From an uncultured Flavonifractor sp. (GTDB taxonomy: Bacteria > Bacillota > Clostridia > Oscillospirales > Oscillospiraceae), in the NCBI RefSeq assembly GCF_944385615.1, contig NZ_CALWXV010000006.1, positions 16,404 through 80,403 on the forward strand: 64,000 nucleotides of DNA. Direction: 5' to 3'. Each line of letters starts with the position of its first letter. Position 1 is the stretch's first letter. This document shows, piece by piece, positions 1 to 64,000 of the stretch. The position numbers and the translations under genes were made by a program. Below the pieces are notes generated by a model that made no database searches, had not been told where the DNA came from, and saw nothing but the letters and a program-made list of their open reading frames with translations.

Positions 1-285
1 GATAGACATGGAACACTGGACCTTTGCCCCGTCGAAGTAGAAGGCCGCCGCCCGGCGGTAAGCCTCCAGATCGGAGATGCAGTTTCCCACCCCCTGGGCC
101 ACCGCCTTCATGCAGTCTGGGAAGGAGCCGCCCTGGGCCACCGCCTGGGCAAACTCCTCATTCTGGCGGCAGAACTCCAGCAGGGCGTCCCGCACAGCGC
201 TTTTCATGGCGGACTCCTTGTGTCCGGTGACGGCCTTGTATTCCTCCTTCAGCCGGGCCTCCGCCTGCTCATACCAGGTACTCAC
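1..285 (-). CDS. PcfK-like / AcrIIA9-family protein, 3' end off window
   Basis: Ninety-five codons are visible from a GTG start preceded by GGGAGG; the frame runs open off the left edge. The start overlaps the stop of the upstream DUF3102 frame as GTGA, so the two are translationally coupled. The sequence begins VSTWYEQAEARLKEEYKAV, followed by a segment with SFPDCMKAVAQGVG and ISDLEAYRRAAAFYFDGAKV. This arrangement (Asp-Cys, then a helix, then a Tyr-containing C-terminal strand) resembles PcfK-like proteins of conjugative elements, a family that includes the Cas9 inhibitor AcrIIA9. The family call is from memory of similar proteins and may be wrong; anti-CRISPR activity is only a possibility. 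Confidence 0.5.
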   Translation of the reverse strand, partial: MSTWYEQAEARLKEEYKAVTGHKESAMKSAVRDALLEFCRQNEEFAQAVAQGGSFPDCMKAVAQGVGNCISDLEAYRRAAAFYFDGAKVQCSMSI

Positions 286-1231
286 TTTGCACACCTCCCA
301 ATTTGCTCAGACAGAGCCATTAGAGCCTTTTCCATGATCTGGGCAGTGTCCTGGTCCTCCCGGCCCCGCGCATGGAAGAGTAGTTTCAGCATCTGGTTGG
401 CGTGATCCTTGGCCTGGTTGAAGAACACCTCAAACTGGGCCAGGTCCTTGTCCCCGGCCAAGTTCTCCCGCTTTTCCGCTTTAGCCTGCTCTCCCAGCTT
501 GCGCTGGGCTGCTGCTTCTCCCTGGCCTTGTCCAGCTTGGCCTGCATCCCGGCCACAGCCTCGGCACGGGCCTTCTCAATGGCAGCCTGGTCCACCACCG
601 TCTCCACCGCCACGTCCACCGGCTGGGCCTTCAGGTCAGCCAGTTCAGCCTCCAAACGGGCCACGTCCTGCATGGCCTGTTCCCGGGCGTCCTGCGCGGA
701 GGCCAGACTGGCGTTGAGCATCCCCATGTCCTCCGCCATCTTGGCCCGGGCCTGTTCGGCGGTATGCTTGTCGGCCTCCGCCCGCTGGGCGGCGGCCCTG
801 GCCTCGTCCCGCTCCTTGATGGCCTGCTCCAGCTGGCGGGTGGACAGTTCCTCCACATGGTGCTCCTCGACAAAGGCCTCCCGCTCGTCCGCGGGGATGG
901 CCAGCAGCCGCAGGGCCTTGGTATAGCTCAAATTCCCAAGCGCTTGGGAATTTGCCCCGGCGCCGAACATGGACTGCTGGGGGGCGCCGTACTCCTCAAA
1001 GACTCGCATCAGATTGTTGGCGGTGGACTGGGAATACCCCACCTGCTCCTTGATGTAGTCCCCCCACTGCCCATGGGGCAGGAGAGACTTGACCTCCACC
1101 AACCGGCGGCCGATCTCGATGGCATAGCTCAGCAGCATCTGCTGGGCCTGATGCTGCAACGTGCGGATCTCCAGCGTGACGGTCTCCACCGACCTGGCCG
1201 GAGGGCTTTCTCTGGTGCTGATCTCGTTCAT
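282..1231 (-). pseudogene. DUF3102 protein with a one-base frameshift
   Basis: The start is the ATG giving MNEISTRESPP, nine bases after GGAGG; an ATG three codons upstream lies too close to that site. Residues 15-90 match DUF3102 (IGRRLVEVKSLLPHGQWGDY, then VGYSQSTANNLMRVFEEYG). A long Ala/Glu coiled coil follows. Near position 515 the frame changes: the in-frame continuation becomes low-quality Arg/Trp/Pro-rich sequence, while the -1 frame continues as coiled coil and ends in a plausible domain (DLAQFEVFFNQAKDHANQML, then LLFHARGRED) with a stop at 282. The total of 950 bases is one short of a whole number of codons. One missing G in the coding strand (GAAG-GCAGCAGCC) would restore it. Either a real mutation or a sequencing error. 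Confidence 0.75.
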
Positions 1232-1247
1232 ATCATCCATCCTCCGA

Positions 1248-1583
1248 TCATTTCCGCATCCCCGCCCGTCTGTCGGCTTTGGCCCTGCTGGCACACTCCC
1301 GCCGGTACAGCTCATTGACCCGCTCGCAGTCCGGGCAAAAGGCGGTATAGTCTCCCGGTCGGCCGAACTCCTTACCGCAGCGGCGGCACCGGGGCTTGGC
1401 CGCTGTGCCCAGCTTCTTGACGGTGCAGTTGCAGGCCTCAGTCCGCCAATCCGCGCCCCAGTGCCTCACGGCCGCCCATACTGCGCTCTCCGGGCTCAGG
1501 GAGTTGACTTCCAACTGCCCATACTCCGGGTGGCGCACCTCATACCGCATGACCGGCCCGCTGGTCTGTGCCTGTCTCCTCAT
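1248..1583 (-). CDS. Small zinc-ribbon-like hypothetical protein
   Basis: This encodes 111 residues. The N-terminal half contains YEVRHPEYGQLEVNSLSPES, and the C-terminal half has two CxxC pairs (CRRCGKEFG and FCPDCERV), which suggests a zinc ribbon that could bind nucleic acid or protein. The ATG overlaps the stop of the upstream 49-residue gene (ATGA), so the two are coupled and this start is preferred over Met12. It sits in the same minus-strand run as DUF3102. I do not recognise a named family and no function is proposed. Confidence 0.6.
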   Translation of the reverse strand: MRRQAQTSGPVMRYEVRHPEYGQLEVNSLSPESAVWAAVRHWGADWRTEACNCTVKKLGTAAKPRCRRCGKEFGRPGDYTAFCPDCERVNELYRRECASRAKADRRAGMRK

Positions 1584-1729
1584 AAGATACTCACCGCCCC
1601 GGCTGCCCCCAGGATCACCCCGGCCAAAACCAGCAGCGCCATAAGACCAATGCCGATCAAGTTGGCCCGGACCCGCTGCTGCCGGCGCTTCTCCTCGCGG
1701 GTGACTCTTTTACCCTGATAGATGTACAT
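1580..1729 (-). CDS. 49-residue single-pass membrane protein
   Basis: The sequence starts MYIYQGKRVTREEKRRQQRV, a strongly basic N terminus, then has one hydrophobic segment of about 22 residues (NLIGIGLMALLVLAGVILG) and ends AAGAVSIL. An AGGA site lies upstream of the ATG. Its stop overlaps the next ATG (ATGA), supporting expression as part of the operon. Positive-inside charge predicts the N terminus in the cytoplasm. Tiny membrane proteins of this kind are frequent on mobile elements; no function can be given. Confidence 0.6.
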   Translation of the reverse strand: MYIYQGKRVTREEKRRQQRVRANLIGIGLMALLVLAGVILGAAGAVSIL

Positions 1730-1789
1730 GGTATTTCCTCCTGTGTATGTCCCGGCACGGTTTATCCCGCGCCATTTTGCCAGTGCTGC

Positions 1790-2041
1790 CTATATGCTTA
1801 CTACCTTCATTCCAGGCTTGTATTGGAACCGGCCCACCTTCATTCCGGGCTCCAGCTCCGGCGGTTTGACCGCCTGATTTTCCAGATAGGCGGCTACTTC
1901 ATCAGCCTTGAAGCGAATACACCGCCCTACCTTGTAGGCCGGCAGTCCGTCCCGCTTGGCGGCCAGCCGGTACACTGTCTGCACACACACGCCCCAACGT
2001 GCTGCCACGTCCTGGGCTGTGAGCATTGTCTCTTGGATCAT
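1790..2041 (-). CDS. Excisionase-like HTH_17 DNA-binding protein
   Basis: The product is 83 residues, taken from the ATG (MIQETMLTAQDVAARWGV) seven bases after a strong AAGGAGG; an open frame extends upstream but without such a site. Residues 7-55 form a MerR/excisionase-type winged helix: LTAQDVAARWGV is the recognition helix region, TVYRLAAKRDGLPAYKVGRC the turn and wing, and IRFKADEVAAYLE the closing helix. Proteins of this type act as recombination directionality factors or as small regulators on integrated elements. The presence of an integrase in the same element supports the first role, but the two genes are not adjacent. Confidence 0.75.
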   Translation of the reverse strand: MIQETMLTAQDVAARWGVCVQTVYRLAAKRDGLPAYKVGRCIRFKADEVAAYLENQAVKPPELEPGMKVGRFQYKPGMKVVSI

Positions 2042-2126
2042 GGGTATACCTCCTTCATGTGCCGGGTCCACCCGGCGGCGCTTGCCCACCTCCCACCTCC
2101 CGAGGTTGAAGCTATCCCCGATTGAC

Positions 2127-2321
2127 TTACGTCTCCGGCCTGGTATCCAGGCCGGAGATTTTAATCTCATAGGAGAACCGCTCCTTGCCTTCCTTGACCC
2201 GAAGCCGGTTTTCCCTGGTCAAAGCAGCCTTCAGGGCATATACCGTATCTTCACCCAGGGCCACGGGGGCCATGATTGTGATGTGGTTCTGCCTTTTCTG
2301 GGCCGTTCTGATTGCTATCAC
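2127..2321 (-). CDS. Small hypothetical protein (64 aa)
   Basis: The GTG start (VIAIRTAQKRQNHITI) is chosen because AAGGAGG lies eight bases upstream; an ATG ten codons earlier would place that site inside the coding sequence. The protein has no cysteines and no membrane segment, contains LGEDTVYALKAALTRENRLR, and ends GLDTRPET. It lies between the Cro-like gene and the excisionase-like gene, so it is probably an early gene of the element. I do not recognise a family. Confidence 0.55.
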   Translation of the reverse strand: MIAIRTAQKRQNHITIMAPVALGEDTVYALKAALTRENRLRVKEGKERFSYEIKISGLDTRPET

Positions 2322-2396
2322 TTTATTTACCTCCTTTTGTACCCGCCCCATCAGGAGCGGGGGTCTGCGCTGTGGCGGTCAGACTGGATGCCAACA

Positions 2397-2618
2397 TCAT
2401 GCGCCGGGCTGGTTGGTCAGCCCAAAAAGCTCATTAGGTGTAACTTCCAGTGCATTGGCAATTGCAATGACGTCCGTATCTTTGATAATCTTCCGGCGGT
2501 TCAGAAGTGCGCTGAACTGTTTTTCTGAAAATCCGGCTCTTTCTGCAACGGCACGATGCTTCATTCCTTTTTTCTCGATAATTCTTCTTGTGTTTTCGAT
2601 AATACCGGTCTGGCTCAT
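2397..2618 (-). CDS. Cro-like XRE-family repressor
   Basis: A 73-residue protein consisting of little more than a helix-turn-helix domain: ENTRRIIEKKGMKHRAVAER, then AGFSEKQFSALLNRRK, then DTDVIAIANALEVTPNELFG, a standard XRE (HTH_3) layout. It is transcribed leftwards from a near-consensus promoter (TTGACA, 17 bp, TATCAT) that lies in the divergent region shared with the S24 repressor gene. Size, position and orientation match the Cro-type lytic-direction regulator of temperate elements. It would be the first gene of the leftward operon. Confidence 0.8.
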   Translation of the reverse strand: MSQTGIIENTRRIIEKKGMKHRAVAERAGFSEKQFSALLNRRKIIKDTDVIAIANALEVTPNELFGLTNQPGA

Positions 2619-2639
2619 AGTATCACCCCTTTTATTTTC

Positions 2640-2652
2640 TCAAGATTCTTGA
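2640..2652. promoter_or_regulatory. Repressor operator O1 (13-bp palindrome)
   Basis: TCAAGATTCTTGA is a perfect inverted repeat of six bases around a central T. It lies just downstream of the predicted start of the leftward promoter, where a bound repressor would block the Cro-like gene. A near-identical second copy lies at 2702-2714. Confidence 0.65.
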
Positions 2653-2662
2653 GTGCATCCTC

Positions 2663-2691
2663 ATGATAGCTCAACTTTCTTTATGTGTCAA
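2663..2691 (-). promoter_or_regulatory. Leftward promoter of the element
   Basis: On the minus strand, TTGACA (2691-2686), a 17-bp spacer and TATCAT (2668-2663) form a near-consensus sigma-A promoter driving the Cro-like gene. The two operator palindromes lie on either side of it. Confidence 0.7.
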
Positions 2692-2701
2692 TCCTTTTGT
2701 C

Positions 2702-2714
2702 TAAAGATTCTTGA
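2702..2714. promoter_or_regulatory. Repressor operator O2
   Basis: TAAAGATTCTTGA matches the O1 palindrome at 12 of 13 positions. Its centre is 62 bp from the O1 centre, about six helical turns, which would allow cooperative or looped binding. It lies upstream of both divergent promoters. A half-site TCTTGA is also seen at 2722-2727, overlapping the rightward -35 box. Confidence 0.6.
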
Positions 2715-2724
2715 AGTTTTATCT

Positions 2725-2752
2725 TGACCCTATATAGCAGATGTGATTTAAT
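2725..2752 (+). promoter_or_regulatory. Rightward promoter for the S24 repressor gene
   Basis: TTGACC (2725-2730), a 16-bp spacer and TTTAAT (2747-2752) form a plausible sigma-A promoter ending about 20 bases before the repressor start. The overlapping half-site suggests autoregulation. Confidence 0.5.
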
Positions 2753-2773
2753 AAGGGCACAGAGGTGATGCAG

Positions 2774-3580
2774 ATGGGCATTGGACGAAGAATAAAACAA
2801 GCCCGTGAAGCCGCCGGACTGACACAAGAAGAACTTGGAAAACTTGTTGGCGTAACCGGCTCGGCAATTACCAACTACGAAAAAGAAACCAGCCACCCAA
2901 AGGAGCCAGTCATGTATTCCCTAATAGAGGCTCTTGGTGTTGATGCAAATTTCCTTTTTCAAGATTGTGTAAAAATAAAAAGTGCCCCCTCCGATCTCTC
3001 GGAGGAGGCACATAAGATTGCTGAAAGCTATGAACGGCTGACCGACCACGGCAAGGGGGCGGTCAGGGCGATTTTGGGATATGAAGAAACGGCCCTGGTA
3101 CACTGCTCCCAGCAGGAACAAGCGGCCGGAGAAGCCCTTCCGTTCCCAAAGTCCAGGCGCAGCGGCCCCATGGTGCAGATCAATGTCTACGACCAGCCTT
3201 CCGCCGCGGGCATGGGAAACTATCTGGACAAGCCGGATTTTCACGTGGAGCAGTATCCCATCAGCGTGATCCCGCCCAAAACGGATTTTGGCGTCATCAT
3301 TTCCGGTGACAGCATGGAGCCGAAGGTACACGACGGCGGAACGGTATTCGTCCGCTCCACCCCCAGCGTCGAGCCGGGGAAAATCGGGATCTTCATTCTG
3401 AACGGTCAGGCCTACTGTAAGAAACTGGCCGTGGACCAGGATAACCGGCAGATCCGTCTGGTATCCATCAATCCCGCCTACCCGGACATTCTTGTAGGTG
3501 AGTTTGATTCCTTCCGCACACTGGGTCAGGTCCTTGGCCAGTGGACGACGGGGTATCAGCAGGATATGCTTGGTTGGTGA
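2774..3580 (+). CDS. CI/LexA-like S24 repressor
   Basis: This is 268 residues from the ATG giving MGIGRRIKQAREAAGLTQEE; GAGGTG lies six bases upstream, so earlier GTG/ATG codons are less likely. Residues 1-60 are an XRE helix-turn-helix. A linker follows, and the C-terminal half is an S24 (LexA/CI/UmuD) peptidase domain with the catalytic serine in SGDSMEP (Ser180) and the catalytic lysine in AYCKKLAV (around Lys216). RecA-stimulated self-cleavage is expected from the family and would induce the element after DNA damage. It is divergent from the Cro-like gene across the operator region. Confidence 0.85.
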   Translation: MGIGRRIKQAREAAGLTQEELGKLVGVTGSAITNYEKETSHPKEPVMYSLIEALGVDANFLFQDCVKIKSAPSDLSEEAHKIAESYERLTDHGKGAVRAILGYEETALVHCSQQEQAAGEALPFPKSRRSGPMVQINVYDQPSAAGMGNYLDKPDFHVEQYPISVIPPKTDFGVIISGDSMEPKVHDGGTVFVRSTPSVEPGKIGIFILNGQAYCKKLAVDQDNRQIRLVSINPAYPDILVGEFDSFRTLGQVLGQWTTGYQQDMLGW

Positions 3581-3684
3581 ACTGTCTGTAAAAATACCCC
3601 CTGCTCATGGGACATGGCGGCATTTCATCTGATGGTTTTCTTGTCTTTTTGTAAATCTTTTACTATTGTCTGGAGGGAATATTC

Positions 3685-4245
3685 ATGCCTAGTTCTTTTA
3701 GACCCCTTCGCACCGCAGAAGATTTGTATGATTATTGCAAAACCTATGATATGGGCATCGGCTCCTTTAAATTTTGGAGTGTAAGGCATTTTCGCTTAAT
3801 AGAGGATGAATTAAAACCAAACGAGGTTGTTTTTACCGCTTTTGTGGGCTTAATCAATAAATTCAATTATTCATTTGCCATCACAAACGATCGAATCCTT
3901 CTGTCCAAGCAAGCCCTTGTCGGCAGTTTTGTCAAATCCATTTCCCTTAAGAATATCAACGACATTACACTGGAAAAAGGCCCTATACACGGCTTTATCG
4001 AGATTGACACCGCAAAAGAACGTGTGAAAATTGTGGTGCTTAAGAACTGCGCCGACAATATCCATGAGTGCATCCACAAAGCCCTTGATATGGCAAAGCA
4101 GTTTTCCGCTTCAAAGGCATCCGAGGCCACAGCCTCAGCTTATAGTGAGGCGGATGAGCTTGCAAAGTTCAAAAAACTTTATGACGATGGAGTCATCACA
4201 CAGGAAGAATTTGAGGCCAAGAAGCGGCAGCTTTTGGGGCTTTAA
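3685..4245 (+). CDS. PH-like (bPH) domain protein with C-terminal SHOCT
   Basis: This encodes 186 residues starting six bases after CTGGAGGGA. Residues 45-135 are a bacterial PH-like domain (NEVVFTAFVGLINKFNY, ITNDRILLSKQALVG, then ISLKNINDITLEKGPIHGFI). Residues 155-186 are a SHOCT motif: LAKFKKLYDDGVITQEEFEA followed by KKRQLLGL. SHOCT tails usually mediate oligomerisation or membrane-linked assembly. It is noticeably more A/T-rich than its neighbours, consistent with separate acquisition. It appears to be cargo of the element; its specific role is unknown. Confidence 0.7.
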   Translation: MPSSFRPLRTAEDLYDYCKTYDMGIGSFKFWSVRHFRLIEDELKPNEVVFTAFVGLINKFNYSFAITNDRILLSKQALVGSFVKSISLKNINDITLEKGPIHGFIEIDTAKERVKIVVLKNCADNIHECIHKALDMAKQFSASKASEATASAYSEADELAKFKKLYDDGVITQEEFEAKKRQLLGL

Positions 4246-4373
4246 GTCTACACAAACAAGTGCGGCTCCCGCTCGGGGACAGAACCTACACCGTCCCCGG
4301 CAGCGGCTGAACCTACCGGCCATATCCATCCGCCGCGGAGCGGAATGTACAGAGAAAAGAGAGGATGTTCGTT

Positions 4374-5099
4374 ATGAATGGCAAGGTCTTACTGCTCTTG
4401 CCCACAGCACTGCTATTAGCCGCCTGCTCGGCTGACCCTGCTGTCCAGTCTGCAACTCCGTCCCAGCAGGCCCAGCAGGCCCAACCTTCCCAAAGCGCCG
4501 CGCCCGTTATGGAAAGCGCCCCCGTTGATGAAAACGCTTATATCCTGGAGGCCTGCTCCAGCTATGCTTCCGGGGAATATATCAAAATATCCGGCATGGA
4601 TGGAAAAACTACCATTGACCTATACGATCCTGAGACCGCCGTGCAGCTGGTCAAGGCAAAGAGCGCATCCGCTATGCCTGATGGATGGGACTCTCTCCGG
4701 GACGGCATCGTGGCTCTTTCCGCTGACCTGGACCCCCTTTCTGGGACAAGCACGGTCTTGATCTACCTGAAAGACGCGGAGGAGGGTGATATCTATCTCA
4801 CTGCCTCCGGCGGCTCTGTCATATACGACGCATTTACTGGACAGGCCCCAGCCGTATACAACGCACCGACGATCAGCCTGGCGGAGTTTAACCAGATCTC
4901 CACCGGAATGAGCTATGACGAGGTGGTGGCCATTATCGGTTCCAGTGGAACGCTGCTTTCAGAAACGGATCTTGGCCTTGGTCCTGAATATGTCACGGCC
5001 ATGTGGACGTGGGAGGGAGAGGGCTCTCTGGGCGCAAATGCCAATGTTATGTTCCAGGGCAATGAGGTCTCCAGCAAGGCACAATTTGGGTTGGAATAA
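4374..5099 (+). CDS. Lipoprotein with DUF3862/SmpA-like C-terminal domain
   Basis: The start MNGKVLLLLPTALLLAAC is nine bases from AGAGAGG; the ATG three codons upstream is too close. The lipobox LLAAC marks Cys18 as the lipidated residue. A Gln/Ala/Pro-rich linker follows. The middle is unassigned. The last 75 residues (FNQISTGMSYDEVVAIIGSS, then VTAMWTWEGEGS, then ANVMFQGNEVSSKAQFGL) resemble the DUF3862/BamE-SmpA-like fold found in many clostridial lipoproteins. It should be anchored on the outer face of the membrane. Probably cargo of the element; 241 residues. Confidence 0.75.
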   Translation: MNGKVLLLLPTALLLAACSADPAVQSATPSQQAQQAQPSQSAAPVMESAPVDENAYILEACSSYASGEYIKISGMDGKTTIDLYDPETAVQLVKAKSASAMPDGWDSLRDGIVALSADLDPLSGTSTVLIYLKDAEEGDIYLTASGGSVIYDAFTGQAPAVYNAPTISLAEFNQISTGMSYDEVVAIIGSSGTLLSETDLGLGPEYVTAMWTWEGEGSLGANANVMFQGNEVSSKAQFGLE

Positions 5100-5216
5100 A
5101 ATAAGTGCCGCCCCCGGTGCTGCAACACCGAGAGCGGTCACATGGGTAGGAAGGTGAAAGGTTTGGACAGCCCCTTCACCCTCCTAGAATATCATACTTG
5201 TAGGAGGGTTTCAAGC

Positions 5217-6413
5217 ATGGCAAGGCGTGCAGAATTTTATTTTGATGAAAAGACCGGATATTACCGGAAGCGGCTCAAGCTCCAGAACGGCACCTACAAA
5301 GATGTAAGGGCCAAGAGCAAGGAGGACCTACGGGCCAAACTCTATGAGCTGGAGACGGCCCAACGGATGGGCCTAATCCTGGATGACAAAACCACCGTGG
5401 CCCAGCTCCTGGCCCAATGGTATACCAACCGCAAAGACGGCCTTTCCTATTCCCGGCGGCGGGATTATGTAAATGCCATCAATAATCACATCTGCCCCAT
5501 CATCGGTGGATACCAACTGAAAGCGGTCAAGCCGGAGGACTGCCAGCGCGTCATGGCGGCTCTGGCTGGAAAATCCCATTCCCTCCAGGTCAAGGTGCTA
5601 GGCGTTATGAATATGGCGTTTGACTGCGCTGTGGAAAACGGCCTGATTTTCCGCTCGCCCAGCACAAAGTTGAAGGCGGGCGGCACCCCTACCGCCGAAA
5701 AGGTCCCCCTTACCCCCGAGCAGTGCGACGCACTGGAAGAGGCTATAAGGGGCACCCGCGCATACCTGTTTGTGCTGCTGGGCCTCTATACCGGCCTGCG
5801 CCGGGAGGAAATCTGCGGCTTGCGCTGGAGTGATGTGGAGCTGAACGCCACAACCCCTCATCTCACAGTAAACAATGCTGTGCGCTTTGAGGGCGGAAAA
5901 GGCATCTTTCCTTCCCCTCTGAAAACTAAGGCAGCCCACCGCACTATCCCCCTGCCCGCTAAGCTGACGGATGCCCTGCGCTCCGCCAAAGCTAACAGCA
6001 ATAGTGTTTTTGTGGTACCAGCCAAAGACGGTACCAACGCCAGCCTCCAGACCGTGCGCAATCTCATGGCAATTATCGAGCGGCGCAGCGTTTGCAATTC
6101 TCTAGCTTCTCCAGAAGAAACCAACGGAAAGCGGCGCGGCCCACAGATCCAGCGGATGCTGGATTTTTCCGTCACTCCCCACTTGCTCCGCCATACCTAT
6201 ATCACCCGTCTGTGCCAGTCTAAAATGGATATTAAAAAGATTCAATATCTGGCTGGCCACAGCGATATTAAAATGACCCTTGGTATCTATAGCCATGTAG
6301 TCGGAAATACACCGGATGAACTGATCGACGCCGTGGAAAATGCCTTTTCGGGGCAAAACTCGGGGCAAAAGGAAAATGCTCAACACGAAAATGTATTGAG
6401 TATCAATGGATAG
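5217..6413 (+). CDS. Tyrosine recombinase (integrase)
   Basis: Start MARRAEFYFDEKTGYYRKR is chosen for GGAGGG six bases upstream, giving 398 residues. The N terminus is an AP2-like arm-binding domain, residues 60-160 a SAM-like core-binding domain (TTVAQLLAQWYTNRKDG), and residues 170-390 the catalytic domain. Catalytic residues seen are Arg195 (TGLRREEICGLRW), His322 and Arg325 (HLLRHTYITR), His348 (LAGHSDIKMT) and the nucleophile Tyr358 (GIYSHVVG). It is the last gene before the tRNA fragment, the usual place for an integrase relative to its attachment site. It should integrate and excise the element. Confidence 0.95.
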   Translation: MARRAEFYFDEKTGYYRKRLKLQNGTYKDVRAKSKEDLRAKLYELETAQRMGLILDDKTTVAQLLAQWYTNRKDGLSYSRRRDYVNAINNHICPIIGGYQLKAVKPEDCQRVMAALAGKSHSLQVKVLGVMNMAFDCAVENGLIFRSPSTKLKAGGTPTAEKVPLTPEQCDALEEAIRGTRAYLFVLLGLYTGLRREEICGLRWSDVELNATTPHLTVNNAVRFEGGKGIFPSPLKTKAAHRTIPLPAKLTDALRSAKANSNSVFVVPAKDGTNASLQTVRNLMAIIERRSVCNSLASPEETNGKRRGPQIQRMLDFSVTPHLLRHTYITRLCQSKMDIKKIQYLAGHSDIKMTLGIYSHVVGNTPDELIDAVENAFSGQNSGQKENAQHENVLSING

Positions 6414-6440
6414 ACCGTTTTTCTATATTATGCTTCACAC

Positions 6441-6478
6441 GCAAGGGGTCACAGATTCGAGTTCTGTCGTCTCCACCA
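6441..6478 (+). other. Attachment site: 3' fragment of a tRNA gene
   Basis: A complete T arm (ACAGA stem, TTCGAGT loop, TCTGT stem at 6451-6467) is followed by a seven-base acceptor strand CGTCTCC and ACCA. No D arm or anticodon arm precedes it, so this is the crossover remnant left by integration into a tRNA 3' end. The complementary acceptor strand GGAGACG of the intact tRNA is expected beyond the left end of the element. The isotype cannot be told from this fragment. Confidence 0.8.
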
Positions 6479-6481
6479 TAA

Positions 6482-6512
6482 AAAAGGACATCCGATTTGG
6501 ATGTCCTTTTTT
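6482..6512 (+). terminator. Terminator of the original tRNA transcript
   Basis: The hairpin GGACATCC / GGATGTCC with loop GATTT is followed by six T. It follows the tRNA fragment directly and was presumably the terminator of the tRNA gene before the element inserted. Confidence 0.85.
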
Positions 6513-6611
6513 ATTATGTTTCCCTGCTGCACAGAAAAGCCCTTCTCCCCTTGCGGATTTGAACCGCCCGTATTACAATGGGGTTGTACAAAACTGACAA
6601 GGAGGTGCCCC

Positions 6612-8207
6612 ATGAAACTGACCTTTTTCGGCGCCGCCCGGGCCGTCACCGGCAGCTGCCATTGTGTGGAATGCGGCGGGAAAAAGATTCTGGTGGACTG
6701 CGGCCTGCAGCAGGGCCGGGACGAGCGGGACAACCAGGAGCTGGACTTCAACGCCGGGTACATCGACGCGGTGGTGGTCACCCACGCCCATATCGACCAC
6801 TCGGGCCGTATCCCCCTGCTGGTAAAGCAGGGCTTTGAAGGCAACATCTACTGCACCCGGCTGACGGGGCAGCTGCTGTCTATCATGCTGCGGGACTCCG
6901 CCCACATTCAGGAGAGCGACGCCCAGTGGGCCAACCAAAAGGGCAGGCGGGCAGGGGCCGAGCCGGTGGAGCCGCTGTACACCGTGGCCGACGCCGAGGC
7001 CGCCATCAAACACATCGTTACCTGCGAGTACGGCACCCGTCTGCAAATCGAGGATGGGGTGAAGGTCCGCTTTGTGGACGCGGGCCACCTGCTGGGCTCG
7101 GCCAGTGTGGAGATGTGGCTCACCGAGGGGGACGAGACCCGGAAACTGGTCTTTTCCGGCGACATCGGCAACCGGGACCAGCCCATCATCCGGGACCCGC
7201 AGTACATCAAGGAGGCCGACTACGTCCTCACCGAGTCCACCTATGGCGACCGGCTCCACGACATGAGCGAGAAGCCGGACTATGCCGGCGATCTGGCCGC
7301 CATCATTGACGAAACCCTGGGCAAGGGGGGCAACGTCATTATCCCTTCCTTCGCCGTGGGCCGCACCCAGGAGCTTTTATACTTCATACGGGAGATGAAG
7401 GAGCAGGGGCTGGTAAAGAGCCTGCCCAGCTTCCAGGTGGTGGTGGACTCCCCCCTGGCGGGCGAGGCCACCCGCATCTTCTCCGGGGACCTCCACGGCT
7501 ACCTGGACGAGGACGCCATCGCCGCTCTGAAGGGGGGCGCCCTGTTCCAGTTCCCCGGCCTCACCATCACCGAGAGCAGCGAGGAGTCCCGGGCCCTCAA
7601 TGAGGACAAGACCCCACGGGTCATTATCTCGGCCTCCGGCATGTGCGACGCCGGCCGCATCCGCCACCATCTGAAGCACAATCTGTGGCGGCCGGAGTGC
7701 GCCGTGGTCTTTGTGGGCTTCCAGGCCGAGGGCAGTCTGGGCCGTCGGCTGCTCAACGGGGTCACGTCGGTGAAGCTCTTTGGGGAGGAGATCGCCGTCC
7801 GGGCCAAAATCGTCAACTTCCAGGGCCTTAGTTCCCACGCCGACCGGGACGGCCTGCTGCGGTGGATCGAAAGCTACAATCCCCACCCCAAGCAGGTCTT
7901 TGTGGTCCACGGCGACGCGGAGGTCACCGAACGCTACGCCAACACCCTGCGCCAGCGGGGGCTGGCCGCCCACGCCCCCAACTATGAGGAGGTCTATGAC
8001 CTGCTCACCAACCAGATGCTCTCCCCCGGCCTGCCGCCGGAGCAGAAACCCGCCGCCACCCCCGGCGCCTCCCCCGCCTACCAGCGGCTGGAGGAGGTGG
8101 GCCGCAAGCTGATGGAGGTCATCGCCCACAACAAGGGGGGCACCAACAAGGACCTGGGCAAGTTTGCCGACCAGCTGCGGGCCCTCATCGAAAAATGGGA
8201 CCGCTGA
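6612..8207 (+). CDS. Metallo-beta-lactamase fold hydrolase with beta-CASP and RMMBL (RNase-like)
   Basis: The start MKLTFFGAARAVTG is five bases after GGAGGTG; 531 residues. The zinc-binding motif THAHIDHSG is near residue 60, with further metal ligands in DAGHLLGSA and FSGDIGN. The beta-CASP domain (NVIIPSFAVGRTQELLY, then SASGMCDAGRIRHH) covers about residues 235-400, and the RMMBL end has SSHADRDGLLRW and VVHGDAEVTERYA. Relatives are exo/endoribonucleases of the CPSF73/TTHA0252 type, so a cytoplasmic role in RNA processing is expected. An extra C-terminal helical region (residues 480-531) is beyond the core family. It is the first backbone gene after the integration site. Confidence 0.85.
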   Translation: MKLTFFGAARAVTGSCHCVECGGKKILVDCGLQQGRDERDNQELDFNAGYIDAVVVTHAHIDHSGRIPLLVKQGFEGNIYCTRLTGQLLSIMLRDSAHIQESDAQWANQKGRRAGAEPVEPLYTVADAEAAIKHIVTCEYGTRLQIEDGVKVRFVDAGHLLGSASVEMWLTEGDETRKLVFSGDIGNRDQPIIRDPQYIKEADYVLTESTYGDRLHDMSEKPDYAGDLAAIIDETLGKGGNVIIPSFAVGRTQELLYFIREMKEQGLVKSLPSFQVVVDSPLAGEATRIFSGDLHGYLDEDAIAALKGGALFQFPGLTITESSEESRALNEDKTPRVIISASGMCDAGRIRHHLKHNLWRPECAVVFVGFQAEGSLGRRLLNGVTSVKLFGEEIAVRAKIVNFQGLSSHADRDGLLRWIESYNPHPKQVFVVHGDAEVTERYANTLRQRGLAAHAPNYEEVYDLLTNQMLSPGLPPEQKPAATPGASPAYQRLEEVGRKLMEVIAHNKGGTNKDLGKFADQLRALIEKWDR

Positions 8208-8557
8208 ATCTTCCCTATGGACGCAAAAAGACCGCAGACAGTTGTCTGCGGTCTTCAGCGTGTCGAGAAACCTCGACACGCTTCTCAAAAATGCAAGCAT
8301 TTTTTCGAGGAGATGCAGCCCGCCGCGCGCAGCCTTTGGCCAATGGGCCAAAGGCCACACTTGCGGGCTGAGCAGTGTTTTTTCTGAGGCACATGTCCTC
8401 AGAAAAAACAGATTTCCACTCTGTTTTGCCGCCTGCGGGCGGCAAAACTCTGCCGAGGGCTTTTTCCTATACAAGAAACGCTTTCCCTCTTGCGTGGATT
8501 TTACCTTCTTCGACAGACTAAAGACCGCAGACAGCTGTCTGCGGTCTTTTTCTGTTG
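8208..8557. repeat. Structured multi-hairpin intergenic element, copy A
   Basis: The 350-bp gap between two convergent genes is almost entirely palindromic. It is bounded by two near-identical terminator-like hairpins (8230-8255 and 8520-8550; GACCGCAGACA with its complement). Inside are, in order, GCGTGTCGAG/CTCGACACGC, AAAAATGC/GCATTTTT, GCCTTTGGCC/GGCCAAAGGC, TTTTTTCTGAGG/CCTCAGAAAAAA and GTTTTGCCGCC/GGCGGCAAAAC. Read on the minus strand it aligns block by block with a second element at 32.1 kb: the same hairpin order, the shared loop ACATGTG, and the shared segment GCAAGTGTGG. It is either a structured RNA or a mobile intergenic repeat. It also supplies termination for both flanking genes. 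Confidence 0.7.
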
Positions 8558-9163
8558 TTACGCTACGGCGCTGCCGTGGACGATGGCCCCAAAATTCTGA
8601 AAGGGCAGCAGCACCCACAGGGCCCGGCCCAGCACATACCGCTCGTCCACCGTGCCCAGGGTCACGTCCCGGCTGTCGGAGGAGGCGTTGCGGTTGTCCC
8701 CCATGACAAAGATGGAGCCCTCGGGCACCACCACGTCGGTGATGGACTCCCGGGGCGGTTCCACCATGACCTCGTTGATATAGGGCTCATCCAGCACCTG
8801 ACCGTCCACCGACACAGTACCGGCGTCGTAGTCAATGACCACATGCTGGCCGCCGGTGGCGATGACCCGCTTGACGATGGGGCCCTCGGCGGCGTCAAAC
8901 TCCTTGGTGAGCACCACCACGTCCCCCTGCTTGGGGGTATAGCCGATGCTCTGCAAGAGCAGCAGGTCGCCGTCGTGGAGGGTGGGGTACATGGAACTGC
9001 CCACCACGCCGATGATACGGCCCACAAAGGTGAAAATCAAAATCAGGGCCACCAGTACCATCACCAGGGCCTGCAGCCAGAAGTACAGGTCCACCTTCAG
9101 GGCGTCCTTCCCCTCCAGCTCCTTCTCCTGGGTCTTGTCTTTTGCCAATGCCATCAGCTCCAT
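8558..9163 (-). CDS. lepB: Signal peptidase I
   Basis: The product (201 residues) has an N-terminal cytoplasmic stretch and one membrane anchor at about residues 28-50 (FWLQALVMVLVALILIFTFV). The catalytic serine is in GSSMYPTLHDGD and the catalytic lysine in PIVKRVIATGG, the standard Ser/Lys dyad of S26 type I peptidases; MGDNRNASSDSR is the conserved box E. It removes signal peptides from exported proteins at the outer membrane face. The start ATG at 9163 lacks a good ribosome site, so a start a few codons later is possible. It is convergent with the hydrolase gene across the structured element. Confidence 0.95.
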   Translation of the reverse strand: MELMALAKDKTQEKELEGKDALKVDLYFWLQALVMVLVALILIFTFVGRIIGVVGSSMYPTLHDGDLLLLQSIGYTPKQGDVVVLTKEFDAAEGPIVKRVIATGGQHVVIDYDAGTVSVDGQVLDEPYINEVMVEPPRESITDVVVPEGSIFVMGDNRNASSDSRDVTLGTVDERYVLGRALWVLLPFQNFGAIVHGSAVA

Positions 9164-9274
9164 ACGCTTGAAATATCCAACATTATAGCGCCCTTTTCCC
9201 CCGATTGCAAGGGAAATACCGCTCAGCGCCTCCGCTTCCCCGTATCAGCTCCTTGAAGCGCCCTCTGACGCTCC

Positions 9275-9703
9275 TCACGGCTGCTTCTCTACGATGACGC
9301 CATCCTTAATTTCCAATTCGCCCAAATGATTCAGCTTGTCCCGATAGGTAAGCTCCGATTCATCTTCATAGCCCACAAAACACACCTCCGCGATGTCCTC
9401 CCGGTTGAAGAAAATCATGGCTTTCGGATCGATGATCCCCTCTGGATAGTAGCAAGCGGAATAGTCATATATGGTGTCTGATCCGGCCATGCTCTGGATG
9501 CGGCCGCAAATCATGATGGTCTTATTCCCGTCCTCCAGCAAAACAACCGAACCGACGGGAAGAAACTCCGTCTTAAAATCTCTTGCGGCTGTAGAATCAG
9601 ACGGCTGTGCTTGGTCGGCTGGCGGCTGAGTCTTGCCGCAGGCCGTCAAAGAAAGGACAGCAGCGAAAAGCAAACATACAAGTAAGGTTTTTTGAAGCCG
9701 CAT
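9275..9703 (-). CDS. Lipoprotein with a DUF4176 domain
   Basis: The N terminus MRLQKTLLVCLLFAAVLSL followed by TACGK is a lipoprotein signal peptide with the lipidated Cys at residue 22. Residues 45-135 (FLPVGSVVLLEDGNKTIMIC, then GRIQSM, YDYSACYYPEGIIDP and FFNREDIAEVCFVGYEDE) match DUF4176, a small domain usually encoded near type VII secretion genes in Firmicutes. Here it is carried on a surface lipoprotein with no secretion genes nearby. Function unknown; 142 residues. Confidence 0.7.
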   Translation of the reverse strand: MRLQKTLLVCLLFAAVLSLTACGKTQPPADQAQPSDSTAARDFKTEFLPVGSVVLLEDGNKTIMICGRIQSMAGSDTIYDYSACYYPEGIIDPKAMIFFNREDIAEVCFVGYEDESELTYRDKLNHLGELEIKDGVIVEKQP

Positions 9704-9730
9704 ATCTTACCTTCCTTTCTGCCCGATGGC

Positions 9731-11935
9731 TCAGCGCTCCTGCTCCCAAGCCTTTTCCCGGCTGTGACAGGTAAAGAGCAGGATCTGCCGCTCCTTCCCC
9801 AGCTCACTCAGGCAGTCCAGAGCCAGCGCCATCCGCTCATCGTCAAAGTTGGCCAGGGCGTCGTCCAGCACCAAGGGACAGGGCTCCTCTCCCGGGAGCA
9901 CCAGCCGGCAGGCCGCCAGACGTACCGCCAGATAGAGCTGGTCCGCCGTCCCCTGAGACAGCGCCAAAGCCCGCCGGGGCTGGAGGCTGCCTGCCTCCTC
10001 GGCCAGGGCCTCAAACTGCCGGGTAAGGGACACCTTGTCGTACTTGCCCCCGGTGAGTTTGGCCAGATAGTCTCCGGCCAGCCGGTTGAGGGCGGGGGAG
10101 AACCGGGCCTGGAGCCCGGTGTGGGCGGCATCCAGGGCGGTGAGCGCGGCCTCCAGAGCGGCATATTCCCGCTGCCGCCGCTCCAGCTCCTCCCGGGCAG
10201 CCTCCTTCCGCTCCTCCAGCTCCGCCGGGTCCCCCAGGGTATTCAGCTCCCCCTGGGCCATGGCCAGGCCGCTGCGCAGCCGGGACAGCTCTCCCTCGGC
10301 GGCGCTGAGCCGGGCCGCCGTCTCCGCCGGGTCGAACCGGGGCTCCACCCCGGGGTCGGCGGCCACCGGAGTGGGCTTGGGCAGGCTGTCCGCCAGCTTG
10401 ACCGCCCCCTCCAGCTTGACCTGGGCGGTGGCCAGCCGCTCCTCCAGCTGGAGGGCCCGGGAGATGGCGGCAGACACCCCAAAGGTATCCTTCACCGTGG
10501 GGGCGAAGGGGTGGACCAGCTCCAGCAGGGCCTTGCGGATGTGCTCGTCCTGGGCAATCAGATCGGTGAGGGCCCGCTGGGCGCTCTCCCGCTGCTTGAC
10601 CGCCTGGTCGGCCAGCGCCCAAACCTCCCGGTAGGCGCTGGCCCGGGCCAGAATCCCCTCCGGGTCCTCCGCATCATACCGCTCCAGCAGCTCCGCCGTC
10701 CGGCCGGCGGCCCTCTTTTTCCACACAACCGCCGCCGCAATCAGGCCCACGCCCACTCCGGCCAGCACGCCGCAGGCCGCGCCCCCCATCCAGGGGGCGG
10801 GCAGCACACCGGCAAAGGCCAGGGCCAGCGATCCGGCGGCCAGCGCCAGGGCGATGACTCCCCCGGCGTACAGTCCCCCGCAGCGGGGCATTTCCCCCGC
10901 CGCCTGGGCGTCGTCGCTGGCCTGCTCCCAGGCCTCGTCGGGGGTCATCTGAGGAAAGAGGGGGTTGGCCATGGCGGCGGTGGCGGCGCGTTCTCCGTCC
11001 TTGGCCTCCTCCAGCCGCTCCTCGGCCTGCTTTCGGCTGGTGTGGAGGGCGTTGAGCCGGTTCAGCTCCCCTTGAGCCTGCTGCAAGGTGGCCTTGTCCG
11101 GGGGCGCACCGTGGCGGTTGAGCTCGGCCCGGATGGCCTCCACCTGCCCCTGTGCCTGCTCCAAAGCGGCCTGGGCCTCCTCCCACCGCTGGCGGCGGGA
11201 GGCCATGGCCCGGGCCAGGTGGGCGTCCCGCTCGGCCTGGAGATGCTTGTGCTCGGCCTGGAGCTTGTCCAGCTCCCGCTTGGCCTCCTGGGCCAGGCGG
11301 AAGGCCTTGGCCTGACGGCCCTCCAGTTCCCCGTCGGCGGCCAGCTCCTCCTCCAGTTTGGGAATGAGGCCGGTCTTGTTGTGCCTGCGGCGGTTGAGCC
11401 AGTCCCGCAGGCGGCGCTCCACCTGGGAGTAGGACACATCCTCCTCCCCGCTGGAAGCCAGGGCGGCGATGCGGGCCTCCAGCGCGGGGGCGCCGTCGAT
11501 GGCGGTCCCCCCCTGGCCCACAAAGGCGGAGCGTTCAAAGACCTCCCGGGGAGCGCCGATGAGGGTCTCCCCCACGTTGTCGGCGGTGAGGAAGGGCACC
11601 GGCTCCCCGGTGGCGGTATATACCGCCTCAAACTTGCCGAAGGGGGTGTTTCCCTTGGGTCCCCGGCGGAGGGTGATCTCCTCCCCCTTCCACTCCAGCT
11701 CCACTACGCCTTCCATGGCCCCGCCGTTCCAGGGCTGGTAGCGGTTTTTCTCGGCGATGTGGCCCTGCTTGTCCCGCTCCTTGGTGTTGATACCGTAAAA
11801 CATGGCCCGCAGGAAGGCGGACCAGGTGGACTTGCCCCCCTCGTTGGGGGCTTGAAGAATGTTGAGCCCCTCCTTCAGCGTCAGCTCCTGGTTGTCCAGG
11901 CCGCCGAAGGTGGCTTTCATACGCAGAATTTTCAT
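9731..11935 (-). CDS. SbcC/YhaN-like ATPase with membrane-type segments
   Basis: The start MKILRMKATFGGLDNQELTL overlaps the stop of the upstream exonuclease gene by four bases (ATGA), giving 734 residues. The N terminus has the Walker A motif NEGGKSTW. Two long Ala/Glu/Arg coiled coils surround a central hydrophobic pair of segments (IALALAAGSLALAFAGVL, then ACGVLAGVGVGLIAAAVVW). The C terminus holds the ABC signature region LSQGTADQLYLAVRLA and Walker B CPLVLDDALANFDDERM. This is the Rad50/SbcC plan; the central hydrophobic segments match Bacillus YhaN rather than classical SbcC. It should form a DNA double-strand-break-processing complex with the overlapping SbcD-like nuclease. Confidence 0.85.
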   Translation of the reverse strand: MKILRMKATFGGLDNQELTLKEGLNILQAPNEGGKSTWSAFLRAMFYGINTKERDKQGHIAEKNRYQPWNGGAMEGVVELEWKGEEITLRRGPKGNTPFGKFEAVYTATGEPVPFLTADNVGETLIGAPREVFERSAFVGQGGTAIDGAPALEARIAALASSGEEDVSYSQVERRLRDWLNRRRHNKTGLIPKLEEELAADGELEGRQAKAFRLAQEAKRELDKLQAEHKHLQAERDAHLARAMASRRQRWEEAQAALEQAQGQVEAIRAELNRHGAPPDKATLQQAQGELNRLNALHTSRKQAEERLEEAKDGERAATAAMANPLFPQMTPDEAWEQASDDAQAAGEMPRCGGLYAGGVIALALAAGSLALAFAGVLPAPWMGGAACGVLAGVGVGLIAAAVVWKKRAAGRTAELLERYDAEDPEGILARASAYREVWALADQAVKQRESAQRALTDLIAQDEHIRKALLELVHPFAPTVKDTFGVSAAISRALQLEERLATAQVKLEGAVKLADSLPKPTPVAADPGVEPRFDPAETAARLSAAEGELSRLRSGLAMAQGELNTLGDPAELEERKEAAREELERRQREYAALEAALTALDAAHTGLQARFSPALNRLAGDYLAKLTGGKYDKVSLTRQFEALAEEAGSLQPRRALALSQGTADQLYLAVRLAACRLVLPGEEPCPLVLDDALANFDDERMALALDCLSELGKERQILLFTCHSREKAWEQER

Positions 11936-13014
11936 GGACAGGGGTCCTCCCCGTTTTCCAGCGCCGCCAGGGCAAAGCGGGCGGCCAGCTCGGCCTCCGG
12001 CCCGCCGCTCCCCTTCAAGGCCCGGAGGACCAGCCCGGTGAGGGTGTCCTCCCCCGCCCGGGCCCACAGGTCCCGGTACTCCCGGGTCTGGTCCCGCAGG
12101 GTGACGCTATAGTAGTATGGTTCCGCCTGGGCGGTGAGGGCGGCCAGGTCCGGGAGCCCAAAGCTCCGCTGGCCGGTGAGCAGAATGCGGCAGCAGTCGC
12201 CGCAGGGCTCCCCCGGCAGGACGGCCTCCAGGGCCTCGGCGGCGCTGTCAGCCCCGGTGACGTCGGCCTCCACGATCTCATACCGCCGTCCGGCCAGGGG
12301 GACGAACTGGGCGGTGACGTCGCCGGGGCTGTCCCCTACGGTGACGGCCAGCACCCCCTTGTCCCCCGTCTCGTCAAAGCCTCTCCCCTCGGGGCAGCCG
12401 GGATAGGCCCACCAGGTATCCCCCGCCTTTTGCAGCCCCGAACAGGCGTGGACATGGCCCAGGGCCAGATAGGTCAGGCCGCTGGCGGCAATATCCGCCG
12501 GGTCGATGGGGCCATAGCGGCCCTTGCCCTCCACGTCGCCGTGGAGGACCATCAGGTGGACCTGTCCGTCCTGGGGGGCGGTAAAGCCCATCAGGGGAGA
12601 GCGGTCTGCCTGGGGAGTGGTGAAGGCCGCCCCGTGGACGGTACAGCCCAAATCGGGCAGAGCCACCGACTCAATGCCCACCGAGGAAAAGATATGTACG
12701 TTGTCGGGCCAGGCGGTGTTGGCGTACACCGACCGGGGACCGTAGCAGTCGTGATTGCCGGGGGCGATGAACACCGGGGCGTGGATCTGGCCCAGGGTGC
12801 GGGCCAGGGCCTCCACCGTCTCCTGGTAGGTCTGGCTGCCGTCCAGCAAATCGCCGGACAGCAGCACCAGGTCGGCCTGCCGCTCCTCCGCCAGGTCGGC
12901 CAGCTTGTCCAGCAGGGCCCGCTGCTCCTCCCGCCGCTGCCGGGCCTTATCGGCCGGCAGGGCCGCAAAGGGGGCGTCCAGATGAAAATCCGCCCCGTGA
13001 ATGATGGTCAGCAT
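11932..13014 (-). CDS. SbcD/YhaO-like DNA repair exonuclease
   Basis: This 360-residue protein has the Mre11/SbcD metallophosphoesterase motifs in order: GADFHLDAPF (motif I), LLSGDLLDG (II), APGNHDCYG (III), LHGDVEG (IV) and LGHVHACSG (V). These bind two Mn ions for nuclease activity. Its stop overlaps the start of the SbcC/YhaN-like gene, so the pair is co-translated and should work as one complex. The C-terminal 130 residues are the capping region. Length matches YhaO-type proteins. Confidence 0.9.
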   Translation of the reverse strand: MLTIIHGADFHLDAPFAALPADKARQRREEQRALLDKLADLAEERQADLVLLSGDLLDGSQTYQETVEALARTLGQIHAPVFIAPGNHDCYGPRSVYANTAWPDNVHIFSSVGIESVALPDLGCTVHGAAFTTPQADRSPLMGFTAPQDGQVHLMVLHGDVEGKGRYGPIDPADIAASGLTYLALGHVHACSGLQKAGDTWWAYPGCPEGRGFDETGDKGVLAVTVGDSPGDVTAQFVPLAGRRYEIVEADVTGADSAAEALEAVLPGEPCGDCCRILLTGQRSFGLPDLAALTAQAEPYYYSVTLRDQTREYRDLWARAGEDTLTGLVLRALKGSGGPEAELAARFALAALENGEDPCP

Positions 13015-13051
13015 GGTTTTGTGTTCCTTTCCAACAGGATATTGCGCAATA

Positions 13052-13834
13052 TTAGTCCCGGATGTCCACCCGTTCCACCCCTACACACTTGCGGGTGTCG
13101 GTGTCAATGGAGAACAGGACGCTCTCCAGCTTGCAGGGACCCTCCGCCTGCTCAAAGCGCCGGGGCAGCCCCCCCAAAAAGCGGTTGATGGCCTGCTCAG
13201 GTCGGATGCCCAGCACGCTGCGGGCCGGGCCGGTCATGCCCAGGTCGGTGACAAAGCCCAGGCCCTTGGGCAGCACCTGGCCGTCGGCGGTGGGCACATG
13301 GGTGTGGGTGCCCCACAGGGCCTGGACCCGTCCGTCCAGATAGTACCCCATGGCCCCCTTTTCGCTGGTGGCCTCGGCGTGGAAGTCCACCAGCACCAGG
13401 TCCGCCCCCTCCATCCGTTTCAACACCCGGTCGGCGGTGGTGAAGGGGTTTTCAAAGTTGCTGTCCATCTCGCACCGGCCGATGAGGTTCACCACCCCGA
13501 TGCGCAGGCCCTGGGGGCCGTCGTACACCCCCCAGCCCCGGCCGGGCACCCGGTTGGTGTAGTTGGCGGGCCGGAGGGTATACCGGTCGTTCTCCAGAAA
13601 GTCCGCGATCTGGATGCGGTTCCAGGTGTGGTTGCCCAGGGTGATGACGTCGGCCCCGGCGTCAAAAATATCCCGGGCCTGCCGGGGCAGAATACCAACG
13701 CCGGAGGCGTTCTCCCCGTTGACCACGGTAAAATGAACGTCATGGAGCTTTTTCAGGCTGCGGAGGTGACGGGCCAAACATTCCATACCGCTCTCGCCCA
13801 CCACATCGCCTACCGCCAGCACGTGTAAGATCAT
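13052..13834 (-). CDS. ymdB: YmdB-family metallophosphoesterase (TIGR00282)
   Basis: The 260-residue sequence shows the family motifs VLAVGDVVGESG, VNGENASGVGI, ITLGNHTWNR, LVDFHAEATSEKGAMG and WGTHTHVPTAD. YmdB of Bacillus is a 2',3'-cyclic nucleotide phosphodiesterase affecting biofilm and motility choices; in clostridia the gene is generally linked to rny and spoVS, but those genes are not seen here. The upstream neighbour is divergent. It lies 37 bp upstream of the SbcD-like gene on the same strand and may be co-transcribed. Confidence 0.9.
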   Translation of the reverse strand: MILHVLAVGDVVGESGMECLARHLRSLKKLHDVHFTVVNGENASGVGILPRQARDIFDAGADVITLGNHTWNRIQIADFLENDRYTLRPANYTNRVPGRGWGVYDGPQGLRIGVVNLIGRCEMDSNFENPFTTADRVLKRMEGADLVLVDFHAEATSEKGAMGYYLDGRVQALWGTHTHVPTADGQVLPKGLGFVTDLGMTGPARSVLGIRPEQAINRFLGGLPRRFEQAEGPCKLESVLFSIDTDTRKCVGVERVDIRD

Positions 13835-13968
13835 AGTCTGCCTCCCTCTTTGTGTTTACGCAGTATTGTTTATTATATGTGATTTTTCAAAAAAGAGCAA
13901 TTCCCGATTGCCCTCCTTTCCTTTTTTCGCGCTTTATGGTAAGATAGTGGAAAAAAGGGGGTATTTTG

Positions 13969-15219
13969 TTGTTGAAACGGTTTGTTCCTCTGCTCTTGTC
14001 CCTGAGCCTGGGGATGGCCCTCGCCGCCTGCGGAACGAAAGACGCCACAGAGTCGGCCCCGCCGGTCTCCCTTCCGCCCGCTGCGGCCACCCCCACGCCC
14101 ACCCCGGAGCCGACCCCCACCCCCATCCCCGCTATCACACAAGTTGGGCTGGATGAGGCGGTGGCCCAGGCCGGTACGGACCACGGGGCGGTGGGCGTCC
14201 AGGCCGCCGTGATCCAGGACGGAACGGTGGTGTTGGAGAGCGCCTGGGGCTGGGCAGTCAAGGACAGCGTGGCCCTCACCCCCCAGCACAAGCTGCGCTG
14301 TGCCTCCCTCACCAAGGTGGCGGTGGGCCTGTCCACCGCCCTGCTGCTGGACCAGGAGGTGATCGACCCGGAGGCCGACATTGCCCAATACTGGGGCTCC
14401 ACGGTGTGCAACCCCTACTATCCCGACACCCCGGTGACCATTGACGCCCTCATCACCCACACCTCCTCCCTCAGCGACGCCAGCAGTCTGTCCGCCCTGA
14501 AGGGTACCGCCGCCCGCCAGCGGCTGGCGGGCAGCGGCTTTCAGGCGGTGTGCCCCGGCGACCCCGCCGGGTGGTCGTATAACAACTACGGCTTTTCGGT
14601 GCTGGGCATGACTTTGGAGCTGGCCGCCGAACAGCCGCTGGACCAGGTGCTGGGAGAGGGGATGCTCCAGCCCATGGGCATCGACGCCGCCTTTGAGGCG
14701 GGCAGCGTCACCCACACCGAGCTGCTGGCCCCCCTCTATCAGGGCGGTTCTATGAGCCGCTCGGTATCGGAAATGCTGGGTTATGTGTGCAATCCCACGC
14801 CGGGCTACCGGGGCAACTTCTTTGCCGGCGGCTTTACGTGCAGCGCCGGGGACTACGCCCGGCTCATCGCCGTGCTGGCGGCGGACGGGGAATATGAGGG
14901 GCAGACCCTTCTCTCCCCGGAGGCGGTGACCTATCTGGAGACCCCCCTGGACCAGCCCATCACTGATGAAAACCGGGGCGTTACTTTCTACCAGTGCCGC
15001 CCCCTGCGGTATCAGGAGGACATGTACGGCCGGGAGGGGCTCTACTACCACACCGGCTCGGCCTATGGCTTTTACGGTTTTTTGTCCTATGACCCGGTGA
15101 CAAAAGACGGCCTGGTGGTGTTCACCACCGGCGCCGAGGGTTCCATAGATTCCTACGGGGTGTATGCCGTCTGCGGCGAGATTGCCCAGGCGGTGTACGA
15201 CCCCGCATCACGCGCATAA
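13969..15219 (+). CDS. Serine-hydrolase (beta-lactamase/PBP-like) lipoprotein
   Basis: Three consecutive TTG codons can start the frame; the middle one lies seven bases from AAGGGGG and is chosen. The signal peptide ends in a lipobox (LAAC), followed by a Pro/Thr linker. The hydrolase domain has the three active-site motifs of class C/D-alanyl peptidase relatives: SLTK (nucleophile Ser), YNNYG and YHTGSAYG. It should act on a D-amino-acid or peptide ester outside the cell, possibly in wall turnover. The following CapA-like gene starts 13 bp downstream with a similar signal peptide and Pro/Thr linker, so the two form an operon. Confidence 0.85.
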   Translation: MLKRFVPLLLSLSLGMALAACGTKDATESAPPVSLPPAAATPTPTPEPTPTPIPAITQVGLDEAVAQAGTDHGAVGVQAAVIQDGTVVLESAWGWAVKDSVALTPQHKLRCASLTKVAVGLSTALLLDQEVIDPEADIAQYWGSTVCNPYYPDTPVTIDALITHTSSLSDASSLSALKGTAARQRLAGSGFQAVCPGDPAGWSYNNYGFSVLGMTLELAAEQPLDQVLGEGMLQPMGIDAAFEAGSVTHTELLAPLYQGGSMSRSVSEMLGYVCNPTPGYRGNFFAGGFTCSAGDYARLIAVLAADGEYEGQTLLSPEAVTYLETPLDQPITDENRGVTFYQCRPLRYQEDMYGREGLYYHTGSAYGFYGFLSYDPVTKDGLVVFTTGAEGSIDSYGVYAVCGEIAQAVYDPASRA

Positions 15220-15232
15220 GGAGGCCGCTTTT

Positions 15233-16447
15233 ATGGGCCGTTTTTCCATCCTGCTGCTGACCACCATGACCGCTGTGGTCCTCACCGGCTGCCAGAGCGC
15301 CCCCGTCTCCACTCCCACCCCAGAGGCGGCAGTCACCCCCACCCCTACCGCTGCGCCCACGCCCACACCTACCCCCCAGCCCCCCACCACCGCCACCCTG
15401 GCGGTGTGCGGCGACGTGATGAGCCACATGCCGGTGACCAACGACGCCTGGGACGAGGGGGCGGGCATCTACGACTACACCCCCATTTTTGAGGCGGCCC
15501 GCCCCTATGTGGAGGGGGCGGACTACGCCGTGGCCAACCTGGAGACCACCCTGTCCACCCAGGGGCCTTATTCCGGCTACCCGGCCTTCAAATCCCCCGC
15601 CGCCCTGGCAGGCGATCTGAAGGACCTGGGCTTTGATCTGGTGCTCACTGCCAACAACCACTGTCTGGACCGGGGGTATGACGGGTTGGTATCCACCCTG
15701 GACCAGCTGGACCAGGCGGGGCTGGCTCATGTGGGCACCGCCCGCTCGGCGGAGGAGGCCCAGCCCGATACCGCCATCCAGGTGGCCGACGTGGGGGGCA
15801 TTTCGGTGGCCTTTCTGGGGTACACCTACGGCACCAACGGCATCCCCCTGCCCAGCGGCAAGGACTATGCCGTCAACCTTTTCAACACCGATTACATGAC
15901 CACCCTGTCCACCCCGGACACCGACCGGCTGGAAGCCGATCTGGCCGCCGCCCGGGCGCTGGACACCGATCTCATCGCCGTGATGATCCACTGGGGAGTG
16001 GAGTACCAGACCACCCAAAATTCCTATCAGGAGGAGCTGACCGACCTGCTCATCGCCAACGGGGCCGACCTGGTGCTGGGGGGCCACTCCCATGTGCCCC
16101 AGCCTCTGGAGATGCGCACCGTCACGGCGGCGGACGGCACCCAGCACACCGGCTTTGTGTGCTACTCTCTGGGCAACTTCATCTCCTCTCAGGTGGACCC
16201 CCTCACCGACACCACCGCAGTGCTCACCCTAGAGCTGACCCTGGATCATGAGACGGGAGAGGCAGGGGTCACCGGCTGGTCCTATGTGCCCATGCTCATG
16301 GTGCGGCGGGACGGCACCGCCCAGGTGTTTACCCTTACCGACGCCTCCGCCATCCCCGCCGGGGCCTCCGACGCCCTGGTCCACAAGCTGGAACAGGCTG
16401 TGTCGGACTGCGCCTCCATCCTGGGCCCCACCCCGGCGTCCCCCTGA
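15233..16447 (+). CDS. CapA-family metallophosphoesterase lipoprotein
   Basis: Start MGRFSILLLTTMTAVVLTGC follows AAGGAGG; Cys20 is the lipidated residue and a Thr/Pro repeat linker follows (404 residues). The domain has the CapA/PgsA-type motifs VCGDVMSH, NLETTLS, ANNHCLDRGYDGL, IHWGVEY, GGHSHVPQPLE and YSLGNFISSQ. CapA relatives take part in poly-gamma-glutamate or other capsule handling outside the cell; here there are no pgs synthesis genes nearby, so the substrate is unknown. Confidence 0.85.
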   Translation: MGRFSILLLTTMTAVVLTGCQSAPVSTPTPEAAVTPTPTAAPTPTPTPQPPTTATLAVCGDVMSHMPVTNDAWDEGAGIYDYTPIFEAARPYVEGADYAVANLETTLSTQGPYSGYPAFKSPAALAGDLKDLGFDLVLTANNHCLDRGYDGLVSTLDQLDQAGLAHVGTARSAEEAQPDTAIQVADVGGISVAFLGYTYGTNGIPLPSGKDYAVNLFNTDYMTTLSTPDTDRLEADLAAARALDTDLIAVMIHWGVEYQTTQNSYQEELTDLLIANGADLVLGGHSHVPQPLEMRTVTAADGTQHTGFVCYSLGNFISSQVDPLTDTTAVLTLELTLDHETGEAGVTGWSYVPMLMVRRDGTAQVFTLTDASAIPAGASDALVHKLEQAVSDCASILGPTPASP

Positions 16448-16460
16448 CCACAGCAAAAAC

Positions 16461-16501
16461 CAGCCCCTGGTCATTGTCTATTTGACAATGGCCAGGGGCT
16501 G
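16461..16501 (-). terminator. Long hairpin terminator between convergent genes
   Basis: CAGCCCCTGG and CATTGTC pair with GACAATG and CCAGGGGCTG around loop TATTT. The T run is on the minus strand, so it mainly ends the interrupted gene to the right, while the hairpin also faces the CapA-like gene. Confidence 0.75.
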
Positions 16502-16508
16502 AATTCAT

Positions 16509-17532
16509 TTATGCGCCGATAAACTCCGTAAATTCCAACAGGTTTTCCCGCAGGGACTTATCGCCGTCATACTGGTAGCCACCGCAGAAGGTCCCATCCT
16601 GCAGCCACCACAGCAGATCCTGGGGATGCTCTGGGTCTATGCCCTCCAAAGCCGTGTCGGTGGTGACCAGCAGCCTGCCGTGGGCCAGCAGGCCGTTGAG
16701 CTGGTCCATAAAATCGGCCAGCGCCGCCCCGTCAAAACCTTCGTGCATGGGGCTGCCCCAGTTCACATCAAAGCTGACGCTCTCCTCCTGAACGGGTACG
16801 GCCTTTCCCTGGGCGTCCAGGGAGAACAGGGTGTATGCATAGGTGGCATAGCCCTGGTACATGGTGGGGTTGTAGCGAAGCAAGTAGTCTTTCCCGTCCA
16901 GCTTACAGGCAAAGAGACTGTTGTAGCCGGAATGTGCGGCGTGGGCCTCTTCCCGCCACAGGACGGTGCCATCCGGTTTTTTTACCCGCAGTTCAAACCA
17001 GGGATATACATCGTCATGCTTTTCCAGTTCCACCGTCTCCAGCGTCCCGTCCTGGTCAAAATCATAGTCTCCCAGCAAAGCGGCGCTGTCTTCCTGTCTC
17101 TCCTCACCATAGAAGCAGATTAAAAATCCGCTCCTGCTCCACCCATTCTGCGGGTTCTGTCACAGAATATTGGCCTTCCTCAGGATGCATCCGCAGCTGG
17201 GCAGTGTATGTGGTCTGGTTCTGTGTGTAGAAGAAACGAACAGCGCCCCCGTCCACCCACTGAAAGTCGGATGTCAGAAAAAGTGCAACCTGATCGGCAT
17301 TGACGCAGAGCTGGGAACTGTCCTTCAGCTTTTCCAGCTTTGCGATTTGCGACACAATCTGCTGCGGCTCCATCTGGGAGGGATGGGCGTCCTCCATGGG
17401 AAAGGTACGGCTGGCGGTGAGATCACGCAAAAACCACACCCCCGCTACCACACCGGCCGCCAGAGCTGCTGCTGCCACCCAGAAGGCAGGCTTTTTGGAA
17501 TGGGTCACCCAGTTCAGAAAGACGTGCTTCAT
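16509..17532 (-). pseudogene. Membrane-anchored protein resembling the BlaR1/M56 ectodomain, frameshifted
   Basis: The start MKHVFLNWVTHSKKPAFWVA lies six bases from AAAGGAGG. A single membrane segment (residues 14-36) follows, the same basic-KPAFWV-TM pattern seen just before the extracellular part of clostridial BlaR1-type M56 peptidases; the peptidase half is absent. The frame stops after QERIFNLLLW at 17104, but the next frame reads on directly as FYGEERQEDSAALLGDYDFD and continues to 16509 (EF-hand-like DFDQDGTLETVELEKHDD, then a long surface domain). The total of 1024 bases is one over a multiple of three. One indel near 17110 therefore splits one gene; it may be real or a sequencing error. 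Confidence 0.65.
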
Positions 17533-17633
17533 GCCGTGCCTCCTTTTGTCTCAAACAGACCGTTCACCGTTAGTCTATTGGAGCAGGCACCAAAAGTCAA
17601 CAGAATGTTCCATACTTCTGCCAGGCACACCGC

Positions 17634-17667
17634 AAAAAGCCCAACTCCACTCATGGAGTTGGGCTTT
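17634..17667 (-). terminator. Terminator after spoIIP
   Basis: GCCCAACTCCA / TGGAGTTGGGC with loop CTCA, with a T run on the minus strand. It lies just beyond the spoIIP stop codon. Confidence 0.8.
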
Positions 17668-17689
17668 GCCATTTTTTCGACAGCTTCAG

Positions 17690-18847
17690 CTACTCCGCCA
17701 GCCCCAGCAGCACCTGCCCAGCGGCCCGGGCAAAGAGCCGGGCCCCCGCCAGGGCCTCCTGGAGGGTATTGCCGTGGGTACCCACCTCCACCAGCAGGGA
17801 GCCAGTGGACAGCTCCTGGTTATAGCTGGAGGCGCGGAAGGTCATGGGCCGGGCCAGAGTGGGATAGAGGGTATTCATACCGGTCTGGAGCTTGCAGGCC
17901 AGGGTGAGATTTTCCATCCAGTGGGGATTGCTGCCGTTCTGGCCGTGACCCACCACCAGCATCACCTGGGCGGTGTCCACCCCGTCGATCCGGGTCACCG
18001 CCTTGTATACCGTGCCATCCTCCCCCACCAGGGCGTCCCGGTGGACGTCCAGCACAATTTTGATGGAGGGATACTGGGCCAGATAGTCCTTTACCGTCTG
18101 GGCCGAGCGGGTATAGGCCTGGTTGTACTGGGGATAGTCGTGGAGGGTACGGTCGTGGACCACCCTTAATCCCATCTCGGTGAACACCCGCTCCATCTCA
18201 TCTCCCACCCGGAGCATATTGTCCTCCTCCTCCAGGGTGCGGGACTGGTCGCTGGGGGTATATACGTCGGTGCCGTCGGGGGTATAGGCCTCGGTAGCGT
18301 GGGTATGTATGATGAGGATTTGGGGTCCCTCCGCCGGCAGGGTGATGTTCACCGCCGCCCCAGCGGCCCCCGCCAGATCCACGCTCTCCCCGGTGCGGTT
18401 GTAGAGGTACAGTCCCCCCGCCACGTCATAGCCCTGGGGGCTGGTGGGGATGAGGGTGCGGGCCACAATGTCCGACGGGGCGGCGGTGACCTGGGGCTCC
18501 TCCCCCATGTCGTCGTGGTCCTCGGCAGGCTGTCCGGCGGGCAGCTGTGGGTCCTCCTCTGTCCCGCTCAGGTACTCCGCCACCGCCCCCTGGCTGCCGG
18601 TCAGCAGCAGGGACTGCCCCACCGCCAGCCGGTCCCAGCCGTCCAGCAGGCTCAAAGGCCCGTCCTCCTCCGGGGCCTTTCCCAGCTCCGCCGCCAGGGC
18701 GGTGGCCACAAAGCCGCCGCTCTCCCCCAGACTCCGCAGGGCCCCCGACGCGCCGCCGCACAACAGCAGCAGCCACACCGCCAGGGTGGCCAGGAACAGA
18801 GCGGCGCACCGCCGCAGCAGCCGTTTCCAAACAATGGGCCGTTTCAT
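17690..18847 (-). CDS. spoIIP: Stage II sporulation protein P
   Basis: This 385-residue protein has one N-terminal membrane anchor (residues 12-33) and a long variable region. The amidase/endopeptidase core runs from about residue 150: ILIIHTHATEAYTP carries the catalytic His and Glu, and KIVLDVHRDALVGEDG and VVGHGQNG are the other family motifs. SpoIIP cleaves septal and engulfment peptidoglycan with SpoIID and SpoIIM in the mother cell. It shows that the host can probably sporulate. The gene stands alone; gpr is not next to it. Confidence 0.93.
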   Translation of the reverse strand: MKRPIVWKRLLRRCAALFLATLAVWLLLLCGGASGALRSLGESGGFVATALAAELGKAPEEDGPLSLLDGWDRLAVGQSLLLTGSQGAVAEYLSGTEEDPQLPAGQPAEDHDDMGEEPQVTAAPSDIVARTLIPTSPQGYDVAGGLYLYNRTGESVDLAGAAGAAVNITLPAEGPQILIIHTHATEAYTPDGTDVYTPSDQSRTLEEEDNMLRVGDEMERVFTEMGLRVVHDRTLHDYPQYNQAYTRSAQTVKDYLAQYPSIKIVLDVHRDALVGEDGTVYKAVTRIDGVDTAQVMLVVGHGQNGSNPHWMENLTLACKLQTGMNTLYPTLARPMTFRASSYNQELSTGSLLVEVGTHGNTLQEALAGARLFARAAGQVLLGLAE

Positions 18848-18953
18848 ATCGCACCATCCTCATCTGTATTCCCGGCGTCCCCGGGTCATTCTACCCTATG
18901 CGCCGCCCCCGGCAGGTATGCCTTGTCCCAGAAAAACCTCCGCCTAAAAATAG

Positions 18954-18966
18954 TTTGACGGTCAAA
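18954..18966. promoter_or_regulatory. FabT-box-like operator
   Basis: TTTGACGGTCAAA is a perfect six-base inverted repeat around G. The known FabT sites of streptococci have the form TTTGA-N-TCAAA, so this is a good candidate site for the MarR protein encoded immediately downstream. It ends eight bases before the -35 box. Confidence 0.6.
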
Positions 18967-18974
18967 ATAGTATC

Positions 18975-19002
18975 TTGACTTTTCCCTTTAATCCGGTATA
19001 AT
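18975..19002 (+). promoter_or_regulatory. Promoter of the MarR-degV operon
   Basis: TTGACT (18975-18980), a 16-bp spacer and TATAAT (18997-19002) give a strong sigma-A promoter 40 bases before the MarR start. Confidence 0.75.
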
Positions 19003-19041
19003 GCAGTTGCTGACACAGGCCATGGAGGAAAGGAGGCATCT

Positions 19042-19509
19042 GTGGAGCGTTCCAGCGAGTTATTTCATCAGTTTCTCTCCGAGGTCTTTGGGGACATCCT
19101 GAAGCGGGAGGAGGCCAGCCTGGCCGCGGGGGACCTGTCCCTGCGGGAGGTGCAGCTCATCGACGCGGTGTGCCGCACGGTGGACCAGGGCGGGGACAAC
19201 CGCTCCACCGCCATTGCCGCCGCCCGGCAGATGCCGGCGGGCACCCTGACCTGCGCCGTGGACCTGTTGGTAAAGAAAGGCTACCTCACCCGCCTGCGGG
19301 ACAGAAAGGACCGGCGGGTGGTGCGGCTGATGCCCACCCAGCAGGGCCGGGCTGCCAGCGAACAGCACCGGGCCTTCCACCGCCGGATCGCCGACAGTCT
19401 TTTATCCGTTCTCACCGATCAGGAGGCCTCCGCCCTGCTGCGGGGGCTGGAGAAGCTCACCGACTTTTTTCGGGGCGGCCCCCAGGCCCCAGTCAATCAG
19501 AAACCATAA
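19042..19509 (+). CDS. MarR-family regulator, FabT-like
   Basis: A GTG start (MERSSELFHQFLSEVFGDIL) lies five bases after AAAGGAGG; 155 residues. The winged helix is at residues 50-105: NRSTAIAAARQMPAGTLTCA, then LLVKKGYLTRLRDRKDRRVV, the MarR wing signature. It is followed after 24 bp by a degV gene, and its promoter has a TTTGAC/GTCAAA palindrome like the FabT box. FabT represses fatty-acid synthesis genes when acyl-ACP or fatty acids are abundant, so regulation of fatty-acid uptake or synthesis is inferred. Autoregulation is likely. Confidence 0.75.
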   Translation: MERSSELFHQFLSEVFGDILKREEASLAAGDLSLREVQLIDAVCRTVDQGGDNRSTAIAAARQMPAGTLTCAVDLLVKKGYLTRLRDRKDRRVVRLMPTQQGRAASEQHRAFHRRIADSLLSVLTDQEASALLRGLEKLTDFFRGGPQAPVNQKP

Positions 19510-19533
19510 CAGTGCGGATAAGTGAGGTTATTT

Positions 19534-20406
19534 ATGAGTAAAATCGCCATCGCCACCGACAGCAACAGCGGCATCACCCAGGCCCAGGGCAAGGAGCTGG
19601 GCATTTTTGTGCTGCCCATGCCCTTTTACATCAACGACGAGCTCTTTCTGGAGGATATCACCCTCTCTCAGGAGCAGTTCTATCAGCGGCTGGAGGAAGG
19701 CGCCGACGTAAAGACCACCCAGCCCTCCCCCGGCGACGTTACCGACCTGTGGGACAAGATCCTCCAGGACTATGACCAGATCGTATATATTCCCATGTCC
19801 AGCGGCCTGAGCAGCTCCTGTGAGACCGCCATGATGCTGGCCCAGGACTACGAGGGCAAGGTCTTTGTGGTCAACAACCAGCGCATCTCGGTGACTCAGC
19901 GCCAGTCGGTGCTGGACGCCAAGGCCATGGCCCAGGCGGGCAAGAGCGCCCAGGAGATCCATGATTATCTGGAGCGCACCAAATTTGACTCGGATATCTA
20001 CATCACCGTGGATACCCTGAAGTACTTAAAGAAGGGCGGCCGCTGCACCCCCGCCGCCGCCGCTCTGGGGGCGGTGCTGGGCATCAAGCCGGTGCTGCGC
20101 ATCAAGGGGGAAAAGCTGGACTCCTTTGCCAAGGTCCGGGGCTGGAAGGCGGCCAAAAAGTCCATGATCGACGCCATCCGCCACACCATGGACACCGATT
20201 TTGCCGGTCTGTCCGGTCCTGAGCAGCTCCACATCGCCGCCGCTTACACCGGCGACCGGGCCGCCGCCGAGGAGTGGCGGAAGGAGCTGGAGGCCACCTT
20301 CCCCGGCTACCCCATTCACATGGACCCCCTGTCCCTGTCGGTGGCCTGCCACATCGGCCCCGGCGCCCAGGCAGTGACCGTCAGCAAGGCTCTGGAGCTG
20401 AAATAA
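19534..20406 (+). CDS. DegV-family fatty-acid-binding protein (FakB-like)
   Basis: The product, 290 residues from MSKIAIATDSNSGITQAQGK, has the DegV signature: ATDSNSGI at the N terminus, TTQPSPGDV, IPMSSGLSSS with the phosphate-coordinating serines, and the hinge region YLKKGGRCTPAAAALG. DegV/FakB proteins carry a fatty acid as substrate for the kinase FakA, giving acyl-phosphate for phospholipid synthesis. A FakA gene is present at 39.5 kb and a second DegV at 35.3 kb. It is co-transcribed with the FabT-like gene, which links regulator and carrier. Confidence 0.88.
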   Translation: MSKIAIATDSNSGITQAQGKELGIFVLPMPFYINDELFLEDITLSQEQFYQRLEEGADVKTTQPSPGDVTDLWDKILQDYDQIVYIPMSSGLSSSCETAMMLAQDYEGKVFVVNNQRISVTQRQSVLDAKAMAQAGKSAQEIHDYLERTKFDSDIYITVDTLKYLKKGGRCTPAAAALGAVLGIKPVLRIKGEKLDSFAKVRGWKAAKKSMIDAIRHTMDTDFAGLSGPEQLHIAAAYTGDRAAAEEWRKELEATFPGYPIHMDPLSLSVACHIGPGAQAVTVSKALELK

Positions 20407-20414
20407 CTTTCATG

Positions 20415-20454
20415 AAAACAGGCGGACCGCAATTTTTGCGGTCCGCCTGTTTTT
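20415..20454 (+). terminator. Terminator of the MarR-degV operon
   Basis: ACAGGCGGACCGCA / TGCGGTCCGCCTGT hairpin followed by a T run. Confidence 0.9.
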
Positions 20455-20687
20455 ACACCTCTTTACGGAAAATAGCCGGTTCTTTTCCACATTTCCCGGC
20501 CGGATTGTGGAAAACTTCGTGGAAAACGGCCCTCTCCGGTGGAAAGAACGGTCCTTCCCGATCCTGTCGAGGATGGAAACAATTTAAAAATCATGCATAT
20601 TTTCTTCATAATTCCGCCACAATTACGGGTTATCCTAAGACTCGTTCAAAGGAAACAACAAACCTGTTGTCAAAGGAGAGATCCGTT

Positions 20688-22007
20688 ATGTATTACAGCG
20701 ATTATAACCGGCCCCCCGAAGATCGGGAGCCCATCATAGAGACCGACCAGTTCCAAGTCCATGACGCCGAGCCCCCCAAGAAAAAGAAAAAGGGCGGCTT
20801 TGGCAAGCTGATTGCCGTAGGCCTGTGCTGCGCCGTCATCGGCGGCGCGGTGGGCGGCGGCGGCGTGTGGGCCGCCAGCCGGTTCGGCAGCAATTCCACC
20901 ACCATCTATGAAGGCAATCGTCCTACCGCCGTGTCTCTGGCCAATGTGGACGGCAAGACCGTCCTCTCCGCCGAAGAGGTATACGCCTCCAACCTGGGGG
21001 CGGTTGTGGGCGTTAACGGCAACGTGACCACCAACGTGTGGGGCCAGACCGTGAAAAACGCCGTGTCCGGCTCCGGCTTCGTTATCAGTTCCAACGCCAC
21101 CACCAGCTACATCCTCACCAACTACCACGTGATTGACGGGGTCAGCGACATCAAAGTGACCTTCGCCGACGGCAGCAGCTATGACGCCACTCTGGTGGGC
21201 GGTGAGGAGGAAAACGACATCGCTGTGCTGCAAATCAACCAGGGCAACCTGCAAACCGTGGTGCTGGGCGACTCGGACGCCATCAACGTGGGCGAGAACG
21301 TGTACGCCATCGGCAATCCCCTGGGTGAGCTGACCTTCACCTTCACCGGCGGCTATGTCTCCGCCAAGGATCGCTCGGTGACCATGAGCGACGGCACCGT
21401 CATGAACATGATCCAGACCGACACCGCCATCAACTCGGGCAACTCCGGCGGTCCCCTGTTTGACAAGTACGGCCAGGTGGTGGGTATCGTGTCCGCCAAG
21501 CTTTCCTCCAGCTCCAGCTCGGAGGCCTCTGTGGAGGGTCTGGGCTTCGCCATCCCCATCAATGACGTGAAGGACATGGTCACCTCCATCATGGAGAACG
21601 GCTACGTCACCGGCAAGCCCAACGTGGGCATTCTCATGAATGACGTGGATAGCTCCGCTCAGCGGTACGGCGTTCCCGCCGGGGCAGAGATCATGGCCAT
21701 TCTGGACGGCTCCTGCGCCCAGACCGACGGCCTCCAGGTAGGCGACATCATCACCGCTGTGGACGATACCACCGTCACCAGCTCCTCTCAGCTCTCCTCC
21801 GCCGTAAAGAATTATAAGGCCGGCGACACCGTCACCTTTACAGTGTACCGGGACGGCCAGACCACCACCGTCCAGGTAACGCTGGACGAGGACAACCAGG
21901 AGCGGCAGGAGGCCATGAACCAGCTCCAGAGCGACTACCAGTCCCAGCAGTCTCAGTCCCAGCAGGGCGGCAATTACTACTACAACTTCCCCTTCGGCGG
22001 CTGGTAA
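20688..22007 (+). CDS. HtrA/DegP-like membrane serine protease
   Basis: The start is the ATG seven bases after AAAGGAGAG; 439 residues. A cytoplasmic Lys-rich N terminus (PPKKKKKGGFGKL) precedes one membrane segment (residues 43-63). The trypsin-like domain shows the triad His in ILTNYHVIDG, Asp in ENDIAVLQI and Ser in SGNSGGPLFD. A single PDZ domain follows (LQVGDIITAVDDTTVTSSSQ), then a Gln/Ser-rich tail ending YYYNFPFGGW. It degrades or refolds misfolded exported proteins outside the membrane, usually as part of the envelope stress response. Confidence 0.93.
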   Translation: MYYSDYNRPPEDREPIIETDQFQVHDAEPPKKKKKGGFGKLIAVGLCCAVIGGAVGGGGVWAASRFGSNSTTIYEGNRPTAVSLANVDGKTVLSAEEVYASNLGAVVGVNGNVTTNVWGQTVKNAVSGSGFVISSNATTSYILTNYHVIDGVSDIKVTFADGSSYDATLVGGEEENDIAVLQINQGNLQTVVLGDSDAINVGENVYAIGNPLGELTFTFTGGYVSAKDRSVTMSDGTVMNMIQTDTAINSGNSGGPLFDKYGQVVGIVSAKLSSSSSSEASVEGLGFAIPINDVKDMVTSIMENGYVTGKPNVGILMNDVDSSAQRYGVPAGAEIMAILDGSCAQTDGLQVGDIITAVDDTTVTSSSQLSSAVKNYKAGDTVTFTVYRDGQTTTVQVTLDEDNQERQEAMNQLQSDYQSQQSQSQQGGNYYYNFPFGGW

Positions 22008-22021
22008 TCATCACGCTATAC

Positions 22022-22058
22022 AAAACCCGGATGTGCTAAACAGCACATCCGGGTTTTT
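22022..22058 (+). terminator. Terminator after htrA-like gene
   Basis: AACCCGGATGTGCT / AGCACATCCGGGTT with loop AAAC, then T run. Confidence 0.9.
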
Positions 22059-22070
22059 ATGTATTGGCAC

Positions 22071-22106
22071 AAAAAACGGACGGAGCCGGTCGGCTCCGTC
22101 CGTTTT
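22071..22106 (-). terminator. Terminator after oppA-like gene
   Basis: ACGGACGGAGCC / GGCTCCGTCCGT with a six-T run on the minus strand, just beyond the binding-protein stop codon. Confidence 0.85.
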
Positions 22107-22123
22107 GGGGGGTCTTGATGATC

Positions 22124-23851
22124 TTAGCCCTGGGTGCAGGTGTCGAAGAAGAAGTAGCCCAGGGGGCAGTAGTACATACCCTCAATGCCGTCGGCCAGCA
22201 TATAGGACTGGGTGTAGAAGTACAGGGGGTTGACCACCCAATCCTGCTCCAGCAGGATGTCCTCAGCCTCGTGCATGAGCTGCATCCGGGTAGCAACATC
22301 GGAGGTGGCCTTAGCCTCCTGAATCTTGGCGTCATAGTCGGGGTTGGAGTACTGAGCGTCGTTGTTGCCGCCGCCGGTGAGCCACATATCCAGGAAGGTC
22401 ATGGGATCATTGTAGTCAGCGATCCAGCCGTTACGGGCGATGGAGTAATCGCCGTCCTTACGGGTCTGCAGGAAGGTGCCCCACTCCTGGTTGGTCAGGG
22501 TGACGGTCACGCCCAGCTCGGTCTGCCACATGTTCTGCAGAGCCTCGGCAATGGCCTTGTGGTTGTCGTCGGTGTTGTACAGGTACTCAACCACAGGGAA
22601 ACCCTCGCCGTTGGGATAGCCAGCCTCGGCCAGCAGAGCACGGGCCTCCTCGCAGTTGGCCTCGTAAGCGTCGGTAGTGGGATCGTAGTAGTCGCCGCCC
22701 ACGGTGCGGAAGTCGTCGCCCTCAACACCGGCAGCGTCGTACACGCCGGCGGGCACATAGGCGCCGGCCTCCACCTGACCGGTCTGAGTGATCTCGGTCA
22801 CGATATAGTTGCGGTCCACAGCCAGGGTGAAGGCCTTACGGACGCGCCAGTCGTCGAAGGGAGCCTTCTGGGTCTGGTAGCAGACATAGTAGGTGCCCAG
22901 GTAATCCACAACCTTCATCTCGCCGGAGGACAGCAGGCCGGCCACCTCGTCCACGGGCACGGTCTCGATGAAGTCCAGCTCGCCGGTGTTAAAGCCGTTC
23001 AGCTGGGCGTTGTTGTCGTCCATCAGCTTGAAGGTGATCTTCTGGGGACCCAGCTTATCCACATTGTAGTAGTACTCGTTGGGCTCCATGACGATCTGAG
23101 AGTTGGTCTCACGGACGGTCATCTTGTAAGCGCCGTTGGAGATATAGGTCTCGGGGGTGTAGGTCCACTCGGGATTGCTCACCACGTCCTCACGCACGGG
23201 GAAGGTGGCGGGGAAGGCGCAGATCTCGGTGAAGTAGGGCAGATCAGAAGTGATGGTGACCACGAAGGTCTTGTCGTCGGGAGCGGAAACGCCCAGCTCA
23301 GAGGGCTCCATCTCGCCGTTCATGATGGCGTTGGCGTTGACCACGCTGTCGATCATATAGCTGTAATCAGCGGCGGTGGCGGGGGTGACCAGGCGCTGCC
23401 AGGAATACACGAAGTCCTGAGCGGTCACGTCCTTGCCGTCGGACCACTTGATGCCGTCGCGCAGGTGGAAGGTGTAGGTGACGGTGCCGTCCTCGTTGAC
23501 CACCTTGTCATAGCTCTCAGCCTGGCCGTAGCCCAGCTTGGCGTCGTTGCAGGTGCCGTCGGAACCGGCGGTCTCGCTGCCGGAATCCTCCCAGCGCATC
23601 AGACCCTCAAACATGTGGTTGATCATGATGGCGCCGTCGACCGCGCTGTTCAGGGCAGGGTCAATGGTTTGGGGCTCGGAAGCGATGCTCATGCTGATCT
23701 CAAAAGCGCCGCTGCTCTCATTGTTGGCCGTTTCGCTGTTCTGGGGGGCGGTGCTGTTGGTGCTGCCCTCATTGCCGTTGCCGCAGCCGGCCAGCACGCC
23801 AAACACGAGGGCCCCGGACAGAGCCAGAGAGACAAGCTTTCTCTTTTTCAT
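22124..23851 (-). CDS. oppA: Oligopeptide ABC transporter substrate-binding lipoprotein
   Basis: The product is 575 residues from MKKRKLVSLALSGALVFGVL followed by AGC; Cys22 is the lipidated residue and GGAGG lies upstream. It has the SBP_bac_5 layout: a Ser/Asn-rich linker, ASEPQTIDPALNSAVDGA, and WQRLVTPATAADYSYM in lobe I. It captures peptides outside the membrane for the permease encoded upstream (oppB-C-D-F). It has its own promoter and a hairpin-rich leader, expected because binding proteins are needed in excess. The exact ligand class (oligo- or dipeptides) cannot be told. Confidence 0.9.
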   Translation of the reverse strand: MKKRKLVSLALSGALVFGVLAGCGNGNEGSTNSTAPQNSETANNESSGAFEISMSIASEPQTIDPALNSAVDGAIMINHMFEGLMRWEDSGSETAGSDGTCNDAKLGYGQAESYDKVVNEDGTVTYTFHLRDGIKWSDGKDVTAQDFVYSWQRLVTPATAADYSYMIDSVVNANAIMNGEMEPSELGVSAPDDKTFVVTITSDLPYFTEICAFPATFPVREDVVSNPEWTYTPETYISNGAYKMTVRETNSQIVMEPNEYYYNVDKLGPQKITFKLMDDNNAQLNGFNTGELDFIETVPVDEVAGLLSSGEMKVVDYLGTYYVCYQTQKAPFDDWRVRKAFTLAVDRNYIVTEITQTGQVEAGAYVPAGVYDAAGVEGDDFRTVGGDYYDPTTDAYEANCEEARALLAEAGYPNGEGFPVVEYLYNTDDNHKAIAEALQNMWQTELGVTVTLTNQEWGTFLQTRKDGDYSIARNGWIADYNDPMTFLDMWLTGGGNNDAQYSNPDYDAKIQEAKATSDVATRMQLMHEAEDILLEQDWVVNPLYFYTQSYMLADGIEGMYYCPLGYFFFDTCTQG

Positions 23852-23974
23852 GGTTGGACCTCCATCTTTCATTTTTGTATCGAATCGCCCGAAGGCGGGA
23901 TACACCAGCAGAGGATCTTGGCGCCCGCTTGCGGGCGCCGAAAGGCCATGGCCTTTCACACGGTAAAGTAACTG
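23852..23974 (-). promoter_or_regulatory. Leader of oppA with tandem hairpins
   Basis: Between the oppA promoter and its ribosome site lie GAAAGGCC/GGCCTTTC (23940-23957, an 18-bp perfect palindrome), GGCGCCCGC/GCGGGCGCC (23920-23939) and a weaker CCCGCC/GGGCG hairpin (about 23886-23900). They would form a series of stable stems in the 5' untranslated RNA. They may protect the transcript from decay or control translation. No known riboswitch class is recognised. Confidence 0.5.
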
Positions 23975-23980
23975 AGTGGT

Positions 23981-24010
23981 ATTATACCACAGGTAAGTAC
24001 ACGGTGTAAA
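23981..24010 (-). promoter_or_regulatory. oppA promoter with overlapping palindrome
   Basis: On the minus strand, TTTACA (24010-24005), an 18-bp spacer and TATAAT (23986-23981). The -10 box lies inside the palindrome TGGTATTATACCA (23977-23989), a possible operator. Confidence 0.6.
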
Positions 24011-24051
24011 GGAAATGTTTCAAAATTGTTACAGGCTTGTAAGTTTGTTTG

Positions 24052-24079
24052 AAAAAAGGCGGCTTTGGCCGCCTTTTTT
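24052..24079 (-). terminator. Terminator of the oppBCDF operon
   Basis: AAAAAAGGCGGC / GCCGCCTTTTTT with a four-base loop, a perfect bidirectional hairpin with T run. It separates oppBCDF from the oppA transcription unit. Confidence 0.9.
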
Positions 24080-24117
24080 CCACTATTTTTCCATTTTTGG
24101 ATGGCACACAAGAGCGT

Positions 24118-24362
24118 CCGCCCCCGCTTATCCCAGCAGGTGACAGGCGGCGTAGTGCCCGGGGGCGTGCCCCCCACCCGGCCTGGGCCGGGCGGGTCCC
24201 CTTTCTTTTCTCTGCGCGGGCGAACTGAATTCGCCCGGCATCAAGGGTTTGGGCGCAGCCCAAACCGCTTGTACGCCGCTACGCGGCGGCTCGCTGCGCT
24301 CGCAAGAGCCCGCCCCTGCTTACCCCAGCAGGTGACAGGCGGCGTAGTGCCCGGGGGCGTGC
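24118..24362. repeat. Duplicated oppF 3' end around a hairpin-rich insert
   Basis: A 53-bp stretch at 24310-24362, which encodes the last 14 codons of oppF with its stop, is repeated at 24118-24170 with two mismatches. The copies are 192 bp apart in direct orientation. The 139 bp between them hold CGGGCGAA/TTCGCCCG (24217-24237), GGTTTGGGC/GCCCAAACC (24246-24266) and several GC-rich stems (CCCGGCC/GGGCCGGG; CCGCTACGCGG). The downstream copy keeps an in-phase stop codon and leads into the operon terminator. The pattern suggests a small structured element that inserted at the gene end and left or carried a copy of the end. Confidence 0.75.
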
Positions 24363-25354
24363 TCTTTGAACTGGGGCACGGCCTGCTTGCACTTCTCAGT
24401 GGCATAGGGGCAGCGGGTATGGAACCGGCAGCCCGTGGGGGGATTCATGGGAGAGGGGATGTCGCCCTGAAGCACGATGCGCTGGCGGGTGCGGCTCACC
24501 TCAGGGTCGGGCACCGGCACAGCGGACAGCAGGGTCTTGGTATAGGGGTGGATGGGGTTGCGGTTGAGCTCGTAGCTCTCAGCCAGCTCCACCAGCGTAC
24601 CCAGATACATCACGCCGATGCGGTTGGAGATGTGGCGCACCACGCTGAGGTCGTGGGCGATAAACAGATAGGTCAGGCCCAGGTCCTGCTGCATATCCTC
24701 CAGCATGTTGACCACCTGGGACTGGATGGACACGTCCAGAGCGGAAATGGGCTCGTCGCACACAATAAACTCAGGCTTTACCGCCAGAGCCCGGGCGATG
24801 CCCACACGCTGCTGCTGGCCGCCGGAGAACTCGTGGGGATAGCGGTTGGCGTGCTCGGTGTTCAGACCCACCCGGGACAGCAGCTCCTTAATGCGGTCGG
24901 TGCGCTCCTTTTTGTTGGCGCACAGCTTATGGATGTCCAAAGCCTCGCCGATGATCTCGCCCACCGTCATACGGGGGTCCAGAGAGGCGGAGGGGTCCTG
25001 GAAAATGATCTGCATCTTCCGCCGGTAGGGCAGCATATTGGCCACGGTGGGCTTGGGGGTCTTGACATGGACCAGCTGGCCGCTTTCATCCTTCTGCCAG
25101 GGGTCCTCCCCCTCAAAGATGGGCTGACCGTCATAGATGATCTTGCCGGACGTGGGGGGATGGAGCTGGAGAATGGTACGGCCCAGGGTGGTCTTGCCGC
25201 AGCCCGACTCACCCACCAGGCCCAGGGTCTCGCCCCGCTTGATGAAGAGGGACACGTCCTCCACAGCCTGGATGCCGGGGCCCTTGATGCCCTTGACGCC
25301 AAAGTATTTCTTCAGGTGATCCACCTGAACGAGGATATCTTTTTTCTCACTCAT
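24320..25354 (-). CDS. oppF: Oligopeptide ABC transporter ATP-binding protein
   Basis: This 344-residue subunit has Walker [10 protein letters not shown] near residue 48, Q-loop in [15 protein letters not shown] signature SGGQQQR, Walker B EFIVCDE and the switch His in FIAHDLSVV. The C-terminal oligopeptide-transporter extension has the cysteine cluster [15 protein letters not shown], which binds an iron-sulfur cluster in related proteins. It overlaps the oppD stop region by eight bases, so the two ATPases are coupled. The last 14 codons are repeated downstream (see the repeat at 24.1-24.4 kb). Confidence 0.93.
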
Positions 25355-26420
25355 GGTCGCCCGCCTCCTTGTTCTCGGTCTGCGAGCCAGCCTTGGCGTC
25401 CGCCTGGCCGGACTTCTCCTTGGCCATCTGCTCCTGCACCCGCAGCCAGCAGGCGGCGCGGTGGTTCTCCCCCAACTCCACGTAGGGGGGCATCTTCTGC
25501 AAGCAGATCTTCATGGCGTACTCACAGCGGGGGGCGAAGGGGCAGCCCTCGGGGGGATTGAGCATATCCACGGGGGTACCCTCGATGGGGATCAGGCGCT
25601 CATAGCTCTCGGCATCCACACGGGGCATGGACCGCAGCAGGCCCATGGTATAGGGGTGGCCGGGCTTGTAGAAGATATCGTCCACCGGGCCCTGCTCCAC
25701 CATCTTGCCGGCGTACATGACGGAGACCTTGTCGCAGATCTCAGCCACCACGCCCAGGTTGTGGGTGATGAAGATGATGCCCATGTGGGTCTTCTTTTGC
25801 AGATCCTTCATCAGCTCCAGGATCTGGGCTTGGATGGTCACGTCCAGAGCGGTGGTGGGCTCGTCGGCAATGAGCAGCTGGGGATGGCAGATCAGGCCCA
25901 TGGCGATCATGACGCGCTGGCGCATACCGCCGGACAGCTCATGGGGGTACTGCTTCATCCGCTTTTCCACGTTGTTGATGCCCACCAGCTCCAGCATCTC
26001 CATGGCCCGCTTGGCGGCCTCCTCCTTGGAGACCTTCTTGTCGTGGGCCTTCAGGGCCTCGATGAGCTGGTTGCCGATGGTGTACACCGGGTTGAGGCAG
26101 GTCATGGGGTTCTGGAAGATCATGGCCACCTTGTTGCCCCGCAGGTCGATCATCTCTTCCTTGCTCTTGGCCAGCACGTCCTCACCCTCCAGGGTGATGG
26201 AGCCGCCCACCACCTTGCCGGGGGACTGGAGCAGGCCGATGATGGAATAGGCCTCCACGCTCTTGCCGGAGCCGGACTCGCCCACGATGCCCATGACCTC
26301 GTCATAGTTCAAATCATAGCTGATGCCGCCCACCGCCTTGACCTCGCCGGCGGGGGTGAAGAAGGAGACGTGGAGATCCTTCACTTCCAGCAGCTTGCCG
26401 CTTTTCTGTTTCTCTTCCAT
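25347..26420 (-). CDS. oppD: Oligopeptide ABC transporter ATP-binding protein
   Basis: This 357-residue subunit has Walker A GESGSGKS, MIFQNPMTCLNPVYT, ABC signature LSGGMRQR, Walker B LLIADEPTTALD and the switch His in FITHNLGVV. The cysteine-rich C-terminal extension GCPFAPRCEYAMKIC is present. A charged tail of about 30 residues (KEKSGQADAKAGSQ) ends the protein. With OppF it powers peptide uptake through OppB/OppC. Confidence 0.93.
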   Translation of the reverse strand: MEEKQKSGKLLEVKDLHVSFFTPAGEVKAVGGISYDLNYDEVMGIVGESGSGKSVEAYSIIGLLQSPGKVVGGSITLEGEDVLAKSKEEMIDLRGNKVAMIFQNPMTCLNPVYTIGNQLIEALKAHDKKVSKEEAAKRAMEMLELVGINNVEKRMKQYPHELSGGMRQRVMIAMGLICHPQLLIADEPTTALDVTIQAQILELMKDLQKKTHMGIIFITHNLGVVAEICDKVSVMYAGKMVEQGPVDDIFYKPGHPYTMGLLRSMPRVDAESYERLIPIEGTPVDMLNPPEGCPFAPRCEYAMKICLQKMPPYVELGENHRAACWLRVQEQMAKEKSGQADAKAGSQTENKEAGDHE

Positions 26421-26436
26421 GTTGTCTCCTCCTTTC

Positions 26437-27777
26437 TTACTTCTTCAGCCGGGGATCCAGGGCGTCCCGCAGGCCGTCACCAAACAGGTTCAGGCAGAGG
26501 ATCATGACGCTCAGGATGGCGGCGGGGATGAACAAACGATAGGGATAGCTGGTCAGACCGCTCAGGGCGTCCGAGCACATGGAGCCCAGGCTGGTCATGG
26601 GGGCGGAAACGCCCATGCCCAGGAAGGACAGGAAGGACTCGGTGAAGATGGCCGAGGGGATCTGCAGGAAGGTGGTGGTGACGATCTGGCCCACGCAGTT
26701 GGGCAGCAGGTGGCGCTTGATGATACGCCCGCCCTTGGCGCCCAGCGCCCGGGCGGCGGTCACATACTCCTGCTGCTTGAGCTGGAGGATCTGGCCGCGG
26801 ATGATACGGCTCATGGTCACCCAGTACAAAAGGCCGAAGGCGATGAAAATAGAGATCAGGTTGGGGCCCAGGGTGGTGACCAGCTGCTGAAGGGGTCCGT
26901 TGCCCGAATTCTGGAACTGTTCAAACACCGGCTTAAGGGTAGTACCCAGCAGCAGGATGATGAGCACCTCGGGGATGGTGTAGATGACCTCCACGATGCG
27001 CTGCATGACGGCGTCCACCTTGCCGCCGAAGTAGCCGGAAATAGAGCCGTAGATAGCGCCGATGATGAGCACGATGATGGCGCAGCAGATACCCACGATC
27101 ATGGACACACGGGCGCCGATCATGGTACGGACCATGATGTCACGGCCATGGGTGTCGCAGCCGAACACATGGGGGAAAACAGACTCGCCGTTTTCCATGC
27201 GCTGCAGCTCATCGTCGGAGTAGCCGAAGGGCTTGGCCTTGATGCCCAGAGCCTCAATGGCGGCAGCCTCGGTGACCTCGCCCTCGCCGCTGCCCTGGCT
27301 GGCCTTGGCGTTGGCGCGGATCTTGGCCTCCTCAATGCGGGAGAGCTCCTCGCCCTTGGCGGCGGCCTCCGCCTTGGCCTGTTCCACCGCCTCGTCGGGG
27401 GTCAGGTTGGCGGTATTGTTGTGCTCTTCCATGTATGCGTCAATGCGGGCCTGGTCCTCCAGGGAATAGTGCCAGGGGTGCAGATTGTTGGCGCCGCGGA
27501 TCTGCTCGTCATAGCCGTAGGGCACCAGCAGCGGGCCCACAAAGGCAAACAGGCCGATGAGGATCACGATGACCATGGCCACCATGGCTACCCGGTTGCG
27601 GCGCAGCCGCCGCCAGGCGTCCTTCCAATAGGACACGCTCTTGCGGTCCTGAATAAAGCTCTCCTTCTCCTGGGCGCTGGCGGGCTCGAAGGCGTTGTCG
27701 GGCAGATTGTTCCACTCCAGGATATCCTCCACGTCCGGCTGGAGAGAGCCAAGCACTTTTTTTCTTTTCTCTGCCAA
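26437..27777 (-). CDS. oppC: Oligopeptide ABC transporter permease OppC with enlarged loop
   Basis: The product is 446 residues, clearly longer than usual OppC (about 300). A long N-terminal cytoplasmic part leads to the first membrane segment (about residues 64-86). A loop of about 130 residues follows before the second segment; it is rich in Ala/Glu (DEAVEQAKAEAAAKGEELSR) and probably helical on the outer side. The core has VFGCDTHGRDIMVRTMIG and, near the end, the EAA-type loop ARALGAKGGRIIKRHLLPN. The enlarged loop may contact the binding protein. It starts one base after the oppB stop. Confidence 0.9.
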   Translation of the reverse strand: MAEKRKKVLGSLQPDVEDILEWNNLPDNAFEPASAQEKESFIQDRKSVSYWKDAWRRLRRNRVAMVAMVIVILIGLFAFVGPLLVPYGYDEQIRGANNLHPWHYSLEDQARIDAYMEEHNNTANLTPDEAVEQAKAEAAAKGEELSRIEEAKIRANAKASQGSGEGEVTEAAAIEALGIKAKPFGYSDDELQRMENGESVFPHVFGCDTHGRDIMVRTMIGARVSMIVGICCAIIVLIIGAIYGSISGYFGGKVDAVMQRIVEVIYTIPEVLIILLLGTTLKPVFEQFQNSGNGPLQQLVTTLGPNLISIFIAFGLLYWVTMSRIIRGQILQLKQQEYVTAARALGAKGGRIIKRHLLPNCVGQIVTTTFLQIPSAIFTESFLSFLGMGVSAPMTSLGSMCSDALSGLTSYPYRLFIPAAILSVMILCLNLFGDGLRDALDPRLKK

Positions 27778-27778
27778 C

Positions 27779-28720
27779 TCAGTTCCCTCCCTTGCTCAGA
27801 TTGATACGGGGGTCCACCAGCTTATACAGCAGGTCCACCACCAGGTTCATAATAATGATGAAGGCAGCCAGGAAAATGGTGGTGCCCATGATGATGGGAT
27901 AGTCGCGGTTCTGGATGGACTGGACGAAGTAGCGGCCCAGGCCGGGGATGGAGAAGACGGTCTCCACCACGAAGCCGCCGCACAGGGTAAAGGCCACCTG
28001 GGGCCCCAGATAGGTAATGACGGGGATGAGGGCGTTGCGCAGGGCGTGCTTGAAGATAATCTTCTTGTTCTTCAGGCCCTTGGCCCGGGCAGTCTTGATG
28101 TACTCCTGGTTGATGGAGTCCAGCATGGCGGTACGGGTCTGCCGGGACAGGTAACACATGGGATAGAAGCCCAGAGCCAGACAGGGCAGCACATAGCTTT
28201 TCAGGCTGCCGTCAAAGATGGTGGGGAAGATCTTGAATCCATCAATGCCGCCTGCCAGCAAGTAGAGCAGTATGGTTGCCACCACAAAGCCCGGCATGGA
28301 TATGCCTATGGTACAGATGACCCGCAGCAGACTGTCTACCCACGTGCCTCGCTTATAGGCGGCCAGACAGCCCAATGGGACGCCCACCAAAATGGCCCAC
28401 AGGATGGCGATGATACCAATGGCGGCCGAGACGGGAAACATGGTGGTGATGATGTCCAGGACGGGACGGTCCTTCTGCATCTTGATGGAGGTGCCAAAAT
28501 CGCCGTGGACAATATTGGCCAGGTACTTGCCCAACTGGACAATGACCGGCTGGTCCAGGCCGTACTTCTCATTCAGAGCGTCGATGGTAGCCTGAGGCGG
28601 GGTCTTCTCAGACAGCCAAGGACTGCCCGGAATGGCGTTCATGAGGAAAAAAGTGAGGCAGATGACGATAAACAGCGTGATTACTGCCATCAGCACTCTT
28701 TTCAAAATGTATTTTGCCAT
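27779..28720 (-). CDS. oppB: Oligopeptide ABC transporter permease OppB
   Basis: The start MAKYILKRVLMAVITLFIVI is preceded by GGAAGTG; an open frame extends upstream without support. The 313 residues contain six predicted membrane segments and the conserved permease loop RAKGLKNKKIIFKHALRNAL. It is the first gene of the oppBCDF unit and forms the membrane channel with OppC. The operon promoter and an operator-like palindrome lie just upstream. Confidence 0.92.
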   Translation of the reverse strand: MAKYILKRVLMAVITLFIVICLTFFLMNAIPGSPWLSEKTPPQATIDALNEKYGLDQPVIVQLGKYLANIVHGDFGTSIKMQKDRPVLDIITTMFPVSAAIGIIAILWAILVGVPLGCLAAYKRGTWVDSLLRVICTIGISMPGFVVATILLYLLAGGIDGFKIFPTIFDGSLKSYVLPCLALGFYPMCYLSRQTRTAMLDSINQEYIKTARAKGLKNKKIIFKHALRNALIPVITYLGPQVAFTLCGGFVVETVFSIPGLGRYFVQSIQNRDYPIIMGTTIFLAAFIIIMNLVVDLLYKLVDPRINLSKGGN

Positions 28721-28778
28721 TTCTTCACTTCCTATACCAGTCTCTGTTCGTTTTCCGTGAATCTCCCCACAATACACT

Positions 28779-28821
28779 ATAAACGTTCGTTTATTTTATC
28801 GTAAATAGATACTTCCGTCAA
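28779..28821 (-). promoter_or_regulatory. oppBCDF promoter with operator-like palindrome
   Basis: On the minus strand, TTGACG (28821-28816), a 17-bp spacer and TAAAAT (28798-28793) form the promoter. ATAAACG-TT-CGTTTAT (28779-28794) is a seven-base inverted repeat overlapping the -10 box and start site, where a repressor would block transcription. Confidence 0.65.
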
Positions 28822-29226
28822 GAGTTGTATGGCCTGAATTTGATGGAATCGCCGTCAAATCTTGCAGGTGTCCGTGTCAAAAGGACACTTTTCTGCATAA
28901 TTGTCCATTTCTTCTTTCGACTTCAGACGCTTTTTCCCCTTGTATTCCATGGTTTTCGGCACTTTTTCTCTCTAGCGTGATAAAATTTCCTGATAATTAT
29001 CCATTTTTCGCCCGCCAATATTCATCCCGGCGGAATTCCTGCAAATGGACCGCTTTGAAGCCCGCCCTGTCATCCGGTTGCAAAAAGGCGGGCGGACACA
29101 CTGCTGTGTGTCCGCCCGCCCCGGCTTGTCAATCATCTGCTTCGCCTAACGCCTCGCCAAATTCCCCCGTCCAAAGGCGGCGGAATCCGGCGGGAAGCTG
29201 TGGTTTTCCCGCAAAAAGGACCCTTC
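28822..29226. other. Intergenic region upstream of oppB
   Basis: About 400 bases without a gene. It holds the opp promoter at its left edge and, at its right part, the terminator hairpin of the acetyltransferase gene (29082-29120). The middle part (28840-29040) is A/T-richer than the rest; I see no further conserved structure or credible reading frame in it. Confidence 0.5.
29082..29120 (-). terminator. Terminator of the GNAT-DUF2156 unit
   Basis: GGCGGGCGGACACAC / GTGTGTCCGCCCGCC with loop TGCT and a five-T run on the minus strand. Confidence 0.85.
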
Positions 29227-30105
29227 TCAGTCAAACCCCAGCCCCATATAGCCCTGAGTCTCCTCGCCCCATTGGGCGCCCTTTTCCTGGTTATACCATT
29301 TAATCATCCCGAAGGGCTGGAGGTAGCTGCCCTGCATCCCATCCCACTGGGCGGGGGTGCGCACAAAGCACCGCTGCCCGGGCAATTTGGCCGCCAGGGC
29401 GGCCAGTCCCCGGGGCATGTGCTCCGGCGGCAGCAGCAGCTCCTTGAACACCACGCTCTCCTCGTCCACATACTCGGCGGCGGCACAGCCCTGGAACGCC
29501 CCGATGGCTATCCGGTACAGCCCTCCTCCGCTCCGCTTGCCCAGGCCCTCCTGGTAGCGGATCAGCGGCTCTCCATAGGACACCGAGGGCAGGCCGGAGA
29601 GCACCTGTTCCCGAATGGCGTTGTACTCCGCAGGGCCGATGGGCTCCACCCGGTCCGCCGGGTCCGCCGGGGTGGTCATGCTCCGCAGCAGCTCCACCTT
29701 TCGGGTGAAAAAGCCGGGCAAAAAGCCCACCATGCCGAAGAAGCGGAACAGGCTGGCCTCGGCAGGCACTACGGTCACGCAGTCCGCCCCCCGCTTTTTC
29801 AGAAACTCGTCTACATAGAGCAGCAGCTGCCGGCCGTAGCCCTTGCTCCGGACCGCCGGATCGGTGGCTAGGGCGTAGATATACCAGGCCGACGCCTCAC
29901 CGCCGCCGGGCAACGCGATGGTGTGGGGCAGCAGGGCCAGCATGGAGGCCAGCTTGCCGTCCTCCAGCACCAGGAGCATATCCTCCGGCCGCCAGCAGCA
30001 CGTATAAAACCAATCAATCAAACAGGGGTCGTCGCCAAAAGCGGTCTGCCACAGGTCCTTCTGGGCCTGGGCCTCTGACGGACGGGATGGACGGATCTCT
30101 ACCAT
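29227..30105 (-). CDS. GNAT-family N-acetyltransferase
   Basis: The start MVEIRPSRPSEAQAQ is seven bases from GAGGAG; 292 residues. The N-terminal half is a GNAT domain with the acetyl-CoA loop DPAVRSKGYGRQLLLYVDE and the substrate-side VVPAEASLFRFFGMVGF. The C-terminal half (from residue 140) resembles the second lobe of Eis-like two-domain acetyltransferases. The substrate is unknown. It follows the DUF2156 gene after 31 bp and the two probably form one operon. Confidence 0.85.
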   Translation of the reverse strand: MVEIRPSRPSEAQAQKDLWQTAFGDDPCLIDWFYTCCWRPEDMLLVLEDGKLASMLALLPHTIALPGGGEASAWYIYALATDPAVRSKGYGRQLLLYVDEFLKKRGADCVTVVPAEASLFRFFGMVGFLPGFFTRKVELLRSMTTPADPADRVEPIGPAEYNAIREQVLSGLPSVSYGEPLIRYQEGLGKRSGGGLYRIAIGAFQGCAAAEYVDEESVVFKELLLPPEHMPRGLAALAAKLPGQRCFVRTPAQWDGMQGSYLQPFGMIKWYNQEKGAQWGEETQGYMGLGFD

Positions 30106-30136
30106 GGGAACACTCCTCTCTTTCACCAGCCCTCGT

Positions 30137-31051
30137 TCAGGGCCGTAACGTCGCAGCGTATTTTTCCACCAGCAGGTCGGGGTAATAGGACAGTTTGGCC
30201 TTTCGCAGGCCTTCCACGCCCATGTCGTCCTCCCGGTTCAGGTATTTGATCTCCGGGTGGCGCTGGCGCACCCAGCGGGCAAACTCCCGGTTAATCATGG
30301 CATAGGCCCCCTGGAGCTCGCCATAGGCCTTTTCAAAGTGGACGTCGTAGGTATCGGCGGACAGCTTGTCCCCCATGGTAAAGGCCACAACCTCGCCGTA
30401 CACCCGGATCAGACCGCCCTCCAGGCCCAGGGCCTGATAGTCCTCCATGGCGGTACGCAGGGCGATCCCCTCGTCCCCCAGTTCCCGCTCCTCCGCTTGG
30501 CCCTCCCGCTGGAGAGAGCGGCGGTACCACTCCCGGTCCATCTCCAGGCACTCGGCCAGGCTGTCCGGGGTGATCTCCTCATACACCCAGGTGGGGTTGT
30601 TCTCCATAAACCGGTTGATGTGGTTGCGCTTGGCGTGGAGCTTTTTGCCCCCCAGGTCGGCCAGCCGATCGATCTCATAGAGGTAATCGTAGCCGTCCCG
30701 GTCGGCCACATAGGTAAAACGGCCGGGGAAAAACTCCTCCAGCTCGGCCATCTGGCCCCGGGTCAGGCACACCAGCCGCAGGGGCTGGCCCCGGCCGGCG
30801 GCGTCTGCCTCCAGCATACGGATGGCCCCGGCAATATCCCCGGCTCCGGCGGGGTACAGATAGCTGCATCCCATCCGGCCGCACAGGTGGGTAAACAAAA
30901 AACCGTTCCCCTGGGCGATCTCCACGCCGTAGGTCTTTTTCCATACATAGAGGTTGGTAAAGTTATAGTCGCAGCCCCGGTAATTGCCCCGGGCCAGCAA
31001 TCCGTCCACCCAGGCCTTATCCGCCGGAGCGGGCGTTTTAAATGCGATCAT
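30137..31051 (-). CDS. DUF2156 (phosphatidylglycerol lysyltransferase C-domain-like) protein
   Basis: This 304-residue protein has the two GNAT-like lobes of the LPG_synthase_C/DUF2156 family: NYRGCDYNFTNLYVWKKTYG in the first lobe, the loop GGKKLHAKRNHINRFMENNP typical of the family, and KYLNREDDMGVEGLRKAKLS at the end. No membrane segments are present, so it is a soluble relative rather than a full MprF. It may transfer an amino-acyl group from aminoacyl-tRNA to an unknown acceptor. A good AGGAGAG site precedes the start. Confidence 0.85.
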   Translation of the reverse strand: MIAFKTPAPADKAWVDGLLARGNYRGCDYNFTNLYVWKKTYGVEIAQGNGFLFTHLCGRMGCSYLYPAGAGDIAGAIRMLEADAAGRGQPLRLVCLTRGQMAELEEFFPGRFTYVADRDGYDYLYEIDRLADLGGKKLHAKRNHINRFMENNPTWVYEEITPDSLAECLEMDREWYRRSLQREGQAEERELGDEGIALRTAMEDYQALGLEGGLIRVYGEVVAFTMGDKLSADTYDVHFEKAYGELQGAYAMINREFARWVRQRHPEIKYLNREDDMGVEGLRKAKLSYYPDLLVEKYAATLRP

Positions 31052-31173
31052 AAAGGGTATTCTCTCCTAACATTTTCCCAGTATGCCGCCATGATAGCAC
31101 GTCAATCCACAAATAGCAAGGGAAATCCGGCGTATCCCGTCCCCGCCGCAACAAAACGCCCCGGGCTTTGCCC

Positions 31174-31201
31174 TTGACAGAATCTGTCGCTGGTGTTAGT
31201 C
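31174..31201 (+). promoter_or_regulatory. Possible promoter of the PilZ gene
   Basis: TTGACA (31174-31179), a 16-bp spacer and TTAGTC (31196-31201). The -35 is perfect but the -10 is weak. Confidence 0.35.
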
Positions 31202-31268
31202 TGGACATACATTTCAGAAAATTTTAAGCTGCGTCCTCACCGCTGGCGGCGCAGGAAGGGGGCCCATT

Positions 31269-32075
31269 ATGTCCGAGACACAGGACCAAACCCAGCAGAC
31301 CCCGGAAGTTATCAACGAGATACCAGAGCGCCCTGAAACAGAACCAGAGAATACCGAAGCTGTACCGGAATCCGCAGAAACCCCGCCGGAAGGCACCGAA
31401 ACAGTCCCCTCGGCGGCGGACGTGGCCTTAAAAGAGCTGCTCTCAGAATGTCAGGGCGCGGCCTGCGAGGTCCAGAGTGAGGACAACTATCTGTTTTTTG
31501 CCGGACATGTGGCGCAGCAGGACCCCGATTTTAAGGTGGTAGCCATTGAGCCCCGCCGGGGCAGCGAAGCCCCCCTGGGGGTGGAGCACGGCACCCCCGT
31601 CAAGGTCCAGGTCCGTGTGCGGACCGAATGGGGCAATCTGGTCATGATCTACGGCGCCGTGTCGTCAGCCGGGGCGGAGAGCTGGAACGTCTTTGTGAAA
31701 CACGCGGTGGCCTGTACCGAGTGCCGCCGGGCCTTCCGGCAGCGGGTAACCGTTGACGCTCAGCTTCTGTGGGGTCCCGGCTTCCACTTCCGGGGCAAGT
31801 GTCAGCTGGACGACATCAGTCTGGTTGGAGTGGCCTTTTACAGCCCCCTCAAACTGGATGTGGGACGGCAGCTCATCCTCAACGTCCCCGCCCTGCTCCC
31901 TGGCGGGTCCAGCTATAAATTTTCCTGTACCGTGGCGGTGTGCCGGAATACCGCCAAGCCCACCCAGGCCCCCCGCTGGCGGTATGGCTGCTCCTTTGAG
32001 CCGCTGGACGAAGAGGTGGAGTCTTTGCTGTACAAGGATATCATGACCCTGCAAAACAAGGGTATGCTGGTGTAA
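31269..32075 (+). CDS. PilZ-domain c-di-GMP-binding protein
   Basis: The 268 residues start with an acidic Pro/Glu-rich tail of about 50 residues (ERPETEPENTEAVPESAET), followed by a YcgR-N-like domain (residues 55-145). The PilZ domain starts at about residue 150: RRAFRQRV supplies the RxxxR motif and DDISLVGVAF the DxSxxG motif, together the c-di-GMP binding site. YcgR-type proteins slow flagella or control surface production in response to c-di-GMP; no target gene is adjacent. It is convergent with the DEAD-box gene across structured repeat copy B. Confidence 0.88.
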   Translation: MSETQDQTQQTPEVINEIPERPETEPENTEAVPESAETPPEGTETVPSAADVALKELLSECQGAACEVQSEDNYLFFAGHVAQQDPDFKVVAIEPRRGSEAPLGVEHGTPVKVQVRVRTEWGNLVMIYGAVSSAGAESWNVFVKHAVACTECRRAFRQRVTVDAQLLWGPGFHFRGKCQLDDISLVGVAFYSPLKLDVGRQLILNVPALLPGGSSYKFSCTVAVCRNTAKPTQAPRWRYGCSFEPLDEEVESLLYKDIMTLQNKGMLV

Positions 32076-32093
32076 ATCAGATTTTAGTAAGAA

Positions 32094-32330
32094 AGGGCTG
32101 CTGCGCCGTTGCGCAGCAGCCCTCAGTTTATCAACAAAGCCTCGCAGAGTTCGCGCCCGCAGGCGCGAAAAAAATCTGATCTGTTTTCAGCCGCGACATG
32201 TGCGTGGCTGAAAACACTTCTCAGGCTGCAAGTGTGGGTTTTGTCCGCCACAAGCGGAGAAAACCTGCATGCGGCAGACTGCAACCTACTCGAAAAAGTG
32301 GCTTTGCCACTTTTTCGACGGTCTCACAGC
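32094..32330. repeat. Structured multi-hairpin intergenic element, copy B
   Basis: Between two convergent genes lie, in order, GGGCTGCTGCGC/GCGCAGCAGCCC (32096-32122), TTCGCG/CGCGAA with loop CCCGCAGG (32150-32169), TTTTCAGCC/GGCTGAAAA with loop containing ACATGTG (32184-32214), the segment GCAAGTGTGG, GGTTTT/AAAACC (32237-32264), and CGAAAAAGTGGC/GCCACTTTTTCG (32291-32318). The block order and the unpaired segments match copy A at 8.2-8.55 kb read in reverse, while the paired bases differ on both sides of each stem. That is the pattern of compensatory change. It ends inside the stop region of the DEAD-box gene. Confidence 0.7.
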
Positions 32331-33502
32331 TCCACCAGCATCAGGCAGCCGTCCTGATCGTATTTCAGCCGCTGGACCTCCGCCTTGGTGTTGCGGATGA
32401 TGTCGTCCATGCGCACACTCTCAGTGACGGTGGCCACAAAGGTGTAGGCCACGCCGTGGCGCTTGGCCCGGCCGGTACGGCCGATGCGGTGGGTGTAGTT
32501 CTCCAGCTCGTCGGGCACATCGTAGTTGAACACCGCATCCACATCGTCGATGTCCAGGCCCCGGGCGGCCACGTCGGTGGCCACCAGCACCTTGATCTCA
32601 CCCTTCTTGAACTTGTCCAGGGTCTTTTCCCGGACCCGCTGCTGAATGTCGCCGTGGATGGCCTGACAGGAGATGCCCCGCATATTCAGCAGGCCCGCCA
32701 GCCGGTCGGTCATATTTTTGGTGTTGCAGAAGGCAATGGCCCGCTCGTAGCCTCCGTGGGTAATGAGGGCGGCAATGGTGTCCAGCTTCTTCTCCCGTCC
32801 GTCCAGGTCCACCCGGTACTGGGTGATGTCGGGCTTGGACTCCTCCACCGGCCGGACCGTGATTTCCACCGGGTCCCGCTGGTACACCCAGGAGATATCC
32901 ATCACCTCCCGGCTGATGGTGGCGGAAAACATGCCCATGTTCTTCCGGTGCTTCAGCTGGTCCAGAATCCGGGTCACATCCCGGACAAAGCCCATGTCCA
33001 GCATCCGGTCGGCCTCGTCCAGTACCACCGTCTCCACCTTGTCCAGGCGCACGGTGCGCCGCTTCATGTGGTCCATCAGCCGCCCCGGAGTGGCCACCAC
33101 GATCTGGGGCCGCTTTTTCAGGGTGGTGATCTGCTTTTCAATGGGGGCGCCGCCGTAGAGGCAGACGGTGCGCACCCCCTCCTTAAACTCGCACAGGTCC
33201 CGCAGCTCCTCCTGGATCTGCACCGCCAGCTCCCGGGTTGGGGCCAGCACCAGGGCCTGGACCTCCTCCCGGGCCGGGTCGATGTGCTCCACCATAGGGA
33301 TACCGAAGGCAAAGGTCTTGCCGGTGCCGGTGGGGGCCTTGGCGATGACGTCCTTCCAGTCCATGAAGTAGGGAATGGCCCCGGCCTGGACCGGAGTGGC
33401 CTGAACATATCCCTTTTTGTCGATGGCCTTCATGACCTCGGGGGACAGGCCCAGGTCAGCATAATTAACGATCTCGTTGACCTGCTCGCCGTTGATTTCC
33501 AT
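32324..33502 (-). CDS. DEAD-box RNA helicase
   Basis: The start MEINGEQVNEIVNYADLGLS is nine bases from AAAGGAAG; 392 residues. All helicase motifs are present: Q motif GYVQATPVQ, Walker A APTGTGKT, PTRELA, TPGRL, VLDEADRMLD, SAT, and the C-terminal ARGLDIDDVD and HRIGRTGRA. The length is that of a core helicase without an RNA-binding tail, like CshB/DeaD minimal forms. It should unwind short RNA duplexes in ribosome assembly or mRNA decay. Confidence 0.93.
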   Translation of the reverse strand: MEINGEQVNEIVNYADLGLSPEVMKAIDKKGYVQATPVQAGAIPYFMDWKDVIAKAPTGTGKTFAFGIPMVEHIDPAREEVQALVLAPTRELAVQIQEELRDLCEFKEGVRTVCLYGGAPIEKQITTLKKRPQIVVATPGRLMDHMKRRTVRLDKVETVVLDEADRMLDMGFVRDVTRILDQLKHRKNMGMFSATISREVMDISWVYQRDPVEITVRPVEESKPDITQYRVDLDGREKKLDTIAALITHGGYERAIAFCNTKNMTDRLAGLLNMRGISCQAIHGDIQQRVREKTLDKFKKGEIKVLVATDVAARGLDIDDVDAVFNYDVPDELENYTHRIGRTGRAKRHGVAYTFVATVTESVRMDDIIRNTKAEVQRLKYDQDGCLMLVEL

Positions 33503-33821
33503 GGGTACAAAACTTCCTTTCCGTTTCAATCTGCCTGATTCAAGGTCCCCACAGGCATCGAAACTCCCTTTCGTACCCAACGCCCTCTTTCCCCGGGGCG
33601 CGACCTCAAATCGTACCGAAAAAGTGTATCATATTATAGGAATAAATGCAATCCTTTCACCCGGAGCGGCCGGGATGCCCGCCGGAAGAGGGCGTAACAA
33701 TATAGAGACCGGCCTCTGCAAATGGCATTGCCACCATTTAGGGTAGGGCCGCCATATATGGCGGCCGAATCTCCCGGCGGTGATGGACTGGCGACCATAA
33801 AAGGCCGCCCCCGCCTTTGAT
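33503..33821. other. Gap upstream of the DEAD-box gene
   Basis: About 320 bases. It holds the DEAD-box 5' region and a perfect 20-bp palindrome GGCCGCCATATATGGCGGCC (33747-33766) that could act as a terminator stem or protein site for the small gene to its right. A TATAAT-like box (complement at 33634-33639) is the best promoter candidate for the helicase. No convincing gene is seen. Confidence 0.45.
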
Positions 33822-33983
33822 TCATCCATTTCCTTCCTCCGTCCCATACAAAGCAGTCCAGGTTTCCAACGCTTCACTGGTACCATGCAGCATACCCCGG
33901 TAATAATAGTACCGGCAGCAACCATAGGGGCCTTTGCCGACGCCAAAGGGCGGACACTGCACATACGCGCTTTCCCAGTCCAT
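33822..33983 (-). CDS. 53-residue Tyr/Cys-rich small protein
   Basis: The frame MDWESAYVQCPPFGVGKGPY, then GCCRYYYYRGMLHGTSEA and LETWTALYGTEEGNG, starts two bases after GGGGTGAGG. It is divergent from the RHH gene and the two share a 94-bp region with an 11-bp inverted repeat. That arrangement favours a real gene, possibly the partner of the RHH protein. The composition (four consecutive Tyr, two Cys pairs) is unusual. No family is recognised and the start site spacing is short, so confidence is limited. Confidence 0.4.
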   Translation of the reverse strand: MDWESAYVQCPPFGVGKGPYGCCRYYYYRGMLHGTSEALETWTALYGTEEGNG

Positions 33984-33995
33984 ATCCTCACCCCG

Positions 33996-34066
33996 TTGTC
34001 TTACAATTCGTCTTACATACTTATAACATAAATTGTATTACGTTGTAAATGACAATATGTAAGACG
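33996..34066. promoter_or_regulatory. Repeated operator sites between divergent small genes
   Basis: CGTCTTACATA (34009-34019) and TATGTAAGACG (34056-34066) form a perfect 11-bp inverted repeat. An extra direct half-site GTCTTACA lies at 33998-34005, 12 bp from its neighbour. RHH repressors bind such repeated half-sites, so the RHH protein encoded immediately to the right is the likely ligand. Confidence 0.6.
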
Positions 34067-34076
34067 CGGTGATTCT

Positions 34077-34256
34077 ATGGCAAAATTCAAGCTCCCAGCC
34101 GTTCCCGGCACCACCTCAAAAACCATTCGCTTTCCCAATCCCATTCTGGAAGAGGTGGAAAAGGCCATTCAGGGCACAGACTGCAACTTTTCCCAGTTTG
34201 TGATTGAGGCCACTCGGGTGGCGCTGGAAAACCTGAAGGAAGCGGACAACCCGTAA
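34077..34256 (+). CDS. RHH-type small DNA-binding protein (YlcI/YnfO-like)
   Basis: The 59-residue product MAKFKLPAVPGTTSKTIRFP, then NPILEEVEKAIQGTDCNFSQ and FVIEATRVALENLKE has the ribbon-helix-helix layout: a short strand (KTIRFP), helix A (LEEVEKAI) and helix B (NFSQFVIEATRVALENL). It is too short for most gene callers. It is likely an autoregulator through the inverted repeat just upstream. Such proteins are often antitoxins or plasmid/phage regulators; no classical toxin is adjacent, only the divergent 53-residue frame. Confidence 0.7.
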   Translation: MAKFKLPAVPGTTSKTIRFPNPILEEVEKAIQGTDCNFSQFVIEATRVALENLKEADNP

Positions 34257-34277
34257 GGGGCAATGCACGCCACACAC

Positions 34278-34312
34278 AAAAAGGACGTGCCGCATGGCGG
34301 CACGCCCTTTTT
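34278..34312. terminator. Bidirectional terminator
   Basis: AAAAAGGACGTGCCGC / GCGGCACGCCCTTTTT with one mismatch, between the RHH gene and prmA. Confidence 0.85.
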
Positions 34313-34317
34313 CCTGT

Positions 34318-35262
34318 TTATGCCCGTTTCGCGGCCAGGGATACCCAACCGTTCTGCTCCCGGCGGCGGATAATGCGCAGGCCGTTGCGCTCCAGGGCGG
34401 CCTGGACCTCGTCGGCCCGGGTGTCGATGATGCCGGAGCACAGGAATACCCCGTCCCCGGTCATCCACTCCCCCGCCTTGGCGGACAGAGGCATAATAAC
34501 ATCTGCCACAATATTGGCCAGTACCAGAGGATAGCGCCGCTCCCCCAGCTCCTTCACCAGGGCCTGGTCGGTGAGCACATCCCCCGCCCGAACGGTATAC
34601 CGGTCTTTCCCGATCCCGTTGAGGGAGGCGTTTTCATAGGCCACATCCACCGCCTTGGGGTCGATATCCACCGCCACGGCGGAAGAAGCCCCCAGGGCCA
34701 TGGCGGCGATGGACAAAATACCGCTGCCGCAGCCCAGATCCAGCACCGGCTGGCCGGGGACCACATACTCCTCCAGCCCCATCAGGCACAGCTGGGTGGA
34801 GGCGTGGTTGCCCGTACCAAAGGTGAGGCCGGGGTTGAGGTACACCGGGGTGCGCCCCTCCGGCGGGGTCTGGTCCTTCTCCCATTCAGGCACGATCCAC
34901 AGCTTCTCCCCCACCGCCATGGGCTTATAATACTTCTGCCAGGAGTGGGCCCAATCGTTGTCCCCCAGAGAGGAGAGGGTATAGGGCTGGCGGATGCCCT
35001 CCAGCCAGCGCTCCAGCTGGGCCTTGCCGTCGTCGTCGTCGGTGACGTAAAACTTGACCCGGCACACCCCTTTCATCCGCTCCAGCAGGTCCTCGTCCAC
35101 ATAGTCCCAATACTGACGGTTCTGCTCCAGGAAGGTCTTGAAGTCCTCCTCGTCCTCAATGGCAAATCCGGTGACGCCATTGGCGGTGAGCCGGGCGCAC
35201 AGGCCGTCCAGCTCCTCCTCGGTGGTGTCCAGCACCACCTCCAGCCACTTCAAATCCTCCAT
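34318..35262 (-). CDS. prmA: Ribosomal protein L11 methyltransferase
   Basis: The 314 residues have the PrmA arrangement: an N-terminal substrate-recognition domain (WLEVVLDTTEEELDGLCARL), a linker, and a class I methyltransferase domain with LNPGLTFGTGNHAST, SAM-binding DLGCGSGILSIAAM and the catalytic-site NIVADVI. It trimethylates L11 lysines and the N terminus. Its ATG shares one base with the stop of the upstream degV gene (TGATG), so the two are translationally coupled. Confidence 0.95.
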   Translation of the reverse strand: MEDLKWLEVVLDTTEEELDGLCARLTANGVTGFAIEDEEDFKTFLEQNRQYWDYVDEDLLERMKGVCRVKFYVTDDDDGKAQLERWLEGIRQPYTLSSLGDNDWAHSWQKYYKPMAVGEKLWIVPEWEKDQTPPEGRTPVYLNPGLTFGTGNHASTQLCLMGLEEYVVPGQPVLDLGCGSGILSIAAMALGASSAVAVDIDPKAVDVAYENASLNGIGKDRYTVRAGDVLTDQALVKELGERRYPLVLANIVADVIMPLSAKAGEWMTGDGVFLCSGIIDTRADEVQAALERNGLRIIRRREQNGWVSLAAKRA

Positions 35263-36134
35263 CAGCGTTCACTCCCCAGGAAAAACAGGGCCACGGTGCC
35301 CGGTCCCGAGTGGGCGCCGATCACCGGCCCCACATAGTTGATGACCACCGTCTTTACCCCAAAGCGGGCCTTCACATCGGCAGCCACCCGCTGGGCGTCG
35401 GCCTCACAGTCGCCGTGGCTGATAAATACCACCTGCTCCGCCGGGTTCTGGGCGGTCTGCTCCATGTGGTCCACCAGGGCCTTCAAAGAGGCGTTCCGGC
35501 CCCGGGCAGTACCCACCTTAATAAGGTGGCCCTCATTGTCCACATGCATCACCGGCTTGATGGACAGCATGGTGCCCAGTACGGCGGTGGCGGCGGAGAT
35601 CCGCCCACCCCGCTTGAGGAAGTGGAGATCGTCCACCGTAAACCAGTGGCACAGGTTGAGCTTGTGCGCCTCGGTCCAGTCCCGCACCTCGTCCATGGTC
35701 TTGCCTTCTTTTTTCTGCTGGGCGGCGTACCACACCAGCAGGCCCTGACCCAGGGAGGCGCACAGGGTATCCACCACATACACCTTCCGGTCGGGGTACT
35801 GCTCCATCAGCTCCCTGGCGGCAATCTGCGCCGAGTTGCAGGTAGTGGACAGGCCGGAGGAGAAAGCCAGCACCAGCACGTCCTTGCCCTCCTTCAAAAA
35901 GGGCTCGATGGCATCGGTATAGGTGGCCACGTTAACGGCGGAGGTGGTGGCCATAGCCCCACCCCGCAGGCGGGCATAGAAATCTGCCGGGTCAATGTCC
36001 CGGTTGTCCGGCCAGTTATAGTAGATTTTATCCTCCATGGTGAAGGACAGCGGGAGCACCTCCACTCCCAGCTCCGCCACCAGCTCCGCCGACAGATCGG
36101 CGGAGGAGTCGGTCAAAATCACATACTCTCCCAT
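35262..36134 (-). CDS. DegV-family fatty-acid-binding protein (second FakB-like)
   Basis: The 290 residues show ILTDSSADLS, a TTSAVNV segment, FSSGLSTTCNS and the signature FLKRGGRISAATAVLG. It is clearly distinct from the DegV at 19.5 kb, as is usual: organisms commonly carry several FakB proteins with different fatty-acid preference (saturated versus unsaturated). It lies in a unit DUF1836-degV-prmA. It should deliver fatty acid to FakA (39.5-41.1 kb). Confidence 0.88.
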   Translation of the reverse strand: MGEYVILTDSSADLSAELVAELGVEVLPLSFTMEDKIYYNWPDNRDIDPADFYARLRGGAMATTSAVNVATYTDAIEPFLKEGKDVLVLAFSSGLSTTCNSAQIAARELMEQYPDRKVYVVDTLCASLGQGLLVWYAAQQKKEGKTMDEVRDWTEAHKLNLCHWFTVDDLHFLKRGGRISAATAVLGTMLSIKPVMHVDNEGHLIKVGTARGRNASLKALVDHMEQTAQNPAEQVVFISHGDCEADAQRVAADVKARFGVKTVVINYVGPVIGAHSGPGTVALFFLGSER

Positions 36135-36152
36135 CAGCGAGATAACCTCCTG

Positions 36153-36716
36153 TTATAATTTCAGATCTTTTTCCTTGCTTTTCCCCTTTTTTCCGCTTTC
36201 CTTCTCTGCCTGGGGCTGCTTGGCCCGCAGCAGTTCCAGAATCCGCTGGCAGGCCAGCTTATCGGCGTAGCTGCGCAGCGCCAGCGCCAGGGCCAGACCG
36301 GGCAGGTCCTCCTCCCCGGCGGTGGGGTCCAGGGACCCGGCGGTCACGTCCAGGGCCCGGTCCAGCTCCATGCGGAACTGCTCATACAGGGCCTGAGGCT
36401 CCCGCCCCTGAGCCGCCGAGGCCAGCAGCAGCCCTGTGTCCTTCACCGACAGCACCTGCTTCAAAGCGCACAGAGCGGTGAGATAGGCCAGATGGGTGCG
36501 GGAATACCGCTTGCCCTCCGCCCGGGGCATGGCCCCGTCCTTAATATAATTATTCACCATGGCGGAGGTGAGGGCCTCCCCCTCGCCGTAGTGGATGAGC
36601 TGCCGGGGCATATAGCTGATAAGCTGATCCATATACAGGCCGATATCGGGCAGGCCCTCCCAGTCCACCGGCCGCTCGTTCTCCAGCCGCTCTTTTAATG
36701 CGCGGATCTCTTCCAA
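36153..36716 (-). CDS. DUF1836 protein
   Basis: A TTG start (giving LLEEIRALKERLENERP) is chosen because AAGGAGG lies seven bases upstream; no ATG has comparable support. The 187 residues contain the DUF1836 core: MDQLISYMPRQLIHYGEGEA, then LTSAMVNNYIKDG, YSRTHLAYLTALCALKQVLS. The core looks like a helix-turn-helix, and these proteins are thought to be DNA-binding regulators. It ends with a Lys-rich tail. It is the first gene of the degV-prmA unit. Confidence 0.8.
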   Translation of the reverse strand: MEEIRALKERLENERPVDWEGLPDIGLYMDQLISYMPRQLIHYGEGEALTSAMVNNYIKDGAMPRAEGKRYSRTHLAYLTALCALKQVLSVKDTGLLLASAAQGREPQALYEQFRMELDRALDVTAGSLDPTAGEEDLPGLALALALRSYADKLACQRILELLRAKQPQAEKESGKKGKSKEKDLKL

Positions 36717-36934
36717 AAGGCCTCCTCCTTCCTGGTTTTCAAAACCATATCTGAAGATATCGCCGCCATTATACCACATCGCTTTCCCGGAAGTAAACCC
36801 CTTCAAGGATTGAAAACAGGCCCTTTTCCTTACATAACAGCATTATGTGAACCCACTTCCCGCCCCATACCCCGCAGAGAGAGCACCAGGGAAAACTTTT
36901 TGGTTTTTTGTTGGGTTTGACGAATGAATAAATA

Positions 36935-36962
36935 TTGCATTTCTTTGCATACCGTGTATAAT
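36935..36962 (+). promoter_or_regulatory. Promoter of the amino-acid ABC transporter
   Basis: TTGCAT (36935-36940), a 16-bp spacer and TATAAT (36957-36962). A small hairpin ACCTT/AAGGT (about 36969-36983) follows in the leader. Confidence 0.65.
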
Positions 36963-37032
36963 AGAAACTACCTTATTTCAAGGTAAGGCAAAGAGGATCG
37001 CGCCAAGCGCATGAATAGGAGAGTATAACGTC

Positions 37033-37899
37033 ATGAAGAATTTCAAGAAGCTGGCCCTGATGGGCCTGACTGCGGCCATGTCTCTGTCTCTGCTGGCCGG
37101 CTGCGGCAACGGCACCACCGGTACGGCCAATACTCCCGCCGCCAATTCCAACACCCCCAGCGGCAGCACCGAGAGCAGCACCCCCGCCGCCACCGGGGAA
37201 TTTACCACCGTGGAGGAGGGCAAGCTCCACATGTCCACCAACGCCCAGTTCCCCCCCTATGAAATGACCACCGATGACGGCGGCTTCGAGGGCATCGACG
37301 TGGAGGTGGCTCAGGCCATCGCCGACAAGCTGGGCCTGGAGCTGGTGGTGGACGATATGGCCTTCAACGCCGCTCTCACCGCTGTACAGACCGGTCAGAG
37401 CGATATTGCCATGGCGGGCATCACCGTTACCCCCGAGCGTGAGGCGGTGATGGAGTTCTCCAACACCTACGCCAACGGCGTGCAGGTGGTCATCGTCAAG
37501 GAGGACTCCCCCATTGAGACCGTGGATGATCTGGCCAACGCCAGCATGATCGGCTGCCAGGCCGACACCACCGGCTACATCTACTGCTCCGACACCCCCG
37601 AGAACGGCGGCTATGGCGAGGACCATGTCACCGCTTACGACAACGGCGCTCTGGCTGTTATGGCTCTGGTCAACGGTCAGGTGGACGCTGTGGTCATCGA
37701 CAACGCTCCCGCTCAGGAGTTTGTGGCTGCCAACCCCGGCCTGAAGATCCTGGACACTGAGTTTGCCAACGAGGATTACGCCATCGGCTTTGCCAAGGGC
37801 AACACCGCTCTGAAGGACGCTGTGAACACCGCTCTTGAAGAGCTGATCGCTGACGGTACCGTTCAGTCCATCGTTGACAAGTATATTCCGTCGAAGTAA
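37033..37899 (+). CDS. Amino-acid ABC transporter substrate-binding lipoprotein
   Basis: The signal peptide MKNFKKLALMGLTAAMSLSL ends in LAGC, with Cys24 lipidated, followed by a Ser/Thr/Asn-rich linker. The domain is a family-3 solute-binding protein: AQFPPYEMTTDDGGFEGIDV, AQAIADKLG, AGITVTPER and AIGFAKGN. It binds a polar amino acid outside the cell for the permease and ATPase encoded downstream. Which amino acid is unknown; 288 residues. Confidence 0.92.
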   Translation: MKNFKKLALMGLTAAMSLSLLAGCGNGTTGTANTPAANSNTPSGSTESSTPAATGEFTTVEEGKLHMSTNAQFPPYEMTTDDGGFEGIDVEVAQAIADKLGLELVVDDMAFNAALTAVQTGQSDIAMAGITVTPEREAVMEFSNTYANGVQVVIVKEDSPIETVDDLANASMIGCQADTTGYIYCSDTPENGGYGEDHVTAYDNGALAVMALVNGQVDAVVIDNAPAQEFVAANPGLKILDTEFANEDYAIGFAKGNTALKDAVNTALEELIADGTVQSIVDKYIPSK

Positions 37900-37973
37900 A
37901 CTGGACCTTGGAGAAGGGCGGCCTTCTGTGCCGCCCTTCTTCTCATATTTCAGGAAAGGAGGCCTCTTCTATT

Positions 37974-38705
37974 ATGCTGACTGAATTTGCGCAGTGGCTG
38001 ACGGCCCTGGGTGGGCGCTTTCATACGGCATTTGTGGAAGGAGACCGCTGGAAGCTCTATCTGGAGGGACTGGGCGTTACCCTGGGAATGACGGTGGTGG
38101 CCCTGATCCTCGGTATGGTCCTGGGTGTGGTGGTGGCCGTCATCCGTACCGCCCACGACCAGCAGCGCCCCAAGCAACACAATTTTTTACTGGGCATCCT
38201 CAATCTGATCTGCAAGATCTATACCACTATCATCCGCGGCACCCCCATGATGGTGCAGATCCTGATCTGGGGATTTGTCATCTTCGCCTCCAGCCGCAAC
38301 AAGTTCATGGTGGGTATTATCGGCCTGGGTATCAACTCGGGGGCCTATGTGGCGGAAATCGTCCGGGGCGGCCTGATGAGCGTGGACATGGGCCAGATGG
38401 AGGCCGGCCGTTCTCTGGGCTTGGGCTATCTGGACACCATGCGCTTTATCGTCATTCCCCAGGCCTTCAAGAACATCCTGCCCTCCCTGGGCAACGAGTT
38501 CATCACCCTGTTTAAGGACACCTCTCTGGTCAACGCCATCGGCGCGGCCGAATTGACCTATCAGGCCATGCGGATCGGCGGCCGGACCTATGACTATATG
38601 CCTCCGCTGATTGGCAGTGCTGTGATGTATCTGGTGATCGTCATTATCTTCACCTGGCTCCAGGGTATTCTGGAAAGGAGGCTGCGTCAAAGTGATCGAC
38701 GTTAA
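37974..38705 (+). CDS. Amino-acid ABC transporter permease
   Basis: Starts at [14 protein letters not shown] after AAAGGAGG; 243 residues with about five membrane segments. The conserved motif [15 protein letters not shown] and the cytoplasmic EAA loop [20 protein letters not shown] are those of HisM/GlnP-type permeases. It probably works as a homodimer, since only one permease gene is present. Its end overlaps the ATPase start by 14 bases. Confidence 0.92.
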
Positions 38706-39414
38706 AAACCTGTCCAAGGCCTTTGGAAAAAATCTGGTGCTGGACGACATCTCCGAGCATATCCATCCCGGGGAAAAGGTGGTCATCATCGGGCCCTCCG
38801 GCTCGGGCAAGTCCACCTTCCTGCGCTGCCTCAACCTGCTGGAGACCCCCACCAGGGGCACCATTACCTTTGAGGGCACGGATATCACCGACCCCAAGTG
38901 CAACATCGACCAGATCCGCCAGCACATGGGCATGGTGTTTCAGCACTTCAATCTGTTCCCCAACATGACCATCCGCAAAAACATCACCCTGGCCCCTGTC
39001 CGCACCAAACTGATGGGCCAGGCCGAGGCCGACGACACCGCCACCGCCCTGCTGCGGCGGGTGGGGCTGGAGGAAAAGGCGGACGCCTATCCCGCCCAAC
39101 TCTCCGGCGGTCAGAAGCAGCGCATCGCCATCGTGCGGGCCCTGGCCATGAAACCCAAGGTGATGCTTTTTGACGAACCCACCTCCGCCCTGGACCCCGA
39201 GATGGTGGGCGAGGTGCTGGAAGTCATGAAGCAGCTGGCCGACGAGGGCATGACCATGGTGGTGGTCACCCACGAGATGGGCTTTGCCCGGGAGGTGGGC
39301 AGCCGGGTCCTCTTTATGGACGGCGGCCACATTCTGGAGCAGAACGAGCCCCACGCCTTTTTCGCCAACCCCAAGGAACAGCGCACCATTGAATTTCTGT
39401 CCAAGGTCCTGTAA
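38692..39414 (+). CDS. Amino-acid ABC transporter ATP-binding protein (GlnQ-like)
   Basis: The start is GTG ([14 protein letters not shown]) ten bases from AAAGGAGG inside the permease gene; 240 residues. Walker [11 protein letters not shown]-loop [11 protein letters not shown], signature LSGGQKQR, Walker [15 protein letters not shown] and switch His VVTHEMGFA are all intact. It powers the amino-acid importer encoded just upstream. Confidence 0.94.
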
Positions 39415-39420
39415 AACCGC

Positions 39421-39458
39421 AAAAAGCCGCCCCATCCGGTTGGATGGGGCGGCTTTTT
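39421..39458. terminator. Bidirectional terminator
   Basis: AAAAAGCCGCCCCATCC / GGATGGGGCGGCTTTTT with loop GGTT, between convergent glnQ-like and fakA genes. Confidence 0.92.
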
Positions 39459-39467
39459 GCATATCGG

Positions 39468-41147
39468 TTACTCGGCGGAAATCATATAGTAGTACACAGG
39501 CTGACCGCCGGAGAGCAGGGTGATCTCGGCGTTGGGGCAGCACTGGGTAAAGAGCTCCAGGGTCTTCTGGGCGTCCTTCTCGGACACATCCTCGCCATAG
39601 AAGATGTTGATGAACTCGGCGCCCTGCTGGGCGTCGGCCTCGGCCAGACGGCGGAGCAGTTTGTCCAGCTTCCGGTCGGTGCCGAAGAGCTGGTGCTCGG
39701 TCAGGGCCAGATAGTCCCCCCGCTTGATGGCAAAGCCGTCAAAGTCGGAGTCCCGGGCGGCATAGGTGATCTCGGAGGTGGTCACATGGCCGATGGCCTC
39801 GGTCATGGCGGCCACATTGTCCTCCTGGGTCCCCTCCGGGTCCATGACCATCAGAGCGGAGATGCCCTGGGGCACGGACTTGGTGGGGAGTACCACCACC
39901 TGCTTGCCCTCAGCCAGGCGGACGCACTGCTCGGCGGCCATGATGATGTTCTTGTTGTTGGGCAGGACAAAGACGATCTCCGCCGGGGTGGCGTCGATCT
40001 CCTTCATAATGTCGTCGGTGGAGGGGTTCATGGTCTGTCCCCCACTGATGACCCCGTCGGCCCCCAGATCCCGGAACACGGCGGCCAGTCCCTCGCCGGC
40101 GGCCACCGCCACCACGCCGTACTTCTTTTCGGGAGCAGCGATCTTCCGGCCGCCCTCCTCGTGGTGGTCGTGGTCGTCCTCCAGATCGTCGGTGCTCTGG
40201 ATGTGCCGCCCGGCGGCCAGATCCTCCGCCTGGGTGCGCATGTTCTCGATCTTGGCCAGCTCCAGGGTGCCGTACTTCTGGGCCTCGGTCAGGGCGGCGC
40301 CGGGAATATCGGTGTGGACGTGGACCTTGAAGCAGTCGTCGTCCTCGCCGATGACCAGGCTGTCGCCGATGCTGTTCAGATAGGCCTCAAAGGGCTCCAG
40401 GCCCTTGTTGGTGGTCTTGCGGACAATGAACACCGTATCAAAGGTAAAGGTGATCTCCTCGGCGGCAATGGCGGCATAGTCGGTCTTGTTCTCCGACTGG
40501 GCGCTCTCTCCGCCGTCCTCCGGCATGGGCAGGCCCCGCAGGGAGTCCAGCATACCCTGGAGGATCACCAGAAAGCCCTTGCCGCCGGCGTCCACCACCC
40601 CCGCCTTTTTCAGGACAGGATTCATCTCGGTGGTGTGCTCCAGAGCCACCTGGCCCTCGGCAATGGCGGCCTCCAGCACGGCCTCCGGGTCGTTGGGAGT
40701 CTTGCGGGCGGCGTCGGCGGCCCGGGCGGCAGCCAAACGGGAGACGGTCAGGATGGTACCCTCGGCGGGCTTCATGACCGCCTTGTAGGCCGCGGCCACG
40801 CCAAAGTCCAGGGCGATGGCCAGATCCCGGCCGTCGATCTCCTCCTTGTCCTTCACGGCCTTGGAAAAGCCGCGGAACAGCAGGGACAGAATGACACCCG
40901 AGTTGCCCCGGGCCCCCCGCAGCAGGGCGGAGGCGTTGGTGGCGGCCGCCTCCCCCACGGTGCGGGGCTGCTTTTTGCGCAGCTCGGCGGCAGCGGTGGA
41001 GATGGTCAGGCTCATATTGGTGCCGGTATCGCCGTCAGGCACGGGGAATACGTTCAGCTCGTTGATCTGCTGCTTTTGAAGATTGATGGAGGCTGCCCCA
41101 TGGATGATAGCCTGGGCAAAGGACGCTCCGTCAATGCGCTCTCTCAT
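39468..41147 (-). CDS. fakA: Fatty-acid kinase catalytic protein (DAK2 family)
   Basis: The start MRERIDGASFAQAIIHGAAS is eight bases from GGAAGG; 559 residues. The N-terminal DhaL-like kinase domain has the ATP/Mg motif NVFPVPDGDTGTNMSLT and GARGNSGVILS. The middle domain follows, and the C-terminal domain (from about residue 340) includes SGGQTMNPSTDDI and FVLPNNKNIIMAAEQ, as in FakA. It phosphorylates a fatty acid presented by FakB/DegV; two DegV genes are in the window. A His-rich insert (DDHDHHEEGG, about residue 325) is unusual. It follows the Asp23 gene after 35 bp, the common arrangement. Confidence 0.92.
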   Translation of the reverse strand: MRERIDGASFAQAIIHGAASINLQKQQINELNVFPVPDGDTGTNMSLTISTAAAELRKKQPRTVGEAAATNASALLRGARGNSGVILSLLFRGFSKAVKDKEEIDGRDLAIALDFGVAAAYKAVMKPAEGTILTVSRLAAARAADAARKTPNDPEAVLEAAIAEGQVALEHTTEMNPVLKKAGVVDAGGKGFLVILQGMLDSLRGLPMPEDGGESAQSENKTDYAAIAAEEITFTFDTVFIVRKTTNKGLEPFEAYLNSIGDSLVIGEDDDCFKVHVHTDIPGAALTEAQKYGTLELAKIENMRTQAEDLAAGRHIQSTDDLEDDHDHHEEGGRKIAAPEKKYGVVAVAAGEGLAAVFRDLGADGVISGGQTMNPSTDDIMKEIDATPAEIVFVLPNNKNIIMAAEQCVRLAEGKQVVVLPTKSVPQGISALMVMDPEGTQEDNVAAMTEAIGHVTTSEITYAARDSDFDGFAIKRGDYLALTEHQLFGTDRKLDKLLRRLAEADAQQGAEFINIFYGEDVSEKDAQKTLELFTQCCPNAEITLLSGGQPVYYYMISAE

Positions 41148-41182
41148 GTCTGTGTTCCTTCCTTTCAATGGGCGGGACGGCT

Positions 41183-41533
41183 TCAGCCGATGACCATGGA
41201 GTCAATGCAGACATCCACGTTGCGCACCTCGGCGCCGGTGGTACGTTGCACGATATAGCGGACCTCGCTCATGATGGAGCGGCTCACCGCCATCAGGTTC
41301 ACGCCGTTGTCCACGATGATATGCAGTTCAATGGAGACGGAGGAGTCCTCGTTATAGGTGACCTTGACGCCCTTGCCCATAGACTCCCGGCGCAGGAGAT
41401 GGACCAACCCGTCGGTCTTGGAGCGCACGGCCATACCCTTCACACCGTAGCAGTTGGTGGCGGCGGCGCCGGTGATATTGGTAAACACTTCGCTGCTGAT
41501 GGTGATATCGCCCCGTTCAGTTTGCACCTTCAT
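41183..41533 (-). CDS. Asp23/Gls24-family protein
   Basis: This is 116 residues: ISSEVFTNITGAAATNCYGV and KGMAVRSK in the first half, VSIELHIIVDNGVNLMAV and VDVCIDSMVI in the second, the Asp23/DUF322 pattern. Family members are envelope-linked or stress-related proteins and in clostridia often precede fakA, as here. It is the first gene of the Asp23-fakA unit. Confidence 0.88.
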   Translation of the reverse strand: MKVQTERGDITISSEVFTNITGAAATNCYGVKGMAVRSKTDGLVHLLRRESMGKGVKVTYNEDSSVSIELHIIVDNGVNLMAVSRSIMSEVRYIVQRTTGAEVRNVDVCIDSMVIG

Positions 41534-41663
41534 TGACTTATCCCTTCCTTTCCTGGGGTGTCTTGCTGGCATCCCCGTCAAAGCGGGGGAAAAGGTTTCA
41601 TGGATTTGTCTTTCTATTGTATTCCATTTCGCTCCAAATTACAAGGGAAAAAAGTTTCTGCAA

Positions 41664-41707
41664 AGTGGGAATGTACACTTGTAATTTCCACTCAAAGCGT
41701 GTACACT
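41664..41707 (+). promoter_or_regulatory. Repeated TGTACACT sites upstream of a small membrane protein
   Basis: TGTACACT occurs at 41672-41679 and 41700-41707, 28 bp apart. The first copy lies inside AGTGGGAA/TTTCCACT (41664-41692), a near-perfect inverted repeat. The pattern suggests binding sites for a regulator of the gene starting at 41756. Confidence 0.4.
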
Positions 41708-41755
41708 GTTCCTATCAGCATTTTGTTTCCAACACAAAAGGAGGCTGTCTGGATT

Positions 41756-41941
41756 ATGAAAAGTTTTTTCTCCGCCATCATTAAGCTCCTGGCCGTACTT
41801 GCCGTGCTGGGCGCCGTGATCTACGCCGTTGTTGCCTACTGGGACAAGGTGATGGAGCTGGTGTGCAAGATGAAGAGCCTGGTCTCCGGCCGGAGCGACG
41901 ACGACATGGAAGATATGGAGTTCGCCGACTGGGAAGAGTAA
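41756..41941 (+). CDS. 61-residue single-pass membrane protein with acidic tail
   Basis: The sequence MKSFFSAIIKLLAVLAVLGA, then VIYAVVAYWDKVMELV has one membrane segment of about 22 residues. A short basic stretch (KMKSLVSGR) and a strongly acidic C terminus (SDDDMEDMEFADWEE) follow. AAAAGGAGG lies 11 bases upstream of the ATG, and a terminator follows directly, so it is a single-gene transcript. The basic side next to the membrane predicts a cytoplasmic tail. I do not recognise a family. Confidence 0.65.
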   Translation: MKSFFSAIIKLLAVLAVLGAVIYAVVAYWDKVMELVCKMKSLVSGRSDDDMEDMEFADWEE

Positions 41942-41948
41942 GCATTTG

Positions 41949-41981
41949 AAAAGGGCCGCTGCCAAAGCAGCGGCCCTTTTT
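41949..41981. terminator. Bidirectional terminator
   Basis: AAAAGGGCCGCTGC / GCAGCGGCCCTTTT with loop CAAA. Confidence 0.92.
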
Positions 41982-42014
41982 GTATCTCAGCGTGGAGTCA
42001 GGCAAACGCACCCG

Positions 42015-43145
42015 CTACAGGCCCGCCCGGCGGGGATCGGCGGGCGGGCGGCACAGCCGGCCAAAATACCAGCCGGTGACCCCGTTCTTTTTCACCAGAG
42101 CCCGGTCGGCCAGCCGGCGGACGATGGACAGGATATCCCCCGGCTCCACCGCCGGGCGATAGTCGGTGGACTCTTTGCACAGCGTGACCCCGCCGGAGCG
42201 GTACAGGTAATCGGTGAGCACGTCTACATTCCGGCCGCTCTCCAGATGGCGGCAGCGGCACAGGGCCCCGCCCCGCAGCAGCACCTCCACCTGATTGTGG
42301 CCCCAGCGCACATTCACCGACTGTGGGGTCTCCTCCTGCCGGTCCAGAGCCATGGCGGTGGGCAGTCTGTCGTAGGCATACCAGGTAAATCCCTCTCCCG
42401 GCGCCTGGGGGAGTACCAGGGCATTGAGCTGGGCGTCCCACTGGAGAGCGCAGCCCCCATCAATGGACACAATATGGTGTACTTCATCCACCAGAGGGTT
42501 GGTGGTTGGGATATGGGGGTGATAGATGGTCACAGGGGTATGGCCCACGATACACCACCGGCGGAAGGTCTTGCCTTGCTCCAGGAAGAAATCGTTTTTC
42601 ATGCACTTCCAGGCTTCCATATCCTCCAGATGGTCTTCGTCCTCCACCCCGCCATGGACAAACAGATAATCGGGGGTGAGCAGGATCTCGGGGATGGCGT
42701 CCAGAAAAGCCAGCTCCGGGCCGAAGTGGTCCAGAATCACCTGCCGCAGGGCGGGCAGATCGTCGGGAGAGCGGGTCTCAAAGCCCACCTCCTGGCCCAT
42801 TTGCAGCAGGGTACACCGGTTGCGCCACACGTTCAGATAGTGGTGGAAAAACTCCGGCCGCACCTGGGGGGCCTCCACAAACTCGGCCACCAAGTCGTCG
42901 CAGTTGCCCCGGACCAGGTACACCGTCCGGCGGCTGGAAAGGTCCATGACGTACCGTAGCACCGCCAGACTGTCCGGTCCCTTTTCCACCAGGTCCCCCA
43001 GCAGCACCAGGATATCCTCCGGCCCATAGCCTGCCCGGTCCAGCAGGCCCTGGAACATGGGCAGACTGCCGTGGATGTCGCTGATGACCAGCACCCGCCG
43101 CCCAGCCGGGAACTCCAGCCGCTGTACCCGGGCCTTTCGTGCCAT
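42015..43145 (-). CDS. Calcineurin-like metallophosphoesterase
   Basis: The start MARKARVQRLEFPAGRRVLV follows GAGGTG; 376 residues. The phosphoesterase motifs are VISDIHGSLPMF, LLGDLVEKGPDS, LVRGNCDDLV, YLFVHGGVEDEDH and IVGHTPVTI, a set close to PrpE/Ap4A-type phosphatases. The C-terminal 120 residues (RWGHNQVEVLLRGGALCRCR onward) are an extra domain without an obvious family. It lies downstream of the ABC exporter gene with 15 bp between, so both are probably co-transcribed. Confidence 0.82.
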   Translation of the reverse strand: MARKARVQRLEFPAGRRVLVISDIHGSLPMFQGLLDRAGYGPEDILVLLGDLVEKGPDSLAVLRYVMDLSSRRTVYLVRGNCDDLVAEFVEAPQVRPEFFHHYLNVWRNRCTLLQMGQEVGFETRSPDDLPALRQVILDHFGPELAFLDAIPEILLTPDYLFVHGGVEDEDHLEDMEAWKCMKNDFFLEQGKTFRRWCIVGHTPVTIYHPHIPTTNPLVDEVHHIVSIDGGCALQWDAQLNALVLPQAPGEGFTWYAYDRLPTAMALDRQEETPQSVNVRWGHNQVEVLLRGGALCRCRHLESGRNVDVLTDYLYRSGGVTLCKESTDYRPAVEPGDILSIVRRLADRALVKKNGVTGWYFGRLCRPPADPRRAGL

Positions 43146-43160
43146 GGTCGCCACCTCGCT

Positions 43161-44918
43161 TTATACGGAGACTGATTTCTGAGCCTGATACAACCGGGCG
43201 TATTCCCCGCCCTTGGCCATCAATTCCTCATGGGTGCCCTCCTCGGCGATGCCGCAGCCGTCAATGACCACAATGCGCCCGGCGGAGCGGATGGTGGACA
43301 GCCGGTGGGCAATGATGAGGGTGGTACGGCCCTGGGCCAGGGCGTCAAAGGCGGACTGGATGCGGGCCTCGGTCACCGTGTCCAGCGCGGAGGTGGCCTC
43401 ATCCAGGATAAGGATGGGGGGATTTTTCAAAAAGATCCGGGCGATGGACACCCGCTGCTTCTGGCCGCCGGACAGCATAACGCCCCGCTCGCCCACCTGG
43501 GTCTGGAAGCCGTCGGGCATCTCCAGAATGTCGTCGTAGATCTCGGCCCGCTTGGCGGCCTCGATGATCTCCGCCTCGGTGGCATCGGGCCGCCCATAGC
43601 GGATGTTGTCGTAAATGGTACCGGCAAAAAGGAACACATCCTGCTGGACGATGCCGATGTTCGCCCGCAGGTCGTGCTGCTTCAGCTCCCGCACGTCCTG
43701 GCCGTCCACCAGCACCCGGCCGCCGGTGACGTCATAAAACCGGGGGATGAGCTGGCACAGGGTGGACTTGCCGCCGCCGGAGGGACCCACCACCGCCACC
43801 GTCTCGCCGGGGTTGATGTGGAGGGTGACATGTTCCAGCACTGGCTCGGAAGAGGACTCGTACCGGAAGGTCACGTCGTCCACCAAAATATCTCCCTTCA
43901 CGTCGGCAAGGTCCCGGGCGTTGGGGGCATCCTGGATATCGGGCTCCACCCGCATCAGCTCGGTGAACCGCTTGAAGCCCGCCATGCCCTGCATAAACTG
44001 CTCCACAAAGGCGGACAGCTTGCGGATGGGGGTAATAAAGGTGGTGACATAGAGGGCAAAGGTGGTCAGGTCGATAAAGTCCATCTGGCCCTTCATAATC
44101 AGGAAGCCGCCGAAGGCAATGACCACCACCGACAGGATGCCCATAAAGAACTCCATGCCGGACTGATAGAAGGCCATGGTCTTGTAGTAGCCCCGCTTGG
44201 CCCCCCGGAACTGGTCGTTGGCGGCGTTGAACTTGGCGCTCTCGGCGTCCTCGTTGGCGAAGGCCTTGGCGGTACGCATCCCGGAGATGGAGGACTCCAC
44301 CTCCCCATTGATGCCCGCCAGCTTGGCCTTGACCTCAATAGAGGCCCGCATCATCTTTTTGCGGGTGAGGGCGGTAAAAAGTATGAAAATAGGAATGACC
44401 GCAAAGACCACCAGAGCCAGCTGCCACCGGATGGTGAGCATGATGCAGAAGGCCCCCAGGATGGTCACCGAGGAGATGAACAGATCCTCCGGGCCGTGGT
44501 GGGCCAGCTCCGTGATCTCAAAAAGGTCACCGGTGACCCGGCTCATCAGCTGGCCGGTGCGGTTTTTGTCATAAAAGGAAAAGGACAGATCCTGCATGTG
44601 AGAGAACAGATCCCCCCGGATGTCGGCCTCCATCCGAACACCCAGCAGGTGGCCCCAGTAGGTGACGATGAAGTAAAAGACCCCCTTGAGCACATAGGCC
44701 CCCGCCAGCAGGGCCATGACGGCGAAAAAGGTGGTAAACAGCCGCTCAGGCAGCAGGGTCTGCATGGACCAGCGGGACACCATGGGGAAGAGCAGGTCCA
44801 CGATACAGATGCACAAAGCGCACACCATATCCAGCAGGAACAGCTTCCAGTGGGGCCTGTAATAGGAGGCAAATATCCGCAGATAGCCCCGGTTTTTAAA
44901 GTCTTTTTTGTTGGTCAT
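43161..44918 (-). CDS. ABC transporter with fused permease and ATPase domains
   Basis: The product is 585 residues: six membrane segments in residues 20-320 (type IV exporter fold), then an ATPase with Walker A GPSGGGKST, LRANIGIVQQDVFLF, signature LSGGQKQR, Walker B PILILDEATSALD and switch His IAHRLSTI. It is a half-transporter that should dimerise for export of a lipid, drug or peptide. No partner half-transporter is adjacent, so a homodimer is likely. Confidence 0.92.
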   Translation of the reverse strand: MTNKKDFKNRGYLRIFASYYRPHWKLFLLDMVCALCICIVDLLFPMVSRWSMQTLLPERLFTTFFAVMALLAGAYVLKGVFYFIVTYWGHLLGVRMEADIRGDLFSHMQDLSFSFYDKNRTGQLMSRVTGDLFEITELAHHGPEDLFISSVTILGAFCIMLTIRWQLALVVFAVIPIFILFTALTRKKMMRASIEVKAKLAGINGEVESSISGMRTAKAFANEDAESAKFNAANDQFRGAKRGYYKTMAFYQSGMEFFMGILSVVVIAFGGFLIMKGQMDFIDLTTFALYVTTFITPIRKLSAFVEQFMQGMAGFKRFTELMRVEPDIQDAPNARDLADVKGDILVDDVTFRYESSSEPVLEHVTLHINPGETVAVVGPSGGGKSTLCQLIPRFYDVTGGRVLVDGQDVRELKQHDLRANIGIVQQDVFLFAGTIYDNIRYGRPDATEAEIIEAAKRAEIYDDILEMPDGFQTQVGERGVMLSGGQKQRVSIARIFLKNPPILILDEATSALDTVTEARIQSAFDALAQGRTTLIIAHRLSTIRSAGRIVVIDGCGIAEEGTHEELMAKGGEYARLYQAQKSVSV

Positions 44919-45328
44919 GACGCTCTCCTCTCAAAAATCCGTTACCCTGTAGTATAGCCTGCCGCCGCTGGCTTTGTCAACCGATGAGGCCCACCTGTAA
45001 AGCGCTGGGAAAGCCGGCTCATAAAGCCCCATAAACGCCAGGGCCTGGAAAAACTGCTTGCGCTCTTTCAAACGTTGCAGTACAATAAAATCAAGCGAAT
45101 GGAACGGGCGGGTCACGGAGCATACCACCCCCTGTCTCCATGCAGGAATACCCCGCACGCAGCAATCATCCGCGCCATGTGTACTCCGCTGGGAAGGTCT
45201 GTGTTTCGCAAAAAAGTGGTTCCATGCGTTTGTGTGTGATTGGGCTGTGCAGGGTACCTGTATGGCCTTTTTGTCTGCCCCGCAGCGCCCGCAAGTCCAT
45301 TCATTTTTTTGCAAAGGAGTTGGTCCCA
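44919..45328. other. Gap between ABC exporter and S-layer protein
   Basis: About 410 bases between divergent genes. Reading frames here are shadows without ribosome sites. I see no strong hairpin or clear promoter box apart from A/T-richer parts near 45070-45100 and 45290-45310, where the S-layer gene promoter may lie. Confidence 0.4.
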
Positions 45329-46909
45329 GTGAAACGATGGAAACGAATGTTAGGCGCTTTGCTCGCAATTGTCCTGCTGACAGGCGCCGTCCCGGTCTAC
45401 GCCGCAGAGCAGACAGAGATGCCGGACTATTTCGGTATTCAGTCTGACGCTGAGAAGACGACGGTAGGCCATACCTTTACCCTCAGCTATGGACGGTCTG
45501 GAGAAGATGTTTATGACAGTTTTGAAATAACGGACGATTTCTATTATGCCATAGAACCCGACGGCCAAATTACAGTGACCAACACCAACCCCTCTGATAC
45601 CGGGTTTGTGTACATATACTGCGAGGTATATGATCCCAAGACCTCCATGATGAGCTATGAGGGAAACACGATCCAGATTCCCGGCGGATATTTCTCCGAT
45701 GTGGATGAGGACCTTTATTATTTGGGCGCCAACGGCCAGTGGATCTCCGTCTGGTACGGCTACTGGCTTTTGGGCGCAGTGACGGAGGATGACCGTCCGG
45801 GCAAGATGCTGGACTATGGGGAATCCTGTACCTTCCGCCTGCCTGACGCCGGAACCGATGGGGCCTACCTGCTCTACTGTTTCTATTTTGACTCAGCAAT
45901 CACCAACACCCAACCGGGCGAAGATGACATCTATACCGAGTACCAGCGCAATCTCTACATGTATAAGGATACCGCCGACACCGTAGCCGGTTTTACCGAC
46001 GTACACAAAAGCGACTATTACGCCGACGCGGTGGTGTGGGCCAAGGAAAACAACGTCACCGGCGGCACATCCGCCACCACCTTCTCCCCTGCCGCCACCG
46101 TCACCCGGGCTGAGGCTGTGACCTTCCTGTGGCGGGCCGCCGGATCGCCGGAGCCTTCCTCCCTGGTCTCCCCCTACACGGACGTGACCAACAAGGGGGC
46201 TTACTACTATAAGGCCGTCCTGTGGGCAGCGGAACAGGGGATCACCGGCGGCATTGGAAACAACCAGTTTGGGCCCACCGTTACCCTGGCCTATGACCAA
46301 ATCCTGACCATGCTCTGCCGGGCCGTCGGGGAGAGCGCCACCGGCAGCGACTGGTCCGCTGCGGCGGTAAACTGGGCCTCCAAAAATGGGCTCACCGACG
46401 GGCTGACCTTCCACGCCAAGTCAAATTGCCCCCGCTCCGATGTGATTTACTGCCTGTGGAAGCAGCTGTCCGACGGCACGCCCATACAGCCCGTCGGCCC
46501 GAACAACAGCCAGACCCCCAAGGGCCCCACGGAGCAGGAGGTCTACAACGCCATTGTGGCCCTCAAGTCAGACTATCCCGAGGGGATGCGTTGGACCAAC
46601 GACAACTACTATCGCTCTGACGCTATGCATGCAAGCGGCTTCGGCTGCGAGGGGTTTGCCCTGATTTGCAGCGATGCGGCCTTTGGTGACCTGCCTGCCC
46701 GGACCCACACCTCCTTCGACCAGATCCGGGTGGGGGATCTGATCCGGGTGGGGAACTACCACACCATTGTGGTCCTGGAGAAAAAGAGCAACTCGGTGAT
46801 CATCACCGAGGGCAACTTCAACAGCTCCATCCACTGGGGACGGGAAGTGACCCGGGCCAGTCTGGAGCAGTCCGGCTTTTCCGTGCGCACCCGCTATCCT
46901 GAGGCATAA
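45329..46909 (+). CDS. S-layer-homology protein with C-terminal cysteine hydrolase domain
   Basis: A GTG start (MKRWKRMLGALLAIVLLTGA) lies nine bases after AAAGGAG; a signal peptide ends near VYAAEQ. Residues 30-215 are an unassigned surface domain. Three SLH repeats follow (GFTDVHKSDYYADAVVWAKE; YTDVTNKGAYYYKAVLWAAE; SDWSAAAVNWASKNG), which attach proteins to pyruvylated wall polymer. The last 95 residues contain SGFGCEGFALICSDAAFG and VGNYHTIVVLE, a Cys and His in the order of CHAP/NlpC-type amidases or peptidases. It may be a wall-anchored peptidoglycan hydrolase; 526 residues. Confidence 0.8.
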   Translation: MKRWKRMLGALLAIVLLTGAVPVYAAEQTEMPDYFGIQSDAEKTTVGHTFTLSYGRSGEDVYDSFEITDDFYYAIEPDGQITVTNTNPSDTGFVYIYCEVYDPKTSMMSYEGNTIQIPGGYFSDVDEDLYYLGANGQWISVWYGYWLLGAVTEDDRPGKMLDYGESCTFRLPDAGTDGAYLLYCFYFDSAITNTQPGEDDIYTEYQRNLYMYKDTADTVAGFTDVHKSDYYADAVVWAKENNVTGGTSATTFSPAATVTRAEAVTFLWRAAGSPEPSSLVSPYTDVTNKGAYYYKAVLWAAEQGITGGIGNNQFGPTVTLAYDQILTMLCRAVGESATGSDWSAAAVNWASKNGLTDGLTFHAKSNCPRSDVIYCLWKQLSDGTPIQPVGPNNSQTPKGPTEQEVYNAIVALKSDYPEGMRWTNDNYYRSDAMHASGFGCEGFALICSDAAFGDLPARTHTSFDQIRVGDLIRVGNYHTIVVLEKKSNSVIITEGNFNSSIHWGREVTRASLEQSGFSVRTRYPEA

Positions 46910-46929
46910 GCACACCTGCCACATCCCTT

Positions 46930-46958
46930 CCGCCCCGGAGCTTCCGGGGCGGTTTTTT
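46930..46958 (+). terminator. Terminator after the S-layer gene
   Basis: CCGCCCCGGA / TCCGGGGCGG hairpin followed by six T. Confidence 0.9.
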
Positions 46959-47047
46959 CAGCTATCACAAAAGAAACCGCCCACTCTACTGCTGTTCGGT
47001 TGCCAAATCCCGGCGGTATGGGCTATGATAGCCGGGAGGTGAGCGCT

Positions 47048-47800
47048 ATGTACGACATGGACAAAACCGCTTTCGGCGCCTTCGTGGCCCAGCTGCGGAA
47101 GGAAAAGGGCTGGACCCAGAAGGAGCTGGCCGGGCGGCTCCACATTACCGATAAGGCGGTGAGCAAATGGGAGACGGGAGCCAGCATCCCAGACACCGCC
47201 CTGCTGATCCCGCTGTCGGAGCTGCTGGGGGTGACGGTGACCGAGCTGCTGCTCTGCCGCCGGCAGGCCCCCCAGCCCATGGAACCGGAGGCGGTGGAGG
47301 ATGTGGTGAAAACCGCCATCCGCTATTCCGACGAAAGGCCGGGGCGGGCCTGGCAGGAAAAGGGACGCTGGCCCCTGTGGTATGTGCTGGCCCTGCTGGC
47401 GGGGGGGCTGGGCCTGTGGGCCAACTGGGTCTGGTGCCAGATCCCCGAGGCTCTGGGGGCCCCCATGCTGCTGGGGGCCGGTTTTGGGGCCTACTTCTGC
47501 TTTTTTGCCCGGCTCACTCTGCCGGAGATTTACGACCAGCGGTCCATCAGCATGGTGCTGGACGGCCCCCTTCGGATGAATGTGCCCGGTCTGACCTTCA
47601 ACAACCGCAATTGGCCCCACATCCTCACGGTAGGCCGGGTATGGTCCTGCGCCGTCATGGTGGGGCTGCCTCTGCTGTCTTTGGGCATGGGGCTGCTCTG
47701 TCCTGGATTGTGGGAGGCCGCCCAACTGGGGATCATCCTGTTTCTGACCCTGGGCGGGCTGTTTGTTCCCCTCTATCTGGTTGGAAAAAAGTATCAATGA
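47048..47800 (+). CDS. XRE regulator fused to a membrane domain
   Basis: The start MYDMDKTAFGAFVAQLRKEK is six bases from GGGAGGTG; 250 residues. Residues 9-65 are an XRE domain (GWTQKELAGRLHITDKAVSK, then WETGASIPDTALLIPLSELL). After a linker come four hydrophobic segments (ALLAGGLGLWANWVW; LLGAGFGAYFCFF; AVMVGLPLLSLGMGLL; IILFLTLGGLFVPLYL). Membrane-bound regulators of this kind are common in clostridia and may sense envelope conditions; target genes are unknown. Confidence 0.85.
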   Translation: MYDMDKTAFGAFVAQLRKEKGWTQKELAGRLHITDKAVSKWETGASIPDTALLIPLSELLGVTVTELLLCRRQAPQPMEPEAVEDVVKTAIRYSDERPGRAWQEKGRWPLWYVLALLAGGLGLWANWVWCQIPEALGAPMLLGAGFGAYFCFFARLTLPEIYDQRSISMVLDGPLRMNVPGLTFNNRNWPHILTVGRVWSCAVMVGLPLLSLGMGLLCPGLWEAAQLGIILFLTLGGLFVPLYLVGKKYQ

Positions 47801-47801
47801 A

Positions 47802-47842
47802 CCTGACCGGCAGCCTGGCTCGCAGGCTGCCGGTCAGGTTTT
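47802..47842. terminator. Terminator
   Basis: CCTGACCGGCAGCCTG / CAGGCTGCCGGTCAGG, then TTTT. Confidence 0.88.
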
Positions 47843-47891
47843 GCCCGAAAATCACCCTGAGGAGGGTAAGGCCCGCCGTTGGCTGGCTTGG

Positions 47892-48344
47892 TTATCGCTC
47901 CGATACATAGAGCGTCAGCTCTATTTCATCTTCGTCTGCTGCTCCGGTCTCTGTAAAGCCTTTGCTCTTATACAAAGTCAGCGCCGGGAGATTCTCTCTG
48001 TTACAGGTTAAGGTCACCCGATCGGAAGCGCCAAAGGGTTTGGTTTTAATGTAATCAAGCACCCGGTCCAATGCAACGCTGCCATAGCCCCGGCCCTGAT
48101 TTGATTCATCCATCATCATATGCCAGATATCATATTCAGGGATATCATAGTCGTAAATCACCATGACATAACCAACCATCACATCACCTTTATAAATTCC
48201 AAAAGGCTGGCATTGCTCCCGATAGACGTAGGCCTGTGCAAGGCTGCGGATTGGGTGGGATACAAAACGCTCCTGTCCCGGTGCAAGTTTCAGATGAAAT
48301 GCGTCGATGAAGTTTTCTTGGGTAATTTTTCTGAGATAAATCAT
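47892..48344 (-). CDS. GNAT-family acetyltransferase (BltD/SpeG-like)
   Basis: The start MIYLRKITQENFIDAFHLKL is five bases from GGAGG; 150 residues, one compact GNAT domain. The acetyl-CoA loop is DESNQGRGYGSVALDRVLDY, and the substrate strand PFGIYKGDVMVGYVMVIYDY precedes it. YDIWHMMMDE is the pattern of polyamine (spermidine) acetyltransferases such as BltD. The gene is less GC-rich than its neighbours, so it may have been acquired. Confidence 0.82.
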   Translation of the reverse strand: MIYLRKITQENFIDAFHLKLAPGQERFVSHPIRSLAQAYVYREQCQPFGIYKGDVMVGYVMVIYDYDIPEYDIWHMMMDESNQGRGYGSVALDRVLDYIKTKPFGASDRVTLTCNRENLPALTLYKSKGFTETGAADEDEIELTLYVSER

Positions 48345-48707
48345 AAATTCCTCCATAAATCGTCCTGACTTGATTGATACGTTGGTCTTGTATGAATATC
48401 TATGGAAGAACAGACGATTGCATCAAAACGCAAAAAAGCCGTGGTTGATCCACCACGGCAAAAGCAATCAACTAAAAACGATTATACTGCAACCGAGGTC
48501 TTCAAAAGATATTCAGATTTCCTATTCCCTCTGTTATTTCTCATCATGAAGCACCTCGCTTTCTATCAGATTTGGTATCATCATAATACTGTCCATTCCT
48601 CCTGTCAACCCTTGCTTTTTGTCCAAAACAGGCTGTCGGCTTGCCTCCGTCCCAGTTCAGTGATAGAATAGATGGGATTTTCAAGTTGGTAAAAGAGGGA
48701 AACAGAC
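48345..48707. other. Gap with one hairpin upstream of the AEC transporter gene
   Basis: About 360 A/T-rich bases between divergent genes. A hairpin GCCGTGGT/ACCACGGC (48438-48459) has a six-A run before it, so it would act as a terminator only on the minus strand; no gene there needs it, so it may be a relic. No credible gene is seen. Confidence 0.45.
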
Positions 48708-49640
48708 ATGATAGACTATCTGTTGCTGGTGTCCTCCCAGGTGGGGACCATGTTTTTGATGATGGCGGCGGGCTTTGTGATGGCCAAGCGGGGGCTGCTC
48801 ACCCCGGCGGGCATCCCCCAGATGACCAATCTGCTGCTCACCGTGGTGCTGCCCTGTATGCTGGTGAACGCCCTCCAGGTGGAGCGCACCCCCGCCCTGC
48901 TGGGCGCCATGGGATACGCCGCCCTCCTGGCAGTGGGGCTTTATATCATCTACTGTCTCTTCATCGTCCCCCTGTTCCGCCGCCAGCCCGCCCCCACCAG
49001 CAAAGCCCTCCGCTTCGGGGTGCTCTATGGCAACGTGGGTTTTATGGGCCTTCCCCTGGTGCAGCTGGTGCTGGGAGATGGGGCCATGCTCTACGGCACC
49101 GTGGTGCTGGTGGTCTTCAACGCCTTCAACTGGAGCCAGGGCGTGGTGCTCATGGGCGGAAAAGAGCAGGTCTCTTTGAAGCAGGCCGTACTCAACCCGG
49201 GCATCCTGGGAACGCTCACGGGCCTGGTCCTCTTTTTGCTGGGCGTTACCCTGCCCCCCATGGTGGGCAACGCGGTGGGCTTTCTGGGCAGCATGAACAC
49301 CCCCTTGGCCATGATTATCATCGGCGCTCAGATGGCGGCCGCCGACTGGCGCTCCATCTTCCGCAGCCCCGCCATTCTGGCGGCCTCGGCCCTGAAGCTG
49401 ATCGTCATCCCCCTGCTCACCGCTCTGCTCCTCTACCCCTTCCACCCGGAGCCCGACCTGTACTGTACCCTGGTGCTGCTGGCCGGTGTGCCCACCGCCA
49501 GCATTACCGCCATGTTTGCCCAGCGTTATAAGCAGGATGTGCCCACCAGCGCCCAGCTGGTGGCCGTCACCACCCTGTTGTCCATCCTTACCCTGCCCTG
49601 CTTCGGGGCCCTGGCCGCCCTTCTCAGCGGGGCCGCCTGA
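48708..49640 (+). CDS. AEC-family (auxin efflux carrier/malate permease-like) transporter
   Basis: The product is 310 residues and is nearly all hydrophobic, with about ten membrane segments. Family features are the N-terminal TMFLMMAAGFVMAKRGLL, the helix-break region FGVLYGNVGFMGLPLVQLVL and the late segment GVPTASITAMFAQRYKQD. AEC carriers export or import small organic acids. The substrate is unknown. AGAGGG precedes the ATG. Confidence 0.9.
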   Translation: MIDYLLLVSSQVGTMFLMMAAGFVMAKRGLLTPAGIPQMTNLLLTVVLPCMLVNALQVERTPALLGAMGYAALLAVGLYIIYCLFIVPLFRRQPAPTSKALRFGVLYGNVGFMGLPLVQLVLGDGAMLYGTVVLVVFNAFNWSQGVVLMGGKEQVSLKQAVLNPGILGTLTGLVLFLLGVTLPPMVGNAVGFLGSMNTPLAMIIIGAQMAAADWRSIFRSPAILAASALKLIVIPLLTALLLYPFHPEPDLYCTLVLLAGVPTASITAMFAQRYKQDVPTSAQLVAVTTLLSILTLPCFGALAALLSGAA

Positions 49641-49782
49641 CAGCTGAGAGAAATTTGCAAATTAGTCACAAAAGCTTACAAAATGTGTTTTTCCATTTAC
49701 GGCGGCGGGTGGGGATGGTAAAATGGTGGAACATCCCAATCCCCCGGGCGGCCATCCGCCCACAGCACAATTGGAGGTTACC

Positions 49783-50598
49783 ATGCGTAAACAGACCATT
49801 TTGACCGGGGCGGCCGCCCTGGTCCTGGCCGCTTTTCTGGCCGCCTGTAGCGGACCGGCGGTAGAGACCACCCCCACCGCCACCCTCTCCCCCACGCCTG
49901 CGGCAGAGTCCACCGCCCCCGCGTTGGAGAGCACCTCCGCTTCGGAGCCCCCTGAGTGGGGCGAGCAGGTCTTTACCCAGACCTACACCGCCGGAGACGG
50001 CACCCAGGTCATGGAGGTGCGCTACACCCTGCCCATGGTGCAGAACACCGACGCCTTCCCCGCCGGAGCGGTCATCAACGACTGGTACAAGGCCGACGGG
50101 GCCAGCCGCATGGAGAGCGCTGAGGCCAACTACGAGCAGGCGGTGGCCGATTATGATGTGTCCAAGTCCGCCGGGTTCTCCTTCTCCCCCGTCACCGAGG
50201 AGATGAGCTATGAGGTGGTCCTGTCCACCGATCAGGTCATCAGCATCCGCCGCACCTGGTACATCAACAGCGGGGCCGCCTATCCCACCGTGTTCCAGCT
50301 GGGGGAGAACTTTGACCCCCAGACCGGTATCAAGCTGACCTTTACCGACTTCTTTACCGACGCCCAAACCGTTCAGGAACGGGTGGTGGACGCCTTTATG
50401 GCCAAAGCCGACCTGGCCGCCGGCGGTTTTACCCGGGAGGAGATCGCCGGGGCCTATCAGCAGGAGCAGTTCTGTCTGACCTCCGACGGCTACACCTTCT
50501 GGCTCCAGGGCAATTCCCTCAACGCCGTCCACTCCCCGGTGGAGGTCACCCTCCCCTACGACTCTCTGAAGGACGTGAGCATGTATGCAGCCCAATAA
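49783..50598 (+). CDS. RsiV-like lipoprotein (DUF4163/DUF3298)
   Basis: Start MRKQTILTGAAALVLAAFLA, then AC, follows TTGGAGG; Cys22 is lipidated and a Thr/Pro/Ser linker follows. The domain is that of secreted RsiV-like DUF4163/DUF3298 proteins: VMEVRYTLPMVQNTD, YEVVLSTDQVISIRRTWYIN, GAAYPTVFQLGENFDPQTG and the final VEVTLPYDSLKD. In RsiV this fold binds lysozyme; here no sigma-factor gene is adjacent and no cytoplasmic anti-sigma part is present. It overlaps rlmD by 14 bases; 271 residues. Confidence 0.85.
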   Translation: MRKQTILTGAAALVLAAFLAACSGPAVETTPTATLSPTPAAESTAPALESTSASEPPEWGEQVFTQTYTAGDGTQVMEVRYTLPMVQNTDAFPAGAVINDWYKADGASRMESAEANYEQAVADYDVSKSAGFSFSPVTEEMSYEVVLSTDQVISIRRTWYINSGAAYPTVFQLGENFDPQTGIKLTFTDFFTDAQTVQERVVDAFMAKADLAAGGFTREEIAGAYQQEQFCLTSDGYTFWLQGNSLNAVHSPVEVTLPYDSLKDVSMYAAQ

Positions 50599-52213
50599 AC
50601 CGCTGGAAGGACACACCTATCCCCTGTGTATTGAGGGCTACAGCAGCGACGGCGCCGGTGTGGCCCGGCTGGACGGCATGGTGGTCTTTGTCCAGGGGGG
50701 CATCCGTGGGGAGCTGTGCCAGGTGCGGCTCACCCATGTGGGCCGCTCCGCCCTGTGGGGGGTGGTGCGGGAGGTCACCGAGCCCTCTCCCGCCCGTATC
50801 TCCCCGGATTGTCCCTATTATGACCGCTGCGGCGGCTGCCACTTCCGGCACATGACCTACGCCGAGGAGCTGGAGGCCAAGCGGGTACGGGTGGAGGACT
50901 GCCTGCGCCGCCTGGGCGGGGCGGACGTCCGGGTCACCGAGATCCTGGGGGCCGCCCAACCGGAGCGTTACCGCAACAAGGCCCAGTTCCCCGTGGCCCC
51001 CGGTCCCCGCATCGGGTTTTATCAGGCCCGCACCCACAAGGTGGTGGACGTGGCCGACTGCCTGCTTCAGAGTCAGGCGGCCGCCCGGCTGCGGGGGGCG
51101 GTGAAGGACTGGATGACGCAGTATTCCATTCCCGCCTACAACGAGAAGGCCCGCGCGGGGCTGGTGCGCCATGTGTATGTGCGGACCAACCGCCGAGGAG
51201 AGAGCCTGTGCTGCCTGCTGGTCAACGGGGTGGGGGTACCCCGGGAGCGGGAGCTGGTCAAGGCCCTTCGGGCCGCCGAGCCCGGCCTGGTGGGTATCGT
51301 GCTGGGTATCAACCAGAGCCACAGCAATGTGATTTTAGGGGACGCCTACCGCACCCTGTGGGGACAGGATTTCCTGTCCGATACCCTGTGCGGGGCCACC
51401 TTCCAGTTGTCCGTCCCCTCCTTTTATCAGGTCAACTCCGACCAGACCGAGGTGCTCTATGGCAAGGCCCTGGAGCTGGCCGGTCTGACGGGACGGGAGA
51501 CGGTGCTGGATCTGTACTGCGGCATCGGCACCATTTCTCTGGTGATGGCCCGGCGGGCGGGCATGGTGTGGGGGGCCGAGGTGGTGCCCCAGGCGGTGGA
51601 CGACGCCATTCAGAACGCCCGGCGCAGCGGGATCACCAACGCCCGTTTCCTGTGCGCCGACGCGGGCGAGGCCGCCCGGCAGCTGGCCCGAGAGGGAGTA
51701 CGCCCCCATGTGGTGTGCGTGGACCCGCCCCGGAAGGGGCTGGCGGAGGACGTGGTGGCCACCATTGCCGCCATGGCCCCGGAGCGGGTGGTCTATGTGT
51801 CCTGCGACCCGGCCACCCTGGGCCGGGACGTGAAGCGGTTTGCCCCTCTGGGCTACCATCTGGACTGCGCCACAGCGGTGGACCTGTTCCCCCGCACCGC
51901 CCATGTGGAGACGGTAGTACTTTTGTCCAAACTCAACACCAAGCAGCATATCGAGGTGGAGTTGAATCTGGACGAGCTGGATTTGACATCGGCGGAGAGT
52001 AAAGCCACCTATGATGAGATCAAAGCCTATGTGCTGGAAAAGCACGGCCTGAAGGTGTCCAGCCTGTATATCTCCCAGGTTAAGCGGAAGTGCGGGCTAG
52101 ATGTGGGGCAGAACTATAATCTATCGAAGAAGGAAGATGCCAAAGTGCCGCAGTGCCCGCTGGAAAAGGAAGCTGCAATTATGGATGCGCTAAAGCATTT
52201 TCAAATGATTTAG
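50585..52213 (+). CDS. rlmD: 23S rRNA (uracil-5)-methyltransferase with element-derived C-terminal tail
   Basis: The 542-residue product is a RumA/RlmD-type enzyme: an N-terminal TRAM-like domain, the iron-sulfur cysteines CPYYDRCGGCHFRH, RNKAQFPVA, SAM motif LDLYCGIGTISLV, and the catalytic YVSCDPATLGRD. A standard RlmD ends near residue 448 (HVETVVLLSKL). Beyond this, about 90 residues (IEVELNLDELDLTSAESKAT, then VLEKHGLKVSSLYISQVKRK and DAKVPQCPLEKEAAIMDAL) do not belong to the enzyme. I recognise this tail from other clostridial mobile elements, which replace the 3' end of rlmD on integration. Codon composition falls in GC across the tail. Confidence 0.9.
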   Translation: MQPNKPLEGHTYPLCIEGYSSDGAGVARLDGMVVFVQGGIRGELCQVRLTHVGRSALWGVVREVTEPSPARISPDCPYYDRCGGCHFRHMTYAEELEAKRVRVEDCLRRLGGADVRVTEILGAAQPERYRNKAQFPVAPGPRIGFYQARTHKVVDVADCLLQSQAAARLRGAVKDWMTQYSIPAYNEKARAGLVRHVYVRTNRRGESLCCLLVNGVGVPRERELVKALRAAEPGLVGIVLGINQSHSNVILGDAYRTLWGQDFLSDTLCGATFQLSVPSFYQVNSDQTEVLYGKALELAGLTGRETVLDLYCGIGTISLVMARRAGMVWGAEVVPQAVDDAIQNARRSGITNARFLCADAGEAARQLAREGVRPHVVCVDPPRKGLAEDVVATIAAMAPERVVYVSCDPATLGRDVKRFAPLGYHLDCATAVDLFPRTAHVETVVLLSKLNTKQHIEVELNLDELDLTSAESKATYDEIKAYVLEKHGLKVSSLYISQVKRKCGLDVGQNYNLSKKEDAKVPQCPLEKEAAIMDALKHFQMI

Positions 52214-52246
52214 CAGGTACTAAATAATAGATTCAATGTAAAATTG

Positions 52247-52286
52247 ACAATACTCCGCCCAAAGTATACTTTGGGCGGAGTATTGT
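52247..52286. terminator. Perfect 40-bp palindrome between convergent genes
   Basis: ACAATACTCCGCCCAAAGTA and its exact complement lie back to back without a loop. It is a bidirectional terminator candidate; a T run follows on the plus strand and an A run precedes it. Confidence 0.75.
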
Positions 52287-54356
52287 TTAGGATATAGAAT
52301 CTATTTCTGTTTGAATTGCGGACAAAAAGGCTTCTAATAGCTTTTGTTGAATCACAAACCGTTGTTCTTCAAAGTCGGTAACGCCAGCTGTATCCTCGTT
52401 CCAAAATTCTTTATACTTCTTAGCGACATCGGGGTTTAGTTCTAGGTGGTCGCTAGAATGGCGATAAACCTTTATTCGATGTAGTACGTCAAACAAAGCC
52501 GGATATGTTGACTTGATTTCATTCCAGAAATATTTCTTTTTCCCCAATGATTTGCCGTATTTTTCGATTGACTCAACGAAGCAACGATTACAGATATTGA
52601 AGAAATTTTCAAATTCTGGCTCGTTAGACACTGGTCCTACATTTACAAATCTATCTGCCTCGGGGAAAGAGTTTTCGCCAAAAAGTTTGCACGTTCCTGC
52701 ATTAGATATTGCTGTTTCCAGTTGACGCAAATCACGTATAATTGACTTCACACGCTGCGCGACCCATTGATTTCGTTTTTCAAGAGGAACAATTCGATAT
52801 AGGGTTGTTCTCTTTTCTCTCTTGGCTAATTCCATAGCTACGTATCTTCCAGCTACAGGCATTTTAACATATGGCAGCTTTCCATTCTCACGACCAACTA
52901 AGCCGTAACTGTACAGATGTTTTGTATACTCTGTAATTGCAGATAACTCCACAAAATCCGATGTTTGTCCAGAAGCTAGCAACTCAAACATCTCATACTC
53001 TTCTGGGTAGAATTTTTGGATTTCTGAGACAATATGACGGAAATAGTAAGCTAATTCTACATCAATATCATCTTGTAGCTTTTTTAAGTTATCTGCCGTA
53101 ACCGTAACGGGGCGTTTATCCGGGTCATTATACTGACGATTAATATAGCTACACGCTAGGCGCAGAAGCATAGGATGTCCATTAAATTGATCGTATAAAA
53201 GTTTCACAGAATCAAATTCAAATCTGATACCCATTCTGCGCCCTAAAGTCCGAATCATAGTTCTCGCTTCATCTTCAGATAATCCATGTAAATACTCCGA
53301 TTGCACGATACTAAATAGCGGATTTTGAACGCCATTAATTGTATCGATTTCTGTAACACTTGGGTTAACACCAGATAATATGAATACCAGATTCCGATGA
53401 AGGCTTTGAACAGACCAAATTGTTTGCCAAAAGTCTATAAATTCCGTTTTCCAGTGTTCATCAAGCGGAGATTTGAACGAAATATATTCGATTTCGTCAA
53501 ACATAATAATGATCTTTATGTTCTTATCTGATGCCGTTTTCACAACATATCGAAAACTCTTAATGATGTTTTGTTCATCATATTCTTTTCGAATGCGTAT
53601 TTTTAATCGTTTGGCTACATTGCTACATATTTCTCCAAGGAGTTCGTTCCAGTGAAGTTTTCTGTATGATGGAGACTTACAATCATAAAAAAATACAAAC
53701 CCAAGATGCTGTTCCCGAATAATTCGATCAATCTTAAACAAAAAGGATGTTTTACCTGTTTTGCGTAGCCCAAAGATACCTCGGTTTTCGCATCGGCGAA
53801 TCGCATCAATGTATCGTGCAGCAATTTGGTGCCGCCCAAAAAAGGAAGCCTCGTCTCTAATCGGAAGAGTATAGCCAAACAAATCTACGTCATAAAAGTT
53901 TTTCTTTAAGATTTTTCTAACATACCAGTTATCGCTAGTACTTGAAATTAAATCAGAATATAAAAAGGGAACTAGCGAACGAGATTCTTCCTCAGAAAAA
54001 GACATTATTCCTGCATAATTTTGTATTGCAGGATCTTTGGAAACCATAAAAAAGTTAAGTGTATCTATTCGGTTCATGTATGGGAACATTTTAAACAGCA
54101 TATTTGCAGCCTGTAGAGCGCGTGGCTCTAAAGTATCAAAAGGCGAATATACTAATAAAATTTCTTTCTCCAGGCCAAAAGCTTCTTTCATAAAGTCTTC
54201 TGGCTTTATCATATATGAAAAGATTGTAGTGTTATTGATGGACTTCACTTCTGCATAATTTATGTCGAAACCGTTTAGGAACGGCTTCAGGATACTTTCT
54301 TGCTCAGGATGTTCGGCCAGAAAGAGATTCATTATTTCTGATTTAATGGTTCCCAT
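52287..54356 (-). CDS. STAND/AAA-type ATPase with HEPN-like C terminus, last gene of R-M operon
   Basis: The product is 689 residues, starting MGTIKSEIMNLFLAEHPEQE with TTGGAGG upstream. Residues 1-175 are an unassigned N-terminal domain. The ATPase has Walker A GLRKTGKTS (near residue 200), Walker B IIIMFDEIEYIS (near 287), a sensor-like FILSGVNPSVTE and a winged-helix-like region (QTSDFVELSAITEYT). The C-terminal domain (550-689) has IKVYRHSSDHLELN at about 628-641; RHSSDH fits the Rx4H motif of HEPN ribonucleases (inference). It lies 31 bp after res in the same direction and is much more A/T-rich, so it was probably added to the R-M operon. A defence role is likely but unproven. Confidence 0.75.
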   Translation of the reverse strand: MGTIKSEIMNLFLAEHPEQESILKPFLNGFDINYAEVKSINNTTIFSYMIKPEDFMKEAFGLEKEILLVYSPFDTLEPRALQAANMLFKMFPYMNRIDTLNFFMVSKDPAIQNYAGIMSFSEEESRSLVPFLYSDLISSTSDNWYVRKILKKNFYDVDLFGYTLPIRDEASFFGRHQIAARYIDAIRRCENRGIFGLRKTGKTSFLFKIDRIIREQHLGFVFFYDCKSPSYRKLHWNELLGEICSNVAKRLKIRIRKEYDEQNIIKSFRYVVKTASDKNIKIIIMFDEIEYISFKSPLDEHWKTEFIDFWQTIWSVQSLHRNLVFILSGVNPSVTEIDTINGVQNPLFSIVQSEYLHGLSEDEARTMIRTLGRRMGIRFEFDSVKLLYDQFNGHPMLLRLACSYINRQYNDPDKRPVTVTADNLKKLQDDIDVELAYYFRHIVSEIQKFYPEEYEMFELLASGQTSDFVELSAITEYTKHLYSYGLVGRENGKLPYVKMPVAGRYVAMELAKREKRTTLYRIVPLEKRNQWVAQRVKSIIRDLRQLETAISNAGTCKLFGENSFPEADRFVNVGPVSNEPEFENFFNICNRCFVESIEKYGKSLGKKKYFWNEIKSTYPALFDVLHRIKVYRHSSDHLELNPDVAKKYKEFWNEDTAGVTDFEEQRFVIQQKLLEAFLSAIQTEIDSIS

Positions 54357-54387
54357 TATTTAAACCTCCAACATATATTTTGGGGTG

Positions 54388-57012
54388 TTACAATCCCTTC
54401 ACAATCTCCATAAACCGCTCCATAGAATACGCTCCCGGATAGTCCGGCTGCTTGGTCTCGAACACCATGTAATACTTGTACTGTTTTCCGGCCAGCTTCG
54501 CCCACTGGTCACCGATTTTGGCTTTCTCCTTGGACTCATCATTATCCAGGTGATCGCCCTTAGTCTCCACCATCAGTATCTTTCCACTGTGGAGCATCAC
54601 GATAATGTCGGGGTAAGCATGAACAGGTCCGTTAATCTGGAAGCCCAGTCTGGAGATGTTCCGGTGCCACCACTTGACGTTGCCCAACGCTGACAGTGCC
54701 CACACCACCTTGAACTCGTACTCGTTCATATCTTCTTCGGCGGTATAGAGCGATTTTGGCACCATCGAGGTAAATGCCGTTGGGGAGATCACCGCTGGCA
54801 GCGCATAGTTGGGCAGGCAGGAAATCTTGTCCTGCTCCAGCCAGGTATCAAAGACGCCGGAGCGATGCTGGGCAATCAGCTCCTTCACTTTCCCCTGAAT
54901 TTTTACGACATAAGGATACGGTGACTGCTCCAACTCTGAGAGCTGATCGTCGCTCATGGTGCCGATCACCCGGTCGATATATTCATCCAGTTCCCGGTCA
55001 TTGACGCAGTTCATTTTGGAAAGCTTTTGCTTGATAATGCTCTTACACACAGAAAGCCGCTTTTCCGAGGGCTGGGTGTTGAACCACTCTCGGAAAAAGG
55101 CGCTGTCGCCGCCGGACAGACGCCACGCCTTTGCGGTGCTGTCTTTGCTGTCGTCTACATCCACCCGTGCCATCTCAGCGTTGACCGTGGTGAAATCCAC
55201 ATGAGCATCTTTGTCCCGCAGAGAGAAGCCACCCTCCAAGTGCTCCAGTTCCAGGGTTTCGTGGGCTTCCGAAAACAGACTGGGGCCAGTCTCCAGCATA
55301 AACTGGGGGAAGCGCAAGGCAGAGGCTTCGTCTGCAAATTCCTCATTCATTCGGAACTGATTCATTTTGTCGCGCACCTCCGATGGAGCCTGGCTCAAAG
55401 CGGTATTGTCGGCCTGGTTGATCTCGTCCTCATAGGTTTTGTTCTGTTGCAGAGCCTGTGACAGCATGGGGTCGGACTGCATCGTTCCATCCTGCACGGA
55501 TTGCTCCGCCTCCTGTGTGGCTGCTTCAAAACGCGCCTTCAAATCCGAGCCGTCTACCTCCGGCAGATCTGGTTCGTCAGCGGGAGGCGGGACAATAGGA
55601 AGTTGCTCCGGCTCCTGGGTGGGCGCAGCCGTAATGGGCACGTCCACATCCTGTGCCCGGTAGTCGCGGCTGCTGAAACCGGCGCTGTTCAGCCCGGCCA
55701 CCACCTTCTCCAGCGTCTGGTGGAAGTCTGCGGAAGATGTGATGACATAGGAGAGATTCAGTACCTCGCTGCTGTTCTTCTGCGTATAGGGCAGCCGAAG
55801 CACCCGTCCCAAAATCTGCTCCACATCCACGGTAGAAGTGCGGTTTGCCACCGTGGCCAGCACATAGGCAAAGGGGCAGTCCCAGCCCTCTTTCAGAGCA
55901 TTGACAGTGATGATGTACCGGATGGGGCAGTCTGGGGACAGCAAGTCCACATTTTTCAGCTCGTCCTTATCGCCGGTTTTGATGGCGATTTCCTGTTCGG
56001 AAATGCCGCCGTCCACCAGCGTTTTCTTTATTTTTTCGTATGTGGTGCTGTCTGCATTGTTGCGGGGCTGGGCCTGGAAAAGAACGATGGGGCGAATATA
56101 GCGTCCGCTGGTTTCCTGCTCTCGTTTAGCCTGTGCCTCCAGTTTGGCACGAATGGCGATAGCATCCCCATACACATCGGCCTGAGATTTACGGTTGTAG
56201 ACGATGACCGGCAGTTTGACCATGTTGGCCTTTTTCAGGCGTGCAGCATCCACAAAAGAGATGATATTGCTTTTCTTCTTGGGGGTGGCGGTCAGGTCAA
56301 ACACAAAGCTGGGATTAAAGTTTTGCAGCATTTCCACACTCAAATCCGAAGTGGCATGGTGGCTTTCGTCCACGATGACCACCGGATTCAGATAGCGGAT
56401 TACCTGGATCAACGCCGTTTCATCGGTATCAGCCAGTAGAACCGACGGATCATCCATCCACTTTGCAAACTCGGCCAGATAACCGTTCTCCTGATAGGCT
56501 TTGCGCCCTTCTTTTTTGCTGGTGCGGAAGGAATCATAGCTGAGCACAAACAAGGAAAGCTGTTCTGTCACAGCAGAGGGGGTGAAGTTCTGCCCCATGA
56601 GGGCCTGTTCCTTGGAGTACACCTGCACCCGCCCGCCAAAATCCACATCCAGCCGCTGGCGATAGGGATGGTCTGGATTTTCCAGCGCCTTACGGGTCTG
56701 GGTCAGAATGGCCTCAGAGGGCACCAGCCATACAACGGCCTTGGCCCGGCGCTGGGGCATGGCGTCAAAAATCGTCCGAAGAGAACTGGCGGCGATATAG
56801 GTCTTGCCGCCGCCGGTGGGCACCTTGGCACACACATGGGGCACACCGGGGAGCGCATTCACATAATTGGGCATACCGCCGAAGCCCACCAGAACATTTT
56901 TTTCGTTCCAGAGGGCCTGATACGCCTTTGCCGGGCTTTGCAGTTCCACCACCAGCTCCAGGTAGCGTGCAAGATCGGCAATGACTTCTTTCTGATAGGA
57001 TTTCAGTTCCAT
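54388..57012 (-). CDS. Type III restriction endonuclease Res subunit
   Basis: The 874-residue protein has an SF2 helicase domain with AKVPTGGGKTYIAA (Walker A, near residue 66), VVIVDESHHAT (near 213), FDLTATPKKKS, NALKEGWDCPFAYV and EQILGRVLRLPY. A mixed linker (residues 480-560, Pro/Glu/Asp-rich) follows. The C-terminal nuclease domain has AYPDIIVMLHSGKILMVETKG, a PD-(D/E)XK site near residues 800-818. It translocates from the Mod recognition site and cleaves DNA when two sites converge. It starts 14 bp after mod. Confidence 0.92.
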   Translation of the reverse strand: MELKSYQKEVIADLARYLELVVELQSPAKAYQALWNEKNVLVGFGGMPNYVNALPGVPHVCAKVPTGGGKTYIAASSLRTIFDAMPQRRAKAVVWLVPSEAILTQTRKALENPDHPYRQRLDVDFGGRVQVYSKEQALMGQNFTPSAVTEQLSLFVLSYDSFRTSKKEGRKAYQENGYLAEFAKWMDDPSVLLADTDETALIQVIRYLNPVVIVDESHHATSDLSVEMLQNFNPSFVFDLTATPKKKSNIISFVDAARLKKANMVKLPVIVYNRKSQADVYGDAIAIRAKLEAQAKREQETSGRYIRPIVLFQAQPRNNADSTTYEKIKKTLVDGGISEQEIAIKTGDKDELKNVDLLSPDCPIRYIITVNALKEGWDCPFAYVLATVANRTSTVDVEQILGRVLRLPYTQKNSSEVLNLSYVITSSADFHQTLEKVVAGLNSAGFSSRDYRAQDVDVPITAAPTQEPEQLPIVPPPADEPDLPEVDGSDLKARFEAATQEAEQSVQDGTMQSDPMLSQALQQNKTYEDEINQADNTALSQAPSEVRDKMNQFRMNEEFADEASALRFPQFMLETGPSLFSEAHETLELEHLEGGFSLRDKDAHVDFTTVNAEMARVDVDDSKDSTAKAWRLSGGDSAFFREWFNTQPSEKRLSVCKSIIKQKLSKMNCVNDRELDEYIDRVIGTMSDDQLSELEQSPYPYVVKIQGKVKELIAQHRSGVFDTWLEQDKISCLPNYALPAVISPTAFTSMVPKSLYTAEEDMNEYEFKVVWALSALGNVKWWHRNISRLGFQINGPVHAYPDIIVMLHSGKILMVETKGDHLDNDESKEKAKIGDQWAKLAGKQYKYYMVFETKQPDYPGAYSMERFMEIVKGL

Positions 57013-57026
57013 TTCTTCACGCTCCT

Positions 57027-58784
57027 TTACAGCCGGGCAATATCTCGGGGGATTTTCTTAAAGGTGATATTGTGCTTGTATAGTGTCTCCTGCGAGATGG
57101 CGCACAGGTCGGCATAGATGGTGTAGCCCTCGGCTTTGGTCTGGATGGTAGCCAAAAAGGCGTAGTCCAGCGTGGTGACGCTTTCCCGCTCATAATAGAA
57201 GTAATAGGCGGTGTTGCGGCACAGGCCCATGAAGTAGGGCTCGTCCACAGGCTGTTCGGCAGACAGGGGCTCTTTGGTCTCCATGTAGTAGACGTATTCC
57301 CTGATTTTCTGCGGGCCCACTTCTTCATTGAGGTTGCCGTCCGGCAGCAGAAGCACAGGCCCCAGCTCATAGTAGCTGAAATTGCCGCCGGTGCCTTCCA
57401 CAGCTTTTTTGCCCTCTCCGTAGCCATCAATCACCCGTTTAACACGCTCGGCGGTAATGCTGTCGGCGTAGTCCATCATTTCCACAAGGATGAATTTACG
57501 GTTGCCGCCGTCGGCCTTGTTCATGTTGAGTACAGCATGGGCGGTGGTGCCGGAACCAGCAAACGAATCGAGAATTAGGGCCTTTCGATTCCCCGCAATT
57601 GTGAGTATACGCTCGATTAAACGGGAGGGTTTTGGAGTGTCGAAAGGAGACTTATTGTTGAAAATAGATTTTAGAGTTTTTGCGGCTTCATCTGTGTGCC
57701 CTACTTCCTCAAAAGACCAATAGTTTGTTGGTAACCTTCCTCCAACTCCGTCAAGATATGTTTTTCTGCGAATACCGCTTTTCCCTCGATTTGAAAAACA
57801 CAAGAGTGGCCATTTACCTCTATCGTAAATCTGCAAAGCTTTTTTACGAGCTACATCTATTGTATCTGTAAGCATTATGGCCATCACATCATGGCGTACA
57901 TCATCGACACTGACACCACATATTTCTGCCCGCCGCTCATCATCGCCAATTTGACGTAACTCATAATTGCCCCATCCAAGCATAATTTCAAGCACTTGCT
58001 CCTGCCCAAATGCCCAATGCCGCCCATTCGTAGGATAGATCAAACTTCCAGTAAAGGGGTGCTGAACAGCATATACCATGCCTGGATGTGTGGAGGCTCC
58101 TGGGGCAAAAGCATCACTGCTTTTCCACGGCATATCGTCATTATCAGGGTTCTTATATCGAGCATTCATTTCCTCTGTACGAGGTAATTTATTTGGATTC
58201 CAGCCTGGCTGTTTACTGTAAACAATCAGGTGCTCCACTTCGTTCACAATCCCTTTGGAGTCGTTTCGGGTAGAGTATGTCCGCTGCCATGAAATGTTTG
58301 ACACAAAGCAGCTGCTTCCAAAAATCTCGTCACAAATTAGATTCAAATTGGCATACTCAGTATCATCAATACTGATAAAAATAACTCCGTCATCCGCTAA
58401 CAGTCGCTGCAACAACTTCAAGCGGGGATACATCATACACAGCCACTTGTCATGCCGGGAAAGGTCCTCGCCCTCTTTGCCAACCACTTCGCCCAGCCAC
58501 TTTTTGATCTTGGGGTCATTGACGTTATCGTTGTACACCCAGCCCTCGTTGCCGGTGTTGTAGGGAGGATCGATGTAGATGCACTTCACCTTGCCCTCGT
58601 ACTGGGGCAGCAGGGCTTTTAGCGCCTCCAGATTGTCGCCATGGATAATCATGTTTTCGCTGCCGTTGTCCTCGGCGTGCTGCCCAGCTCCATCATAGCT
58701 GTACTGGCGCTCCAGCACCCGATAAGGCACCTCCTGGTGGTGGTTTACCACTTTATCTTTTCCAATCCATTCAAGTGTTGGCAT
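57027..58784 (-). CDS. Type III DNA adenine methyltransferase Mod subunit
   Basis: The 585-residue protein has catalytic motif IV CIYIDPPYNTG (near residue 73) and SAM-binding motif I LDSFAGSGTT (near 403), the order of a beta-class N6-adenine methyltransferase. The region between, about residues 150-395, contains the target-recognition domain and is clearly A/T-richer (57.58-58.35 kb) than both ends, suggesting a swapped recognition domain. It modifies one adenine within an asymmetric site and guides Res. It overlaps the upstream membrane-protein gene by 14 bases. Confidence 0.93.
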   Translation of the reverse strand: MPTLEWIGKDKVVNHHQEVPYRVLERQYSYDGAGQHAEDNGSENMIIHGDNLEALKALLPQYEGKVKCIYIDPPYNTGNEGWVYNDNVNDPKIKKWLGEVVGKEGEDLSRHDKWLCMMYPRLKLLQRLLADDGVIFISIDDTEYANLNLICDEIFGSSCFVSNISWQRTYSTRNDSKGIVNEVEHLIVYSKQPGWNPNKLPRTEEMNARYKNPDNDDMPWKSSDAFAPGASTHPGMVYAVQHPFTGSLIYPTNGRHWAFGQEQVLEIMLGWGNYELRQIGDDERRAEICGVSVDDVRHDVMAIMLTDTIDVARKKALQIYDRGKWPLLCFSNRGKSGIRRKTYLDGVGGRLPTNYWSFEEVGHTDEAAKTLKSIFNNKSPFDTPKPSRLIERILTIAGNRKALILDSFAGSGTTAHAVLNMNKADGGNRKFILVEMMDYADSITAERVKRVIDGYGEGKKAVEGTGGNFSYYELGPVLLLPDGNLNEEVGPQKIREYVYYMETKEPLSAEQPVDEPYFMGLCRNTAYYFYYERESVTTLDYAFLATIQTKAEGYTIYADLCAISQETLYKHNITFKKIPRDIARL

Positions 58785-59319
58785 GGGGATTATCCTCCTG
58801 TCGGTTTGGCGCTTGATTGGCTGCGTTAGTATTGATCATTTGAGCAAACGCACCAGCTACCTTTGCAAGCTCTGTCTGTCCTTTTTGGATGATCTGTTGC
58901 TGATCCATTGCCTCCATCATCCCTTTCGGAACATAAGGATTCTGAATGGTTTCCCATGTGATTTTATCCTTATATCCAAGAGAAATAGCCATTTTCTCAA
59001 GTAATTTATCTTGTGCTTGCTGCATTTGCTTTAACTGTATTTCATCTGGGTCCTTGACACAAAGAGCATGATAATATTCACTCCAAGCCTGTCGAACATT
59101 TTTATCATCCGAAAAAACAATATCAATAATGTTCATGGCTCGTGTACTTTCAACGGACCAGCCGATTCTGTTCATCATCATCGTCTTAAACACGTCCATT
59201 TTATCTTTTCGTTTTGCTGAAACATTTTGCAAATGCTGACCAATTATCACGGCTATTATGGGAATCAGGATAAGTGCAAGCAAGTTCAAAATGGCAGTTA
59301 CAATTTCAAATGGAGTCAT
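58771..59319 (-). CDS. Membrane protein of the R-M operon (DUF6680-like)
   Basis: The 182 residues begin with one membrane segment (IVTAILNLLALILIPIIAVI), then a helical cytoplasmic part with KMDVFKTMMMNRIGWSVEST, RAMNIIDIVFSDDKNVRQAW and SEYYHALC, and a Gln/Asn-rich end. The pattern resembles DUF6680 proteins, small membrane proteins seen next to restriction and other defence genes; this assignment is from memory. It lies between the XRE gene (24 bp) and mod (overlap), so its product is made together with the R-M enzymes. Function unknown. Confidence 0.65.
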   Translation of the reverse strand: MTPFEIVTAILNLLALILIPIIAVIIGQHLQNVSAKRKDKMDVFKTMMMNRIGWSVESTRAMNIIDIVFSDDKNVRQAWSEYYHALCVKDPDEIQLKQMQQAQDKLLEKMAISLGYKDKITWETIQNPYVPKGMMEAMDQQQIIQKGQTELAKVAGAFAQMINTNAANQAPNRQEDNPHANT

Positions 59320-59343
59320 AGATCTCCCTCTCTTTCTATCTTG

Positions 59344-59553
59344 TTATGGAGCATCAGGAAAAATATCCACAATATCTCCGACATTGACTTTTAACACACC
59401 ACAAATTTTCCCGAGTGTTTCTAGGGTCACTTCTTTATCGCGGTTTAGTTTTGTCATAGTATTGGGAGCGATTCCCGCCGCTCGGCGTAAGTCTGCCTTG
59501 CTCATCTTCCGGTCAATGAGCAGTTTCCAGAGCTTATTGTAAGAGATGGCCAT
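59344..59553 (-). CDS. XRE-family controller-like regulator
   Basis: The 69 residues (MAISYNKLWKLLIDRKMSKA, then DLRRAAGIAPNTMTKLNRDK and EVTLETLGKICGVLKVNVGD) make up a single HTH_26-type XRE domain. GGAGG lies seven bases upstream, and the operon promoter is 35 bases before the start. It is the first gene of the five-gene R-M operon, the position of controller (C) proteins that set the delay between methylation and cleavage. The binding site is not evident. Confidence 0.82.
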   Translation of the reverse strand: MAISYNKLWKLLIDRKMSKADLRRAAGIAPNTMTKLNRDKEVTLETLGKICGVLKVNVGDIVDIFPDAP

Positions 59554-59587
59554 ATGGGTACCTCCGGTCAGAGAATTCGACTGTTTT

Positions 59588-59616
59588 ATTATACCAGATA
59601 TAGGGGCTTAGGACAA
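59588..59616 (-). promoter_or_regulatory. Promoter of the R-M operon
   Basis: On the minus strand, TTGTCC (59616-59611), a 17-bp spacer and TATAAT (59593-59588), 35 bases before the XRE start codon. Confidence 0.72.
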
Positions 59617-59697
59617 TTAGTTTTCGCACTCCAATACGAAAATCTCCAACCAAGACCGAGGGTTCTGCGTATGCTTTGCCCAGCCGCCGCTGAACAG

Positions 59698-59748
59698 AAA
59701 CAGGCACAGAAATTTGCCCACCGCCCGGGCAAATCTCTGTGCCTGTTT
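59698..59748. terminator. Long hairpin upstream of the R-M promoter
   Basis: AAACAGGCACAGA + ATTTGCCC pair with GGGCAAAT + TCTGTGCCTGTTT, about 21 base pairs with one internal mismatch, loop ACCGCCC. A four-T run follows on the plus strand. It may insulate the R-M operon from the upstream gene or be part of a larger structured region. Confidence 0.6.
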
Positions 59749-59915
59749 TACCTGTTCGGGCAGGAGCGCATCCATCGTGTGAGAACAGGATGGATAGCCA
59801 CTGCACGGACAGGCGGGGAGCCCAGAGGGGAACAGCGTTCCCCTTGGCGAGAGGTTTCCAAAGGAGGGCAGCGCCTTCCTTGGCACACGACTTTCCCACG
59901 GAAAGTCTAGTGTGT

Positions 59916-60101
59916 TATACCTTTGCTTCCGGCTGACGCCGGGAAGGGGCTGTCTGCGGCATCTGCAACCTGGGCAGATGGGCAGCGGGCAGACACTTCT
60001 CGGCGGGCAGTAGGGCTGGCGGATTTTGTACGGACACGGACAAAATTGGGATTTGCACAGGGGGCAAAATCCGCCTGACCGGAAAAGGAAGCAAAGGTAT
60101 A
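59916..60101. repeat. Nested inverted-repeat element (MITE or structured RNA)
   Basis: TATACCTTTGCTTCC (59916-59930) and GGAAGCAAAGGTATA (60087-60101) form a perfect 15-bp terminal inverted repeat 186 bp across. Inside are GGCGGATTTTG/CAAAATCCGCC (60018-60028 with 60065-60075), CATCTGC/GCAGATG around 59960-59982, and GTCTGC/GCAGAC enclosing it. The set would fold as a closing helix with two arms. This could be a small transposable repeat or a structured RNA of the element. Confidence 0.6.
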
Positions 60102-60136
60102 TCATCCCCCGTCCCGCCGCAGCGAAAGAGCCCTCG

Positions 60137-61048
60137 TTAGTTCGTTTCCCCCTTGGATTTGTCACGGCTCTTATAGACATTATACTGGTTCTTGCACCGT
60201 GGGCTGCAAAAGGTTGCATTGGATCGGCTGCCCAGGAACACCTTCTGACAGTGCTTGCACAGGCGCAGGGGCTGGTCATCGTCCACCAGCATGAAGCTGA
60301 ACATCATCTGGATACCCAACAACAGCGAATGGAAGTCCCAATAGATGGTGGGTTTATCCAGCAGTTCAATGTGGTAGCTGGGGGCGATTCCGCCGAACGC
60401 AGCCATGGCCTTGCGATACAGCCCCCGTGCTTCCTCATCGATGGAATCACAATCATTGTAGTACAGGATGGACGTAGACAGAGTGAATGCCCAATCCTTG
60501 AACTGCTGGGCAACCCAGTCATAGGGTTCCGCATATTCCCGCTGGAAGCTCATGTTCTTTGCCATCGGCTCGTCCATGAAAGTCATGGTTAGGGCAACCA
60601 TCGTCCTGTCATTGGACACATTCCATGTGGATTCAATGCCCTTCTTCACCAAGTCCAGCTGGTCAAAGGGGTAAAACAGGGACAGGTATTTGTTTGTCGC
60701 CATGGATTCTTCCTTGATGAAGTGATTTTTCGGCAGATACACCGCCGCATAATCCATAAAGGACGGTGTGGTGGGAAGTGCAGTCATCAGCCCCAGCAGG
60801 CCGTACCGGGTGACAAACTCCATTATCGCCTTTTCCACTTCTGCTTCCGGCTTGCGCCCCATCAGCAGCATCCCCACATTCAGCGCATCCAGCACAATGT
60901 TAGGGACTTCTTTCAGCGGATTGTAGACATCCGGCTTTGCGTTTTTGCCGGGGGTGATGTACCGCTTGCCATCTTCCGCTGTTTTCAGCTCGTAATGATC
61001 GTACCGCACCCAATGGGAACGGGACTGTTCAAACAAATTTTTCATCAT
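60137..61048 (-). CDS. Mobile-element protein with C-terminal zinc finger (DUF6076-like)
   Basis: The 303 residues have a largely helical N-terminal region (RSHWVRYDHYELKTAEDGKR, VPNIVLDALNVGMLLMG, YDWVAQQFKDWAFTLSTS). The C-terminal finger LCKHCQKVFLGSRSNATFCS, then PRCKNQYNVYKSR, has CxxC and CxxxC pairs of the CGNR/treble-clef type. Such proteins are recurrent on clostridial conjugative elements. It may bind nucleic acid; no activity can be assigned. It is 31 bp downstream of the sigma-like gene, same strand. Confidence 0.65.
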   Translation of the reverse strand: MMKNLFEQSRSHWVRYDHYELKTAEDGKRYITPGKNAKPDVYNPLKEVPNIVLDALNVGMLLMGRKPEAEVEKAIMEFVTRYGLLGLMTALPTTPSFMDYAAVYLPKNHFIKEESMATNKYLSLFYPFDQLDLVKKGIESTWNVSNDRTMVALTMTFMDEPMAKNMSFQREYAEPYDWVAQQFKDWAFTLSTSILYYNDCDSIDEEARGLYRKAMAAFGGIAPSYHIELLDKPTIYWDFHSLLLGIQMMFSFMLVDDDQPLRLCKHCQKVFLGSRSNATFCSPRCKNQYNVYKSRDKSKGETN

Positions 61049-61079
61049 ACACGCCCTTTCTCCTTAATCGTCCCAATTA

Positions 61080-61931
61080 TCAGGGGCGGTTTTTCTTTTT
61101 TCTGCGCTTGGTCTTGTTCTCCCGCCGGATCACGGCATCCTTGCCCTGTTTCCTTGCGATTTTCGAGTATTCCTCCAAAAACTGGCGTTCCCGCAAGGTC
61201 AGGCTGCCGCCATGCTCCTGCTTGCCGCACAGATGGTCATACATCTGGCGCTGCAATTTCTTGTGGATGGTTTTCCGCAGCTTGCGGATGTTACGGTCAG
61301 ACTGCCCACGCACAGCGGCAAGCCGGGTGGTGCTGTACAACCGCAAAGAGAGGAAATACAAAACCTCCTTGTGTTCCTCGCTCAGTTCCTCCACCATGCG
61401 GGAAATAAAGGGATCAGCGGTCAGGTTGTGCATCTCATAGGGGCAGTCAAACAGGATGTCCAGAAAGTTTCCGGCCATCAGCTGCCGGTATGCAGGGTTG
61501 TTCATCCATCGGGGAATGAGCTTCGGTTCCGCCACCGCCTGGTATTCCAGCGGCACATCCCCACGGAGGTTTTCGTGGTCCCGTTCCTGGCGCTCCCGGT
61601 TCCGGTCCAGCTTGTTCCATTCCTCCACCACGGACCGGAAATCTTTTTCGGTGCGGGCAGCTTCCTCCAGCCGACGCATGGCCTCGGCCCGAATCTCCCG
61701 TTTCAGCCGCTTTTCGCTGACCGGGGCGGATTCTTCTTCCTCGTTTTCCAGCTCCGCTTCATAGTCGATGGGATGCTCGTCCTGCTCCAGCTCGCTTTCC
61801 AGCTCTGCCAGACGTTCTTCCGCAAGCGCCTGTTCCAGCGTTTCCTCCGCCACACCAGTGCCTGTCCCATCGTCCCATACGGTGAAGCCACCCTCGGTAT
61901 CCAGAAGCTCGTCATCAGACAGATACGCCAT
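61080..61931 (-). CDS. Sigma-70 region-4-like protein with acidic N terminus
   Basis: The 283 residues have an acidic N-terminal half (EEDE-rich, residues 20-70), a helical middle, and a C-terminal helix-turn-helix: VEELSEEHKEVLYFLSLRLY, then STTRLAAVRGQSDRNIRKLR and KTIHKKL, which resembles sigma region 4. The end is very basic (ENKTKRRKKKNRP). No region 2 is seen, so it may be a regulator or an auxiliary sigma rather than a full sigma factor. It is divergent from the primase genes and could control them. Confidence 0.7.
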   Translation of the reverse strand: MAYLSDDELLDTEGGFTVWDDGTGTGVAEETLEQALAEERLAELESELEQDEHPIDYEAELENEEEESAPVSEKRLKREIRAEAMRRLEEAARTEKDFRSVVEEWNKLDRNRERQERDHENLRGDVPLEYQAVAEPKLIPRWMNNPAYRQLMAGNFLDILFDCPYEMHNLTADPFISRMVEELSEEHKEVLYFLSLRLYSTTRLAAVRGQSDRNIRKLRKTIHKKLQRQMYDHLCGKQEHGGSLTLRERQFLEEYSKIARKQGKDAVIRRENKTKRRKKKNRP

Positions 61932-62015
61932 GACCTCACCTCTTTCAAAAAATATTTTGTGCTTTTTAAAAAAATGGTTCCGCTTTACACCCCGGATTTC
62001 TCCTATTAGTGAAAG

Positions 62016-62041
62016 GTAATCTAAAATCAGATTACTTTTTT
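62016..62041 (+). terminator. Hairpin with T run upstream of the primase genes
   Basis: GTAATCT / AGATTAC with loop AAAATC, then six T. No plus-strand gene precedes it, so it may be a leader attenuator for the primase genes 109 bases downstream or a terminator for an unseen small RNA. Confidence 0.5.
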
Positions 62042-62149
62042 CGGAACTACAACAACATTATACAGCGACTGCGCCGGAAGCGCAAGAAAGAGAGGTTCTA
62101 TGGTAAAAAACGGCACCCAGGATTTTCTTTCGGAAGGGAGTGAGCAGTA

Positions 62150-62770
62150 ATGACATGGTTTGAGCTGATAAAACAAGTTGTCCGAGTTCCGGAGGCTGCG
62201 GTCTATTATGGGCTGCAAGTCAGTCGAAACGGCATGGTCTGTTGTCCGTTCCATAATGACCGACACCCCAGCATGAAACTGAACGAGCGTTATTTTTACT
62301 GCTTCGGCTGCGGAGTAACCGGTGATGTGATTGACCTTGTGGCGAGGTTATTTGACCTGAGCAGTTACGAGGCAGCGCAGAAGCTGGCTTATGACTTCGG
62401 GATTGACCCGGACAAACCACCGGCAGCAATCGCTCTGCCCAAACCGGAACGTCCTCTGCTGAAAGCATACCGGCAGGAGGAAGTGCGCTGCCTGCGGGTA
62501 TTGTGCGATTATCTGCATCTTCTGGAAAGCTGGAAGGTGCAGCACACACCCAAGACACCGGAAGATGTTCTGGATGACCGGTTTGTGGAAGCCTGCCAGA
62601 TGCTGGACTATGTGGAGTATCTGGCAGATTTGCTCATTGCCGCCGAGCTGGAACAACGGGTAAAAATCGTAGAAATGCTGAACAAGGATGGTCTGATCGC
62701 CGGTTTGGAGGAACGGCTGGACAGGCTGAAAAAGGAGGACGATGCCCATGAAAAACAAAGCGCAGCTTGA
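62150..62770 (+). CDS. CHC2 zinc-finger primase fragment protein
   Basis: The 206 residues start nine bases after GGAAGGGAG. Residues 25-75 are a DnaG-type CHC2 zinc finger: CCPFHNDRHPSMKLN with Cys and His ligands, and YFYCFGCGVTGDVIDLVARL with the second pair. No TOPRIM catalytic domain follows; the rest is helical. It works with the primase/helicase gene that starts inside its 3' end. Together they are the replication module of the element. Confidence 0.88.
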   Translation: MTWFELIKQVVRVPEAAVYYGLQVSRNGMVCCPFHNDRHPSMKLNERYFYCFGCGVTGDVIDLVARLFDLSSYEAAQKLAYDFGIDPDKPPAAIALPKPERPLLKAYRQEEVRCLRVLCDYLHLLESWKVQHTPKTPEDVLDDRFVEACQMLDYVEYLADLLIAAELEQRVKIVEMLNKDGLIAGLEERLDRLKKEDDAHEKQSAA

Positions 62771-64000
62771 CGGGATGCCCGTCTGGTTTGATGGAAAAAG
62801 CATCAACGAAGCCCTGTTTTGTGAGGAGTTCTTGCAGACGCACAAGATCATCTTCACAAACGGGGCTTTTTTCACGCCCGAAGGCCGTGTGACCGATGAG
62901 CTGCCCCTGCGGGGAGAGATTTTTGAGGAGCTGAAATGCTGTGCGGTCAGCAACATTCCCCGCAAAATCAGCAACATTGTGGAACTGATGAAACTGGCGG
63001 CGCTGGAGGAGGATTTTCCCCCGGAACCGGACCGGATTCATCTTTCCAACGGGACACTCTTTCTGGACGGGACCTTTGTGGAGGGAAAGCCCAAAATTGT
63101 CCGCAATCGTTTCCCTGTGGCCTACAACCCCAACGCCCCGAAACCTGTTCTATGGCTGAAATTTCTGGATGGGCTGCTCTATCCGGAGGACATCCCCACC
63201 TTGCAGGAATATATCGGTTACTGCCTGATTCCCAGCAACAAGGGACAGCGAATGATGGTGATTAAGGGCAACGGCGGTGAGGGCAAGTCGCAGATCGGCG
63301 CTGTGCTGGGAGCTTTGTTCGGCTCCAACATGAAGGACGGCAGCATAGGGAAAATATCCGAGAACCGATTTGCCCGTGCGGATTTGGAACATATCCTCCT
63401 GTGCGTGGATGACGATATGCGGATGGAGGCCCTGCGCCAGACCAACTATGTAAAATCCATCGTCACCGCCCAGGGCAAGATGGATTTGGAGCGCAAGGGC
63501 AAGCAGAGCTATCAGGGATGGATGTGCGCCCGGCTGCTGGCCTTCTCCAACGGAGATTTGCAGGCGCTGTTTGACCGGAGCGACGGATTTTACCGCCGCC
63601 AGCTGGTGCTGACCACAAAAGAAAAGCCTGCTGGCCGTATAGATGATCCCGACCTTGCGGAGAAGATGAAAGCCGAGGTGGAGGGCATTCTGCTGTGGGC
63701 TTTTGAGGGATTGCAGCGGCTGGCCGCCAACAATTTCAAGTTTACCGAGAGCCAGCGCACAAAAGACAATCGGGAGGCCGTCAAACGAGATAACAACAAT
63801 ATCTTTGATTTTCTGGATTCAGACGGGTATGTTCGCCTAAAAGCCGATATGTCTGCCAGCTCCAAAGAGCTGTACGAAGCATACCAGATTTACTGCACCG
63901 AGAACAACCTGCCTGCCCTGAAACCCCGCAGCTTCAGCGAAGCCCTGATTGCCTGCCAGAGCCGCTACAATCTGGAATACTGCAACAATGTGACCAACGC
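62748..64000 (+). CDS. D5/P4-type primase-helicase, 3' end off window
   Basis: A start ATG (MKNKAQLDGMPVWFDGKSIN) lies nine bases from AAAGGAGG and inside the CHC2 gene (overlap 23 bases); about 417 codons are visible and the frame is open at the right edge. A D5-N-like domain (RIHLSNGTLFLDGTFVEGK) is followed by a superfamily 3 helicase with Walker A VIKGNGGEGKSQIGAVLGAL (near residue 175) and Walker B ILLCVDDDMRM, then TAQGKMDLERKGKQ. It should unwind DNA at the element's origin. Helicases of this type are common on phages and integrative elements. Confidence 0.9.
   Translation, partial: MKNKAQLDGMPVWFDGKSINEALFCEEFLQTHKIIFTNGAFFTPEGRVTDELPLRGEIFEELKCCAVSNIPRKISNIVELMKLAALEEDFPPEPDRIHLSNGTLFLDGTFVEGKPKIVRNRFPVAYNPNAPKPVLWLKFLDGLLYPEDIPTLQEYIGYCLIPSNKGQRMMVIKGNGGEGKSQIGAVLGALFGSNMKDGSIGKISENRFARADLEHILLCVDDDMRMEALRQTNYVKSIVTAQGKMDLERKGKQSYQGWMCARLLAFSNGDLQALFDRSDGFYRRQLVLTTKEKPAGRIDDPDLAEKMKAEVEGILLWAFEGLQRLAANNFKFTESQRTKDNREAVKRDNNNIFDFLDSDGYVRLKADMSASSKELYEAYQIYCTENNLPALKPRSFSEALIACQSRYNLEYCNNVTN

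Follow-up and report, generated by a model that had tools for sequence, protein, structure and literature searches.

It is common to regard restriction-modification (R-M) systems as enzymes that work alone, and a well-studied case of a built-in backup is PrrC, which is encoded in a type I operon. In the available sections of PMC3710099, PrrC is described as an ABC-ATPase with a HEPN domain, for which a role as second-line effector has been published, and the same role is proposed there for many R-M-linked HEPN genes; R-M guardians are also summarised in the available sections of PMC12707154. Exchangeable gene slots around a type III core were not described in any of the titles and abstract openings found by a literature search that ran without most subscription papers and all preprints. 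In the current study a five-gene operon with such a core was analysed, and the reading that we tentatively favour, with slightly less than even confidence, is that it represents a complete type III R-M cargo in which two exchangeable accessory slots surround a mod-res core and one of them holds a guarded second-line effector.

The window, i.e. the whole 64,000-nucleotide stretch of DNA that was analysed, carries five genes on the minus strand separated by gaps of 24, -14, 14 and 31 bp, exactly as the initial annotation had claimed. In order of transcription they encode a 69 aa XRE/Cro-type regulator (59344-59553; HTH_26, 2.4e-20), a 182 aa DUF6680 protein (58771-59319; Pfam 5.2e-43) with an N-terminal hydrophobic helix and a helical domain, a 585 aa type III N6-adenine/N4-cytosine methyltransferase (mod, 57027-58784), with which the DUF6680 gene overlaps by 14 bp, an 874 aa type III helicase-endonuclease (res, 54388-57012) and a 689 aa P-loop ATPase with an AAA/STAND-like core (52287-54356; Walker A GLRKTGKTS, Walker B FDEIEY). 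The DUF6680 gene and the ATPase gene are referred to here as slot 1 and slot 2, respectively. The single promoter that had been proposed, TTGTCC-17-TATAAT, is present on the minus strand at 59616-59588 with a TG before the -10 element; it is retained in the most similar copy of the operon (L020, below) and falls within conserved blocks of two others (L019 and L127), the consensus scan being weak by itself as it returned 17 promoter-like sites where shuffled sequences gave 10.5 +/- 3.0. Upstream of the operon, at 59746-59700, there is a 20-pair hairpin, and the stop codon of the ATPase gene is directly adjoined by a perfect 20-bp inverted repeat (52247-52286), which, being located between this gene and a convergent 23S rRNA methyltransferase gene on the plus strand (50585-52213), is probably a shared terminator. 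Together with the promoter, these two elements make a single five-gene transcript plausible.

XRE, Mod and Res are ordinary members of their families, with the expected motifs present. Mod was assigned to N6_N4_Mtase by Pfam (4.1e-35) and to MTase_III by PADLOC (1.5e-194), and contains DPPYNTG and FAGSGT, i.e. the DPPY and FxGxG motifs, on either side of a target-recognition segment (57731-58318) that is exchanged between alleles: it differs among the window, L020, L019 and L127, with both flanks matching. Res was assigned to ResIII (2.8e-18) and REase_III (1.6e-78), and combines an SF2 helicase (GGGKT, DESH) with a C-terminal PD-(D/E)xK nuclease (PD...ETK), these motifs being read by eye; its gene is adjacent to mod, at a distance of 14 bp.

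A search of further genomes for the same gene order, put forward with the initial annotation as a check, found it in a second genome. Scanning genome contigs with a DUF6680 alignment yielded 47 loci, one of which, Pseudoflavonifractor capillosus An827 (L020), possesses all five genes in identical order, with identities to the window of 99% (XRE), 98% (DUF6680), 97% (Res) and 99% (ATPase) and a different target-recognition segment in Mod. From 59700 to 51951 the two sequences are 91-100% identical per 250-bp bin, the exception being four bins in mod (33-76%) that correspond to the target-recognition segment. Another of the 47, Gemmiger formicilis An723 (L019), is cut by the end of its contig, which leaves XRE, DUF6680, mod and most of res. 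Synonymous divergence between the window and L020 is unequal along the operon (0.028 for DUF6680, 0.055 for the ATPase and 0.223 for res), which suggests that parts of it have been exchanged separately, while the corresponding dN/dS values are 0.079 for the ATPase, 0.054 for res and 0.247 for DUF6680, the last being derived from just 3 synonymous and 3 other changes.

The mod family, which at E 1e-60 or better is present in 21 of the 197 genomes of the order (own genome included), provided a fourth copy, L127 of genome G054. The promoter is kept in this copy, XRE is 88% identical over 66 aa, both ends of Mod are 91% identical at the DNA level and Res is 97.7% identical. Three blocks of DNA homology at 85-91% (59650-59366, 58799-58318 and 57731-54365 in window coordinates) are separated and followed by non-homologous segments, and these segments coincide with slot 1, the target-recognition segment and slot 2. 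In L127, slot 1 encodes a 170 aa protein with a single N-terminal hydrophobic helix (hydropathy 2.18 at residue 6) that is without a Pfam match and shows no real similarity to DUF6680, the best BLAST match (E 0.17) extending over 9 residues, presumably in the mod-overlapping tail; one search for its relatives found none and another found only its own genome (1/87). Slot 2 of L127 encodes a 907 aa protein with Mrr_cat (2e-11) and nSTAND1 (2e-8) domains, which has no similarity to the window ATPase and relatives of which occur in 15 records of the plasmid collection. The position and the broad predicted type of both extra genes are thus conserved between the window and L127 while the proteins themselves are non-homologous. 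No other finding argues as strongly as this replacement that the extra genes are part of the system, and it amounts to one contrast since, of the three copies with a readable slot 2, the window and L020 are near-identical. Across the four copies with a Res identity of 93% or more (window, L019, L020 and L127), mod is preceded by a short protein with one N-terminal membrane helix, the family of which varies, and the stop codon of slot 1 overlaps the start of mod; the gene behind res, readable in three of the four, encodes a large NTPase belonging to one of two unrelated families.

Of 32 further loci examined for relatives of res (L151 among them, where res is partial and mod was not found), 11 had, by our own judgement, a plausible gene on the same strand no more than 150 bp behind res (L020, L127, L135, L140, L141, L142, L151, L153, L154, L157 and L158), and the remaining 21 had no such gene or were unreadable, as for L019 and L023, which are cut by contig ends. 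Excluded from this count were ORFs of 68-94 aa (L144, L150 and L160), an ORF in L147 and genes located more than 150 bp away (L138, L148 and L149), one of these being a TIR protein 258 bp behind res (L148). At E 1e-4 the slot 2 genes of the 11 loci show no relation to one another; among them are DUF4268 (L135), an AAA_5 ATPase (L153) and two proteins annotated in their records as Fic (L154) and Piwi (L157); a SIR2 assignment for L141, read by eye, was dropped as Pfam returned no match, and in L040 the slot is empty. Immediately ahead of mod, a short membrane protein was found in L019, L020, L023 and L040, in each case DUF6680, and in L127; it was not seen at loci with comparable res identity such as L134, L148, L149 and L152, while in L150 a 365 aa ORF that begins with a hydrophobic stretch is located 147 bp before mod. 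Across the wider family slot 1 mostly does not hold a membrane protein, and these figures indicate that occupancy of the predicted slots is optional there. In the next closest locus, L147 (G858, res 70%), XRE, DUF6680 and the ATPase all went unrecognised and mod was not preceded by any flagged membrane protein, and a 293 aa gene is located between mod and res; a 991 aa ORF behind its res was rejected as a slot 2 gene because of an 849 aa ORF on the opposite strand, and the slot was taken as empty.

The slot 1 protein was assigned to DUF6680 (PF20385) with 147.1 bits, the gathering cut-off being 23.2, and its hydropathy is maximal (2.87) at residue 9. The AlphaFold model (pLDDT 83.4) consists of a long N-terminal helix and a helical domain, which would lie on the cytosolic side, and the fold had no match in the PDB at E 0.001 or better. 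The initial annotation held that relatives of the two extra genes located mostly away from R-M genes would count against a composite system, and for the membrane protein a strong link to type III mod genes was observed: a type III mod lies within 2 kb downstream on the same strand at 18 of 37 DUF6680 representatives versus 1 of 176 control ORFs taken from the same contigs more than 4 kb away, the mod profile having been built from mod genes of these same loci and three of the 18 linked mods (L041, L042 and L065) being incomplete. These 37 are the 47 loci minus 8 near-duplicates and minus L029 and L062, which have less than 600 bp downstream. In representatives with mod immediately following, its frame overlaps DUF6680 in 13 of 15, as judged from longest-ORF starts. 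Further neighbours include HsdR (L024), HsdM (the L035 cluster), HsdS (L036 and L060), GmrSD (L050) and an HKD-Snf2 helicase (L022), so that by our own count 24 of 39 representatives adjoin R-M genes of some type, with a control for the type III part only. The other 15 comprise contig-end loci and unscanned neighbours among others; some are next to AlbA_2/HATPase_c_4 genes and others next to housekeeping or mobile-element genes (UDP-glucose dehydrogenase, cysteinyl-tRNA synthetase, transposase). By its neighbourhoods, then, DUF6680 is closely tied to R-M. The family is rare, occurring in 4 of 197 genomes of the order and 3 of 398 of the phylum (own genome included in both); a single-sequence search of viral contigs, plasmids and phages and an alignment search of viral contigs found nothing, and a full-text literature search, without most subscription papers and all preprints, found no paper on it.

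The slot 2 ATPase is less readily classified, as its Pfam matches (AAA_35, ATPase_2 and two weaker ones) are all below the curated cut-offs and none of the PADLOC families matched it at E 0.1, while weak PADLOC matches (best 6.1e-05) were obtained for a few of the 14 relatives aligned with it. An AlphaFold model based on a 15-sequence alignment (pLDDT 84.2) predicts an AAA/STAND-like core, the best PDB match being the Walker-type ATPase 2qen (E 1.2e-7), followed by an all-alpha C-terminus with helices from 525 to 688. Two fold searches covered the C-terminal domain as part of the whole protein, and the 50 matches listed for each were AAA-type proteins in one and mainly AAA-type proteins in the other.

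The nature of the C-terminus is pertinent to the proposed effector role. According to the available portion of PMC3710099, the HEPN motif follows the rule R-x4-6-H with a polar residue after the arginine, and the window ATPase has R632-H-x3-H637, which conforms to it. Both residues are unchanged across the five closest members (5/5), down to 34% identity, with H or N following the arginine (R-[HN]-x3-H). An R(x3-4)H pattern, picked after viewing the sequences, occurs in the last 90 residues of all 16 non-redundant relatives (mean 2.6 and highest value 9 in 2000 shuffles), many motifs of the sister group being R-x3-H and thus one residue short of the published rule. The C-terminus of this sister group (15 sequences) matched the HEPN_Swt1 profile with a probability of 82.5% (hhalign, E 9.8e-6), compared with at most 0.3% for three control profiles, while the subgroup of the window ATPase reached 0.6% against HEPN_Swt1 and 0.4% against the sister group; on account of this failed profile test, the label HEPN was not accepted as established in the case of the window protein. 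Individually, one of the 16 C-termini had a HEPN_Swt1 Pfam match (0.0018), that of the window ATPase had none, and a search of PDB sequences returned nothing better than E 0.75. Given an invariant motif and a failed profile match, the putative effector domain of the window ATPase is HEPN-like by motif, not HEPN.

An effector-type gene is encoded within the R-M operon, as expected of a PrrC-like guardian, and the slot 2 ATPase is probably a backup effector of this kind. From the arrangement described we infer how such a system might be active, be triggered and decide the fate of the cell. Mod and Res would act as the first line of defence, and the membrane protein would act with Mod or with the R-M complex, most likely as a tether that holds it near the envelope, the site of DNA entry. 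The slot 2 NTPase would stay inactive while restriction works; a phage that defeats or overloads the R-M enzyme would cause its release, upon which its C-terminal domain, which may be a HEPN-like RNase, would carry out the response, in a manner resembling the backup of EcoprrI by PrrC.

The view that the extra genes form part of a composite defence system, with abortive infection as one putative outcome, was advanced in the initial annotation and is upheld in part: the shared order in L020, the replaced slots in L127 and the linkage of DUF6680 to mod speak for it, while the absence of either gene from L147 and the mostly solitary relatives of the ATPase speak against it. The main rival, which we regard as a real though not the favoured possibility, is co-location without coupling, i.e. 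that cargo tends to gather at the end of the element next to the rlmD-like gene, a hotspot, and that the ATPase is an independent single-gene defence that happens to share a transcript. The operon forms the end of an element inserted behind the 23S rRNA methyltransferase gene, which we take to be rlmD-like, and a related element occupies the same site in L127, where a related rlmD-like gene is found in the same place; as the contig stops at the end of the window, the element is seen from the rlmD-like side only. Its GC content is patchy, as expected of an acquired element, with 37% in the ATPase gene, 40% in DUF6680 and 55% in res against 60% across the first 50 kb of the window, and the difference between the ATPase and res counts in favour of the rival. 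The synonymous divergence of the ATPase from L020, a quarter of that of res, suggests separate histories. A second promoter match (9/12) inside the end of res (54569-54541), although weak, could drive the ATPase alone, and the unrelated and often absent slot 2 genes of the wider family fit this explanation as well.

The distribution of the ATPase relatives favours the same explanation, since for this gene, in contrast to DUF6680, homologues are mostly away from R-M genes. Neighbours could be read for 19 relatives (L008-L012, L020, L067-L078 and L101, with just 585 bp visible upstream of L067), and one of these, L020, is located in an R-M operon; L066, cut at its 5' end, and L079 and L080, distant ATPases with an unalignable C-terminus, were left out, as were plasmid matches H29 and H31-H40, one of 16 Klebsiella plasmid records with the ATPase being examined. 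Most of the other relatives are solitary genes, found on viral contigs, plasmids and chromosomes, and several lie beside integrases or recombinases. A TIR-looking gene (by eye) lies approximately 150 bp before the ATPase in L011, and a methyltransferase-looking phage gene (by eye) two genes upstream in L076. The ATPase was found in 3 of 394 genomes of the order (own genome included) and not in named phages, a single-sequence search of viral contigs giving one 27-residue match that was left unused; the ATPase of L100 was not found in viral contigs, and in the family of G756 its type was found in 1 of 25 genomes, namely itself. Against independence stand the tight spacing, with gaps of 31 and 14 bp behind res, the position of the replacement NTPase of L127 exactly at the end of res, and L101, in which a window-type ATPase (55% identical) lies 7 bp behind a PADLOC PDC-S37/Hhe-like giant helicase-nuclease.

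Mobile R-M systems need establishment control, and an alternative that we consider unlikely is that DUF6680 and XRE serve to time or confine restriction, for example by delaying Res at the membrane during methylation of a new host, with the ATPase remodelling the enzyme and killing playing no part. An XRE relative does directly precede slot 1 in L019, L020, L034, L035 and L127, the DUF6680 frame overlaps mod, and the invariant residues of DUF6680 look, in our own reading, structural rather than catalytic; however, the conserved R/H pair of the large NTPase and the Mrr_cat nuclease-NTPase that substitutes for it are effector-like, not chaperone-like, in appearance. A decaying or chance arrangement under no selection would agree with the rarity of DUF6680 and the ATPase, but it is highly improbable given intact frames and motifs, a five-gene order kept in L020 and dN/dS values of 0.05-0.08 for res and the ATPase, which already disfavour it.

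If the reading of a guarded effector beside exchangeable slots is correct, the exchange of an anchored partner and an effector at fixed positions around a type III core would imply that the guarding of restriction is a general and modular design, and DUF6680 would gain its first context. A broader version, possible but rather doubtful at present, is that there is a class of type III operons in which a mod-res sensor platform is guarded and carries two cassette slots that recombine, one for a membrane adaptor coupled to Mod by translation and one for a backup effector behind Res, and that DUF6680 is a general accessory of the ATP- or NTP-dependent R-M types I, III and IV. Natural cassette swaps such as that between the window and L127 may help to probe the function of the slots.

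Compared with type III R-M of what we take to be the EcoP1I/EcoP15I kind, the window operon has in common Mod and Res with their motifs and PADLOC assignments, and differs in adding three genes to the transcript and two exchangeable slots. Likeness to Avs-type or Mrr-STAND proteins resides in slot 2 of L127 with its Mrr_cat and nSTAND1 domains, while no Mrr_cat-type nuclease domain was detected in the window ATPase. The Hhe/PDC-S37 systems of PADLOC are connected through L101, where the related ATPase follows such a gene, yet the window operon contains no such helicase. In the Swt1-like HEPN-AAA+ ATPases of R-M operons (the Ava_2192 group, as covered in the available part of PMC3710099) the same pairing is seen as in the sister group of the window ATPase, whereas the C-terminus of the window protein has no Swt1 profile match and Pfam gave no DUF499 match. 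A close parallel in organisation is PrrC-EcoprrI, an anticodon nuclease within a type IC hsd operon, with which the window operon shares an ATPase with a candidate RNase domain inside an R-M operon and a proposed second line of defence; it departs from PrrC-EcoprrI in its type III core, its AAA/STAND-like ATPase, the added membrane protein and the exchange of its slots.

The pair formed by the XRE regulator and DUF6680, the single-helix membrane protein, seems able to move between restriction-modification systems of types III and I. At L035, one of the loci recovered from other genomes by searches with the operon proteins, XRE and DUF6680 are followed immediately 3' by a type I HsdM gene (L035:9772-12125). 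DUF6680 proteins near-identical to that of L035 are encoded at L034, L052 and L056, and at L034 an XRE gene also lies upstream.

Other genes were found immediately 5' of DUF6680, including AbiE-type toxin-antitoxin genes at L037 (AbiEii by Pfam) and at L057 and L064 (assigned by similar gene sizes), while an AlbA_2 plus HATPase_c_4 (RecG-C-like) protein occupies this position at L027, L031, L041, L046 and L061. At L065, AbiEii-looking sequence, read by eye, opens the DUF6680 reading frame itself, apparently as a deletion fusion. At L014 (2511-6268; the same locus as L022), the DUF6680 frame overlaps an HKD-Snf2 helicase gene (PADLOC C3a139, 8e-119), behind which lie more, uncharacterised genes.

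Extra genes also accompany type III res and mod elsewhere. On a Fibrella plasmid (L157:5314-12113), a gene annotated as Piwi lies 43 bp 3' of a type III res of the same family as that of the window, and at L147, a more distant relative with 70% identity in res, a 293-aa gene (5504-6385) between mod and res represents a possible third slot, besides those before mod and behind res.

In the window, an inverted repeat (59692-59749), which may act as a terminator or mark a site of recombination, precedes the promoter, as it does in L019, L020 and L127. The stretch adjoining the operon (62150-64000) shares approximately 65% DNA identity with L127, a related element with other genes in both slots; its CHC2-type primase-like and D5-like helicase-like genes, read by eye, are probably the replication end of the integrated element, truncated where the contig stops.

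Regarding the ATPase, L101 (7681-15838) encodes a protein 55% identical to that of the window, separated by 7 bp from an upstream gene for a 1992-aa PDC-S37/Hhe-like helicase, itself preceded by a PDC-S48 exonuclease-like gene. This is a second, independent tight pairing of a window-type ATPase with a helicase-nuclease.
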